A DNA stretch of 64,000 nt from Gelatoporia subvermispora B (Eukaryota > Basidiomycota > Agaricomycetes > Polyporales > Gelatoporiaceae), in the NCBI GenBank assembly GCA_000320605.2, contig KB445794.1, positions 124,001-188,000 of the forward strand, given 5' to 3'. How positions within the stretch are numbered: the stretch's first letter is position 1; every line of letters starts with the position of its first letter. Below, one piece after another: positions 1 through 64,000 of this stretch. The notes under the pieces were generated by a model. The model saw nothing but the letters and a program-made list of their open reading frames with translations, searched no databases and was not told where the DNA came from. Position numbers and translations under genes: made by a program.

Positions 1-333
1 GCTCCCTCATATACTCGTCTATGCCAATGGAAATTGGCATGCCGTCGGGGATGCCTGGCCCCTGATATCTCACCGGATCATCATAGATATATGGTCCGGA
101 TGCCCCACCCACTGCGTCATCGAGCGATATTACTGAGCATATCTATGCTTGCAAGAAGGCTGTCAGGCAAATCCCCAACTCAACTCTTGACAACTCTTGA
201 CCATACTCTTGATCTGCATCGGAGCCATCCCAGAAATCAAGTTTGGTGAGTTGGGTACCTAGTATATGAAGGCAATGCGCACTGAATATGCCAGGACTTC
301 GCAGAGCATCGAAATACAAGAGTCAGATATATC

Positions 334-1226
334 ATGACATACGGCAGCTCTCGCAGTCGCCGCCGCCGCAACTCCGTTGCTGCGGTCGCAAATGGAGCTG
401 TTGACTCATTTACGAATGGGTTCAATCGGAGCATGGGCGGTGCTGCTCTTGGGGGCATGGGTGAGTATGTGCTGAGAGTGCATTGCATACATGTACTCAA
501 CCCACGTTAAATGCAGGTGCAGGTGCAACCCTCGGCGCGCCAGCTCTTTCCCAAGGCGCCGGTGCCATGGGGTACAACTACGGAGGGTACCCAGGCGCTC
601 AATACGGCGGAGGCGTCGGCGGGGCATATGGAGGCGGTTTAGTCGGGGCGTACGGAGGCGGCTCGGGCGGATCCTACGGCTACGGAGCTGGTGGAGCGAG
701 TCCATATATTGGCGCGAGTGGTATGGGCGCCGCCGGTACCGGAATGACTGTCGTCCCTCAGACTGGCATGATGGTCGCGGGCCAGCCCATGGCCTCAGCA
801 GGAATGCCCCTACAGGGTGGTGTAGCCCAGCCTATGGTCTCAACCGGCGCATCGCTAGCCCAGCCAGGGCTGTCGTCCGTGGCGCCCCAGGCTGCCCCGC
901 TTACCTCTGCTGCGTACGGGACAGGTTATGGCGGTTTTGGTGGTTATGGTGGTTATCACGGCAATTATGGTGGAGGCTATGGCACAGGCTACGGCAGCTA
1001 CGGTGCAGATTACGGCGGGCCTACCGCAGGATACGGTGCTGGAATGAGCGCGGGCGTCGGTACATATTCGATGAACGGGCAGCAAGTAACCCAAGTACCC
1101 CAGGGTTCGACTGTGATCGTCGAACATGAACAACCTAGTCCCCGTCGTCGTCACCATCACCGGCCCCGAAGTGCAGACCCGTACTACGGACGTCACTCAC
1201 GCTCCAGGGGCTACGAATACGACTGA
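334..1226 (+). CDS. Gly/Tyr-rich low-complexity protein, 2 exons
   Basis: Two exons, 334-460 and 517-1226, are joined across a 56 bp GTGAGT...CAG intron in phase 1 and give 278 residues. The ATG at 334 opens a basic start (SRSRRRRNS). The next ~200 residues are dominated by Gly, Tyr, Ala, Ser and Met with repeated GGYGGY, GYGTGYGSYG and GAYGGG motifs. The C-terminus is again basic and His/Arg-rich (PRRRHHHRPR) and ends GYEYD. There is no signal peptide, membrane segment or folded domain. The composition is that of prion-like or phase-separating RNA-associated proteins, but no RNA-binding domain is present, so that role is only an inference. Function unknown. Confidence 0.75.
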
Positions 1227-1503
1227 ACGGAGACTAGCATGGCCGTCAGAGGTTGGACGAAGAAGCACCGATCCTGTCTGGAGACCTATTGACATTATGC
1301 ACTACCCTTAGCCAATCTGTATCAATACCCTCTAACATACGTCCCGCTCAATATGTTATTATGTATTTCCGGTCTCATTAACATCATTCATTGTTCGACT
1401 AGGGTTCGTCGAGATGTTTGTACTCGCGTATTGCAGATATACATCGTTGTGCTTGGTGACTGTAGTGAATTTGACGAATTATCGGTGATACAAATGTGCT
1501 AGA

Positions 1504-4500
1504 TTATAGAGGGGGCAATGGTCGACGACATTGAGGACAGATATTCTGTGCAGGTATTCATGAGCATCTCGTAAAGCGACGGTAGAATGCTATTTACCTT
1601 GATTGCCAGCCACTACACGAGGGAAAACCCTTAAGTCAGAGATCTGACCATTTTCAGTGCGAAAAATAGAAACCTACCCTTTCAAGGCATGCAGTATGCT
1701 GAGATACGGTAAATATCAAGACATCAATGACGGAGGATGTGCGAATGATGTTCATGGACTTACGAAGAGATGTCCACACGGAGCCATACTATAACTGCGT
1801 CTTGCTCGCCCAACGCCGACTTTCTGCAACAGTCCACTACTTGTCAGCCCCAGTAACCCCTCGCGCTCCTTATCCCGATCCTGATCGGACGAGCGTGCAC
1901 GGCGGTGTTCGGCATGGATAGCATCCATACAGATTGAGCAATCGCCTAGCGACGCGTCGGGAGACTCTGGATCTGGAGGAGGCAACTGCGGGTGGTAGTC
2001 GTAGGTTTGCACCCTGGAAATCTAGAGCAGTCTGTGAGAACCAGAACGGAACATCAGAGTCTGAGAGTGATAACGTACGCCTCCTGGCAAGAAGAAGGAC
2101 GGGCTGACGTGCTCTTGCAGCATGATTGTGCCTGCCTGAAGCAGCATGAATATCGCGACTGCGTATATCCATCCTGTGAAGAGTTTAGCCGAGACTGCAA
2201 GTGCTATACTGAGGGCAGACTCACTCCGAGGCTCCACATCCAAAATATTTACGGGGCAGCCCAAGAAATCTATAATTATAGTCAGCATACCACTTGTACA
2301 GAGGAAGAACAGCCTACATAGAACAAAGAAGAGCCTGCACGCCGTTATCCCGAACACATATTCTGCACCAAGTCCGCTCGTGCGGACTCTACGTGCGGCA
2401 CGCCAGATTTGCGGCAGCCAGAGCATGGAATAGAGCGACCCGACGAAAAACAAAGGTAGAGAAAGCAGCAGAACGATGCGGAAGACAAAAATCAGGAACA
2501 ACGACATGAGAGTCCCTACCGACAGAGAGGTCAGCAATTTATTCGCAAGCCACCTATACGCGAAGGACAAGTCAACATACAGATGCGGGCAGATGGATCA
2601 GTCCGAATATGCTGCCATAAGAATACCAAGAACGACGGCCGTCCTGGAGGCGGGGTTGTGGTAATTGTCGGCGTCGCCGCAGGTACAGGCTGCGTGAGAG
2701 CCGGAGCCGCGTTCGCCGTCGATGCCGGGGCGACGGCCGGAGCTGGGGGGTATGTCGCCTGAGGTGTTGTATTCGCCGTCGGTGGGGCGGGGGTTGCTCC
2801 AGGTGCAGAGGGCGCTGCGACAGGAGTGACGACAGGGGGTCGAGGGGTGGCGGGTGCAGCGTCCTCAGGTGCTTGTATCTGGCCAATGAGGACGGCGAAT
2901 TGCTATGCAGATTACATCAACGCCTTGATGTACAGGGGCCATTCAATGAGGAGGGAACGCACCGCCTCAGATACAAAGAGTATGCATGCTAGTCCAGCAG
3001 GTGCAAGAACGGTGAGAGATGGACGACCGTCGGCCAAAATCGCAAGTGTGATGTGCTGGCTAAGGTGTGAGTATGAAATCTCAGAGTTACACAAGAAGAG
3101 CGTACTCCAACAAAGGAAATGGCATCAATGAGGCTCTGCGTCAGGAATGCATAGCGTGAGACACGTGCGAGGCCTTGTGCAGAGCCACTCCGCTTTGTCT
3201 GGCGCAGGTGTAGAGCAAGGACTATGAGGTAGACGATAGTTGCGAGTCCCGCGTCTGCAGTGTACCCCGGAGTAATTAGTAGTCGAAGAGACAGACTGAA
3301 GGCACTTACAGGTCGTGATCTTCCTGTACAAACTCTGTGATCTGTTGGAGGAGAAATCCAGTGATCAGTACGTTCAGCCCATGGTACCAATACACCGGCC
3401 CTGAACAAGACGTACTTCAGCCCGGAAGTATCCTTGATCTCGTACAGAATGCCGCAATCCTGACTGAGCAGTACGCCATCCGCTCTGAGAGGTGGTGCAG
3501 GACCAGGCGCAATGCCGGTTGGCTCAGCAATCTCGTCTTCGATCAGGTGCATCAAGTCCGCCGGTATTGGCGACGGAGCAAGCTGCATAAATAGCTTGAA
3601 ACTGCAGCGGACATTTGGGGAAGGGTCTGACCCGTCCGGACTACTTTTAGCTACAAGTGAACATGACAATGCAAGAACATACCGCTGGAGGAGCTCTCCT
3701 GGTCAAATGTGCCTGAGTCAATCTTCTCTCTCAGACGAGCGATCCGTGCCGAGAGCTCTCCTTCGATCGCGCGGGCTGTATCGTTCACGTGAGGAGTAGG
3801 GACTAGGGAGGGGATGTCCCGTAGATCGATGTGTCTCCTGAGGGCCTATTGATTACGTCCAGAAGACGAGCGACGACGTATGAGCTTACCCAGGAGGCTC
3901 TACCAGGGCGTATATGGTACCGTTCCGGATGAAGTGTACTCCATCGAAGTCAAGGCGAAGCTCTTCCTCGCTTTCCCTGTCGTACAACTCGACTTTGCCC
4001 TGTGACGTTTGTTAGAGTAGTATTCCCTACAGAAAGACCCGCCCGTACGTGTATGCTGGCAATCTCATCTGTAATATTCTGCGTCCCACGCGTGAACAGT
4101 AGCATCTTGTCTCCTACACTGATGGAGATTGTGCCTGTGGTGTCCCAGTTCCATTCCGCCCCACGCTCCCCTAGTTCTGTCTCATTAGCACCTGTCAAGA
4201 GTTCGTCCGCAAATGGCCGCCATGCTTCGGTGCCATTTGACGTATTCGCAGCAGACGTAAGGTTATGCAGGCGGACATCACCATGCCAGAAACCAGTTAT
4301 GTTAGTGTAATAGGATGCCTTGAGAGGGTCGAGGGTAGAGCCAAAAGTCATGAAGTTCGAGACAAGAGGTATGGTGACCGGATGATCTACGGGCTACGTG
4401 GTATCAGTCACTACTTCCAGACCATTGCAGGAGGATGTGCGGATTGGCCGGAACGTGCATAGGCTGATTGCGTTTTGTGGTTTTCACGCAAGGCATACCA

Positions 4501-4978
4501 AGTGTTTATTGTCGCTTACTGACTATAAGGGGCCCAACGTGAACGGGGTATCCTCCGATGCAATGATAGTGGCGTACGAGTTCTACAAACCGAGGTCTAT
4601 AGCGATGTGTTGAGCCGCCTAGTCCCGCCTCACTCCCGACCAAACCTCCTAGCTTCTGCATGCCATCCTAGTCCCATGCACACTCCGGCCCAAACACCTC
4701 ACATAACCGGGTCGCGCAGAGACACTCACAAGTGAGAAATTGGAGGCAGTGCCATTCAGCCACGCAGAGTAGTTTCCCAGCTGCCAGCCTAATGCATCTA
4801 GAGCTGCCACATATCGTGTCCTTGCGGATGGTTCGTCTCCGTGTGTGTTCGTGAACATGAAGAGCACCAGCGCAATGAAGAGGAACGATGAGAGCGAGCT
4901 TCGAGGTCGACGGGGTGGCTCGATGCCAGCCTCTTCTTCATCGGTAGGGGTCCGAGTCGTATCACCTGGGGAACTCAT
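1504..4978 (-). CDS. dsc1: Dsc1/Tul1-type transmembrane RING E3 ubiquitin ligase
   Basis: Fourteen exons were placed with every phase checked: 4978-4730, 4393-4049, 3999-3890, 3837-3683, 3650-3416, 3341-3310, 3254-3106, 3055-2963, 2902-2581, 2515-2079, 2021-1764, 1698-1678, 1612-1598 and 1545-1504, giving 820 residues, the usual family size. The N-terminus has a membrane anchor, then a lumenal domain rich in N-glycosylation sites (NITGFWHGD, GKVELYDRE) and a CGILYEIKDT motif. Several membrane helices follow (YRKITTYAGLATIV, SFVGHITLAILADG), then a Pro/Ala-rich loop, further helices with WLPQIW and NVLDVEP-like motifs, and YDYHPQL before the RING. The RING-H2 has CSIC near residue 737, CGHLF, HTACLER, WLAIK and CPQCRRPLPPL at the end. 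In yeasts this protein is the catalytic subunit of the Golgi/endosome Dsc complex, which ubiquitinates membrane proteins and in fission yeast activates SREBP. The first intron (336 bp) is unusually long and could hide a small extra exon. Confidence 0.88.
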
Positions 4979-6159
4979 TGTTCATAGCAACAGTCTGCAG
5001 TAATTATGAAAAGGCTACAAGAGGGTATCAAGCGGTAATAGCTGAGTCGTGGTCGGTGTGAGGGGGGGAGTGAGGATTACGTCGCGGCCGCAGCGATCGC
5101 CACGGGCGCTTAGTCCACTTTGCAAAATACCGCCATCCTCAATTCAATTCTGGTTCATTCCCCCTTGCACTGAGACTCATTTCGAGACATCACTCAAGAT
5201 TCAAAACATCTAGGCACGATCCCATATACACTCTGGATTTTCTTGTGAATTTGAGCGATCGATTTGCGACCCGCCTCGGTCGTAGCTTTGTTCTGATTCG
5301 CGAGTCGCCAAGTCCTTGCACGATATCTGGCTATCGAAACGGCTAAATACACCTCGTGCTACTAAGGATCGCTCGCACGAGTGACAAGCATCTTCTCATT
5401 GCTCAATATCTGCCTACGGTTGGGTGTACCTCTCGACACAGCTTGCCGTATGCTCACGTCCCTTCTCACCCTGGTGAAACTGGATTGTCTTTGGTCACGT
5501 AGTTACTTTCCTTCGTGTTCGTTTTCAAGTGAGCCGCATGTCCACTTCGGATCCATGTCAAACTTCCTCTTAGTCCCGGTAATAGCTTCCACCCGATGAC
5601 CTCGTATGTGCCCCATTCTCCATGTCAGACTGCGAGGTGACATAGCGCGAGAAACAGGTGGCTGCTGCCATTGCATACGGTCCTTCTGTCAAGTCTTTAC
5701 CCAGACCGGGCGACCTGCTGCAGCAAGCGCTCAAGGGCGCATCCCATGATCTTGAATCAGGGCGTACACGTGTAGTGTTCCGGCTCGCTCGGACTGTGTG
5801 ATCTAAGACGCTCGTTAGGTCCGTGCGAGACATACATGAGATAACGAGCAACGATCGAGCAATCAGCTCATTTGGATCAACTGCGCGTCGGCAGGCAGAT
5901 ACTACATTGATATGCTGGTTGCACGCGACCCTATGTGTCGCTCACACGATGGGCTTCAAACATAGCAGCTCTTAGAGTTCCGCCATAACCCCGTAAAGCT
6001 ATTTCGGAGTCTTCCCTTCCATGCAACGTGCTTCACAGGTCTAGCTGTCATACTCTAGATCCCAGGAGTCCGAGTACTGCTCTTAATTCAGTGAGTGACG
6101 GACGTAGCGTCCTGCTCCTCTAGCGACCTTCTTCCCTGCTATTGCTGATGCTGGACAAT
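4979..6159. other. intergenic, divergent promoters of dsc1 and NACHT gene A
   Basis: About 1.2 kb lies between two genes that are transcribed apart. Only short open frames without family resemblance or splice partners occur (for example 5381-5599 + and 5570-5851 -). A NotI-like GCGGCCGC followed by GCGATCGC occurs at about 5085-5100. I see no RNA gene or mobile element. Confidence 0.5.
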
Positions 6160-9100
6160 ATGCAGTCCCCTTCTGGTGAGTCTTTCAGCCCTTTGAATAT
6201 GCGCAAGGCTCACGCAAACTGGACTCCATAGCGAAATTGGGCGAGAAGATGGCTCTGCCCGGTGTTGTTGAAGATGCGGCTACTGTGGATGCTATCCTGT
6301 CGGTCGCCAAGGGTGTACTAGCGGGACTCGATCCAATCCTCGGTGCTGCGCCAATCCCTGGGATTGACATTGCCGCGAAGTCTCTCTCACACCTGATTGA
6401 CATGTTGCAAGTTCGTAGTTTTGTAGCACTTCGAGAAGGCCTCAGGACTGACCTGACCGCTTGGTCCCACAGGAAACCAAGGAGAACGATGAGACGGCCA
6501 AGGCGCTCGCTCGAAAACTGCAGAACTTTGCGGTCGTCATAGAACAAGCAAGGAGCGAAGTTCAAGCGAAGGTAGACGCCATGAATATTGGAAGTTCGAG
6601 CGATGGGGTGTCTGAGGCTGCGAAAGAAGACCCTCAGTTGGCGGATTTGCTGGATAATATTGGAGATCTAGCTAAGTACGTCAACGACTTCGCTGCCTAG
6701 AGTTCCTTGGACATACATTTAATTCACAGAGCGCTGTCGAAACTCGAGGAAACGGCACAAGAACTCCAGAACTCTCCCTACATGTTCCGGTGTATCAAAC
6801 ACGCTGGGAACGCAAAGGTGCTCTTGCGGTTGCACGACGGCATTGGTGAAGCCACGTGGGTCTGGCAGGCAAGCATCCATCGTGACTTGGTTACATGTAT
6901 CTAAAACACGGCCTTGTAGTTCCGTAGCAGCGTGAAGCGTGATCTGAAAATGGCCGCGGTCGCAACCGATGTAGGGGTGAGTGCTGTGGCCTTCGGGTCC
7001 GAGGATGCCTCAGTAACCTTGAGCATGACTTAGGCCATTCGAAATACACAAGATACACAAGGTTCGTGTTACCGCCATATATACGGAACTTGTGATCACC
7101 GACTTCCCGGATGCGCTCAGAGGTGAAGCAACTCTTGGAGCAGCTGAACCCAGTGCGCGCCCATTTCCGCACACACCCTCTTTGGGACAGGGGAATTCTT
7201 CAAGAAGAGACACAGCAGCAACTTGTCGCGAAACTTGCGCAGTGGGCAGACGGCCAGATCCTTGAGTTGAGAGAGCGGCGCTTTTGCGTCTTGACCGGTC
7301 CTCCGAGATCTGGCAAGTCGACTATTGCGCTCGAAGTGATCGACCGCCTGGAGAAGAGGCAGTTACTCGGCGCCAGCTTCTTCTTCAACCACGCAGATGA
7401 CTCTAGGCGTGTGACAAAACACGTCTTCCCCACGATTGTTAGCCAACTCACGCGAACACATCAAGATCTGCGACAGTCCCTGATCAATGGCGTCATGGAG
7501 CATATCGACCTAGATCTCGGCGATAACGACCGTATGGATCTCCAGGCGAAGAATTGTCTCGAGCGGCCCCTCAAGGAGATCCCGGAGACCCACAAGCCGG
7601 TCATTATTGTGTTCGACGCAGTCGACATCTGTACCGACCCTCCGGAGACCATTGCAACCATGTTCCGCCTTCTTCTGCGTATATCAAAGTCCGCCAAGTT
7701 TCCACTCCGATTCCTGGTGACCACTACACCTGACACTCGGGTGACCAACGTACTCGACGAAGTCGGCTTCCGCGATCACGTCTGGAAGGAGGAAATGCCT
7801 GCTCTCCCTCGTATCATAACCATTGCCAATGTTGTTCGCACCCTCAAGAACGACGCTGGCCAAGCGAACGGCCAGGCGATGCGAAAGTCCTTCCCACAAT
7901 ATCCCTCCGAAGAGCAGGTTGAGTCGGACGAGAACGCCGTTTGCCACGCTCAGCTGGCCAGTATGTGCCTCAACATCCTGATGGAAGACGGCGCATTGCG
8001 TCGCAACCCATGCGATCTCCCAGAACCTGCTCGGTATGGTCTTGAAGCAAAGTCCAGTGCTTCCTCCCTACACATCGATGACCATATCCCAGCGGATGTG
8101 GAATATGCCAGTGTGCTTTGGACGACTCACATCCAGAAGGCTAGTGGCGATCCCGCCACGATCGAGGCGCTTGAGGAGTTCTGCTTGGGGAAGAAGAAGA
8201 TTCTTAGCTGGTTGGAGATGCTGGGATACCTGGACCAGCTTGACGTTGCACTGCGCACTTTGCACGGCGTGCGTCTTTGGTATGAGGTATGATTCTGCTA
8301 TACAGCATCATGTTATGATGTTAACTGAAACATATGTTTAGAAGAATGCTACCGAGGAGACGCAAACTTCGCAAATTTTGCACGATGTGCACCGTATCGC
8401 TCTCGAGTTCAACGACGTCATCAGCATCTGTCCGGAACAATTGTACATCTCCGCCTGGCCGCAGATTCCTGCTTGCGCGCTAGTCGAGCAGTATACCCTT
8501 TCTCCCGGTACCGCGACCATGACGGTATTGACACCGAGAGACGCTCAATGGAGCCCCTTCCTGTTCGATATTCAGACTCTGCGGGGCAGACTAGTTGGAG
8601 TGAAGGTTGATCCGGACGGGCGTTACATCGCATCCTGCGCCCTATATGGGCAGATCGATATATGGGACGCTATCTCTGGAGCACGACTTCTCACAGTCAC
8701 GAATAAATCCGGTGCCGACTCATTCGACATCTCATGGAAGGATCAATGCATTGTCACTTGTCGTGAAGGTGGTCGCGAAATTTTCATCCATGACGACACT
8801 GTGCCTGTTCAACCTACGCCTTTGAGCGAGGATGGATGCCGATTCAGCTCTGTCGCCTTCTCTCGAGACGGACACGTGTATTCCCCCATCTTGGAGGAGA
8901 ACCGTGTTCTCGTCTGGGACGTCAGTAGCCACTCCTTGGTCAGGACAGTCACATGTGAGGATGTCGTGTCTACTTCTATCGACTTTGCAGTCGACGGTCT
9001 ACGCGCCGTGTCGGGATCCGCGTGTGATGTCCGAGTCTGGGAGGTCGAGAGTGGCTCCACAGTAGCTCTGCTCCAAGGACACGCCGATCAAGTCATGTCC

Positions 9101-11419
9101 GCTGTGTTTCTCCTCGACGGCGACAAAGTAGCCTCCGCTGGTCGCGACAATTTCGTTCGTATCTGGAACGTCGAGGAGCAGACAGCTATCCACGAGTTAC
9201 AGCACCCGACCACCGTTTCGCAAGTTGTGGTCTCTCCGAAAGGCGATGTGGTTGCATCGGTGTCGGACATCATTCGATTATGGAGCTCCGAAACAGGCGA
9301 AGTGCTTGCAACGCTCTCTGCAAACTCCTCTCCCGTCACTTCGGTTTGTTTCTCGATGAGCGGCTTGAGGCTCATTTCGACCTCATGGGATGGCGCTGTC
9401 CACGTATGGGATATGACGAGTATACAGCAAAGCTTGGACGACATGCCGGGCCATCAGTCCTCAGTGACTTGCTTGGCATATTCCAAAGATGGGACATTGG
9501 TTGCTTCGGGAGGAGCAGATAGGCGCATTATCATCTGGGACGCACTCACTGGAGAGCACAAACAGACCTTGGAGGGCCACGATTCTGGAATTCTCAACAT
9601 AGTGTTTTCCCCAGACGGGGAGAGACTGATCTCGGTTGCGAATCAAGACCATTGTCGAGTTTGGGATTTGTCTTCCGGCAGAATGATAACGTCTATCACC
9701 CACAAAGATGCCTATCTTGCCGCGTTTTCAGAAGATAGCCAGTGGATCGTGACCGGCAGACGCTCTCTGCAGTCGTCGACCTCAGCGGCAGATAGAGAAT
9801 CCGCGCACAGTGATATACGCCTATTCAAAGCTTCTGACGGACAAATCGAGAAGGATTTCACCTTTCCCCTCAATGTTGGGAACCTCGAATTAGAGTCACT
9901 GGAATTCTCTCCTAACGTCACCCACATCTATGCCGTTTGTGGCTCTACTGCTATGTACGGCATCGATATAGCCACCGGTCGTGTTGCTCCAATTCCTGAG
10001 AAACAGCGACCGAAGGTTTCTCGCGATAAAGTGGTTGCCTCTCCGCAACATGGTTGGATCACCTTACCCTCAGCTGACAAGCGCAGAGTTCCCGTGTGTT
10101 GGTTGCAGCGCTCCAGGAGGCCTGCCACGCATATTTTCGGGGAGGGCGAAGAAGTCTGCATGTCACGGGGGCACCATCTGGGAATCGGCTCTGACTCGGG
10201 TAGAGTGACACTTTTGGACCTCTCTAACCTCTCCTTGCCAGAACCTCCTCCTCCTGCGAGACGGAAGACGATTGACTTCCGTTCGCCGCGCGATTTCCAA
10301 GCAGCTCTGGGATTGGCCGCGAAAGCCGCTGGCAAGGCAGCTGTCAACCTGACCAAATCGAGGCCTTCATTTGCAGACAACTCCATCGCTGACACCCTGC
10401 CGGACGTCGGAAATGCATTGGCCGCTGCCGGATCCGCTCTGTCTGAGCTCAAATCTACACCTCTCTTCGGAGGGTTGGACGACGCGGTGTATAGACTCGT
10501 CAGCCTCACACAAATATTGCAGGTGAGAGACATCTAGATGAATAGCGCGTCTCGAAACAGATTTGCTCACCCGTACTAGGTGACCAGAGGCAAGGAGGAC
10601 TTCAAGAGGGAGCTGGTGCAGAAGATAGAAGAGCTTATCGACTCTGTCAAACAGTCGAAGGCTGAGATTGAGAACATCACGGCATCACATAATGGAGAAC
10701 TCATTCTCAAGAAGTCCAGCCCCCTAATCTCATTGCTTGACGCTGCGGAGGACCTGGCCGAGTACGTATCGTTGCCATCGTTGTGCAATTTTGTTATTGA
10801 TACTGATTGGACCTGCCAGTATGCTTTACCTTTTCGCCCAGCTTCAAGGTATCGAGCAAGTCGAAGCAAAGAACCTATATCTTCGCTTCAAACAGAAGGC
10901 TCAAGGTCGCAAGACAGATGTAATTTTCACGGTGAAAGATGGGATCGAGGATGCTTACGATGCAATGGCTCATTTGATGGTACAGTGCTCTTACTGCATG
11001 GAGGTTAATGCGCCGGCTTATTGGAGTTCAGTCACGAGGTAGGGTTAAGGTCACTAAGCTCATATCTGAAGTTGGGTCCGCCTCCAGTCGTATTTCGGCA
11101 TCGGTGAAGGTGAGGTGCTAGTTAGTTGATATTCCTTAATTGACTATCTATGGCAATGTATCCAGCAAATTGAGGAGCAAATCACTGAAGGTGAGCAGCA
11201 TGTCTTCTATGTCCCGTGAAAACGGAACAGTTATACGGACGTCATTCTGCAGACGATGCACGCCGCCTGCAACGGCAGCGAGGTGTGGCGCAATCTCGAT
11301 CCAATTTCGACCTCGGCAAGGACGACAATCGCAACAAGGAGCGTTTGAAGCTCCTTCAGGAGCTGAGTGATTTGGTCGAAGGTGTCAGAGTAATTGGAAG
11401 TGGTGCATCTGTGTATTAG
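6160..11419 (+). CDS. NACHT-WD40 STAND protein A with helical modules at both ends
   Basis: Thirteen exons: 6160-6175, 6232-6410, 6473-6675, 6730-6868, 6920-6976, 7034-7061, 7121-8286, 8342-10522, 10580-10761, 10820-10979, 11032-11109, 11166-11190 and 11253-11419; phases agree and give 1526 residues. Residues 1-205 form a helical adaptor module (DMLQ, then FRCIKHAGNAK and DGIGEA), like the MLKL/HeLo-type N-termini of many basidiomycete NLR-like proteins. The NACHT ATPase covers about 215-470, with Walker A GPPRSGKST near 266 and Walker B VIIVFDAVD near 367. About ten WD40-like units follow (roughly 660-1080), with GHxxxV and VWD/IWD signatures. A C-terminal helical module of about 250 residues ends the protein (PLFGGLDDAV, KDGIEDAY). 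This architecture suits a nucleotide-switched innate-immunity or self/non-self sensor; ligand and output are unknown. The exon 4/5 intron uses a GC donor (CAG|GCAAGC). Exon 6 (28 bp) is the least certain and was placed by comparison with gene B. Confidence 0.85.
6869..6919 (+). other. GC-AG intron in NACHT gene A
   Basis: A 51 bp intron starts GCAAGC and ends TTGTAG. It lies at the position where the inverted paralogue has a normal GTGAGC donor after the same WQ codons. Both flanking exons have the same lengths as in the paralogue (139 and 57 bp), which supports the site. Confidence 0.75.
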
Positions 11420-12103
11420 TCGAAAGCCCAGAAGAATGTAATCCAGCCAAGACGCCGCTCTTTTCTGCAGTGTAAAACCGTCTGGTATTGGGTACTTAGT
11501 TGATCGTTCAAAGTTGCCTTCGGAATTGTCATTTGTCATGCATTGATTTACTTCCTATGCTATCCCTTCGCCTCCCGTCACATGGCGACTGCATGAAGTC
11601 GTACTATGTTTACAAGAGAATTACAGTCAGATGTCCAGTGTTAAAGTTACACATCGGAGGTACGCTACCAGTTACGACTAGTGGTGTATTCTCCACCGCC
11701 GGACACTGGCACAGTGGTAATTGAGGAAATAGTCACTAACAAAAGTAAATGAGGAGACAACGCAATCCACACTGAATCTGCTCATTGACCGACGCACAGC
11801 AATCGTCACCATGCTGTAATTGCGATAAATTTGCAGGGCTCAGTGAAGCACGTAACTTGAGTCCTCTGGAAGTCCATGAACAGAACGCTCGTGCAGATAT
11901 TCCAGAATAAGGCCAAGCGCGAGCCTTCTCGTCTCCGTGCCCACGCATTCATGTAGGATCTTACCAAAAGCTACGTCTCTGTGTGCTCTGGTACGTAAAT
12001 GTGCAAGCTGACTGCCTGAAGAGGGCACGGTGGACTGTGCAGACCTGTGAGTGATTACGGAACATAGTACATGTATTAATTACTATACCACACTCAGCTG
12101 GGA
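11420..12103. other. intergenic downstream of NACHT gene A
   Basis: About 680 bp without a supportable gene. It is likely the 3' flank of gene A together with decayed sequence ahead of the partial copy that follows. Short open frames on both strands (for example 11736-11948 -) show no recognisable domain. Confidence 0.4.
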
Positions 12104-12888
12104 GTGCATGTACACCTTCACCCGCCTTCTGGCTTGGCATCGAGTGTCGATATAGCAGCAGGACTATGCGACACTACCGAGGCGGCCATGGCTGTGATCA
12201 CCACAGCAGCAACAGTGGCGAAATTGACATCCGCATTTTCCGACGTAGAACGCGCTCTAGCTGCCGTTGGATCATCGCCCTCTGAGTTGAGATCACGCCG
12301 ACTTTTCGGTGGCCTGGACCAGGCCATCTATGCACTGTGGACGCTCAGCGACATCCTCCGGGTGAGCGAATGTGGAACTGGAGCATATCGCGATATTCGA
12401 ACTGACTGTTTGCATTGCACAGACAACGGATGGAACTTAAGCGTGCGTTGATCAAGAAGATTGAGGAATTGTGCACGATTATCTGCCAGTCCAAGGCCGA
12501 ATTTGAGAACGTGGCTGCACTACCGTCGATCACTACCGTCATCTTTCGATGTTCTACATTCTGTTTTCTGACCACGACCTATGGTATGTTAGAACTGTAT
12601 GCGACACTTCAAGAAATCCACCAGCCTGAAATGAAGCATTTCATCAAAAGATCGATGCATCGTTATTCACACGATAAACACTGATCATTTTATGTGTCTC
12701 TAGACGAGCTGCGCCGTTTGCAGTGCCAGCCTGGTATCATGAAACTGCAAGATGGCGTTGTCCGCTCACAGATATATTTCGCCCGCGGCAAGGATGCGTC
12801 CCGGGATCAAAAGAGGCTGCGCCTCCTTCAGCAGTCATCCCACATGGCTGAAGACGTTGATGTCGAGTCGGATACATCATGGACGTAG
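12104..12888 (+). pseudogene. partial copy of the NACHT-WD40 C-terminal module
   Basis: This matches only the 3' end of genes A and B. Positions 12189-12360 give an equivalent of the end of their exon 8 (LFGGLDQAIYALWTLSDIL), followed by a GTGAGC donor. Positions 12430-12650 resemble exons 9 and 10 (KRALIKKIEEL, MLELYATLQEI) but run together as one open frame with the intron between them missing. Positions 12704-12888 resemble exon 13 (DELRRLQCQPG, RLRLLQQSSHM). The splice from the first block to the second is out of frame by one base, and exons 11-12 are not found. NACHT and WD40 parts are absent. The best reading is a decayed fragment; a small standalone gene for the helical module is possible if an unusual splice is used. 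Confidence 0.65.
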
Positions 12889-13357
12889 CCGCAACGTGTG
12901 ATGTCATAAGGTTCTCGGCATGCATGCAGACATGAGTGTTCTCCAATTCCAGTACGGGTTTTCTCCCGTTAGCCGGTGATGTTGAGTGGCGAGCAGATGA
13001 GGTTCTCGCGTTTCAAGGCATGGCTCGTGTATGTTGTGCAGCTTAGGCATGTTGGAATACGAAGTTATGAACCTCTGCCATGAATTCCAACTATATTCTT
13101 AGGATGCGGATCTAACCCACTCAATCACGCCACTGTTGCATCTTCGAGCGAGTGATCAGAAAGACACGCACCGACATTGCATTCACTGTAGGTGTGGTTT
13201 GACATAGAAAGATTGGTGAGGTCAGCGTAAAAGGAGGCCTCCTTCAAACCACACAGAGAGAGTGGACTGTGGCGCAATTCTAATAGAATAAATATACAGT
13301 TACCCAACATGCCTCCCGGACTAATCCAATTACATCCCAAACACACCACTCCTGCCC

Positions 13358-14321
13358 TCACACCCCGTTCGCACCCTCCTGTGCACGCCTCCACTCCGCT
13401 AGCATCTCTACGCTGATCATCTTCAACCCCCATGCGTCCGCGAACGCGCGGCACGCGTCGCGGCGCATCATCCCGCCGTCGACGTCCTCCACCAGCTCAC
13501 ACAGCACACCCGCGGGCGGGAGGTGCGCCGCGGCGCACAGGTCGAGCGCGGCCTCGGTGTGCCCACGTCGTGTGAGGATGCCACCGGATCGAGCGCGCAG
13601 CGGGACGACGTGCCCCGGGCGCGAGAAGTGCGAGGGATGGGAGGAGGGAGAGGCGAGCGCGCGCACGGTGTGTGAGCGGTCGTGCGCGGAGATGCCGGTG
13701 GTTGTACCTGTCAGTATCCAGGTGAGTGACCGGGAAAGAGCGAAAAAAGGTTTCCGAGCGAGATGATACACAGGGAGTCGACAGAGGGATAGAAGGCGAG
13801 AAGGCTTACCATGTCGGTAGTCAACTGTGACGGTGTATGCAGTCCGGTGCGGATCCTGGTTTTCTGCGACCATCATCGGAATCTCGAGTTCATCTAGGCG
13901 TTCTCCTGGTAGTGAAACACAAATGAAGCCGCTGCAGGATGACAAGTAGGGACGCTCAGAACGAGTCATTCAAGAAGGGGCGCCACACTCACCTCGTATG
14001 GCGGACCATGAATGCCATCTTTTCTGCAGAGCACTCGCTCGCAGCAATGATCAGGTCACCTTCATTCTCCCTACTCTCATCGTCCATGACGACCAGGAAC
14101 TCGCCGCGCTCGAACGCAGCGATCGCATCCTCGAGGGGGTCGAAGGTGAACGCCGTGCGCGGTGTAGGCTGCGAGACGATTCTCGGAGCTCTCGGATCTT
14201 TCAGGGCGGGTAGCGGTGCTGGTGGTGGGGCATTAAGCACAGCCTGTTGAGGCGGTTTCGTAGCAAGCATCGTTCCGAAGGTGCTACAGATGGAAGACGC
14301 CGTTTCGGGGACAGGAGCCAT
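13358..14321 (-). CDS. RIB3: 3,4-dihydroxy-2-butanone 4-phosphate synthase
   Basis: Three exons, 14321-13993, 13931-13810 and 13707-13358, are joined in phases 2 and 1 and give 266 residues. The enzyme converts ribulose 5-phosphate to formate and 3,4-dihydroxy-2-butanone 4-phosphate, the four-carbon unit of the riboflavin xylene ring. Family motifs are clear: the acidic loop [55 protein letters not shown] and the C-terminal [13 protein letters not shown]. The catalytic core is about 205 residues; the first ~60 residues (Pro/Ala-rich) are an extension beyond the usual length. It starts opposite to the phosphate carrier, with about 1.6 kb between the two starts. Confidence 0.95.
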
Positions 14322-15933
14322 GTCGCTTGCGGTGGAAGAGATCCGAGAGGAAATTGGGTGCTATCAGCGAGAGTGTGGAGGAGAAAGTGTTATGTGGCAC
14401 CGCAGCGTCCGATGATATAGGAAAGAAAGTCACGCTGGGGTGCTGAGCGAGCGGCGGCTTGGATGACAGATGAGAATGTAGGGACGGACGAGGAGGGTCG
14501 GAGACGGGATTAGGCGGGTACGCTGCAGGCGCCCGGCGACCTGCCCGAGAGATCGCATTGTTTCGTTCAATGGGGAACTCACAGAAATCACACAATGTTT
14601 CCTGAAGATACAACTTGAGTTGCGAAAGAAGGACGATGAGACAGACGAGAATATCTCGAAAGACGTGGTCATCTTAGGTCGTTTACGGAATATCTGCGGA
14701 CAACAGACGCGGTGGTCTTCGGACTGAGTCGGAGGATAGGACCCCAGCGACTCATATGAGGTAAGGGCTTGCTACTCATCTCGCTCAGACGTGAAGCCAG
14801 GGATGTGCGATGGACTGATGACACCGGGGGGTCAAGGCGTGTGAACTCGTTTTCAACAGAACTTGACATCGATTTGTTAAGCAGGCATCGTAGAGAATAT
14901 CAAAACCAAGGATTTGACCGCTTCAGGCTTGCGGAAGTGGAAGATGTATCTCCTGCTAGACATCTGCCGAATTTCGGGGTCCGAGGTCAAGCACAACCCT
15001 GCGTGAAGCTGCCGTCGGATGCACACCAGACAACTGCGTGTGCGAGCGTCATGAGGCGGCATGACTTCGGAGTGGGCACTGGGCGCACAAGGTCTTGCAT
15101 ATGGAACTGGAACCCACGTTTCGTAGATTTTTGTTTCGTCTGGACAGATATTGAGGTGGCTGCGGGCTCCTGCGTCCCCTTCATCCTGCTCAAGAGGTTC
15201 TATCACCGTAATGCACATGTTCAATTTCATCGAAGTATGCAAGTAGGCTCTGAAAATATATGTTATTCTGGTGCTGCTACTTTACCAATGTCTCGCACTT
15301 GAAATCTCGACATGATGTCACCAGCGACTCGGGAGTTCTGCAAGGTCTCTGGCCTTGTAAAGAGCGCAAGAAATGCACCAGAATCGTTGGAAGGCATTTG
15401 GTCACCTATTGATGGTGTTCTGAGTCCGACTGCTGTGCTCTGCAGCCTTCATCCTATGTAATACTAATTGGTTCACATCTTGCTGCTGGAACGGAAAGCG
15501 GTGACTGGATCATACTACCATTTCAGGCAATATTCGCCCAGACCGAACAATCTGCGATTCGTGCATTCATGTTTCAATTGCAAGTCTCTATCAAGGGAGG
15601 CAAAGTGAGCGTGTTGATGAAATGATGACGCAGTATATTCCGAGGCAGAGGTGAGAGTCCATGGCCAGAGGAAGCCGTGCGCACATTACCCGCGATTATG
15701 ACATAAACTTCCAAAGATGGCAAATCTCGGTAGTAAAGTCGGGCACCCGGTGTGCTGGGAGCTGTGGCGGTGTCGTGGGTCTCGGGAGGACTCGGCTTGC
15801 CGGGCGAACGCGCCCAATATTTTTGAAGGGCAGGAGGCAGTCGCGACTCTGCTCATCACCATCCCCAACGTCCTCTAGACCCAGGACCTCCGTCCCAACC
15901 TAGACTCCTCCACCCTAGGTTCAACTAATCCAG
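14322..15933. promoter_or_regulatory. divergent intergenic region RIB3 / phosphate carrier
   Basis: About 1.6 kb separates two housekeeping genes transcribed apart, so it must hold both promoters. Pyrimidine-rich and CCAAT-like stretches occur just before the carrier start (about 15850-15930). Open frames inside (such as 14769-15302 +) show no domain and no conserved splicing and are not called as genes. Confidence 0.4.
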
Positions 15934-17206
15934 ATGGCACACCTCTCACCTTCCGGCAAGTGGGATGCACGGTGAGCAACAATTCTCGCCATCGTCCCTG
16001 CCAGCGAGCTCACCGCGCCCACCAGGTATCTCGGCCCCGTTCCCCACGATGCCTCCTACTACGCCAAGTGCATGCTCGGCGGTGCCCTCGCGTGCGGTGT
16101 CACCCACGCAGGTATCACCCCGCTCGATGTCACCAAGTGCAACATGCAGGTACGCTGCCAGCGCACACGTTATCGCCGCGCGCCGTGCTCACCCCCGCGC
16201 GTAGGTGAACTCGGCCAAGTACAAGGGTCTCATCCAGGGCCTCAAGACCATCGCCTCGGAGGAGGGCAGCCGTGGTCTCTGGAAGGGCTTCGGCCCGACG
16301 TTCGTCGGCTACTCGCTGCAGGGCATGTTCAAGTACGGTCTCTACGAGCCGTTCAAGGACCTCTACCAGAACCTCGCCGGCGAGGAGGCGTCCACGAAGT
16401 ACAAGGGCGCGATCTGGCTGGCTGGTTCTGCCTCGGCTGAAATTTTCGCTGACATCGCCCTCTGCCCCCTCGAGATGACCAAGGTCAAGATTCAGACGTC
16501 CCCCGCCGGTACCTTCCCCGTCCCTATGATGGCTGCGCTCTCCGAGATGCAGAAGCTCAAGGCTGAGACCCGCTTCCCCTTCGGCTCGCTCGTCCCTCTC
16601 TGGTCCCGTCAGGTGCGTACGCCGCTCGCTATCGGGAAAATTATCATTCTCTGTGTTCTCGATTTTGGTCACTTCTCCCAGAAGTGGAGAAGGTGGTTAA
16701 AGTAGAGAATTACAAAGAGTGACGTTGTCCTGATGCATTCTTCCGACGAAACGCCACACGAATACTGACACACGCGCAGATCCCGTACACCATGGCCAAG
16801 TTCTTCTTCTTCGAGTCCATCGTCCAGCTCTTCTACAGCAAGGTCTTCACCGCGCCGAAAGACTCGTACTCCGAGGTCACCCAGCTCGGCATCACCTTCG
16901 CATCCGGTTACATCGCCGGTGTCGTCTGCGCCGTCGTCTCACACCCCGCCGATTCGCTCGTTTCGCTCATGGGCAAGCCCTCGAACCGCGGTAAGAGCCT
17001 CGGTACGATTGCTTCTGAGGTTGGCATCGTCTCGCTCGCGACCAAGGGTCTTGGCACGCGTGTCATCATGATTGGTACCCTTACCGGTACGTGTTTTCGT
17101 CCTAGCGTGTCCCTACGCATCGCTGACGCCCCTCACAGGCTTCCAGTGGTGGATCTACGACTCGTTCAAGACCGCCATGGGCATGGGCACCACTGGTGGC
17201 AAGTAA
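15934..17206 (+). CDS. MIR1: mitochondrial phosphate carrier
   Basis: Five exons, 15934-15971, 16026-16149, 16205-16612, 16780-17086 and 17139-17206, have all phases consistent and give 314 residues, the usual carrier length. It imports phosphate with protons (or in exchange for hydroxide) across the inner mitochondrial membrane for ATP synthesis. Three carrier repeats are visible by their signatures: [10 protein letters not shown] near residue 43, [10 protein letters not shown] near 142 and [10 protein letters not shown] near 244. Phosphate-carrier features are [41 protein letters not shown] and FQWWIYD near the end. Codon use is strongly C/G-ending, as in a highly expressed gene. Confidence 0.95.
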
Positions 17207-18004
17207 ACGTGCTCACCATCCAAAGTTAGCACATATGCCCCTCTTCTACTCCCGAGCCGTTGTCTAACCTCGTGCCAGTAGATGTGACTGCACGGTGGGT
17301 GCAGGTGTACTCCATCATGTTGTCGTATTATGTTGTCCTGTCACGTCCCGTACACTATTTTACACGCCTGGAAATAGAAATTCACGGACATACCCATCTC
17401 GCATGTGCGTCGCGGAGCCAATGGGCGCCCGTTTGAAGCCCGGTACTCCGCCTGTCATTCAAGGTGCTGTGCACGTTCGACGCGTTATGGTGATGTTTTC
17501 AACGGATGCGCTGGCAGTGAGGCTGCTCAGGGATACTGCTGCTCGACCCATGCATGGACGCACTGGCACTAGGACCGCGATCTTTCCAGGATATGCATGC
17601 GAACGCTTTGCTCGCATACTCTCTGAGGTCAAACTCAAAGGGAGTCTATTGCGGCTTGAGCATGAATACGATTGCAGCTTGCCCACTGTGAGCTCAGGGA
17701 TTGATGAGCAGATGTCATCGATCATCTCTCGCTCAATCTGCAGCGACGTTGATCCTGCATGCCCGCAGAAGCCGTCGCAAGCCGACAGCCCGTGCTATGG
17801 AAATCCCAAGATACGGAATTCGGAGAACTCGCTTACTGTACAAATGAATAGGGCGATCTCAATATCCCTTCATACCTCTTCGCGTCCGCCGCATCCCCTC
17901 GCCCCTGGACGATTCATAACTTGCCGAAAGCATGGGAATATTGTATAGTGATGAAGCGACCTCAGACTTCCTTTTTACAGCTGCTACATCCGCGATGATG
18001 GGCA
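17207..18004. other. intergenic between convergent genes
   Basis: About 800 bp separate the phosphate carrier 3' end and the 3' end of NACHT gene B. A 217-codon open frame (17295-17948 +) spans most of it, but it has no domain, no hydrophobic pattern and no splice support, so I treat it as chance. Confidence 0.4.
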
Positions 18005-21000
18005 TCACAATTCCTTGTTCACGGTGATCCCTTCGGCCAGGTCGACCAGTGTCTGGAGTAACTGAAGCCGCTCCTTGTCGCGAGCGCTGTTCCTGCCGCG
18101 ATCAAAGTAAATTCGTGGTTGTGCCACACCGCCCTGGCTCATGTCAACGCCGCGCTGGCGTTGCAGACGAAGTGATCCCTCTAGTACCACGGACTAAATC
18201 AATGATACTCCGTGATATGGCGACCGTGAGGAGCTGACCTTGAGTAATCTGGTCTTCGAGTTGCTGACAGGAATGTGCCTTGAATTAAGAATCGGAGTAT
18301 TGGCGATGAATTACTGACCTTGACCACGGCCAGTATTCGATCGGATGCAATAGACACCTCCGAGATCAGTTTGGCAAGCTTGACCCTTCCACGCGACTAT
18401 ACGCTGCGTCTCAACATTGCGTTTCTTTCGATCGGCAGAGTGAAATGACTTACAACGATGTAAGCGACTGCTCCATAAGCATCTTCAAGGCTATCTTTGA
18501 CAGCGAACATGACGTCTGTCTTGCGCGACCGAGCCTTCTGTTTGAATCGCACATAGAATCGCTTCGCATCGACTTGTTCGATCTCTTGGAGGGTAGCGAA
18601 TAATTCTAGCATGCTGCAAGACGAGTATATGGATCAATCACTCGAACATCAGCCAAGACTACGTACTCAGCAAGGTCGTCGATCACCTCCAGCAGCGTCA
18701 TAAGTGGACTGGACCGTTTGAGAATGACGGTGCCGAATGACGCGTTATCGATGCTTCCGATCGCGGTTCTAGACTGTGAGATATTCTCATATAATTCCTC
18801 GATCTTGCGGACAAGTTCGCGCTTCAAATCTTCTTTCCCTTGAGTGACCTGTCATACCCGAAATGTGGATCCTGCGATTGGAGCTACATATTCACTCTGC
18901 TCACTCACCTGCAGAATGTCGGTCAATGAACATAGAGAATATATAGCATGCTCCAGTCCGCCGAACATTGGGATGGATTTGAGCTCGGATAGAGAGGCGC
19001 CTACTGCAGCTAGAGCTTGACCCACGTCTGGAAGAGTGTCGGCGATTGAATCCTCGCCACTGGCTGTACTCTTATTTTTTGCTATGACGGCTATCTCGAG
19101 GAGTGAGCGCGTCTTCTTTAATTTGTCAGGAACGGGAGACCTAGACGTGGGATCTGTTGGGAGTAGTTCCGAAAGATCTAGCAACGTGACTCTGCCAGTG
19201 GCAGAGCCTGTCGCGAATTTCAGACCAGTCGAAGCGGATACATCACCGTCGTGTCCAACTATGGAGCCTCGAGCCGCAGGCCTTCTGGACTTCTGTAACC
19301 AGCACACAGGGTCCATCTGCTTCTTCGGTCCCGGCAGGGTAACCCAGCCGTAGTGAGGAGAGGCGGTAAATTTGCTAGATATAACGTTCGGCACTTGCCT
19401 CTCGGGCACCAATACAGCCAATCCGGTCTCCGTCTTGATGTTGCAGGAGTAAACGGCGCCTGAGGTGCAGGTCACGTAGATCTGACTGAAAGGATCTGTC
19501 TCGGCGTTGGCGTGGGGCGGGTGGAACTCTAATGTCTGTATCGTAATGTTCCCGACGTTACTAGGGAGATTAAAGTCCATATGGAACCCCCCATCGGCTG
19601 CGTTGAACAGGCGTATGTCGCTATGCCATATATCAAGTCTGTCGACAGGATAAGACTTCTGGAGCGAGCGTCTGCTGGTTGCAATCCATCGACCGTCCGG
19701 AGAAAACGCAGCAAGATGTGCGTCACGGTGAGTCAAGGACATGAGCATGCTCCCGGTATCGAGGTCCCAGATCCGAGAATGGTCCTGAGATGCAGTTGAG
19801 ACGAGTCGTTTATTATCGTGAGAGAATGAGAGGTGAAGGATTTCTGAACCGTGCCCTTCTAATATTTGCATACTAGCACCTGCGTCCGCATCCCATACAA
19901 CGATCTGCTTGTCTATAGATCCAGATGCCACGAGTACGCCATCATGCGAGTAGGCTAGGCAAGTGACGGCAGACTTGTGACCATGAGGCGGCTCCGTCTT
20001 CGATGTCATAGTCATCGCGTCCCACACCCGAATAGTTCCATCCCATGAACTAGAGACGAGGCGCAGGCCATTCATCGCAAAGCATATGGATGTCACAGGG
20101 GAGTTGTGGTTCTTCAGGATTCGAAGTAATTCGCGCGATCTCGGATTCCAGATGCGGACTGCATCAGAGACAGATGCGACGACGTCTCCTTTTGGTGAGA
20201 CGACGACTTGAGTGACACTGTCCGGATGCTCCAGGATACGTTCGTTGTCGGAGTTTTGTATGTCCCAGATCCGAACGCGTCGATCCCGACCGCCTGAGGC
20301 GACCTTGGTCGCGCATGGGAAGAAAACTGTAGAGAGTACACTGTCCGTGTGCCCCTTGAATTGGTGCAGTATCCTTCCCTTCTCGAAGTCCCATACACAC
20401 ACATCGTCTTGTGAACCTGACACTGCGGTATTTCCACCGATCGCGAAGTCGATGACCGTTGAGACCGGTCGTTCATATTCAATTGTTGTAATAACCCTGC
20501 GAGCTTCGGCGTCCCAGACGAGAACTTTGCGACTATCCAGAGCTGGGGAGAATATGCGGCCGTCGCGGGAGAAAGCAACAGAACTGAAACGTGTATTTTC
20601 CCAGGTCAGCGGTGGCGACGACTGCTGCTCGTCATCTTGCTGTTTGCTTTGATCGTATAGATAGATGTCTTTGCCGCCTTCACAGCACGCTACAACGCGC
20701 TGGTCCTTCCAAGATACATCAAAGAAGTCCGCGCCAGATATGTTGGTCAACCGTAGAAGATTGACACCCGAGATGGCATCCCACAGATCGATCTGTCCGT
20801 GGAGCGCACATGATGCAATATGACGGCCATTTGGGTTGACTTTGATTCCAACGATCCTACCTCGAAGTGTCTGGATATCAAACAGAAAAGAGGCCCAGCG
20901 AGCGTCCCTAGGTGTCGCGAGCTTCATTGCTCTGCCGTCTGGGGTGCGGTAACGTTCTACCAGAGGACATAAAGGAATTTGGGGCCATGCCGAGATGTAC

Positions 21001-23237
21001 AGTTGCTCCGGGCAAATACTGATGACATCGTTGAACTCGAGTGCCAAGCGATGAAGATCGTGCAGAATTTGTGCAGCAGGCTTGTCTGGGGTAGTGTTAC
21101 GCTGAGTCAGGTCAATTATACAATTCAAAGCGATGAAAAACGATTGAACTCACCTCATACCACAAACGCACATCGTGGAGAGTACGTAATGCAACAGTGA
21201 CCTGGTCGAGATATGCCAACAATTCCAGCCAAACTATCAACTTCTCCTTCTCTACGCAAAATTGCTCCAATGTCTCGATGATGGAGGTATCGACTTTGGC
21301 TCTTTGGATGTGCGTCGTCCAAGCAACACATGCATACTCCACATGCAGGGGTATGTGCTCGCCGATACGGGAAGGGGAAATGTGGGCACTGGGGTCAAGG
21401 CCATACTTGGAGGGATCCGTCAATCTAAGCGGGTTTCGCTGCAACGCTTTATCTTCCATCAAAATTGTCAGGCAAAGATTTGCTAGACGATTGTGATATG
21501 TTGCATTACTGTCGTTGCTGACGTCGGGGATGTGAAGCGTAAACAGAGGAAACTGTTGCGTAGTTTGTCCATTTCTACGCAAGCGGGTATCGTCTTTGAG
21601 CTGATACAGGAAGTTGGCAACATCGACGATCTTGGGAAGGGAAGCAAGCTTCTCCTCCCAAACGAAATCGCGAGAATCGGCGGAATCCACGATACTCTGG
21701 ATATGTCTACCAGGCCTCGATGTCACGACTAACCGCAGAGGGAACTTCACTGATCGCGCGACTCCGAGGAGCAGCTGGAGCATCTTCGAGATCGTGTCTG
21801 GAGGGTCCGTACAGACGTCCAAGGCATCCAGCAGCAGAACGATGGGCCGCTGATTCTCCGACACCTTTCGAAGAGGAGTCTCCATATAGTCCCGCGCTTG
21901 ATCGTCCAGTCGTTCGTTGTTACCCAGATCCTGAGCGAAGTGCTCGCTGAGGTCATCGATCAGGATGTTTCGCAGATCGTTGCGACTGGCGAGCTGAGCA
22001 ACAATAGTAGGGATGACATGCTTTACTACGTGTTTGTTGCCATCAGCAGAGCCGAAGAAAAAGCTGGCACCGAGCAGTCCCTTTTCAAGCAAAGAGTGGC
22101 AAAGCTGCAAAGCGATGCTCGTCTTCCCCGTCTCCTTAGGGCCAGAAAGAACGCATATGAACTTGTTGTTGAGTTCCTGATCTCCTCCCTCTGCCCAGCG
22201 GGCCATCCGCCTCAGAAGCTGTTGCTGCGAATCTTCGGGGAGGAAATGCTTATCCCTGTCAGGATGCGCGCGGAAGTGGGCGCGCACGGGTTGTAATTTG
22301 CCCAGGAGCAGGGTTCGTGCTACCGATACAAAGCAAATGTTTTCTGGTAAGCATGGGCAGCAAAATTATCGCAGCATGCACCGACCTTGAACGTCTTGGT
22401 GATCTCTAATAGCCTAGGTATATACAGTAGGATTTCTTGAGTCGATTGTTCAACAAACAGATATCGCGCTCACTCACCCCAACCTCGACTTGGACAGCGG
22501 CAAGCTGCACCCCTTGATTGACGCTACTACGGAGCTACATACTAGGTGAGACATGTATGTGTTGACGACGGTTCATCTGAGGCTCACCTGCCAGTTCCAC
22601 CTGGCTTCGACCAAATCGTCGTTGAGTTTCAAAATAACCTTCGCATTGCCGACATGCTTCCAGCAGCGGAAGAGGAAAAAGGGACTTTGAAGTTTCATTG
22701 CCTGGTCCTCCAGTTTTGCCAGGTCCCTATAACCTATGAGAAAGTGACATCTGTGGCGAACGTATAGTGAGGACGCACCTCCCGAGCTCCGTGATGTTCT
22801 CGCGTAAATTTGCCAGAGATGGGTCTTCATTGCCCATATTTGATTGTGCCTTCTTCAAGTCTTCCGCAGCTTTCCCCGTGATCTGAGCGAACTTCCATAG
22901 CTTCTTCGCAAGTAATTTCGTAGCCTCATCGTTATCCGCTGTTTGCTGAACGACACTGGGGTCAGCTAACCAATATCGTCTGTATCTGGAAACTCACCAA
23001 TACCATGTCGATGACATTCGACAGGGACTTTGTTACTCCAGGCAAGCCAGGAGCAACGGAAAGTATGGGTTCGACCGCATCGATAACGGTTTTGGCTGCC
23101 GATAAAATGCTCGTGACCGTGCTAGGGCCCTCATAGCTATCTTCCGCCTCTGTTTTGTCGTCAAGTCCCGCTAGCACATGAGCTGGTTAGAAGCGTGGCG
23201 AAAGTCAGTTTGAGTGCTCACAGGATGGGCTGTGCAT
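18005..23237 (-). CDS. NACHT-WD40 STAND protein B, inverted paralogue of A
   Basis: Thirteen exons: 23237-23222, 23182-22998, 22945-22779, 22726-22588, 22534-22478, 22403-22382, 22319-21154, 21101-18909, 18848-18667, 18613-18454, 18396-18319, 18263-18239 and 18180-18005. Phases agree and give 1521 residues. Module order equals protein A: a helical N-terminus (FRCWKHVGNAK), a NACHT domain with Walker A GPKETGKTS near 254 and Walker B IVLLLDALDVC near 350, about ten WD40-like units (GHTDSVLSTVF, GHKSAVTCLAY, GHGSEILHLSF) and the C-terminal module (PMFGGLEHAIYSL, KTDVMFAVKDSLEDAY, LQRQRGVDM). Eight exons have exactly the same length as in A (16, 139, 57, 1166, 182, 160, 78 and 25 bp). Likely an immune-type or allorecognition switch protein; partner unknown. 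The reading frame appears intact. Confidence 0.87.
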
Positions 23238-24430
23238 GCTTGGGCGTGTGCGGGCGAAAGCTGCGATCGTCGAACTGGGGGAATCTTCAAATCATGTGTG
23301 ATAACGGGCATGCCATGATGCAGGCGCTCCGGATTGAATAGCAGTGCGCAACTGACTTAGCACATTCGCTCTCGAAAGAGAAGACTTCCATAGACCTGTT
23401 GACGGAGTTTGACCGGATTATTGATACAATCTGCTGAAAGATGTACCGCGGCTGACGGTCCGAGGACACTGGGCTGACACTCCTACATGAAGGATATCGA
23501 AGACACGTATTTTGTCAGCAGAGGTCTTTTATCCTCGTCGATAGATGCGACATAAATATCTAGATCCTATGCTGCAGTGTTGCTGATAGTCAACATCAGC
23601 AGGTAGGAACGAGTATGACAGTGGCATAATCATGGGACGGATTCGCACGAGTGATCCAAACATAGCTACTGCGTCCCAAAGCAGGGTCACATGTCAGAGA
23701 ATGTCAGGGATGTCAGACACGGATCTCGGGGTGCACTTTGGAGGATATACGTCTACCAGCATTACTGTCAATGACAGAACATGAGAATGTCAATACCCGG
23801 GAATGCTTATGCCAGCAATCGCCCGTTCATCAGCTTGAAGGAATCTGTATTGACATTAGTTTGGGTCAACCCGCGCAAAGGACTATTATTCAGGTCGAGA
23901 TAACGAGGTCATGATGCTTCCAAGGCGTACATGACATCGGTACCTGTCACATCCGATGCATGAGCGACCGGTGTCCGGCGCTGACCGCGCGTAGAGTATG
24001 CGTTCTCTTTGCAAGCCCTGGTAACTTGCTCTAGCTCTTGCTCGATGACTGAGAATGTCAGCGGTACTCGATAGCTGACTGCCGCCTCGAGTCTGGACTC
24101 AGACTCCCATAGAATGTAGCGCCGGAGGACGAATCGTGTCCCAGGGTCCGACGCAGTGCATGAAGCGCTCGTGCCGTTCCGGGGACATGGAGAAGGATGA
24201 TGTATTTGACAGGTGCGACTCGTCACGTGACTGTACACCTACATTAAAAACACTTCATTATCAAACGTTGGAGACATTGCGAAATCTGACCTAGATGATA
24301 GACACCACCAGATCGTTCAGTTGTACAAAGCTTGCATATAGATCTCACACAAGATATTGATACAAACCACTAATCATTGTTTGGCTGCTGGCTCGCATTA
24401 CCTATGACCTTCCGCACATTTTTTCTACAG
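23238..24430. other. intergenic, 3' flank of a DUF6533 relic
   Basis: About 1.2 kb upstream of gene B. The part from about 24288 to 24430 is homologous, in inverted orientation, to the 3' flank at 38610-38755, so the duplication includes the 3' UTR. A 109-codon minus-strand frame (23909-24238, containing LEQVTRACKEN) has somewhat protein-like composition but no family match and no clear partner exon. Confidence 0.45.
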
Positions 24431-25145
24431 CTACACATCACCCGCTATGGTATCATCCTCGTCTACCTCGGTTAGCTCGCCCTGAAAGGGATCGGAGTCA
24501 TGGTCGAGCCTTTCTCCCATGCTGTCGACGAACGACGCAAACTGTAATGTGACGTATTGTGATCCACGAGTCGAGGTCTTATCTTCGGGAAATGATCCAA
24601 GCTGCCGGAGGTCCAGGAGAAAATGCGAGATGACGATGGAAGAAATTCTGTCACGATCTATTTTGAGTGTTTGGAACCGCTGAAGATATATAACATACGG
24701 TATCTTGAACAGAGCGGCAGCAGATGAGAAAACCTGTGGTGCCGACCCTAAGTCATCATCTCGTGCGTCATTCGAGAATTAGACTGACATTGGTATCCAC
24801 TCCAACTACGTTTACAATGTTCAGGATGAGGAGCAATCTGGGATTTAAATAACTGATATGAATGACATTGACGGCATGCCTGCGTTGGGTGCTCACGTGA
24901 AGTATGTAGTACCTGATCATGTAGTATCAGAGCTGTGGAACATATTTAGGTTGATTGCGCACCATCCCGAAGTAATTTCGATGTTATTGGAGTGCTCATT
25001 TCAGCATTCCGAACGTTAATTGTGAGAGAATATGTCTTAAACCACGTAACAAGCAGCACTAGAAGCTCCGCAGCTGTGACGCAAACTTCGGTCCCAATAG
25101 TAACTAAAGGCATAAATATTAGGGAGACGCGTTGCGTATTGGCGC
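24431..25145 (-). pseudogene. truncated DUF6533-type membrane protein, C-terminal half
   Basis: Read on the minus strand this gives TIGTEVCVTAAELLVLLV, MSTPITSKLLRDG, SHFLLDLRQLGSF, FASFVDSMGERLDH and a stop at 24431. It is clearly homologous to the intact gene at 36970-38609, including introns and 3' UTR. The 5' half is missing: homology starts inside an intron (about 25145), exactly where the left repeat arm begins. The remaining exons look open, but without a start and the first membrane helices it is most likely a relic. Confidence 0.75.
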
Positions 25146-26379
25146 ACCGCAGGAAGATGTGGACGAGATGTTGCTTGTTCGAACCGTATAAACAAACATC
25201 GTTGACATCCCTGCCAGACGGGTCATGCATCTGTGGCAGAGTCGGACTGTTGCTTTCGATCCTGCCAACTTGACATAGCTCAATGGGAAAGAATCATCAA
25301 GGGGGACAGCCGTCTATCAGGAGTGCGCTGCAAAATCACCGCAAGTCACGACCGGCAGCAATCTGGCCGAGACGCGGTCACGTGTTCGCGATTCCAAAGC
25401 CCAAGGCGTGTGTGTCCACCGTCCGCAGTGCGTGCACCGCCTCCTGGCGCGGACCGGGCAGATGTGCTGACACGCTCCGGGGGCTGATAGCCGATCGAGT
25501 TGGACACTGCGCGCAGTGCGATGGTCGACGTGCGGGAGAAGCAGAGAGACACGCCGCCTCGTGCATCACGGTGAGCGCATACACGTGCCTGATTGTCGTC
25601 GAATATTGCGAGAGGGTAGACTGAAACTGACGGCGGGCGACGCGACAGTCCGTGTGTACCGGTGTCTCTGGCTGCGGGACACGCAAATGGGGTATAAACG
25701 TGATACGCACGAGTGTTCACATCGGGTTGCTACGATCTTGAATCTCGGGGTCTTGAGGGCGAGTCCGGTACGGCTAGATAGTAGGAGAAGAGAATATTTG
25801 GACCGCGAGAGTCGGAGGTCGGCATACCGATTCTTGATAATTATAGAAGACCGAAAGTCGTGCGAAAACAGAGCTCTTGAGATAGATTATAAATTAGACA
25901 GAAGGGGCAAGTCAACGTACTTTGGAAAGCATCGCACCAAACTCGCTGAGCCACGGACCATGGAGTGATAGTGGAAATGTGTGAATAAGCAAGAGTTGGA
26001 CCTGGGCAACGACAACGTCATAGAGTAGAACAGTCTGCGAGCACACAGGAAGGACGATGTTGAGGCAGACTGGAGCCCATGTTGGGGTAGCGAGTAGAGT
26101 TGCACAGATACGCGAGTATCCTGTGCAACCACTGTGCGGGGTGTTGATTCAGCGCAGGAAGTCAACGGAGCGTGATGTTCAGAGCGCGAGGGGCCCACCT
26201 CACCAGACTTGACCAGGAGCTAGCCCATGGCGAACCTAGGCAACTCTGGTATCACTGATCGGAAGGAACCTCGCTGAGGCGAACGTTACCTAGAAAACCG
26301 AAAACGTTCTGATCGGCGACAGGCCTGGCATTCGACAAATGAATAGAAGCAATAAGACGTAGAAGCCGACTTCGTCAGT

Positions 26380-27200
26380 CTTCGAAGACGTACTCTTGCG
26401 CCCCTGAGCAGCAATACGGTACGAACTGTACAGTCAAACTCGAGATTCCTAGTTGATACTGGTCTCTTTCCAGAATATATCGCGGTATCCACAGGGATAC
26501 CAGGATGTGTCGTACTAGAACATGATTCTGGTTGCCTGCGACCGGGAAGGCGCACTACGACCGCATTAGTCAAGTCAAATCAAAATGCGAGCCATCTTCA
26601 AATACACACACATCATCCAGCCGATATCGATCCCACGCGGGCACGTTCGATCCCGCTGTGGTGCGTATGCGCGCAAATGCGGGTATTCCGAGTCACGATG
26701 GATATTTTCGGGAGGGATACTCACGACGCATCAGATCTCGAATTCGAACAGACAAGAGTCCTTGTGGTGGCGACGACCATTCCATCTAAAATCCAATTTC
26801 ACCGGTCTTCGAAGACGTACTCTTGCACCCTGAGAGGTAACGCGGTAGGAACCGCACAATCAAGCACCTCTTTCCAGAATATCGGATTACCCGCAGGCCA
26901 ACCGGGGTGTGTCGAACCAGAACAAGACTCTGGTTGCCTGCGACCGAGAAGGCGCACTACGACCGCATTGGTAAAGCCAAAATCAAATACGAGCCACATT
27001 CAAATGCACACACGCATCAACCCAGCCGATATCGATCCGACGCGAGCACGTCGGGTCACGCTCTGATGCGTACATGCCAGTGTGCGTGTATGCAAATGCG
27101 GAAAGTGACGATGCGTATTTCTGGTAGGGATACTCACGCGTGACGCGTCGAAATCCGAGCTAGGGCAGACGAGAATCCTTGTGGTGGCGGCGACCATTCC
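26380..27200. repeat. two tandem ~400 bp units inside the left arm
   Basis: Two diverged direct copies, about 26380-26805 and 26806-27200, share GTCTTCGAAGACGTACTCTT, CTGGTTGCCTGCGACCG, GAAGGCGCACTACGACCGCA and the CAGCCGATATCGATCC block. Each unit contains the palindrome TCTTCGAAGA. The right arm holds the same pair, mirrored (about 40430-41240), so the tandem duplication predates the arm duplication. Confidence 0.7.
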
Positions 27201-28105
27201 GTCTGGGACAGTCGGCGGACACACTAAGCGTGCCACCGTCCGCCATCCCGACTTCGCGCTGCGGGCTGATCGTACGTGGGGCCGGAGTATTATGTGATGC
27301 CTACCGAGGCGTTTGTCGAAGATGCGGAAAATCCAGGATGAGGAGCTGGCTCGAAGCCGCTGTCGCCTGGACGACGAGCATCGAAGAGAATAACAAGCTG
27401 GAGTGCGGCCAGGTGACTGGGCCGGCGTATGCCTGGAGGAAACGTCCAGTGAGCCACTGAGAACGCGCAGCAGAAGTGCATGCACTACGTCGCGCGATAT
27501 TTGGCGTGGATTTCCCAACACCCACCGGACAGCTAACCGCAGAGGAGCCTCAAGGCAAAAACGCAGACACCCCACCATGATGTCAGGGCATCGAACTTGC
27601 GAACACAACAGCGGCGTAGCACCCGCGCTACAATAGCACGGGAAACCAGCAATCAATTCGTCACAGCCCGCCAGAAATGCACGACGGCAGGCACGTCTGG
27701 AGGCGCACTGCGCGCAGTGGGCCCGGGCACTTCGCATCAGCCGCCACACGCATCAATATCGCGACGCCGCACCGGCAGAACGCATCTCGTCACGCCTGCC
27801 AGCGCGCGTCGCGAGCCTGCTGCTTCGCGACCCGCCGGCCCCGCCTCGCGGCGGATCACAAAAGCAATTTCGGACCGCAGGACCACGCCTCCCACGAGCA
27901 CGGCGCGACGATTGCGCGCGTGACCCCGCGCGCATTTCTCTCCGGCTGCGGCGCTGCTGGAGGCGGACGGCCCGCGCGCACACACGCCCGTCGAAACGAG
28001 GTGCAGCGGGGGGCACGTGCGCGCAGGGCACAGGCGCGCCGCCGTCGCACCCCTTGCGCTAGTGAGCAGCCCGGGCTGGTGTTGCTAGCCAAGCGCGGTA
28101 TTTCG

Positions 28106-28511
28106 NNNNNNNNNNNNNNNNNNNNNNNNNNNNNNNNNNNNNNNNNNNNNNNNNNNNNNNNNNNNNNNNNNNNNNNNNNNNNNNNNNNNNNNNNNNNNNN
28201 NNNNNNNNNNNNNNNNNNNNNNNNNNNNNNNNNNNNNNNNNNNNNNNNNNNNNNNNNNNNNNNNNNNNNNNNNNNNNNNNNNNNNNNNNNNNNNNNNNNN
28301 NNNNNNNNNNNNNNNNNNNNNNNNNNNNNNNNNNNNNNNNNNNNNNNNNNNNNNNNNNNNNNNNNNNNNNNNNNNNNNNNNNNNNNNNNNNNNNNNNNNN
28401 NNNNNNNNNNNNNNNNNNNNNNNNNNNNNNNNNNNNNNNNNNNNNNNNNNNNNNNNNNNNNNNNNNNNNNNNNNNNNNNNNNNNNNNNNNNNNNNNNNNN
28501 NNNNNNNNNNN
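28106..28511. other. assembly gap (406 N) in the left arm
   Basis: Unknown bases. In the other arm the corresponding interval is only about 100 bp (around 39262-39375), so the gap size is probably an estimate, or the left arm carries an insertion. The first 49 bases after the gap (28512-28560) are identical, reverse-complemented, to 31679-31727. Confidence 0.9.
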
Positions 28512-28990
28512 TGAGGGTGAGGAAGAGCCCGGCGCTGCCGGCGTCGGGCTCGCTGGGGGACGCACGTCGGACGCGCAGGCGCACGGAGGATTTGCGGGCC
28601 CAGGCCAGCCGGGCCGGGGCTCGTCGACGCCAGCTTCGGTGCGTGCGGGCGATTTGCGCAGGCGCGCGGGTGGGGCGGGTGGAGTGTGCGTGTGCGAGCG
28701 CGGAGTGCTTGCTGTGCGCAGGCGCGGCGCCCAGAGCGGGGGCGTGCCTCGCCCGACGCGATCGGCGGCCCCCGCCCGCCCGCCGGATGCGGATCGAGCG
28801 CAATATCGAGAACGGCTGCGGGCAACATTCGATGATAACCGGCGTGCCACGCCGGATGCGCGAGGGGGGGCTGCGGGAGACGGTGTGTGGGCGCAGAGCG
28901 CATGGGGCTGCTGTGGGGTCGACGCGCCGCGTGCCCGTGCTCGTCCACGACGTGTCAGGCGGGGGCATGCAGCAGAGCAGGGCGTCCAGC

Positions 28991-31300
28991 GCCCGGCGTC
29001 CGGTGCGAAGATACGTATACGGGTGCGCGGTAGGATCCCCACAGGACGCCCGTCCCGGCGTTTGCTGGTCAGCTGGCGGAGGCGCGCAGGTGCAGTCATG
29101 TCACGGACGATGCTCGCGCGATCCGGGAATAGAATAGAAACGAGGTGCGCACGGGAGTCCAGCTGTCCAGGCTCCAGAGTTTGGGAGGGGCCGCGCTGAC
29201 GTCCCTGTGCTGTAAGAGGGTTCGGTAAGGCGCGGGGACGCGGACGGCGGACGCGTCGCAGCGCGTGGTTACCTTATACCTGCACGAGCACGCGCGATGC
29301 ACGAGGCCCGCGTCCCGCACTACGCGTTCACGCGGGGCAGACCTGGGACAACGCCGCGGACAAGGTCGCTGGACGCCTACGCGGGCTCCCTCGTCCGCGA
29401 AATCAGCCGCAGTGCGCCCTGGGTACGAGTTCGCGCACCGCCCCGGTGCAACATACAACGCGCACACCGCACACCGCACACCGCGCACAAGGGAGAGCAC
29501 CACACCGGCAGCGTTGTTGTAATCCCCCGGCGCGTCCCACGCACAGCCCTCCCGGCGGCTCGCACTCGCGTTCGACGCACCGCGCGATCAAACCTTGCCC
29601 CAGCCCATATCGGGGGGCCGGCTCCGCGCCGAGGCCGGCCCTGCCTCGTGCAGCGGCTCGCGGCGTTTCACAGCGTTTCACTGCGAGGCCCCGGCGTCAC
29701 GCAGCGCGCCGCCGAGTCATGCTGCAGCGTGCCTGTATTGGGAAGGACGGTTCCCCGAAAGGGCGGTGGTTCCCCCGTGGGTCCAGGTGGGCTTGGCTCT
29801 TGGCTCTTGGTGCGGTTTTGATGTGCGTCTGAAGCGTAGCGTGCTAGTTGCGTCGTTGCTGGAGTGAAGAACTTTGCAAAGTGGTTGCGAATCTGGGTCC
29901 GTGGTGCAAAAGCACCATCGTCAGAGGAGGCAAATGCGGCAGCCACTGTGTGCCCGTTATGGATAACCAGTTGCCTCTAATGGAAATATTGCTTTCTCCA
30001 CTTCGATAGATTGCCGCCATCTCAGATACATATACTCCCATTTTGGATGAATCGCTTATGCTCTGAGCACGTCGCTCTCAATCCGCGGTTGAACAGATCG
30101 GGTATCGAGCTGCGAATGTTGAAAAGAGTCAGTCAAGTACCCGTCACCTCGCTCCAGACGGGAGCTCGCAGTCGACAATCGCAATTTCCGATGCATCGTC
30201 CTTGGCACGCAGACAACAGTGCAGATGAGAGACTGAATTATCCTCCAACTCCTCTACTCGACATCATGTCTGTTCGTATGAAGACCCACGCCAGCTTCGC
30301 ATCTGAACCTGAACCCGCGCGCCAACCTCGCGGGCGCTCGCGCGGGGGATGACGCCGTGTCACACTAGTGCTATGCCTGCTGTCACGGTGCGGCGCGCGA
30401 GATTGATATCGACGCACTCGGGCGGCGCGTCGCGCACTAGGCTAGCTCGTATAGTACGGGCGCAAACTGGATCATGCGTCAGCAGCTGACGCATGCGGGG
30501 AGCTTGTGCGCAAAACATGCATTAATGTGCTTGGGCTGCTGCGTCGGGTGGGCGACGGACAGCGGTGTGGGGCGCCGGGCGGGCTGTGGCGAGGTGGGGT
30601 GCTAATTTAACGCAGAGTGAATGATGTGGGCTAGGGAAGAAGGGAAGGCGCGGTGCGGGTGTAGAGCGAGGCGGACGGGTCGCGAGGGCGGGCAGAAGGA
30701 CGCGTTCGATGGGCGTGATCGATGCGCGAAGAGAAGGCGCGGGGCAGGCTTCGAGGGCTTGGGCTCGCGCGTTCGGGGCATTGATCTGCGCTGCGTCGTC
30801 AGGTTTCGGCGAAATGGAATTCGATCCTCGAGACGCATTGCGGCGCCCCGGAGAGGCGCATCCCACCACGAGTCGCTCATGAGTGACGCAGGCCCGGAAG
30901 CCGGTGGAGTGCAAGGGGCACGGAGGGCACTTGGCCAGATGCGCACAGAGTGGTGTTCGGCTCGGAGGGGCGTGGCTGAGGCCCGAACATATATGGGGAC
31001 ATATTCCATTGATTGTGGCGTCAGGAGACAGCAGCCGCCGGGGCCCTCGATGCGCAGAGACAGACGTGCAGCGAGAAGAGCCCGCATCGCGCAAATTGCG
31101 GGGATGCGCGCGGGCGAGGGGATCTGCGTGCTCTGCGGAGGACGCTGCGCTGCGCTCGCTGGCAGCGTCGCGAGAGGAGGTGACAGCGCGTGACATGGCG
31201 TGACGGCGAGCGGGGCCCGATGGGATCTGGTTGCCGAGGTAGATGCAAATTACGGGCGTCTGCGCGAGGCAGGGTCGCCCTCCATTTTGAACGCACGTCC
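28991..31300. other. GC-rich, CpG-rich region without a supportable gene
   Basis: Very GC-rich DNA with many CpG dinucleotides, so long open frames occur by chance in several frames at once (for example 28639-29199 +, 29297-29821 + and 30522-31322 -). None shows a domain or consistent splicing, and overlapping frames are equally open. It may contain distal promoter sequence of the gene at 31508. Confidence 0.45.
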
Positions 31301-31322
31301 ACCTCCGCCCCGAGCCGTCCAT

Positions 31323-31507
31323 GCTATATTAACCCCAGCCCCCTCCCACCACTACCTCCCTGCGCCCCTCCCTCGTCATCGTCGACGGCGTCGGCGGACC
31401 CTCCCCGCACACCCATCCCTCCTCCTCTCCTTCGTCGTCGTCCCCTCTGCCAGCAGCCTCGTCACTCCTCCCGGCCCCTAGCACACACACCGACCACGCG
31501 CACCGCC
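31323..31507 (+). promoter_or_regulatory. TATA-like box and pyrimidine-rich leader
   Basis: CTATATTAA at about 31323-31331 is followed by a long C/T-rich stretch up to the ATG at 31508. This is a common layout for strongly expressed basidiomycete genes. The start context is GCCATGTTC. Confidence 0.5.
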
Positions 31508-33125
31508 ATGTTCGCGCAGTACTCGCCGCTCTTCACCTCGGGCCTCATGTCCGAGCACAACTCCCCCGCCCCGTCGCGCGCGCCCTCTGCCGCCGCGCAC
31601 CGCAAGCCCGTCCGCGAGAGCCTCCCGCTCACCGTCGACACCGCCTCCTTCAGCTTCTATGCCGGCGTGCACGCGCGCTCCCCCAGCGAGCCCGACGCCG
31701 GCAGCGCCGGGCTCTTCCTCACCCTCATGCCCCGCCGCCGCCAGGTCGAGGACGGCCGCTCCTTCCTCTCCCTCGACCTCGCAGAGAGCCAGAGCATGCG
31801 CTCCATGAGCCTCCGCAGGAAGGACACCGTCACCAGCCGCACCACCGCGTTTGGCCGCTCCGAGCCCAACTCACCCTCCATGATCTCGCCCGTCTCGTGA
31901 GTCGCCCGTTCGCGCCCGTGCGTGTTTGAGGGGATACTGACGGTGCCGACGCAGGTTCAGCCACGTCCCGTTCTCCTTCTCCCAGTTCGGGCTCCCTGAA
32001 CCTTCTGCTGCGCCGCCCGCTGCGCCCGCGGCCCCGATGCTTCGCCGATCTTCCCGCGAGGCCCTTCGCCTGCCGTCACCGAAGCCCGCGCCGTCTTCTG
32101 GCCTGCCCAGTCTCCCGGCACCACGGCCCATGCACAGCTCGACCTACCCGCCCAGAGCGTACGTCCCCCCTCGGTGTATGCGTCGACTTTACTCACAAAG
32201 TATTATTCTAGTCTCCCTACCCCGCCCGCCGCTTCATCCAGCACGCGTGCGCCGCACCGCCGCCGCCCGTCGAATCTCACCCTGACGCTCTCCGCCTGCC
32301 TCGCCGCAACCCCTCCGGCGCTCAGCACCCCGTCCTCGCCCATGCACCGCCCAACGCTCTCCGCGCCCTCCATCTTCTCCCCTCCGCTCCAGTCCTCGCC
32401 AATCCTCTCCCCCTCCGACCAATCCTACTTCCTCTTCTCCCCCGCCTCGCCCCGCGCCCCCACCTCGCTCCCCGCGCTCAGCCTTCCCGCCGGCTCCCCG
32501 CCGTCCTCCGGGCCGGTGTCGCCCTCATTCGACGCGCCGCCGTCCTACTCGACCGCGATCGCCTCCCCGTCGATATCCCCGCTCACCCCGCACACGCCGT
32601 ACGCGCGCGCGCTGCCCACACCGCCCGGCCCCGGCCCCGCCCCCGCTCCCGCGCGCACGCCGTCCCCGCTCAAGCCCTCGCTGTCGATGCGCTCGACCGT
32701 GTCGCACAACACGCGGCAGCTCAACCGCTCGGCGGCGCTCGCCGCGCTCGAGGGCCGCGCGGGCAGCCGCTCGCCCGGCGCCGCGGCGCGCCCGAGGAAC
32801 TTTATGAGCATGAGCGACGACGATGAGGACGAGGCGGAGGGGGGCGAGGCGGCGGAGGGGGGAGGGGGAGGATGGCGCGCTGAGGACGCGCCTGGAGGAG
32901 GCGCTGCGCGAGGCGGAGGAGGCGCAGGCGAGGGCGCGGGCGGCGGCCCAGCAGCAGCAGCAGCAGCAAAAGAGGCAGAGCGTGAGCACGGGGAGCGGGA
33001 GCGCGAAGAGCAGGAGCAGGAGGGGCACGCTCGAGAGCCTGTTCTCGCCGCTCGCGAACTTTATCGACTTTCGCGATGACGACCGGTCGACGCTGAGCTG
33101 GCTGAGCTTCGTCGAGATCTCGTAG
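31508..33125 (+). CDS. Ser/Pro/Ala-rich protein of unknown function
   Basis: Three exons, 31508-31896, 31955-32158 and 32212-33125, are joined with matching phases (2 and 2). The protein is low-complexity, rich in Ser, Pro and Ala, with SPxP and TPS motifs that suggest phosphorylation by proline-directed kinases. After an acidic stretch (SDDDEDEAEGGE) it has a short charged helix with a glutamine run (RLEEALREAEEAQ, then Q7). The conserved-looking C-terminus is LESLFSPLANFIDF and ends WLSFVEIS. The acidic region and the helix are in different frames. The switch falls in a G-rich run (about 32853-32872) where one base too many would explain it, so either the assembly has an error or the gene is frameshifted. 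Length would be about 501 residues. No membrane segment or known domain. Confidence 0.65.
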
Positions 33126-33770
33126 CGCGCCCGGCCGCGCGTGTGCTGGGGTCGTCCGTTCTCGATCATCATTTGGATAGGCCGTCCCCCCCCTCTCGCT
33201 GGACGACCTTGCTGTGTGCGCCGCGAGATGCCCTCGACGGCGCGCTATCTATTCTGCGTGCGCCCGCCTGGCTGGTCCTGCCTTTCATCGTCCCTCAGCA
33301 CTCTTCGCACCCCGGGCGCGCGCGCATCCGCATCGGAACTTCATTCTCGCTGGCTCAGCAACCGCATCGGCCCTGCATTCGTCCCGAATCTCCAAGACAA
33401 CCGCCTATTTAGCTGTCTCTATCTGCTTGCCCGCCCGCGCCCGCCGTCTGCCGCCTGCATACAGATACACCCTCCTTAGTCTAACTTACTGTGCACTACA
33501 TACTCCGCTCGTTCTCTCCGGCCCTCCCTAGTCCACATCTTACGCCATGCGTATCTTGGCCTGTACATCCCCCCTTGCTGACCGGCGCGACAACGTACAT
33601 AGCTTTTCGCTCGTGCGCGTGCGTCGCGCCGCTTTACTTACTTACTGTACGTGCTTGCTTGTCTTGTGTGTACAGAGTAGACCCAGACCCCCGCCTTCCG
33701 TGTATACTCTACTATACTGCTGCTGCTGCTACTTTCCACGCAAACTCGGCGCCCTGCGCGCTGTCCTCAC

Positions 33771-33796
33771 GTTCGTTCGCTCGTTCGCTCGTTCGG
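33771..33796. repeat. GTTCGCTC tandem repeat
   Basis: Short direct repeat of GTTCGCTC, about three copies. Confidence 0.7.
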
Positions 33797-33989
33797 TGCT
33801 TGCTCTCTCTCTGCCTCCCTATCCGACTCGCCGTCCAGCCTGTTCAGAGTGCCGCTCGTTCTCAGTTTGCTTTCCTAGTCTGATATTGCCGCGCAGGGCC
33901 GACTCGGTCCCCGGCGCGTGTCCGCATTCGGTGCGCGCCGGTGTACGTACATATAGGCGATACCCGTACACGTCAATGACAAAGTGATA

Positions 33990-34012
33990 CCCCCCCCCCC
34001 CCCCCGCGCGCG
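33990..34012. repeat. poly-C run followed by CG repeat
   Basis: Sixteen C bases (33990-34005) followed by GCGCGCGCG. This is prone to polymerase slippage and length error. Confidence 0.85.
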
Positions 34013-34118
34013 CGTCCCCGTACCGTCTGTGGCCCGGCCCGTGCAGTGCAGCGTCATCCGGATTTCGATCAGCGTGGCGCGGTCATCAGCGCGGTGTAAG
34101 TGCGACATCTGCGGCGAC

Positions 34119-34140
34119 GGGATGGGATGGGATGGGATGG
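34119..34140. repeat. GGGAT tandem repeat
   Basis: Four copies of GGGAT followed by GG. It resembles a G-quadruplex-capable strand, but with only short G runs. Confidence 0.75.
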
Positions 34141-34205
34141 CGAGATGCGCGGATGGTGGCGGCGCGGGGCCCGGGCGCGCTGATGAACAGCATGCAGGGG
34201 TCCAG

Positions 34206-34250
34206 AATACAGGAATACAGGAATACAGGAATACAGGAATACAGGAATAC
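34206..34250. repeat. AATACAGG tandem repeat
   Basis: Five perfect copies of AATACAGG (34206-34245) and a partial sixth. Confidence 0.9.
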
Positions 34251-36969
34251 GGTGTGGATGCGGTGACCGCCGCGTGCTGAGAGAGATGGTGATTGCGCGC
34301 AGCTGTTGTGAGTGAGCATGCGTCGAATCTCGATGCGTGCTGGTGCGTGTCCGAGTCTGGGGCCCTGGACGTTGGACGCCGGGGGTCCTGCGAGGTTCGG
34401 CGTTCGGGGTGTTAGTTGATTGCGCGGCGCCCTATTGGGTGCGTGCGTGCGCGCGAACAGGTGCGTCGGAGGCGGTTCGCGGAGATGGACGCGTTGTCCT
34501 GCCGCGGGCTGATGCGGGCGCAGAAGAGCTCGAGCCTATCCGGAGAGCATGCATCGAGCTGGATTCCATCATGCGCGGGGTGCGCACCTCGCGACAGCCC
34601 CGTCGCGACGCTGCACGCAGAGCAAAAGGGGTGCGCCGTATCGAGCTTCGGCGGGCCTATCAGACGCAGGCCCTTACAGTGCACCCGTGTCGCAGGCCCG
34701 AGTCCGCGCACGGAAGCTCTCGACACGGGAGCGCGCACGTCCCCGGGCGCCCTGCGCAACGCCTGCCGCCCCATTCGCCCGCGCCAGCCTCAGTGTGCAT
34801 CATGCCACCGCAACACCTCCGCGAAGCACGAGGGTCCAGCGACAGCACAGCCCGCTCAGCGACCAATGAACCCCCGGGATTTTGCGCGCAGGGTGCGCGG
34901 TGCCCGCGCTCCCAGGATATGCCAGATCGCAGCAGGGCGGCCCGCAGAGCTTATACGCCTGAAATCTTCGGGAAGTGATGCCTGCGCGACGCTGGGACGG
35001 CTGGGATGCGGCGCGCCGTTTGCGGTGCCTTTGCGCCCACCCGCCTGCGGGGCTGTGCAGTGTGACCGTGCGGAGGCGGGGAAGGTTGGGGATGGTGGTG
35101 AGATTGTGAGATGGGGGCTGCAAGTTGGATCTGTCCGGTTTGCCTATTGTCTATTCTTGCGTGGGCTGCTCACAGGCCTGGTCAAAGTTCAGTGGCCCAT
35201 CGGTTCATCGAATCATCATGCCGCTGCCCGGAGCCGCGCGAAGAGGAAGCAGCGACGAGGGGAGTGGTGACGGATGCGAAGGATGGGGCGATGACATCGT
35301 GGAGGCGAACTCTAATACGAGCTAATCCGAATACGCAGATTGTGCGATGCACGTGTGCACGCCGTGAGAGAGGATCTGCGTGCCCCCTCAGTGCGCAGCT
35401 GGGCGAGGTGATTCGGGGCTCCTGTATCCCGCATCATTCGTCTTATTCGCATTGCTGAGTCATTGCAAGTCTACGGGAGGAGCAGATGTGCCGCGAGAGT
35501 TTGGCTTAACTCAGGAACTACGTGATGAAAAGGAAGTATTGCGAAGATGCGATGGTAATTGTTTGGTGCGTCCTTCGGGTGTCAAAGATGGCGTCGTCGT
35601 TGCTAACGCGAGTATTTTCGTCTCGGTCAGTTTTAGATTTTAGGTTATGGTACCTTGTAATCTTCCTGAGCAGCCAGGCCATCGGAGACCAATATTACCG
35701 CAGGTGTAGACATACGCGCACGCGTGTGCAGGTCAGTACAGGGTCCGACGTACCCTGGTCGGGATCAATACACACGTGATTAGTATGTACTGTACCTACG
35801 TGTCGACCGTATGATCGACTGACATTGTACTGCGATGTCTCGCTTGTGCACGAGCAAGCTTTAGACCATGATTCAGATTCCGTCTCGGCTTAGTGATCTT
35901 CGGAATGGCTTGCGATCGTCGTCTTGTCTCAACATTTTCTCCATGATTTAGGGCAGCCTTGCTCACCGGGGGCCATCAGCAAGAGGATCTAAACGTACTC
36001 TAGATAGTGAGTCAAAGCCGCTCCAGTTTGCAAGGATAACTCAATGTACACCCGAAAGTATTAGTGACAGCAGGAATTGCTAATTGTACATCTCCCTTCT
36101 CCCGTGATCCCAATGGACCAGACGCCTTCTAGCTATGGGCTATCGCTTGGTCATACTGACATACCTCTCTTGTCCGCAACATTCTGGAATCGAGGTCCGC
36201 CCAGACAAATGTTGCTCCGAGGCGCGACCCTTGACGAATCACGCTTGACTCGCAATCTGTGCGCAATGTACGGCTCACGAGGTCCTCAATATCTGGCATA
36301 CCTCAGAAACGTCGGCAATTTATCGCCTAGTCTATCTACTCGGTTTTCGCGATTACGGCTGAAGTCGGGGATGTGTACGGAAATCGTACATCGAAATATT
36401 GACGAATCCTGGGATGTGAACACGTGACCGTGTTTTGGCAGTTGCTGTCGGCTGTGAGTGGCAGTGATGTGTTGCGACTGCCATGGACAGATGTCTTCAC
36501 GCTGGAAGACCTATCTCGATGGGTCATCTCCATCACTCGGTGAACGGAAGATAGCAAGACTAGGGTCTGGGCTGTACGGCTGGTACGACTCTGGACAACA
36601 TAGACTGTGATCTCCTTGTGACAACAAAGATCTTCTGCACATAACTCTTGCCTCACAGGATGTTCTGCAGATACCTTGCTACTATCTGTGCATCTCAGCA
36701 CCTGTAGATTCTGATTAGTGAGATCGCTCTGTGGCTAGGCAACGGACGTCGATCGTGTACATATCCAAGCACTTGCGCCCAACAGCCCCCTAAGTACCTT
36801 CTCGAGGGCCGAAATCGCCAGCGCGCAGCAGTGGAGCTCTACTGCAATGATGACGGTCGTCAAGCATAGACACTGTTAAGCTGGTGTGGGCGGTAGAATA
36901 GGTACTTGCTTCCACTTTTCGTCTTCTTGTCTGTGCAGGCGCATTTTATCCCCCGGCCCATTTTTCGCA

Positions 36970-38609
36970 ATGTCGACTGTGGGGCCGGACTTTCTTGCAA
37001 ACATCATCTCTGCTGGCTGGGAAACGTATGGGACTCCATCTCCAACCGCATTGCTTGTTGATTTCCAAGTACATTTTCAGTTTCGTTCTGAACTGCTGCA
37101 CTTCGGCAGCCACGGGTGCGTCTTGTCACGAACATCGATCGACATTGCTACTGACATCACCAACCAGCGCTTGTTTTCTACGATCATATCACAACGCTGT
37201 CTACAGAAGTAAATCTGATATGGACTCGTAAATTATCAAGTGTTATTTTACTGTTTCACCTGAATCGCTGGACGATCTTTGTGTGGGCCGTCATTCGGCC
37301 CACCACCTTTCTTACGGAATCTACGCTCTCAGTGAGTCCTATCTAACAATACGGTCCTGAGCTCATCATGCATATGTCACCGTGTTCAAGAGGTCTGTCC
37401 GATGCGTCACGTGGAGTATTATTTGTTTGATCTGACGTTCACAGCTGCATGGGATATATCATTTTCACCTGCACCGTCAACATCGTCCTATTCGTGTTTT
37501 GGGCAGGTACGGTTGTAGCCTTGTAATCGAAGAAAGTTTTTCGCTCACTACCTTTTGTGATCAGCCTTCTCCGCGCTACGCGTATATGCAATTGGCGGGG
37601 GAAACCTGTGGTTAACAGCGACCGTAAGCGTCCTTAGTTTAGTGCCCGCAGTGACGAACTCGGTACGATATCATGAGCTCTCATTGCTTGATCGTCTGAG
37701 ACGAGTCATGTACATGAAACCTTCTCGTGCAGTACTTCTATTACGCCAAAACCTTTTATGAGATGGAATTTGTGGAAGGTGTTGGCCTTGTTTGTGTCAC
37801 TGGTCCCAACCTGTCTGCTGCTACCTTTACGAAGTGAGTGACACAGCCATGACACTCAAAGTAGCTCATTGATCATCAAAAGACGTAGGCTTCAGCTCCA
37901 GAATGTGATGCATCTCCCTAATAGTTATCCTTTCAGTCACCATTGGGACCGAAGTTTGCGTCGCAGCTGCGGAGCTTCTGGTGCTGCTTGTTACGTGGTT
38001 CAAGACATATTATCTCACGGTTCACGCTCGAAATGCTGAAATGAGCACTCCAATAACGTCGAAATTACTTCGGGATGGTGCGCAGTCAACCTGAATGTGT
38101 TTCATAGCTCTGATACTACATGATCAGGTACGACATACTTCACGTGAGCACCCATTGCAGGCATGCTGTCAATGTCATTTATATCACTTATACAAATCTC
38201 AGATTGCTCCTCATCCTGAGCATTGTGAACATAGTTGGAGTCGATACCAACGTCAGTATATTCTCGAATGACGCGCGAGATGATGGCTTAGGATCGACAT
38301 CACAGGTTTTCTCATCTGCCGCCGCTCTGTTCAAGATACCGTATGCTATATATCTTCAGCGGTTCCAAGCTCTCAAAATCGATTTGTGACAGAATTTCCT
38401 CTATCGTCATCTCGCATTTTCTCCTGGATCTCCGGCAGCTTGCGTCATTTCCCGAAGATAAGACCACGACTCGTGGATCACAATATGTCACGTTACAGTT
38501 CGCGTCCTTCGTCGACAACATGGGAGAAAGCCTCGAGCATAACTCCGATTACTCTCGGGGCGAGTTCATGGAAGTAGACAAGAATGATGATATAACGGGT
38601 AATGTGTAG
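36970..38609 (+). CDS. DUF6533-type multi-pass membrane protein 1
   Basis: ATG at 36970; early exons 36970-37025, 37081-37115 and 37168-37331 join in phase. Further recognisable exons lie near 37445-37509, 37565-37664, 37735-37833 and 37939 on, with the last one ending at TAG 38607-38609. Hallmarks are ALVFYDHITTLSTEV, IWTRKLSSVILLFHLNRW, ALRVYAIGGGN, EVCVAAAELLVLLVTWFKTY, STPITSKLLRDG, SIVISHFLLDLRQLAS and FASFVDNMGESLEH. This is the seven-helix layout of a family greatly expanded in mushrooms, of unknown function and sometimes compared with receptors. Two small junctions (after 37331, where a micro-exon near 37391 is likely, and before 37939) are not resolved, so an intact frame is likely but not proven. 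Confidence 0.75.
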
Positions 38610-40429
38610 CTGAAGAAGAATTGTGCGGAAGATCAAAGGTTATGTGAGCCAGCAGCCGAAGAATAATTAGTCACCTGTAGAGATACCTCGTGTGAGAACT
38701 ACATGGAAATTTTGTATACATAATGATCTGGTGGTGTCATCATCTAGGTCAGATCTTACAGTCCCTCCGTCGTTGGCATAGTGGCAGGGAAATCCTAGCC
38801 AGCACGTCCCCCGCCTGACGTGTCATGGACGAGCAAGAATACGAGGCGGGTCGTACCCACAGCAACACCATGCGCTCTGCGCATTACACACTCCTCCTTC
38901 ACGAGGTGCGCAGCTCTTCCCTTCACACATGACAAGCTGGTTATTACCGAACACCTCCACATAGCACTGAGCCAGCGCGAATTGTTTCTCGATACGGCAC
39001 CTGGCGGGCGGGCGGGGGCCGGCGATCGCGTCGGTCACAGTACACCCCCGCTCTGCGTGCGGTGCCTGTGCCAGTGCGCGCGCAGGCCGCTAACCCACAA
39101 CGCTCCACACATGCAAACTCCACCCGACCCACTTGCGCGCCTACGCAAATCGCCCGGACGCACTGAAGCTGGCGTCGAGGAGCGCCGGATCCGGACGGCC
39201 TGGGAGCCTGGGCCCGCGCAGGCCCACAAATCCTCCGTGCGTCCACTCGTTCGACGTGCGTCCTCCGAGATGGCAGGAACGTCCCAAGCGCTGTGATGGC
39301 CTGGGCCGTGTGTACTTCAGCGCTCCAGTATGGGAGCCCCAGCCCAGACTCGGAGGAGGGGCGCGCGCTCGGCGAAACACCGCGCTTGACTAGCACCAGT
39401 AACCCGAGCAGCGCTACTCAATAGCATAAGAGGGTGCGACGTCGGCGCGTCTGTGCCCTGCGTTCACGTGCCTCGTCGATACACCTCGATTTGACGGGCG
39501 TGTGTGCGCGCGGGCCAACGCCCCTCCAGCAGCGCCTTAGCCCGAGAGAAACGCGCGCGAATGGAATCGTCACGTTGTCCGTGCTCGTGGGAGGTGTGGT
39601 CCCGCGGTCCGGAATTGCTTTTGTGATCCGGCTCGAGTCGGGGCCGGCGGGTCACGAAGCGGGCGCACTGGTGCAGGCTCGGACGCGCGCTGGCAGGCGT
39701 GACGAGATGCGTCTGCGGCGTCGAGATATTGATGCGTGCGGTGGGCTTGTGGCAGCTGATGCGGATCGTGCCCACTCCGCGCAGACGTGTCCGCTGCATG
39801 CCGCCGCCCAGCTGATGGACCGACCCCTGGTTTCCCGTGTTATTGTCGCGCGGTTGCTACGTCGGTGTCATGTTCGCGAGTTTCGATGCCCTGGCATCAT
39901 GGTGGGGTGTCTGCGTTTTTGTCCCGAGGCTCCTCTGCGGTCAGCTGCTCGGTGAGTGTTGGGAATCTGCAGCAGTCCGCCCCAAATATGGCGTGATTTT
40001 GGGTGCGCGTCCTGCTGCGCATTCTCAGTGGCTCACCAAATCTTTCCTGCAGCCATGAACCACTACACAGTCACCTGTTCAAACCCCAACTTGGGTTTTT
40101 TCGGTACCCGTTGTCCAGGCGATAGAAGCTTCCTTTATCCCCACCCATCGAGAAAATGTCTACTTGACTTTCCTGCCTTTCCGGTACTTGGGCGCAACTT
40201 GGACGCCCGGCAAGGCACCCAAGACGCTGGCAAGCCTCGAAAGTCAGGCAAAAGGCGTCAAAGACAACTTGATATTTTCCTGATGCCTTCGATAAATGCA
40301 TCCGCACACATCGCATCATACCCCGGCCCCACGTCCAATCAGCCCGCAGCGCGAAGTCGGGATGGCGGATGGTGGCACGCTTAGTGTGTCCGCCGACTGT
40401 CCAAGACGGAATGGTCGCCGCCACCACAA

Positions 40430-41240
40430 GGATTCTCGTCTGCCCTAACTCGGATTCTGACGCGTCACGCGTGAGTATCCCTACCAGAAATACGCATCGT
40501 CACTTTCCGCATTTGCATACACGCACACTGGCATGTACGCATCAGAGCGTGACCCGACGTGCTCGCGTCGGATCGATATCGGCTGGGTTGATGCGTGTGT
40601 GCGTTCGGATGTGGCTCGTATCTGATTTTGGCTTGACCAATGCGGTCGTAGTGCGCCTTCTCGGTCGCAGGCAACCGGGTCTTGTTCTGGTTCGACACAT
40701 CCCGGTTGGCCTGCGGGTAATCCGATATTCTGGAAAGACGTGCTTGACTGTACAATTTCTACCGCGTTACCTCTCAGGGGTGCAAGAGTACGTCTTCGAA
40801 GACCGATGAAATTGGATTCTAGACGGAATGGTCGTCGCCACCACAAGGATTCTCGTCTGTCCAAGTTCAAGATCTGATGCGTCGTGAGTAGCCCTCTCGA
40901 AAATATTCATCGTGACTCGGAATACCCGCATTTGCGCATACACGCACCACAGCGGGATCGAACGTGCCCGCGTCGGAGCGATATCGGCTGGATGATGTGT
41001 GTGTATTTGAAGATGGCTCGCATTTTGATTTGACTTGACTAATGCGGTCGTAGTGCGCCTTCTCGGTCGCAGGCAACCAGAATCATGTTCTAGTACGACA
41101 CATCCTGGTATCCCTGTGGATACCGCGATATATTCTGGAAAGAGACCAGTATCAACTAGGAATATCGAGTTTGACTGTACAGTTCATACCGCATTGCTGC
41201 TCAGGGGCGCAAGAGTACGTCTTCGAAGACTGACGAGGTC
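40430..41240. repeat. two tandem ~400 bp units inside the right arm
   Basis: Mirror of the tandem pair in the left arm. The unit edge at about 40800-40810 carries TCTTCGAAGA, and both units contain GATCGATATCGGCTGG and TGCGGTCGTAGTGCGCCTTC blocks. Confidence 0.65.
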
Positions 41241-41587
41241 AGCTTCTACGTCTTATTGCTTCCATTCATTTGTCGAATGCCAGGCCTGTTGCCGATCAGA
41301 ACGTTTTCGGTTTTCTAGGTAACGTTCGCCTAGGCGAGGTTCCTTCCAATTGTGATACCAGAGCTGCCTAGGTTCGCCCATGGGCTAGCTCCTGGTCAAG
41401 TCTGGTGAGGTGGGCCCCTCGCGCTCTGAACATCACGCTCCGTTGACTTCCTGCGCTGAGTCAATACCCCGCACAGTGGCTGTACAGGATGCTCGCGTAT
41501 CTGTGCAACTCTACTCGCTACCCCAACATGGGCTGCAGTCTGCCTCAACATCGTCCTTCCTGTGTGCTCGCAGACTGTTCTACTCTA

Positions 41588-42036
41588 TGACGTTGTCGTT
41601 GCCCAGGTCCAACTCTTGCTTATTCACACATTTCCACTATCACTCCATGGTCAGTGGCTCAGCGAGTTTGGTGCGATGCTTTCCAAAGTACGTTGACTTG
41701 CCCCTTCTGTCTAATTTATAATCTATCTCAAGAGCTCTGTTTTCGCACGACTTTCGGTCTTCTATAATTATCAAGAATCGGTATGCCGACCTCCGACTCT
41801 CGCGGTCCAAATATTCTCTTCTCCTACTATCTAGCCGTACCGGACTCGCCCTCAAGACCCCGAGATTCAAGATTGTGGCACCCCGATGTGAACACTCACT
41901 CGTGTGTATCACGTTTACACCCCATTTGCGTGTCCCGCAGCCAGAGACATCGGTACACACGGACTGTCGCGTCGCTCGCCGTCAGTTTCAGTCTACCCTC
42001 TTGTGATATTCGACGACAATCAGGCACGTGGATGCG
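41588..42036. repeat. 449 bp block repeated after the gap (first copy)
   Basis: Identical to 42354-42802 at an offset of 766 bp (one N at 42380 aside). The block ends exactly where the N run begins, and its second copy starts exactly where the N run ends. The left arm has this sequence once. Confidence 0.9.
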
Positions 42037-42353
42037 NNNNNNNNNNNNNNNNNNNNNNNNNNNNNNNNNNNNNNNNNNNNNNNNNNNNNNNNNNNNNNNN
42101 NNNNNNNNNNNNNNNNNNNNNNNNNNNNNNNNNNNNNNNNNNNNNNNNNNNNNNNNNNNNNNNNNNNNNNNNNNNNNNNNNNNNNNNNNNNNNNNNNNNN
42201 NNNNNNNNNNNNNNNNNNNNNNNNNNNNNNNNNNNNNNNNNNNNNNNNNNNNNNNNNNNNNNNNNNNNNNNNNNNNNNNNNNNNNNNNNNNNNNNNNNNN
42301 NNNNNNNNNNNNNNNNNNNNNNNNNNNNNNNNNNNNNNNNNNNNNNNNNNNNN
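42037..42353. other. assembly gap (317 N) in the right arm
   Basis: Unknown bases between two identical 449 bp blocks. This is most simply an unmerged contig overlap, meaning that about 766 bp of this stretch do not exist in the genome. Confidence 0.9.
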
Positions 42354-42802
42354 TGACGTTGTCGTTGCCCAGGTCCAACNCTTGCTTATTCACACATTTC
42401 CACTATCACTCCATGGTCAGTGGCTCAGCGAGTTTGGTGCGATGCTTTCCAAAGTACGTTGACTTGCCCCTTCTGTCTAATTTATAATCTATCTCAAGAG
42501 CTCTGTTTTCGCACGACTTTCGGTCTTCTATAATTATCAAGAATCGGTATGCCGACCTCCGACTCTCGCGGTCCAAATATTCTCTTCTCCTACTATCTAG
42601 CCGTACCGGACTCGCCCTCAAGACCCCGAGATTCAAGATTGTGGCACCCCGATGTGAACACTCACTCGTGTGTATCACGTTTACACCCCATTTGCGTGTC
42701 CCGCAGCCAGAGACATCGGTACACACGGACTGTCGCGTCGCTCGCCGTCAGTTTCAGTCTACCCTCTTGTGATATTCGACGACAATCAGGCACGTGGATG
42801 CG
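42354..42802. repeat. 449 bp block repeated after the gap (second copy)
   Basis: Second copy of 41588-42036, starting at the first base after the N run. Confidence 0.9.
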
Positions 42803-43547
42803 CTCACTGTGATGCACGAGGCGGCGTGTCTCTCTGCTTCTCCCGCACGTCGACCATCGCACTGCGCGCAGTGTCCAACTCGATCGGCTATCAGCCCCCG
42901 GAGCGTGTCAGCACATCTGCCCGGTCCGCGCCAGGAGGCGGTGCACGCACTGCGGACGGTGGACACACACGCCTTAGGCTTTGGAATCGCGAACACGTGA
43001 CCGCGTCTCGGCCAGATTGCTGCCGGTTGTGACTTGCGGTGATTTCGCAGCGCACTCCTGATAGACGGCTGTCCCCCTTGATAGTTCTTTCCCATTGAGC
43101 TATGTCAAGTTGGCAGGATCGAAAGCAACAGTTCGACTCTGCCACAGATGTATGTCCCGTCCGGCAGGGATGTCAACGATGTTCATTTATACGGGTCGAA
43201 CAAGCAATATCTCGTCCACATCTTCCTGCGGTGCGCATCCCTAGAACCTGAATCTGATTAAAACTGCGGTCCTGGTTCTTTGACTGTTGATCTGCGCGAG
43301 AACGTCTTCTCGGTGAGCAACGAACAAAGTGCGTGTCGGTGGGTGGGCTACTTAAGTCTGATAATCATACCGATGCCCTCTCCACTCCGTATCACGATTC
43401 ATGCAGTGTCCCCCGATGATGGGGTTGTTATGCGCGATCCTTGTTAAACACGTACGACTTGGCAGACGGGTTAGATGATCACTTTCTTCCTTCTTGTTTT
43501 TCCCCCTAGCTGCGCTGCGCGCGTTCGTCAGACCGCGTCATCTGGTG

Positions 43548-45219
43548 ATGTCTGCTGGCGGCCCAGATGTTTCGGTGTTGATCTCTGGATTCTGGGAAGG
43601 GTACGTAGGGTGATCGTGACAGGTACATCTCAGTGGCTCACAAATTCGTTAAGCTGGACCCTGACTTGCTGCACAGTGGCTGCATCCGGTAAGTGTCATC
43701 TAGGAAACCGAACATCATCCACTAATCGCTAACGATGCCGACATTCAGCACTCGTTTTCTACGACCACTTGACGACAATATCGAATGAGATGGAGCTCAT
43801 CTGGGGTCGCAAGATCTCAGGAGTGACTTTGCTGTTCCATATGAATCGCTGGGCGATCTTCGTGTGGGCGGTAACTGGGGCAACTTCGTTCCTCAACGAG
43901 CCGACCCTCGCAGTGAGTGCAAATATCAACAATCGATGAAACGACCGACATTTTTCAGATCACTGACTGGATCAACAGAGGTCCAGCACACGTTTTTCCA
44001 TCATCTGCTGTAGCTGACTGTTGGATTCATCTGTCAGCTGCATCGGCTATAACGTCTTTGCTGATGCCGTCAGTATCCTGCTGCTCGTGATCTGGGCAGG
44101 TGCGCATTCCGAGCAGCGACGTAGCGTTGTTTGTTTTAACGTAGTTCCAACCCGTAGCGTTCTCGGCGCTACGTGTGTATGCCATTGGCGGTGGTAATCG
44201 GTGGCTCACGTCCATTGTGGGCGCGCTCAGTATGGTCGCACCAGTAACAAATTCGGTATGGTGGCCAGAAGGCTGAGCTTGCACGCATGGGAAATCTGAC
44301 GCACACATTGTTCTGACCAGTACTTTTACTTCGGTACGAGCTTTTACGTGGAAGATCCCAGTGCGGGATGTTCCAACGGGTCGACGTTGTCTCCAGCTAC
44401 TATTACAAAGTGAGTGTCGAGGTCGCCGCTGAGCTCGTCGGTGTTGACCATGAACAGGTGTACGTCCCAGTCTTCGCCTGCCCGTGATAAGATTACTTAC
44501 AGACAGGATAGTCACCATCGCCACTCGAGCGTGCGCTGCAGCCGCTGAATTGATCGTCTTAGTCGTAACGTGGTTTGAGACACATCGCACCCGTATGTAC
44601 GCGTCGAACGCCAATATCAGCACCCCAATCTCATCCGCATTGATCCGGGGTGGTAGGGGGAACAACTGAATGTAGACATCGGATGCTGATATTGTCCCGC
44701 AATTAGGTACTCTGCACTTCACGTGAGCAAGCTGACCCGCCTCGAGAATCGAGTCTCACCCATATACAAAGCTTGTTGCTAGCACTCGACATCCTTAATA
44801 TAGTAGGAGTAGATACCAATGTAAGCTTTTGCATCACGTCTGTCTGCATTCCTGACCGATATTGCACACCAGCGCTTCACGATGGCTGCTGGCTTGTTTA
44901 CGATACCGTATAGTCTTATTTTCCAATGATTTGCCAGCTCGGACTGATCAATTTCAGACTTTCAGCCATCATCATCTCACATTTTCTTCTGGACCTCCGC
45001 CAAATCGCATCGGCCGTGGACGAAAAGTCCCTAGTGAATGTATCACGGGCTGGGGCTTTAAGATTCGCGTCGTTCGTCGACAACATCGGAGAGGATCTGG
45101 ATCATGGCTGCAACTTGCTCAGCTTGCACCTACCTGGACCAGAACTTGATGTATGCGCAGAAGACGATGTGTGGTCAGACAAGGAGATGTATGACATACA
45201 TGTAGAGGATGTGTGTTAA
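43548..45219 (+). CDS. DUF6533-type multi-pass membrane protein 2
   Basis: The start codon at 43548 (MSAGGPDVSVLISGFWE) aligns with that of the paralogue at 36970. Recognisable blocks: SWTLTCCTVAAS, ALVFYDHLTTISNEMELIWG, ISGVTLLFHMNRWAIFVWAV, CIGYNVFADAVSILLLVIWA, AFSALRVYAIGGGNRWLTS, VTIATRACAAAAELIVLVV, ISSALIRGG, TLLLALDILNIVGVDTN, IIISHFLLDLRQIAS and FASFVDNIGEDLDH; stop at 45217-45219. It has about seven membrane helices and an acidic cytosolic-type tail. It is a tandem paralogue of the gene 5 kb upstream, from which it is separated by the right repeat arm. As there, one small exon before the CIGY block is unresolved. Function unknown. Confidence 0.77.
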
Positions 45220-45247
45220 AATGCATCTGAGACTCCCGGGAACAGGC

Positions 45248-46227
45248 CTATGCTCTGTTCCGGTTGCGAACGTACGGGCAATCTACCGTGATGTTTTGGA
45301 ACACTGCGCTCATCTTGTGCGGCGCCGTGTTCCAGTCTACAGGCCCTCTGGCCCATTCTGAGGTACCCTCTGGGGAACTTGCATCCCATATTCCGAGCTG
45401 AATGCGCATGGGCTTAGCCGGGAAATGTCTTGCCCCATTCTTCATCGTGTCCTCTGAGAACATGCATGTGAGTGAGCATCCAGAGCGTGAAAAGGAAAGT
45501 GTGTATACCAGAAGCCAAGGAGCGCACTTCTCGTCCGTCGACGCTCCAGGCGATGCGTGTAGAAGACCAATCAATTGTGTACGCGTGTATGTCGTCGACC
45601 GTACCGGATGCGTACTTCTCGACACCGCTGAATGCCCCATATATCGTACCATTGTTGTGTGGGCTTGGTGCGAATATGTTCGTCTGCCAGTGCTTAGGAT
45701 CGCCGCCGAGGATCTCGATATCGATCTCGTCATGCGAGTCACCTAGCTCGATGTTAGGTGAATACGGTGAAATGGACCTCTACCCTCCATCAAAAGTAGA
45801 GCAGTCACGTATACGTACCAACTAGAATCGCAGCCGTGACGATCCCGGGAACCGTAGGGCCAGAGAAGTAGAATGTGACACGGCCATACAGGAAGGTGAA
45901 AGTGGAGTTGATGGTTGCGCCAGTAGCAACCTTGTCGTTGATACTGCCTTTGGTAGTGATCTTTCCGTTTGGCCGTGTAAGAAAGAGCTGAAGTCCGTCG
46001 GAATTTGTACTATACGAGCCCGCAGGACTTATAGCGACGAAAGAGGTGTCAGAGGACAGGCCCGAGGAAATGTTGCCACTATTGAAGGTAGTAGATAGCT
46101 CTTCGCATTCAGAGACAGACCGTAGTGCAATTCCCGTGTCATGAGAGTGTACAAGCCGTACATTGTCCGCATGGGCCATCGATAGGAGGGCGAGAACCAG
46201 GAGGTACGCGAGCCAGTGTAGATGCAT
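45248..46227 (-). CDS. GH16 cell-wall glycosidase/transglycosylase, CRH-like
   Basis: Three exons, 46227-45819, 45742-45509 and 45453-45248, have consistent phases and give 282 residues. A signal peptide is evident (hydrophobic run LLVLALLSMAHA). The catalytic motif DEIDIE (residues 141-146) carries the two acidic residues of GH16, followed by LGGDPKHWQTNIF. Further family motifs are HAYTIDWSSTRIAWSVDG, PMRIQLGIWDASSPEG and EWARGPVDW. Related Crh enzymes cross-link chitin to beta-glucan in the fungal wall; the exact substrate here is not determined. There is no C-terminal GPI-like hydrophobic tail (it ends CPYVRNRNRA), so it is probably secreted. It shares a 290 bp promoter region with the LRR gene. 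Confidence 0.85.
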
Positions 46228-46517
46228 CACAGATTGTTGTCGCCGCCGGGAGGAAATTACAGACTATAATCCAAGTGAAGTCATCCGAAAGGTGATACCA
46301 GACCACCAGAAATCAGCAATAGTTACAATAGTTACAGTTACGAGTCAGGATTTTCTGAAGCCGTAGAGTATGAAGGCTAGCGCGTGGTCGTCTTGTTGAA
46401 AAACGCGACGCGTCCAGACGCGTCGCTCTAGGCACGGTCACGTGGTCATTGGTCGTGTGATGTGATAGCTCGAGGTCGACCAGGTCGTGCTCCCTCCCTT
46501 TCTTCTCCTTTCCCTCC
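46228..46517. promoter_or_regulatory. short bidirectional promoter region
   Basis: 290 bp lie between the starts of the GH16 gene (-) and the LRR gene (+). The palindromic ACGCGACGCGTCCAGACGCGTCGCTC stretch at about 46405-46430 contains two ACGCGTC motifs (MluI cell-cycle-box-like ACGCGT), so shared cell-cycle control is possible; this is an inference. Confidence 0.4.
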
Positions 46518-48692
46518 ATGTCCGCGCAAGATCCGTTCCTCCTCGATTCACCCTCCCCACCGTCGTCTCCTGCGATTGTCTCAATTGACTCCTCACCACC
46601 ATCCTCCCCACCCATCGCGCCACACGTCGTCTCGACACCTCCCGCGTCTCCGAGTCTCCCGCACCCGCTCGCCGGGTCAGCCAAGGCGAACAAGCGACCG
46701 CGATTATATGAGAAGCGCGACAGGAGTAGGGGACATGAGTCTGATAGCAGCTTAGGGTGGGCGACGGATGCATATGATACAGAAGCGGACGCGGGTAGCC
46801 CTGACACGGGGCATGGACACCTGCGCGCGCGCATGACGGGGTCTCGTTGGTCCAGCGGGCGATCCGACGCGGTGAACATCGTCGATCCGTTTGCGGCATC
46901 TGCTAAGCGCTCCTGGAGACCTCCTCATCGCGAGAGGAAGATGGTGCGGTACGATTCGGCGAGCAGCGATACACATGGGGTGCCTAGCCTCAATATCGAG
47001 GATTTGTACGTGAAGAAGCTCGCTGACTCATGTGTTCCGCCGCCGAAAATGACATTGGATTCGGATATGGAGGTGGACATGCTCAGCGAAGATGAGAGCC
47101 TAGTAGAGCAGACAGAACGGAACGTCTGGGATACTGCTATCACACAAGCAATTGATACGGCACACGGAGTTATTGACCTGAGGTGCGCACATTGCGATGA
47201 TACTACGAATAGGTCAAATGAGCTAATTTTTTCCCCTGGTTCTGCGCCTGTCCTGGGTTTGAGAAGTGTCAACAATTACAGTCGTGGACTCACTACCATA
47301 CCTCCCTCCATTGCGGATCTCGCTAAACTCGTAGTCCTCCGTTCTTCCTCTCGAAATCCCGTCCTGCAGCCTACTAGTCCGCGTACGCTGGCTCGCTCTG
47401 CCACGGTGCCAGCTTCATATCCTTTTGCCTGGACTTCCTCCGCGCGCATTCCCCTCGCCAAGTCGGCTTCGTTTGCAACTTCTTCTCATGCCTATCCAAG
47501 CAATGAAATACAGCTTTATCTTGCGAAGAACGCAATTACCCGACTACCTGCTGAACTGTTCCGTCTCACGAGTCTCACTGTTCTCAGCCTTCGTGAGTGT
47601 CCACTCTGCGCACTGCTTCCTTTTCCCGTGTCTTGTGATTTGTTTCGCCATATGTTGATGTCGAACTCTCAGTGGTGACAATACTTTGCGCTTATGAGAT
47701 GCGGCGGTACGCTTGTTATGCATGTTGGACATGCGATATTGATCCTCCGGCCCGTTGTCGAATGTGCTCTCATTCAAACAAACTAACACTCATATCGTTT
47801 CTTCCGCGCAGGGTCTAACGCATTGCGTGAAATTCCTCCACAAATCGTTCACCTCCCCTCTCTCCAAGACGTCAATGTGTCTAACAATAATCTTCGCTGG
47901 CTGCCAGCAGAGATGCTCTCCATGAAGCTAAACATGCTGTCTGTGCGTGGTAATCCCTGGGTTGAGCCACCAACAGATCCCAAGGCACCCCAGCCGCCCC
48001 CTTCAGCGAAGCGTATCTCCCCCACGATAGTCCACTTCACGGTCCCGCCTCTCACCGAACTGTGTCTTCGTGTGCTGCTCGCGCCGGATCCCTTGAGCAC
48101 CTACGAGGATGGTACCCAGAAGACTGTGCTGGAGACGACGTACATTACGCCCATTGTGCGGGAGGACGCGCCTCCGGGGTTCATCGAGACGCTGCACTCT
48201 TGCGTGCCTGGATCCGTCGCTCAGCCGTCCGACGCGCCTGCGCAATCGCCCGCCAAGCTAGGAAAGCGTTCGCGCTCGCGGCACAGCCGAATCGACGAGA
48301 GACACGACCTGGACTCTCCGCCCGGGATCGGTATCTGTCCCTCGCCAGCACATGCTCCTGGCGGGCGTGTTCCCGTCTTTGTGCGCCACGCAGAAGAGCG
48401 GTTCACGTGGGAGCGCACTGTGGCAAGGCGCGACGTTGGCGCAGAGGGCGTTCCTGGTGCAGGCGTACCCGTGCGCTGGAGGGGGTGTTCCCGCGGATGC
48501 TTGGACTTCTTGGAGGAGGAAGCCGCCCCGGCTGCGGAGCAGGATGCGCTGGCGAAGGATGCGCTGGCGAAGGACGCTGCTGCGCAACCTGCGGATGCAG
48601 ATGTGTTGATGCAGGACGACGAGGATGGCGGGCTGCAGGCAACGCAGGTCGTCGGCGTGGAGGGGTTGGGAAGTGCACTGGAGTTCGACTGA
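46518..48692 (+). CDS. leucine-rich-repeat protein with disordered N-terminus
   Basis: Two exons, 46518-47592 and 47812-48692, are separated by a 219 bp intron (phase 1) and give 651 residues. The first ~230 residues are Ser/Pro-rich and basic, probably disordered. Leucine-rich repeats follow: LTTIPPSIADLAKLVVL, IQLYLAKNAITRLPAELFRL, LTVLSLRSNALREIPPQIVH and VNVSNNNLRWLPAEML, with VRGNPW as a capping motif. The splice falls inside one repeat and restores LSLRSNALREIP, which supports it. The C-terminal part has FIETLHSC and a repeated ALAKD element in an acidic tail. No kinase or membrane segment. Probably a scaffold protein; partner unknown. A very short extra intron near 47180-47215 cannot be excluded. 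Confidence 0.8.
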
Positions 48693-49129
48693 GTGCGGAA
48701 AGCGGTGGTAGGTAGTCTGGCCTCTGGCTGCGGACGGCACGCAAGTTTGATCTATCCTCACATTCTTATGATTGAATCCGTTTCTGCACATGTATCCTGC
48801 ACGATGTACCAGTAGCAGTTCATATAGCATTTCGAGGACAATCTATTTTCCATAGTGATCTGCATGTCCCAGAATTGGTGCCGCCAGGCGTTGTACGGAC
48901 CTGCAATGCTCTGCACATCTGCAATGTGCCTGCGGCATGCAGTGGCAATACGGCCTATGTTTGTCGAGCGACACTGCCTTAAGGCACTGCGTCGCTTGCC
49001 AAGCGCCCGCAGCAGCGATACCTCTTCTAGCACCTATGATATATGACCCATCATGCTCAAGAGGCCTCACATTGACATCACCTATCTCTGCCACTTGAGT
49101 ACCTTTCTTCTAGTCGGGCACCGTGAAGA
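48693..49129. other. intergenic
   Basis: About 440 bp between two genes in the same direction. It holds the 3' flank of the LRR gene and the promoter of the next gene. Nothing else recognised. Confidence 0.4.
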
Positions 49130-51170
49130 ATGAGTTTGGATCAGAACCTGTTCACGCTGAACGTCACACCACATCCGGATGAGCCGACCGTTATCGACCT
49201 CATTGACCCGAAGGGGACCGTGCACTACAGGAAGCAGCGGGTATCGGGAAATGTCTACCATATAGATGTATATGGTATGTTGATGTTTTACTTCCGCTAT
49301 AGAAATTGTACTAAAGAGCATGAAGACCCCGTCTCAGAGTCGCTTCTCGCGTCTGCAACCGCGCCGAGTGCGACAACCAAGCATAAGACGATACAGCTAC
49401 ACAATCCGGATTCAGTCGTAGAGCTACGATACACCGGAACGTTGACGTTCAAATGGTCATTCAAGTGGGAAGAGTGAGTCTACATTTCTATGTGCACGCC
49501 TCACTGCTGAGCGCACTTGACACAGGCACGAGTTCGAGTGGAAACGGGAAGAATGCTTCATCCTACGCAAGCCAGACCCGTCAGTACTGGTAGCCGTGAC
49601 AAAAGAGCCGGCGGGGAGGCTGAAGACGTCGTCTGTTCAGCTCCTTGACTACAATTTGAATCGGTGCGCCATAACCTCAGGGCCGATGCGGTTCAGCGGC
49701 TTCAGCTGAAACTCGTCTCGACGTCAATAGCTTTGACATTGACGACCGAAAAGGCCTCGAGATCGTCATCCTCACTGCCCTGCTCACATTCCAGGACTCG
49801 AACGAGGCCTCACATGCTCCGAACGCGGATGGCGCTGCTAGCTCGTCGTCTGTACCCTTTTCGGGCCTCCTCGGGCGGAGCAGAAGTGTACCTAGCACGT
49901 CGGCCTCGCTACCGGTCTCAGCGGAAATGAGCGCAGGTGCTCCTCCCGATCTCCCGGCCCGCCCCCCACCCCTCAGTGGGAAGGAACAGATCGCCGAACT
50001 GCACACGCTACGTATGGCGCAAGGCGAGGGGGAGGCAAATGAGGTGGAAGTCAGCGCAGAGGGTGCCATTGACGACTATGCGCTGTACGCGGAGGAACTA
50101 CTTCAGGTGTGTTTCGCGATCCCATCTTTAGCCACGTATGCTCATTACCTAGATGTGTAGGACGAGGCAATGCTATTCATTACGGTACGCTCCGCGACCG
50201 CTGCGGAGGTGCCTAAAGTTCTGCGAGTCGTCGAGGAGACGAAGCGGCTGCGCTATAAATCAGGTGAGTTCCTGTTCGCTCTCATACCGGTTCTTCCAAG
50301 TGCCATAATTGAACCGACTGCGTTGACGCAGGACTCGCTGAGGAGGAGGAACTTTTCCAATATGTATTGTATGATACCGAGAAGTCGCAGCCAGCACGGA
50401 AAGGTCCACGAATCATCAAACTGGATGATCCAGAGCCCAAGGGAAAGTCTCGCTCCGGTTCTAGTTCTGCTGCATACGCCCCGCCGACGAGCCTTGTCGT
50501 GCATCTGAGCAAGATTGATATGCCCGACCTGCGACCACGAGCTGAGACCCACAAAGAACAGCGTCGGTCGGCCCCAGACATCCCACCTCCGCGTCCCATC
50601 GTGCCTCCGCCACCTGCGGCGCCCAGACACGATCCAAAGGACAAGAACGAAAAGAAGCACAAAAAGGCCGAGAAGCTTGAGAAGGAGCGCGAGAGGGAGC
50701 GGCAGCGGCTCGAGAAGGATTACCGCAAGACAGACAAAAAACAATCTCCAGAGCCGAGTGCGACGCTCAAGCATCGCAAGTCCGCGTCCGCGGCTCACAT
50801 TCCCGCGCACCAGGTGCACCCGTACCAGCCCTCCCCGTCACCAGCGCAGCTCAACAACCCCGCGGTATATGCTGCCCCGCCCCCGCGCCACCCTGCTACA
50901 CATCGCCCCTCACCGTCCGTGCACATCCCACCATCCCAACCGCCAACATTTCCGTCGCCAGGTGGATTTTATGCACCAGGAATGGGTATGCAGTCATCGG
51001 GATACCAGCCGCATGCGCCTGTCCCTATGTCTTCGCCGCAAGGATACGACCCAAACCGATCGAATCATCTTGGCCCGCCACCGTCGCTCGTGCCCCGCCC
51101 GGGAAGCGCGCCAACAAGCGGAGGCTCCGGGATCTCGGATTTACTGCATGCGATGTCTTTCAGGCACTGA
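49130..51170 (+). CDS. conserved unknown protein with charged, proline-rich tail
   Basis: Six exons, 49130-49274, 49317-49473, 49526-49663, 49731-50106, 50161-50263 and 50332-51170, have all phases consistent and give 585 residues. The N-terminal ~170 residues look like a compact beta-rich domain (LTFKWSFKWEE, HEFEWKREECF, LLDYNLNRFDIDDRKGLEIV) resembling the phosphatidylserine-decarboxylase-like or tubby-like folds only in general pattern; I do not assign it. After DDYALYAEELL a Pro-rich region begins, then a long run of Lys, Glu and Arg (EKKHKKAEKLEKERERERQ), then a Pro/His-rich tail ending ISDLLHAMSF. No membrane segment. The charged coil suggests a structural or adaptor role. Confidence 0.75.
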
Positions 51171-51411
51171 TAAGCAGACTGGATGCACGATAGAGAACAA
51201 CCCGTTGTTGGTTGGTAATTATGGGCGTTGGCTTCGTAAACACTTGGATTGACGCAGGATCGGAACATGTACATGTATTATTTGACAATCATCAAGCATT
51301 TGCTCTTCCACATTCATTGTTGTTGTCCCCGACAACGTCCGTTGCATATCGAAGCGCTGTGATAACGGAAAACACGCAACACACATGCCCCATCCTTGCC
51401 TGATCGCGCGT

Positions 51412-52283
51412 CTAGACAGAAAGGCCCTAGAAGCGAATATGTCCAGTTCTGCACTGATGTAAATCGAACTTCGCGAACTTACCCCATTAACCAAAATGGT
51501 TTGTCCATTCACCCACCGGGAGTCCTCCCTCGCTAGGAACGCGACGACCGGAGCAATATCATCCGGCTCCCCAAGACGCTTTGCCGGGTGCAAGTTCTCG
51601 AATGTCGCAATCGTCTCTGGAGACTTTCCTGCGCGGAAGAGCTCTGTATCCACCGGTCCTGGCGCGACACAGTTGACGGTAACGCCACGCGTGCCTAGGT
51701 CCTTTGCAAGGATACGCGTAAACTGCTCGATCGCGCCCTTGGTCGCAGTGTATACGACGTAGTTTGGAGTTACGCTGGACATGTGAGCAGTCGTAGAGGA
51801 GAAGAATATGACGCGGCTGCCTGTCATGGGGTTAGCATGGAAGGACTAGATACGGGTAGAACATATGGATGCACCTGGCTTGAGATGCGGCTCAGCAGCT
51901 TGAATGGTGAACAGCGGCGCCTTGACGTTCACATCGAAATGCTCCTCGTAGTTCTTCTCATCCAGCTCCTTCAAAGCCTTTGTCTTCATGAGGCCCGCGT
52001 TCAGTACTAGTATGTCCAGCGCGCCGAGCTGGCGAACCGTCTGGTCGATGAGCGCCCGCGCATCCGCGATGGATGAGACGTCCGCCTTCATCGCAACCGC
52101 AGAGCCTACACCGCCAGCGTTGATGGCATCGACGACGGCCTGCGCAGCAGAGACGTTCGAGACGTAGTTTACGATGACGGTCGCACCATCTGCAGCGAGC
52201 CTCTGTGCGACGGCTGCGCCGATACCGCGGGAGGAACCAGTGACGAGAGCGACTTTGCCTGAGAGGGGAAGCTGGAGAGACAT
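51412..52283 (-). CDS. short-chain dehydrogenase/reductase
   Basis: Exons 52283-51875, 51820-51483 and 51426-51412 have phases 1 and 0 and give 253 residues, typical for a classical SDR. NAD(P)-binding motif TGSSRGIG, NAG in LVLNAGLMK, serine in IFFSSTTAH and catalytic YxxxK in VYTATKGA are all present, as is PGPVDTELF. The last exon codes only four residues (GLSV) and the stop and completes the expected ILVNGG ending. It resembles 3-ketoacyl reductase or glucose dehydrogenase-like members that prefer NADPH (Ser-Arg after the first Gly); the substrate cannot be predicted. In-frame upstream codons exist, but this ATG fits the family start. Confidence 0.88.
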
Positions 52284-53584
52284 AATCTTCGAATTGATTA
52301 GCGGAGGTCCGGTGAGATGTACTCGGGAGTCGGGTTTGTTGAGGATGTCCGCCCAGGGAACCAAGGCATAGTTATATAGGAGATCGCATCGATCTCTGCA
52401 TGGCTGGTCCAAGTCTCTTTTCAGAGATTACGGCGACTCAGTGGGCCTGCGGACAGGATAATATCAAATGGAAAGCGATAGGAAACGATTCCTCGTCTTC
52501 GTTGTATACAAGATGACCGCTGTGGCGGCGGCTTCAGCACTTGCCGACAATCAGAGGGCGAATCAACGAGCCTGCTCGTCCCGTGATACAACGAGGGCGA
52601 GGTCAGCTTTGTCAGAACAAAGTCCACTCGACAATCCGAGCTGTCGATATCAACAAAGCGATATGGAAAACGTCGTCGATTGGGCACGAAGCTGACGGTT
52701 GCTCGCAGGGCACCCGCACTGGTCCGTACGGTATCCTCCGAGTCAGTCGGAGTTGCATGTGGGGCTAGGGTTAGCTCTGTGAGACGGCGGGTCCTAGCTT
52801 CTGGTTAGGTCCACGAACGGCACTGACGCGGCCGGCAGTAGAGCAGCTCAAAATACTTATTCATGTCTTCATCGCTGCTTCGTGGAAGCTCCCGGACACC
52901 ACAAGACTTCTGCAACAACATTTAGTACCTTCAAGTCCACGGTTCATCATGCTTGGCGGCCGTTATTCATAGCCACGGTCCGTATGTGTGCCATTCGAAT
53001 TCACAGAGCACTTTAATTGCCGTGGAGCGCAAACTATGGGTCAGAAGTCGACTTTCGCTTCGGATTGCTATGAGCGCTGTAGAATCATCGACATATTGCA
53101 ATCAGAACATCCAATTATAGGGGAAATAATGACACCGGCGACATCGAGTCTAACTCCATGTGACCTTGTAGTATAGCGCTTCGGGTGTCTTGCTTCTGAT
53201 GGACAAGTGACGATCATAGCCGAAGTTCGGCATCAAACGATGACCACGAGCATCACTACCGGACCCAAGCAAGAGAGCAGGAGCGTCAATGTAATGATTT
53301 ACATGTCCACAATAGCAGTACAGGACCTTGAGTACACACAAAATCTGACAAATTACAGGCTATTCATGAACGAAAGCATCGACGGCAATCAGACAAGGGA
53401 AGGTATATACAGTGCCTGAGTGATCAGCACTAGTAGTTGCATATGCTACCCCTCGGACGGCGCACAGCGCCCAATCCTCGAAGCTAACATCTTACTAGGA
53501 TGCCGAGGACTCAGCCTATGCTGGGGGAGCTGTCGAGCACGTTAGAATGACTCTTAGATGCGCATGTAGCGTTGGCACGCACCA
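52284..53584. other. intergenic
   Basis: About 1.3 kb. Open frames of 60-80 codons on both strands show no domain or splice partner. I see nothing supportable besides the promoter of the SDR gene. Confidence 0.4.
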
Positions 53585-54290
53585 TCAAAAGGATGCCCAC
53601 GGGTAAGACACCTCGGTATCGCTAAGAAGGTTCGGCAGGATGGCCGCCTTGCAACAACTCTCAAAAATGCTAGGGTATGTCCCCATGGACACGTCAAGGG
53701 GCACCTCGCTGTCGGGCCACATGCAGCAGTTTGTGACCGGCGACCACTCAAACGTAGTCGACTGCCAGATTTCCTCCCACGCAGTACCGTCGTGCACGTC
53801 AATTTGGGAGGCCGCGGGAGCAGGAGAGGGGGACGGAGCGAGGGGAGGGGCAGGTGCGTCGATGGTCGTCCTGGCTAATGCCCGGGAGAGAGTATCGACG
53901 TCCACGGCTGTTTTGCCAACGGAAGGGCGTCGGGTCCGGGAAAGCGAGATCGGTTCGTCGACAATGCCGAGGCGGACACGGCGGCGGGCCTCCGACTCTT
54001 GACGACGTTGCTGGGTGCGCTTGGCGGTGAGGCGGCTACGCCCATCCAAGACCCTGTCGAGGATGGCGTCCCAATCCTCCTGCTCTGAGTCCGAGCCGAA
54101 CGAGCTAGACGTGGCGCTGTTTGAACCTTGCTGCTAAGGGTGTGGCGTTGAGAACGATGGCAACGCAACGTGAGGCGTAAGACAAACAACTTACCCTGAT
54201 GTTGCGAGATCCAGAGACTTTAATGCGCGGGTGCGCGCGGTGGGCCCTGCGACTCGGAGAGGAGCTGGGGGAAGAGTTGGGGGAAGACAT
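53585..54290 (-). CDS. small Ser/Arg-rich unknown protein
   Basis: Two exons, 54290-54195 and 54130-53585 (the acceptor could also be at 54133), give about 213 residues. The start is Ser/Pro-rich (MSSPNSSPSSSPSRR). Then come an acidic stretch (GSDSEQEDWDAILDRVLDGR), a basic helix (AKRTQQRRQESEARRRVRLG), a Pro-rich linker and a C-terminal segment AWEEIWQSTTFEWSP ending SYPWASF. No known domain. The splice and the uninterrupted frame support a real gene; the function is unknown. Confidence 0.6.
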
Positions 54291-54912
54291 TGCGACTTCT
54301 GGGTACCTGTTCAGTGGGCTAGAAAGTGGGCGAAAAAGTGGGGGATTACGCTGAGGGAGCGAGATGGGCGACATTTTAAAGAGCCGAAGCTTACCCAAGC
54401 AGTTCTCAAGCCACACTCACGCGAGCACGACATCCACATGCCCCTCGATGGTAAATGCCCGGGCTTCTCGATGGAAGCATGGCCTTCATTGTTCGATGAT
54501 AAGAGACACGCGTTAATCACGGATTGCGATGCAGCATTAATCTTAACGAGGAGTTCTGCACGCTTCAGACCATGTGCACTATCGGATCGCATCACCACTC
54601 ACATAATTGTAATGTTGGCTTATGTTCGTTGCGATGGAGTTGAAGAGCCATGTCTGAACTAATGTGAGTTCTAGTTGAGCGGAACGAACGATTTCTCTTC
54701 AAATGTGTGTGACAAGGACAACGTTAGTTTGTAGCGTCAGGCTCACGTCCTTGTTCGAGAACGGCACTTTTGCAATCTATAGCTTCCGTGTGGCAAGAAT
54801 CTCCCGCAATTAATTAGCGCTAGCAAATAACAGTAGAATTACCCGCTAACATCGTCCAAACTGAGCGAACTATGACAATACCCGCAGGCGGGGATATTCC
54901 GGTGTATGTAGC

Positions 54913-56713
54913 TTATGCGCGAACGCCGTAACATTTCTGTGCTCGTAGAGATATCCGGGCTGCCTCCATGGTCGTCTTCCACGATCCATCGGAAAGGACC
55001 GAACTGCTGATCTGTTGCAAGCAAGGGAATATTTCGACTAGGAACTCGACTAATTCCTGGCGCTGTCCGATCCGCGAATCGCCGAGCTTGATCCATCTCA
55101 TCCTGCGGTCGGCGGAGGCAAGGTCCGGAAACGCTTTCCGTTGCTGCGGCACATTGGGGGCGTTAATTGCAAGGGACAGCCCGACCAGGTCTTGACAATG
55201 CCGTGCGAGGTACAATATGCCCCGCAGCGTCACCTGAGGGGGCTCGCCGCCGTGTCTACCGTCGTTCAGGTTGAGGATCTGGATTAGTGGCCATGAAATT
55301 GCCATCCTCTCCAAACAGTCGTCATCTAGGTAGAGTGCGCTACGCACGCGGATATCGACGTTGACGAGATTGTGAAAGACGAGCAATGGCTGAAGATGCT
55401 GAATGGTATAACGATACGTTGTGTTGATATAGCGATTGAACTCGATAGTCCCCAACGGATAGCCGTGTGTGAGACCTGAATGTACATCGCCAATGGCAAA
55501 TTGAATGTCGACACTTTCTAGTGTTGCCGTAGCCGCATAACGCTGGAGCACGACGAGAATATCCTCCAACGCGTCCGGTAGCTCGGGACGCGTGGCCTGT
55601 TCGCTTGGTTGGAAAGTGAAGGTGGGCAACAGCAGAGTGATCTGTATACGATGGCACTCATTGGGCCATAGCATGGATAGGATTTGCGCGATGTTTCCCG
55701 GAAGCACATCGTCGATATAGATGGAATGAATCCTAGACGCAATGCCCCTCACAGGGTCGGGAGGAGGGCGGTCAAGTTCACGGGATCCGTCGGGTGCTGA
55801 ACGACCATCTGTCCTGGAGATGCGAAGCGATTGCAGCTTGGGAGCATTTCTACACCCTCGAAGTAGCTCTGACAAGTCTCTCATGTACATCCAAGTGAAG
55901 CAAAAGTGATGAAGCATTGGAAGTTCGTCCACAATGCTGAGGAGGGCGAAGGCCATGTGTTGAGATTCGTCGATTAGCTCGAGATGCTGGAGGTGTGGGC
56001 AGGTCTTTGGTAGCGAGCATATAAGAGACAATAAACTGTTGTCCCATGACTGAAATCCATACGCGAGTTTCAGATGTGTAAGGTTTGGGCTCGAAAAGAA
56101 CTGCACGTATTCCAGATGTCCGTTATCGCCCAGCACTGGACCCCAGTGAAGATGTCGCAACGAGGGAAAGAAAGGGGCAGGTGTCCTACGCAAGCTAAGT
56201 GCAACGAAAACTGAAGGTTTGAGGCATCTGAAATCAGGCTCCACACCATCAGGCCGGGGGTACGGAGGCAGGTATGGCAACCCATCTGGAGACAGATCCG
56301 GTGATTTCTTTGGCTTCCTTATCATTGTTCCAAACCTCTTAATTCGCCGTGCATAGAAATCGAAGCGGATCCAATCATCAGTCACCAGCTTCCTGAGAAT
56401 GCGCTGTCATGTTATGAGATATATCTGCACGAACGCATAGCGCGAGAGGGCTCACAAAATTCCAAGTGATGTTCCCAGCGATCCAGCCAGGTGGCAACAC
56501 GTCCTCCCCATATGTCCAAGCGTCACGGGGAAGACACCGAAGGATGTTGAATAGGTCTTCCTGGCAATGCCACAGTGCATCAAGAGCAGGGTCCTGAAGT
56601 GCTCGACACGTCCTTGCTAACGAAGCGAGCGCGACTCGATCGTCGCGATCGCCAGCAGATAAAAAGGCAACGATGTGGTTGACAATCTCGTCCAAATGGA
56701 GACATTTATGCAT
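54913..56713 (-). CDS. F-box protein with LRR-like C-terminal region
   Basis: Two exons, 56713-56456 and 56388-54913 (phase 0), give 577 residues. An F-box-like start is present: LHLDEIVNHIVAFL, then RVALASLARTCRALQDPALD and WHCQEDLFNIL. The rest holds irregular leucine-rich units (FFPSLRHLHWGP, PNLTHLKLAYG, CPHLQHLELIDE, APKLQSLRISR, LVNVDIRV, LVGLSLAINAPN). Such proteins, very numerous in mushrooms, are presumed substrate receptors of SCF ubiquitin ligases, with the N-terminus binding Skp1; the substrate is unknown. An upstream in-frame ATG at about 56770 or 56800 would add up to 29 residues; I chose the ATG that begins the F-box. Confidence 0.85.
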
Positions 56714-57617
56714 TGTAGTTTTCCTAAGTTGTCGAATGTAGTGAATATCGAATAGAGACTTCCTGTGCATAGGAGGAGAGTACCTGAGCTGGTGTTTCAC
56801 TTGAGCCCGTGGAAGCCGGTGCCTGCTTTGGCGGTTCTACGGATCTGCGGCGGTCAACTGTCAGGGCGCCTGCTGAGAGGTATCTCGCATGTAGGCGGCA
56901 ACTTGAGTGCTTGAGCATCCTTCAATTTACAATCATCTTATCTCCATGAGATCATACTTTTATTGTCAGGTTATCGACCGAAATTCATTACATATCATCT
57001 GCACAGACGTCCAAATATTGGACACGCTATTGCGTAGCTATGACACAGGCGCGGGCGAAAGCTTGCGCAGCCCCAACGCAACTCGTTCGCAAAATTGCAA
57101 CTTGTTGATCACAGCAGATTTCATGGATGCCTTCAAAAAGTGTCGAACTTTATCCCTATCGACAAAGTTGACCCTATTCCATGCTCGTCTTCCATGCCAC
57201 CGCGTCGTCAAAATCACTAGAGCCGCGGAGGCTCTGGTGATCTAGTCTGAGTCAAAACATGCCTCGCTATAGCGATCGCCTACTCACAAGGTTGTGCTAG
57301 CCACCTAAGGAGACAAATGATTATTGACTGTTACAAACCGCTATGCGATGACATGGGGCTGCTAGTACACAAAAGCACTACAGCAATTACAGCAACGATT
57401 ATGTACAGCGTTGCAGAGCGCATGCCGTACACAACAGCACTACAGCAAAAAACTCGCGTAGTAGAAGGGAAGACAACACCCCAGTTTGAGGTCCAACTCA
57501 GCGACTTATAGTAACAAACTGAGCGGGCATGGCGTCGGTGGTCCCGGAGGGCATCAACCTGAGCTTCTGAGGCACGGAAACTTGAGCCATGTTGCCCGAC
57601 AAAAGCCTAGAGTGATG
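56714..57617. other. intergenic
   Basis: About 900 bp. Frames such as 56907-57245 + and 57317-57511 + have no recognisable features. A loose CACTACAGCAA direct repeat occurs at about 57374 and 57438. Confidence 0.4.
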
Positions 57618-58407
57618 TCAACTCACTTGAACGTGAGCAGGGACCACGCCCGCAACGAGAAAGTCTCCAATCCACCCGCCACAGCAAAATGCATCTTTAG
57701 TTGCGGCGGGATGTCCGAATGTGCCCGTCAGCGAGGCGAGCGTTGGGTATAGCGTGGTGGCAGGACCGACGATCGCGTGTGTTGGTCGAGGAGCGGAATA
57801 GGGCGCGACTGGTGTCCTCCGGGGCAGCCATTGCGTAGCGGCGTTACTGGCATAGTGACAAGAGGTCGCGCCCGGCGCTGCCTGGGTGACGGGGTACGAG
57901 CCCTCCGTCTCAAAGTCACTGTCGAAGTCGAGAAAATGGGCAGGGTAATACTTGGAATAGTGATCGAGTCGCGCGGAGAACGTGGGTGAGATGAGCCTAT
58001 CAACTAAGGTGTCAGCTGAGGTTGAGGACTCCGGATCGCTGTCATCTTTCGTCCGAATGTCGAGACTAGCAAGTTTGAGACTTTTCGATTCGATTTCGCG
58101 TGAATATTTCTTGGCCAATGGAAGGCAGTACGAAGGATCTGAGACGACGCCAGTGTCTTCTGCAGAGTCCTGGCCACACGTGAATGTTGAGGTAGTGATA
58201 CCCGGTGTGTCGTCGGATCTACTGCTATTGTGTGCACGATGGTAGTGCTAGACAGGATTACATGTTGAGCAATGCTGGGCGTTAGATACACGGAGCACGA
58301 GCATATACCTGCATGATGAGAGGCCCAGCAGCTCTTGAGACGCCGTCTGGAGGGGAAAGCTGGCGACGTGAGGTATGACGAACATCAGTGCAACTAAGAG
58401 CAGACAT
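57618..58407 (-). CDS. unknown soluble protein, 2 exons
   Basis: Exons 58407-58309 and 58247-57618 (phase 0) give 242 residues. The N-terminal part is Ser/Thr-rich (SSRSDDTPGITTSTF). A motif LPLAKKYSREIESKSLKLA follows, then an acidic and aromatic stretch (DHYSKYYPAHFLDFDSDFE) and a C-terminus with CCGGWIGDFLVAG. No signal peptide, membrane helix or known domain. The single consistent splice and long open second exon are the only support. Confidence 0.5.
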
Positions 58408-59534
58408 TCTGGGGTACAGAAATGCTGGGAGGACGAGCAGGGAGCGATAGTAAATGGAAAGGGCCAACAAGTGTGGCGCAGCGCACCTTATAAGCCACAG
58501 GGAAGCTTACCGAACATGTTCCCAGGCCACAATTGTTAGATACGTTGTTTGAGTCCTCCGTGTATGGGCTTTCTTCCTCACGAGTATCATGAATATGAAT
58601 GTGGGGTGCTAGGAACTAATGTTCGACGACTATCAGGACGGCCTGAGCGACATAAAAGTAGCTTGGCGATAGTCAACGTACCAAACATGCGCCCTGCTAG
58701 GTTGCGAATTCACGTTCCGACATATGTACAAGCTTTTCCGCTATCCGTCCTTGACCGCGAAAGTATAACGGCCATCGTGTGGCAGGACTAGCACGGAGGG
58801 TCCGAGGACAAAACCAGACACTTTGTCTCAATATCTCGAGTGCATGTTTCGGTAGGCCGTAACGCTCCTTGATCTGGTTGAGCGCGGTCCCCGTGTGAGT
58901 GCCCGGTGGCAAACCGGCGAAGGAAACGTGTCATGCACCCCGAATGAGCTCAACAAGACTGTTAGCGGTGTGTTCCAGTCTTGCAGCGATGCGCCTCTGC
59001 TCGTGTGGCTCGGCGCGGAGAAACTCATCTTCGCGGGAGATCTGAGAGAGCGTGCCAAAAGCAAGAGTACAGCTGACGACACCGGCGGGTAGCAGACTTG
59101 GCGAGGAGGACGTGGCGAGACGCGTCGTGGTGACAGGTGCACAGGGAACCGCGCCAACGACATGCCGAACACAGAGTACAAGAAGGCAGGGGAAAGTGAC
59201 CGCCACAAGCGCGCTGAAACGAATATGGGCGGCCCGTGTGTGCACGCAACGCGGTTGCACACTGCAAAGTTCAAGTTTCGAAGTTCATCGTCTCAACATT
59301 CAAACACTGGTGTTGTCCGCTCCTATCTCTAGTCTGTAGTGATCATGCCCGAGGACTCGGCCTCACTGCTAGTCATAGCTGCGCAACGAAATGGTTCTGG
59401 TGGACTTTAAAAAGATAGTTTGTACACTATCAAGTGGCTAATATGCGGTATGGAGGTTTGCGAATGTCGAACTTTACACTACTGCGACCATGCTACACAG
59501 ATAATTATGCTTGTAGGTCGTCCATTTGCTTTTC
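58408..59534. other. intergenic, possible unrecognised minus-strand gene
   Basis: About 1.1 kb. A minus-strand frame at 59260-58931 starts with a hydrophobic run (SALVAVTFPCLLVLC) and ends with a helical stretch (EQRRIAARLEHTANSLVELI); a second frame below it has NQIKERYGLPKHALEIL. They could be exons of a small membrane or secreted protein, but I could not join them with confidence. Confidence 0.3.
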
Positions 59535-61814
59535 TTAGCTTGCGCTACTGCACTCTCTGCCAGACGTATATGATTCCAGCTTCTCATTATTGACCTGGTG
59601 CGTGAGCGTCAATATATGCTTGAGGCAGCGTGATCCTGTGCGTACCGATGGTGATACTGACGACGACGTCTCCCCAAACTCGTTCGGTCGTAGCTCCAGC
59701 TGGGGCGTCAACGGACCCTACACGAGAGCAGCACGTCAGTCAGTCACATTATGGGGCCCCGCTGTCACGCACCTTTTCGACATCAGTATCGGACGTCGTG
59801 AAGTCCGAGTCCGTCTCCCGATGAAAATGTGGCGGCCGGGAGAGCGGGGCAAGCCTGCCCTGCGGGCAGGCAACGCATATCGAGTCGTCGAGCACGCCAA
59901 AGTCAACCGTGATCGGCTGCTCGATCTTGCGGCGAATGACGTCGCGCCGGTTCAGCCTACAACAATAGCAACACACGGGGGATGAGTAAGAGTTAAAGGC
60001 CCTCGGGCGGAGGAGGCGGACGCACGAGACTACTAGCGAGGTAAGATATACTATGCGCGAGCCAGATGGACGTTAGTTGACAGCTCTCTGGGCAGGCTGG
60101 AGCTAGCGCTACGTACGGTTGGCTATCTGGACGTAGAACGGGATGTATATGAATGTGCGCGGGCTGAGTAGAAACTGTGGTAATGCATCAATCAAATGAT
60201 GCCGAAAGGAACGCGGGTGGACCCACGGCTATCAGGCCTGCCAGCTCGATGAGTCTACACGGGAGGAACCGAGTCAGTCGAACCGCCGGTACCAGGCACC
60301 CATGAGGGCCAGCGGAAGGAAGGGAAAGCTCACGCGGGGAAGATGCCTGTAACGCGGCAAAGTTAGTGCCAGTGCGGAATGTGGGGATGCGCAAATACGT
60401 ACCAGTCTCGATGGAGTATAGAATGAGAAGGTTGATCACGGAATCCGTTCTGGACGAGTGCATCTTAGTGGAGTTTGCGGGGAGCTTGGGGTATCATATA
60501 CCTTGTCAGGCCGGTCCGCGAGTTGTGCAAGCAGAAACAGAGTAGAACTGTTAACAGGAAGTCCGCGGGAATGCCGGTGCCAAACACGAGCTCCCACAGG
60601 ATCTGCATGAAGACGTGAGTGCGGCCCTGTCGGACGGATGGGTGACAAACCTTCATGCTTACAACCTCGGTCGAGAGGATGGAATGCTGGAATCTAACCA
60701 AGAATGATGAGAAGGATACAAGTATGACATGAAGAACCGTACATTCGCACAGTGAGCGCTGTGGGACGACGAGCCAATGTGAAACGAGTTAATGTGAAGA
60801 AAGAGTTCACACAGCTGAATGATGAAAACGTACCAATAGAACTCGCTGAAAAGTAGGTATGTAAATCAGCGATATTATAATTCCATATCGAGATTACTGG
60901 GACAACGCACCGAGGTCTACTAACGACAGCGCAGCCTAAGGAGGATGAGAAGACGTCACTATGGGGGGCAAATTATGCGTACTGTCAAAACCAGCACCGT
61001 GCTGACAATTTGCGTAATAACACCTCTCCCTCTGCTGACTATCGGCACGTTAAAAGGACAAGCGAGTGTACGCAGATCAACTTACACTTATACACTCGTT
61101 GGATGAAAACGCTGCAGGCGGCGTGAGAATAAGTCGCGACCCAAGATTTGTTCAACTTACAATCGGACCAATACGACAACAATGGCCTATATATGGGGAA
61201 TGTTGAGCCGAGAACAAGCTAATGCTGTCACATTACTCACGTTCACTGTGGTAAGCATCTGCGGCAAATGTGAGAACAATGTCAAGATACATTTGGCATC
61301 ACTTACACTTGTGCTCCTGAAGAAGAGTCGGCCTCGAGCGGATTCTGAAACAAACAGGGTGAACGCACCATGATCCGTTCTCCAACGCGATGGGATTAGC
61401 GAAGTAGATAACAGTGAATGTGTACACTGCATGTGTTGTTGTGACGAGCGAGAAGGTGCACATGAGACTGTAATGAAGCGTGAAACTATGTTTCACAGGT
61501 CTGAATCGTGCGACAGTGCCTACCCGATGAACGCGACCTGATGGATATTGAATGTCTGAACAAGTGTACACGAAGTGAAGACATACCAGAGCCCTAAGCC
61601 ATGCTGGGTCACCTCTACATCTCCGGTAATACCTCCACGTTAAAGCACACAAATTTCCATAAAAGCTGGGGGCGAGGAATTCAGCGAGAACCATCCGCAT
61701 AAAGATGACAACTTACACAGCTTGGATGATGACGCCAATCAACAGTGCTCCCAAAGTATTACCAGTCTCGAACTTCTCCGATGCTCTTGAATGTGTGAGG
61801 CTGCTCGAATTCAT
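59535..61814 (-). CDS. DUF6534-type seven-helix membrane protein
   Basis: Resolved exons: 61814-61717, 61665-61587, 61537-61524, 61485-61369, then after a partly unresolved middle 60602-60502, 60449-60403, 60346-60334, 60254-60227, 60174-60117, 60051-60027, 59956-59773 and 59717-59535. Phases agree at all resolved joints. Family motifs: NTLGALLIGVIIQAV at the start, RRCRGDPAWLRAL, NPIALENGSW, AIVVVLVRF with IQRVYK, ILWELVFGTGIPADFLL, SRTGLTRTDSVINLLILY, FIYIPFYVQIANLYLTSL and SLNRRDVIRRK. This family is found almost only in mushrooms; function unknown, plausibly a receptor or sensor. The tail after the last helix is about 115 residues, acidic then polar. The region between about 61368 and 60603 holds several tiny exons I could not order with certainty. 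Confidence 0.75.
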
Positions 61815-64000
61815 GGGGTCGGAATGTGCGATAACTAAGTTGATGGCAAAGCACAAAGTAGAGTCAGAGCAAAAAACCGACAGAGCACGGTCCGCGCCGG
61901 CAACTTGGAGACTCATATATGTCAAGCTGGCACTTGGTTGCTTTGGGCGGGGGCGACAGGAAGGGCAAGACGGATGCGATCGAAGAGGTAGCTGGATATG
62001 AACATCCGCGCGGGTGGCAGACAGGTGCTCCGGCGGGATTCCAGATGCGGCTTAAGACATCGAAGGACGTCTTCCTGGGCAGCCGTTCCGGCACGCGTCC
62101 ATCCGCGGCGTCGTGAACGTCAATGAACGCAACAAAAGCTTTCCAGGACTTCATGACAGCCAGCCCATTCAGTACTGCTGCCAATCATGACGCCCTGTCC
62201 CCGCGTGCGCACGTTCCGAATCCGAAGATAATAGACACTAGAAGGGAAGACTACTAGTTGTCTCCACACCGCGAGATGGTTCCTGAGACACCACCGTTTC
62301 AGCATAGCTTTAAGAGCATTAGAACGCGAGCAGTGAAAAGCTGAGGTTTGTCAAAGGATGAGTCGTCTCGAGGACAGATTTCGTTGTCATCAGGGTGCGC
62401 GGAGGTAGTTCGATCGCCCCTGAGTTGGTCAGCGCCCGATTTGGAAGGTCGAACCGCCGGCTAGTGGTTCTCCAGCTTCTCGGCTTTCTAGGACCCCCGG
62501 AGGACAGAACTGGTGTGCCGCGTATCTTTCTCACCCCTTCACGAACCGGCACGAGATTATACGAGATTCTTTGATATATTTCGATGCCATTGTGGCAAAG
62601 GAAGCAGGCCTCAAGACCCAAATTCAAGGTCTGTGTAGGAGCTGATATAGACGCCATGAACCATTTTAGTCCTGGCTGAGCGGAAATGAAGCGCTTCTTC
62701 AGGTCTGCGCAGGTTCATTCAACCGCTGATTATAACGGCGATGAACCGTCCGCTCCGTACATTCGAGCTGCTTTCATGTCGCGAGTGAAGGTGCGCAAAC
62801 GTGGGGCCGTGGTCCCCGCCCTAGTGCCGCACTTCTAGCGTGCATCGACACGCAAGTAGCAACTGGCTCAGCATCACGTCAGTGGCACAGTTAGAAGATC
62901 ATCGGAATGAGACCAACTAACTGGTTCGTTACGATCGATGGCTGAATTAAGAGGATGATGAACCTGAACTGAATGAGGAATTCGGCTCGATCAGTGACCT
63001 AACGCAGAGTTCCGCCTGCTTGTGTTGGCCGCGGGCCGCGGCAGCCCCTATGATAATCGAGTCGCGTCCTGGAGGCCTTCAGAGCATCCGATGCTGCGTA
63101 GAGGATGAACTGGCGTTCGTAAAAAACTTCATTACAATGTGCATGCCTTGACATGTCAAGCACAGCGCTTGCAGGCTCCGCTGGTGCGGAGGGTTCACAT
63201 GATGGTGGGCTGATGATCATATGGTCGGTGTCCGATCCAACAATATCTAGTTTGCCAAGTAGTATGTTTCCATAAGGGAAGCCGACAGACTTCCACTTGG
63301 TGCCTCTTAGGGTGCGCACCATCGCAATTAGTGCACTCGTGACGAGGTGATCTTATTGTCCAAAGACCGTAAAGTATTACACGAATTTATTCTTGACAGG
63401 GAATTGTGTCGCAGCCCTCCCGTTGAACTAAATTATACCTTGCTATATCCCACATCGGTCAAGATTATCTATGACCGTCTATGGCCGTCAATGTGTGCCA
63501 GATAAACGTGCTTCCACCTCGTCCAGAAGGACAGTACGGAGCACTGACGGAACAGCCATTAATTGTTACTCTGGTAAAATCGGGAGTTTACTCACAATCT
63601 CTGGATGTTGCCTATGTTTCGACACCAGCGGTCAGTTCACGGAATGGGACATGTAGAGTGTCAATAAGTACTACCCACTCGCATTCGCCTCCTCTCCTCC
63701 CCGATCTTGATGTAACTCTGGTATACCTCTCTTGATTTGACCTCAATAACGGCGAAATCAGTCAATAACGTAGGAGTCGTTGGATTAGATGTCGAACCTC
63801 AAAATCGAAGCAAAGCCTCATGATCTTGTCTGACAATTCCCTCAGCCTATCTGAGTCACTATTTGCGTGCAAGCGCTTAGTAACGGGATTGGTGTGACGG
63901 AGTTTCGACACTTCTCCTTCGATGTCTACTAGACCACTGTAGCTCAAGTTTAGTAAGTCAATTCAATCCAAACCCAGAATTGACCACATACGAAGACAGT
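61815..64000. other. intergenic to window end, possible partial gene at the edge
   Basis: About 2.2 kb without a gene I can name. Minus-strand frames at 62319-62657 and 62999-63322 lack domains. At 63947-63762 (-) a helical frame (LRELSDKIMRLCFDFEV) preceded by an intron-like CTACAG could be the last exon of a gene beginning beyond the window. Confidence 0.3.

Follow-up and report, generated by a model that had tools for sequence, protein, structure and literature searches.

Fungal NLRs are described, in the accessible text of two accounts, as tripartite proteins, with an effector domain at the front, a NACHT or NB-ARC switch behind it and sensor repeats last (PMC4986451, PMC12258605). HET-E type proteins share NACHT and C-terminal WD40 repeats with the genes discussed here, but carry a HET domain at the N-terminus, and the available part of that account (PMC4986451) keeps to the tripartite order and describes no further C-terminal domain. 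Closer at the front are the BaMLKL (basidiomycete MLKL-like) N-termini of fungal NLRs, helical bundles of the HeLo/Goodbye/MLKL_NTD superfamily, which – as may also hold for the modules described below – have an extra helix ahead of the four-helix core and which, like those modules, match MLKL-like profiles around threshold; as far as its accessible sections go, the account concerns N-termini, whereas here a homologous bundle also follows the WD40 region (PMC9815663).

Extra domains at the C end are themselves known. Sordariales NLRs can bear a C-terminal PKinase, SPRY or zinc-finger domain, the PKinase standing behind the full tripartite order; however, that PKinase derives, according to the available text, from a CHK-2 gene (PMC12258605), whereas the extra domain here is a copied NLR front module. 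Human NLRP1, another receptor built on NACHT, has one signalling domain in front (PYD) and one behind (CARD), the latter being the active recruiter, but it also has LRRs and a self-cleaving FIIND, as presented in the accessible part of PMC7483925.

The wood-rotting fungus Gelatoporia subvermispora has two immune-receptor-like genes, A and B, which both encode an N-module, a NACHT domain, a WD40 region and a C-module in that order; they lie in the 64,000-nucleotide stretch of contig KB445794.1 that was analysed (hereafter, the window; Table 1). The first-pass annotation knew of no described protein with this layout. For MLKL/HeLo-type bundles this went uncontradicted, as no description of such a bundle behind WD40 repeats was found in literature drawn mostly from outside subscription journals and including the accessible text of PMC12881547; human NLRP1, however, is a described receptor with two signalling ends (PMC7483925).

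Table 1. Positions of features in the window
Feature	Position	Strand	Basis
Gene A (CERSUDRAFT_112472, P0001, plus 11 residues); N-module, NACHT, WD40, C-module	6160..11419	+	Splice model: 13 exons, 1526 aa
Gene A N-module, aa 1-207, exons 1-6	6160..7061	+	Splice model
Gene A N-module introns (phase)	6411-6472 (0); 6676-6729 (2); 6869-6919 (0, GC-AG); 6977-7033 (0); 7062-7120 (1)	+	Splice model
Gene A exon 7: pre-NACHT linker, NACHT/NPHP3_N domain, helical linker	7121..8286	+	PF24883, E 1e-22
Gene A Walker A, GPPRSGKST	7297-7323	+	P-loop read from sequence
Gene A WD40 propeller region, aa 666-1220	8549..10211	+	PF00400, E 1.3e-39, 5 stretches (among the best 25 of 63 Pfam matches)
Gene A hinge, aa 1221-1269, poorly conserved (A-B identity 29%)	10214..10360	+	Exon common to WD40 and C-module start
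Gene A C-module with tail, aa 1270-1526	10361..11419	+	Splice model, profile comparison, intron comparison
Gene A C-module introns (phase)	10523-10579 (0); 10762-10819 (2); 10980-11031 (0); 11110-11165 (0); 11191-11252 (1)	+	Splice model
Relic of a third C-module, decayed, with an in-frame stop and its middle part gone or beyond recognition	12140..12882	+	Sequence search
Gene B (CERSUDRAFT_92799, P0003); architecture of gene A, equal intron phases in both modules	18005..23237	-	Splice model and P0003
Gene B C-module	18005..19049	-	Splice model, genome search

The span first proposed for gene A is borne out by a spliced coding sequence, although the annotated gene begins at an inner Met, 11 residues downstream of the modelled start. 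Its P-loop NTPase is of the NACHT/NPHP3_N type (PF24883, 81.5 bits against a cut-off of 24.8, among the best 25 of 63 Pfam matches, in a scan of a previous splice model whose C end lacked six residues). The window's genes escape the generic NACHT profile, being absent from the 79 PF05729 matches of the genome. With about 13 blade-end motifs, counted by eye, the WD40 region probably forms two propellers. Gene B is a paralogue of gene A, and for its exon 2 the P0003 version, 4 aa shorter, was preferred over the computed model.

The two modules differ in distribution. In the genome's NACHT genes the usual front domain is the N-module (30 of the 31 loci tested), which is also found in P0004, in keeping with the expectation that the N end belongs to a common N-terminal family of NLR-like proteins; it is thus a putative effector-type front domain shared with other NLRs. 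By contrast, single-sequence queries placed the C-module nowhere in the genome beyond A, B and the relic, all within the window, and among 7,992 scored candidates it occurs in P0001–P0003 only. One protein of Obba rivulosa has its domains in the same order as in A and B. This shared layout probably predates the Gelatoporia–Obba split.

That protein also bears on whether the C-module is simply a separate downstream gene joined to A and B by annotation, as the stand-alone relic might suggest. We regard this as very improbable, since the Obba protein shows the same order and one open exon spans the WD40 region and the first C-module helices in both A (8342-10522) and B (21101-18909).

Judged from sequence profiles, the N- and C-modules are homologous. 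The comparison of the two ends by hhalign gave E 4.3e-5 with three sequences against three, 2.9e-5 with a 33-row N family and 4.4e-6 (probability 87, 216 columns) with a 34-row N family reaching to the P-loop. The reversed C-module profile scored 20.4 against the real 39.4, none of 400 shuffles reached the real score in either of two runs, and among 176 windows from 44 other proteins only the N-module of P0004 exceeded 24. With an N-only HMM all three proteins gave a second domain match at the C-module, and with a C-only HMM two of the three gave a match at the N-module; gene B's own N-module drew no match from the latter and is also absent among the 40 matches listed. With A, B and Obba removed, the N–C probability fell to 28 (E 6e-4). 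Spliced alignment of C-module DNA to the N-family profile scored slightly above null (24.3 for A and 27.0 for B, against 16.9 and 17.1 for the reversed A and B genes and up to 23.1 for other loci), with the first intron at the position and phase of the N-family profile and later parts not recovered. Both modules are all-helical and diverged (21–25% identity in the hhalign alignments), as two unrelated bundles resembling each other by chance would also be; the profile controls, together with the coincidence of introns, leave that reading a practically negligible probability.

The intron pattern itself, proposed earlier as 0, 2, 0 in both modules, extends to 0, 2, 0, 0, 1, and does so in all four modules of the two genes. 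In the 34-row hhalign alignment the N- and C-module introns are offset by 0, 0, 0, +7 and 0 aa with equal phases, four of the five falling on the same codon; under MAFFT the offsets are 0, -6, 0, +7 and 0 aa, unchanged when the N-modules of A, B and Obba are left out. Random placements were never as close and in phase (0/200,000 or 0/300,000). In gene A the exons between these introns measure 203/139/57/28 nt in the N-module and 182/160/78/25 nt in the C-module, and of the 31 loci, 26, 29 and 25 have an N-module intron exactly at profile positions 48, 111 and 158, respectively. As the introns were kept, the module was copied as genomic DNA rather than by reverse transcription – one route by which NLR genes gain domains. 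Sequence motifs quoted in the first-pass annotation hold for gene A (N end, IDMLQ...RCIKHAGNAK...DGIGEA; C end, TQILQ...KQKAQGRKTD...DGIEDA), but the 'DGI' element fails in gene B, which reads DDLVEA and DSLEDA, respectively. PYD and CARD are death folds, and we know of no intron-by-intron N-to-C copy for NLRP1.

It is therefore very probable that an N-type bundle was copied, introns included, behind the WD40 region. An NLR-like receptor consisting of helical bundle, NACHT switch and WD40 sensor would have gained a second N-terminal MLKL/HeLo-type bundle, fused in frame behind the sensor and complete with brace helices and the full set of five introns. The copied segment possibly includes the pre-NACHT linker, with which the C-module tail of gene A is collinear for 45 residues; the last 50-odd residues by themselves scored 12.8 against that linker, a value that column shuffles reached 2 times in 100 and seven-column shuffles 20 times in 100.

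The earlier proposal of a duplication within the gene thus stands as regards two homologous copies flanking NACHT and WD40, while the same gene is a possible source: the tree puts C beside the N-modules of A, B and Obba with support of only 84/59 where long branches meet, and its three N rows branch as ((A,Obba),B) but its three C rows as ((Obba,B),A). The module may instead have come from a neighbouring sister NLR gene, through head-to-tail fusion of an upstream WD40 end with a downstream front cut before the P-loop, an origin we rate as possible but doubtful. The C-module stops close to the point at which a P-loop would be expected to start, its exon between introns 3 and 4 has 78 nt as in the modelled paralogues L047, L036 and L033 (where the short exons that follow are uncertain), compared with 57 nt in the N-module of A itself, and the relic is a sign of local copies arising here. 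However, the C HMM gives its top scores to the N-modules of A (29.4 bits) and Obba (18.5) themselves, the next of the 40 matches listed reaching 13.4; tblastn found no NACHT or WD40 remnant downstream of gene A in 11421-13300; and, taken by itself, the homology of the last exon to the pre-NACHT linker falls short of significance.

As to fold, both modules may lean towards MLKL/HeLo/Cbl-N/plant-CC bundles, to go by sub-threshold Pfam matches and poor models. Neither the N- nor the C-modules reach the curated cut-off of 27 for MLKL_N (PF22215). Among the matches listed, one of four N-modules appears (gene A, 10.8 bits, E 0.36) and two of three C-modules (Obba, 20.0 bits, E 5e-4; gene B, 12.3 bits, E 0.12), that of gene A being absent; the best of 10 paralogue N-modules has 21.9 bits (E 1.3e-4), and other helical families score like MLKL_N. 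AlphaFold2 models have a mean pLDDT of 59.6 for the N-module (4 sequences) and 41.2 for the C-module (3 sequences), too weak for a superposition of the two to be claimed. Plain Foldseek with the N-module model alone as query returned nothing at E < 0.001, and profile searches of PDB sequences gave weak rows only, the best being pelota for C (E 0.028) and HY5 for N (E 0.036).

A front module recurring after the sensor, as it does in Gelatoporia and Obba, departs from the tripartite description, and raises the question of whether an MLKL/HeLo-type bundle could work at the C-terminal end and interact with its N-terminal counterpart. The N bundle would be the ordinary output domain, freed on NACHT oligomerisation, whereas the first helix of the C bundle would no longer be a free N-terminus for classical pore insertion. 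Tentatively, we see the main role of the C bundle as that of a homotypic docking or clamp module, which might hold the N bundle, or a partner's, at rest, or else recruit a partner bundle after WD40 sensing, like the C-terminal CARD of NLRP1. The narrower idea that an inhibitor or partner is built into the receptor itself – the C bundle pairing with the N output bundle, either within one molecule or on the adjacent one, and WD40 sensing breaking or making the contact – is rather unlikely; if true, it would place the NLR under the control of a duplicated effector contained in the same protein.

A second membrane-active executioner at the C end would fit the resemblance to MLKL/HeLo bundles and the on average hydrophobic first helices of the copies (GRAVY 0.47 and 0.72). 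We hold it to be distinctly unlikely, given that this resemblance is below threshold, that the first C-module helix is internal, after a 49-residue hinge, and that hG is less hydrophobic in C than in N (GRAVY 0.47 v 1.08).

The C-terminal PKinases of Sordariales NLRs have been proposed as decoys in the accessible text of PMC12258605, and the C-module, which too sits behind the sensor, could similarly be an integrated decoy, in which a copied N-terminal bundle serves as bait for a pathogen or non-self factor. This is quite improbable, as no rapid change is seen: no other domain is as well conserved between A and B as the C-module (65% identity once the tail is left out), which for the same reason is probably functional. 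Synonymous sites are saturated between A and B (pS 0.78–0.85 in the large domains), so dN/dS was set aside and identity and pN were used alone. Between A and Obba the N-module is the better kept, at 78% against 74% for the C-module.

Three proteins share the order N-module (helical, before the NACHT), NACHT, WD40 and C-module (helical, behind the WD40): those of gene A (CERSUDRAFT_112472) and gene B (CERSUDRAFT_92799, P0003), and Obba rivulosa P0002, the closest relative of A that was found (71% identity over the whole length, with 53% for gene B); both genera, Gelatoporia and Obba, belong to the Gelatoporiaceae. The protein of the hand-made model of gene A ends as P0001 of Gelatoporia subvermispora B does; at its start it resembles the amino ends of the gene B (MHSPS) and Obba (MESPP) proteins. 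In the public annotation, gene A begins at an internal Met.

Features of the window
Feature	Position	Strand	Remark
Gene A	6160-11419	+	splice model made by hand, 13 exons
Gene A start	6160-6231	+	16-nt first exon, encodes MQSPS
Third N-module intron of gene A	6869-6919	+	GC-AG donor; GT in gene B
Decayed stand-alone C-module (relic)	12140-12882	+	in-frame stop, middle missing
Gene B	23237-18005	-
N runs	about 28.1-28.6 kb and 42.0-42.4 kb		ORF listing

The two ends of these proteins are homologous. A profile of the three N-modules aligned collinearly with one of the three C-modules (E 4.3e-5), and the match improved both when the N profile was enlarged by N-modules from P0004, a more distant protein reached through its NACHT, and from other NACHT genes in the genome (33 rows, 31 of them used by hhalign; E 2.9e-5, 155 columns), and when it was extended up to the P-loop (34 rows, 32 used; E 4.4e-6, 216 columns). 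The real C-module scored 39.4 and its reversal 20.4; none of 400 column or block shuffles attained the real score (best 35.3), nor did any of 400 attain the 46.1 obtained with the 34-row profile (best 35.5). Within these proteins the NACHT, linker and WD40 parts scored 9.5–11.1, and in the other 44 proteins (176 windows) only the N-module of P0004 exceeded 24. In a set of 47 proteins, an HMM built from N-modules alone detected the C-module in all three proteins (domain E 2.5e-4 to 8.7e-3), and the reciprocal HMM detected the N-module in two of three (E 3.9e-8 and 2e-5), missing that of gene B. The profile–profile comparison proposed by the first-pass annotation lies above every shuffle, and the likeness it had described – now resting on profiles, shuffle controls and introns – is real and stronger than stated; duplication of the module is as good as proven.

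Introns in the order and phases 0,2,0, already noted in the first pass, extend to 0,2,0,0,1 in genes A and B alike, in either module. The 34-row hhalign alignment is blind to introns, and it places those of the N- and C-modules at offsets of 0,0,0,+7,0 residues, every one in phase; MAFFT gives 0,-6,0,+7,0, as does a comparison omitting the N-modules of these two genes and of Obba, and the 3-by-3 alignment, which stops before intron 3, gives 0,0,+3,+10,+9. Random placement of five introns on the C-module was never equally close and in phase (0 of 200,000); a second test against the four offset sets, taken one by one, gave 0 of 300,000 placements in every case. Because positions and phases coincide beyond random placement, the copied unit was a DNA segment with its introns.

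The N-module is widespread among the genome's NACHT loci. A purpose-written spliced-alignment program, able to find again the introns already established in A and B, was applied to 30 loci plus a little sequence on either side; the 28 loci that best match A's NACHT region are among them. With a profile of four sequences 21 of the 30 passed; in later rounds, whose profile includes rows found earlier, 29 passed and one (L037) matched in part. L066 had no N-module, and the total is 30 of the 31 NACHT loci examined. Exact introns lie at N profile positions 48 (phase 0; 26/31), 111 (phase 2; 29/31) and 158 (phase 0; 25/31), and the full 0,2,0,0,1 series occurs at ten loci, the later short exons being less certain. 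A's NACHT region has 97 match rows in the genome, or 86 places besides A and B after removal of secondary fragments and of the three lowest-ranking rows; on the contig of A and B (C4) it matches these two genes only. Another contig (C7) carries 37 of the genome's 79 NACHT-profile matches.

Genome queries with the C-module of A and with that of B each gave 13 rows, all of them inside the window, at the two genes and at the relic, and eight paralogues (about 9 kb each) yielded none, the single score clearly over the null (26.6 bits, L062) lying within that locus's own N-module. By tblastn score the relic is nearer to the C-modules of gene B and Obba than to A's; neither NACHT nor WD40 remnants were found in 11421-13300. 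The search for further fungal proteins of this layout added Obba P0002 and ended there: in a large protein set, C-module matches were P0001–P0003 alone (3 of 7,992 scored candidates), as were N-module matches (of 3,723). P0004 carries an N-module yet was not returned, so this search misses distant relatives and C-modules may occur in further fungi.

As to source, the first-pass annotation placed the duplication within the gene, an origin that is favoured. In a tree where long branches meet, and which calls for caution, C-modules are placed next to the N-modules of their own three proteins (support 84/59). Derivation from a sister gene by fusion is the less favoured alternative: in the C-module, introns 3 and 4 enclose an exon of 78 nt, a length also modelled for three paralogues, against 57 nt in A's N-module, but under the C HMM the N-modules of A (29.4 bits) and Obba (18.5 bits) outscore all others, pointing to a copy of the gene's own N-module. 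For the N rows the tree gives (A,Obba),B (92/79), for the C rows (Obba,B),A (97/79); since A and Obba are the closest pair by identity in both modules, the conflict may stem from a root that falls on a very long branch.

Between A and B, identity is 65% in the C-module without its tail and 55% in the tail, compared with 48% in the N-module, 47% in pre-linker plus NACHT, 55% in the linker, 54% in the WD40 and 29% in the hinge between WD40 and C-module; between A and Obba it is 74% (C), 64% (tail), 78% (N), 72% (WD40) and 66% (NACHT). Ranking among the best-conserved parts, the C-terminal addition would hardly be useless. In the NLR model outlined in PMC12258605, the repeats act both as repressor and as sensor, the switch forms oligomers, and the N-terminal domains come together to signal. 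We infer a docking or clamp module at the C-terminus, whose bundle would dock on, or clamp, a similar one. Precedents are described in two papers: fungal NLRs with additional C-terminal domains (PMC12258605), and a functional C-terminal signalling domain in NLRP1, which recruits ASC by its C-terminal CARD, not its N-terminal PYD (PMC7483925).

A possible stand-alone MLKL-like partner lies elsewhere in the genome: one of the two top-scoring Pfam MLKL_N matches there (G000 C19:75704-76030, minus strand; 24.3 bits, below cut-off, positions 20-128) falls in a 492-aa open frame. Between A and B lie what we take to be a riboflavin-pathway DHBP synthase (about 13360-14500, minus) and a mitochondrial carrier (15880-17230, plus). 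The whole window contains 724 N.
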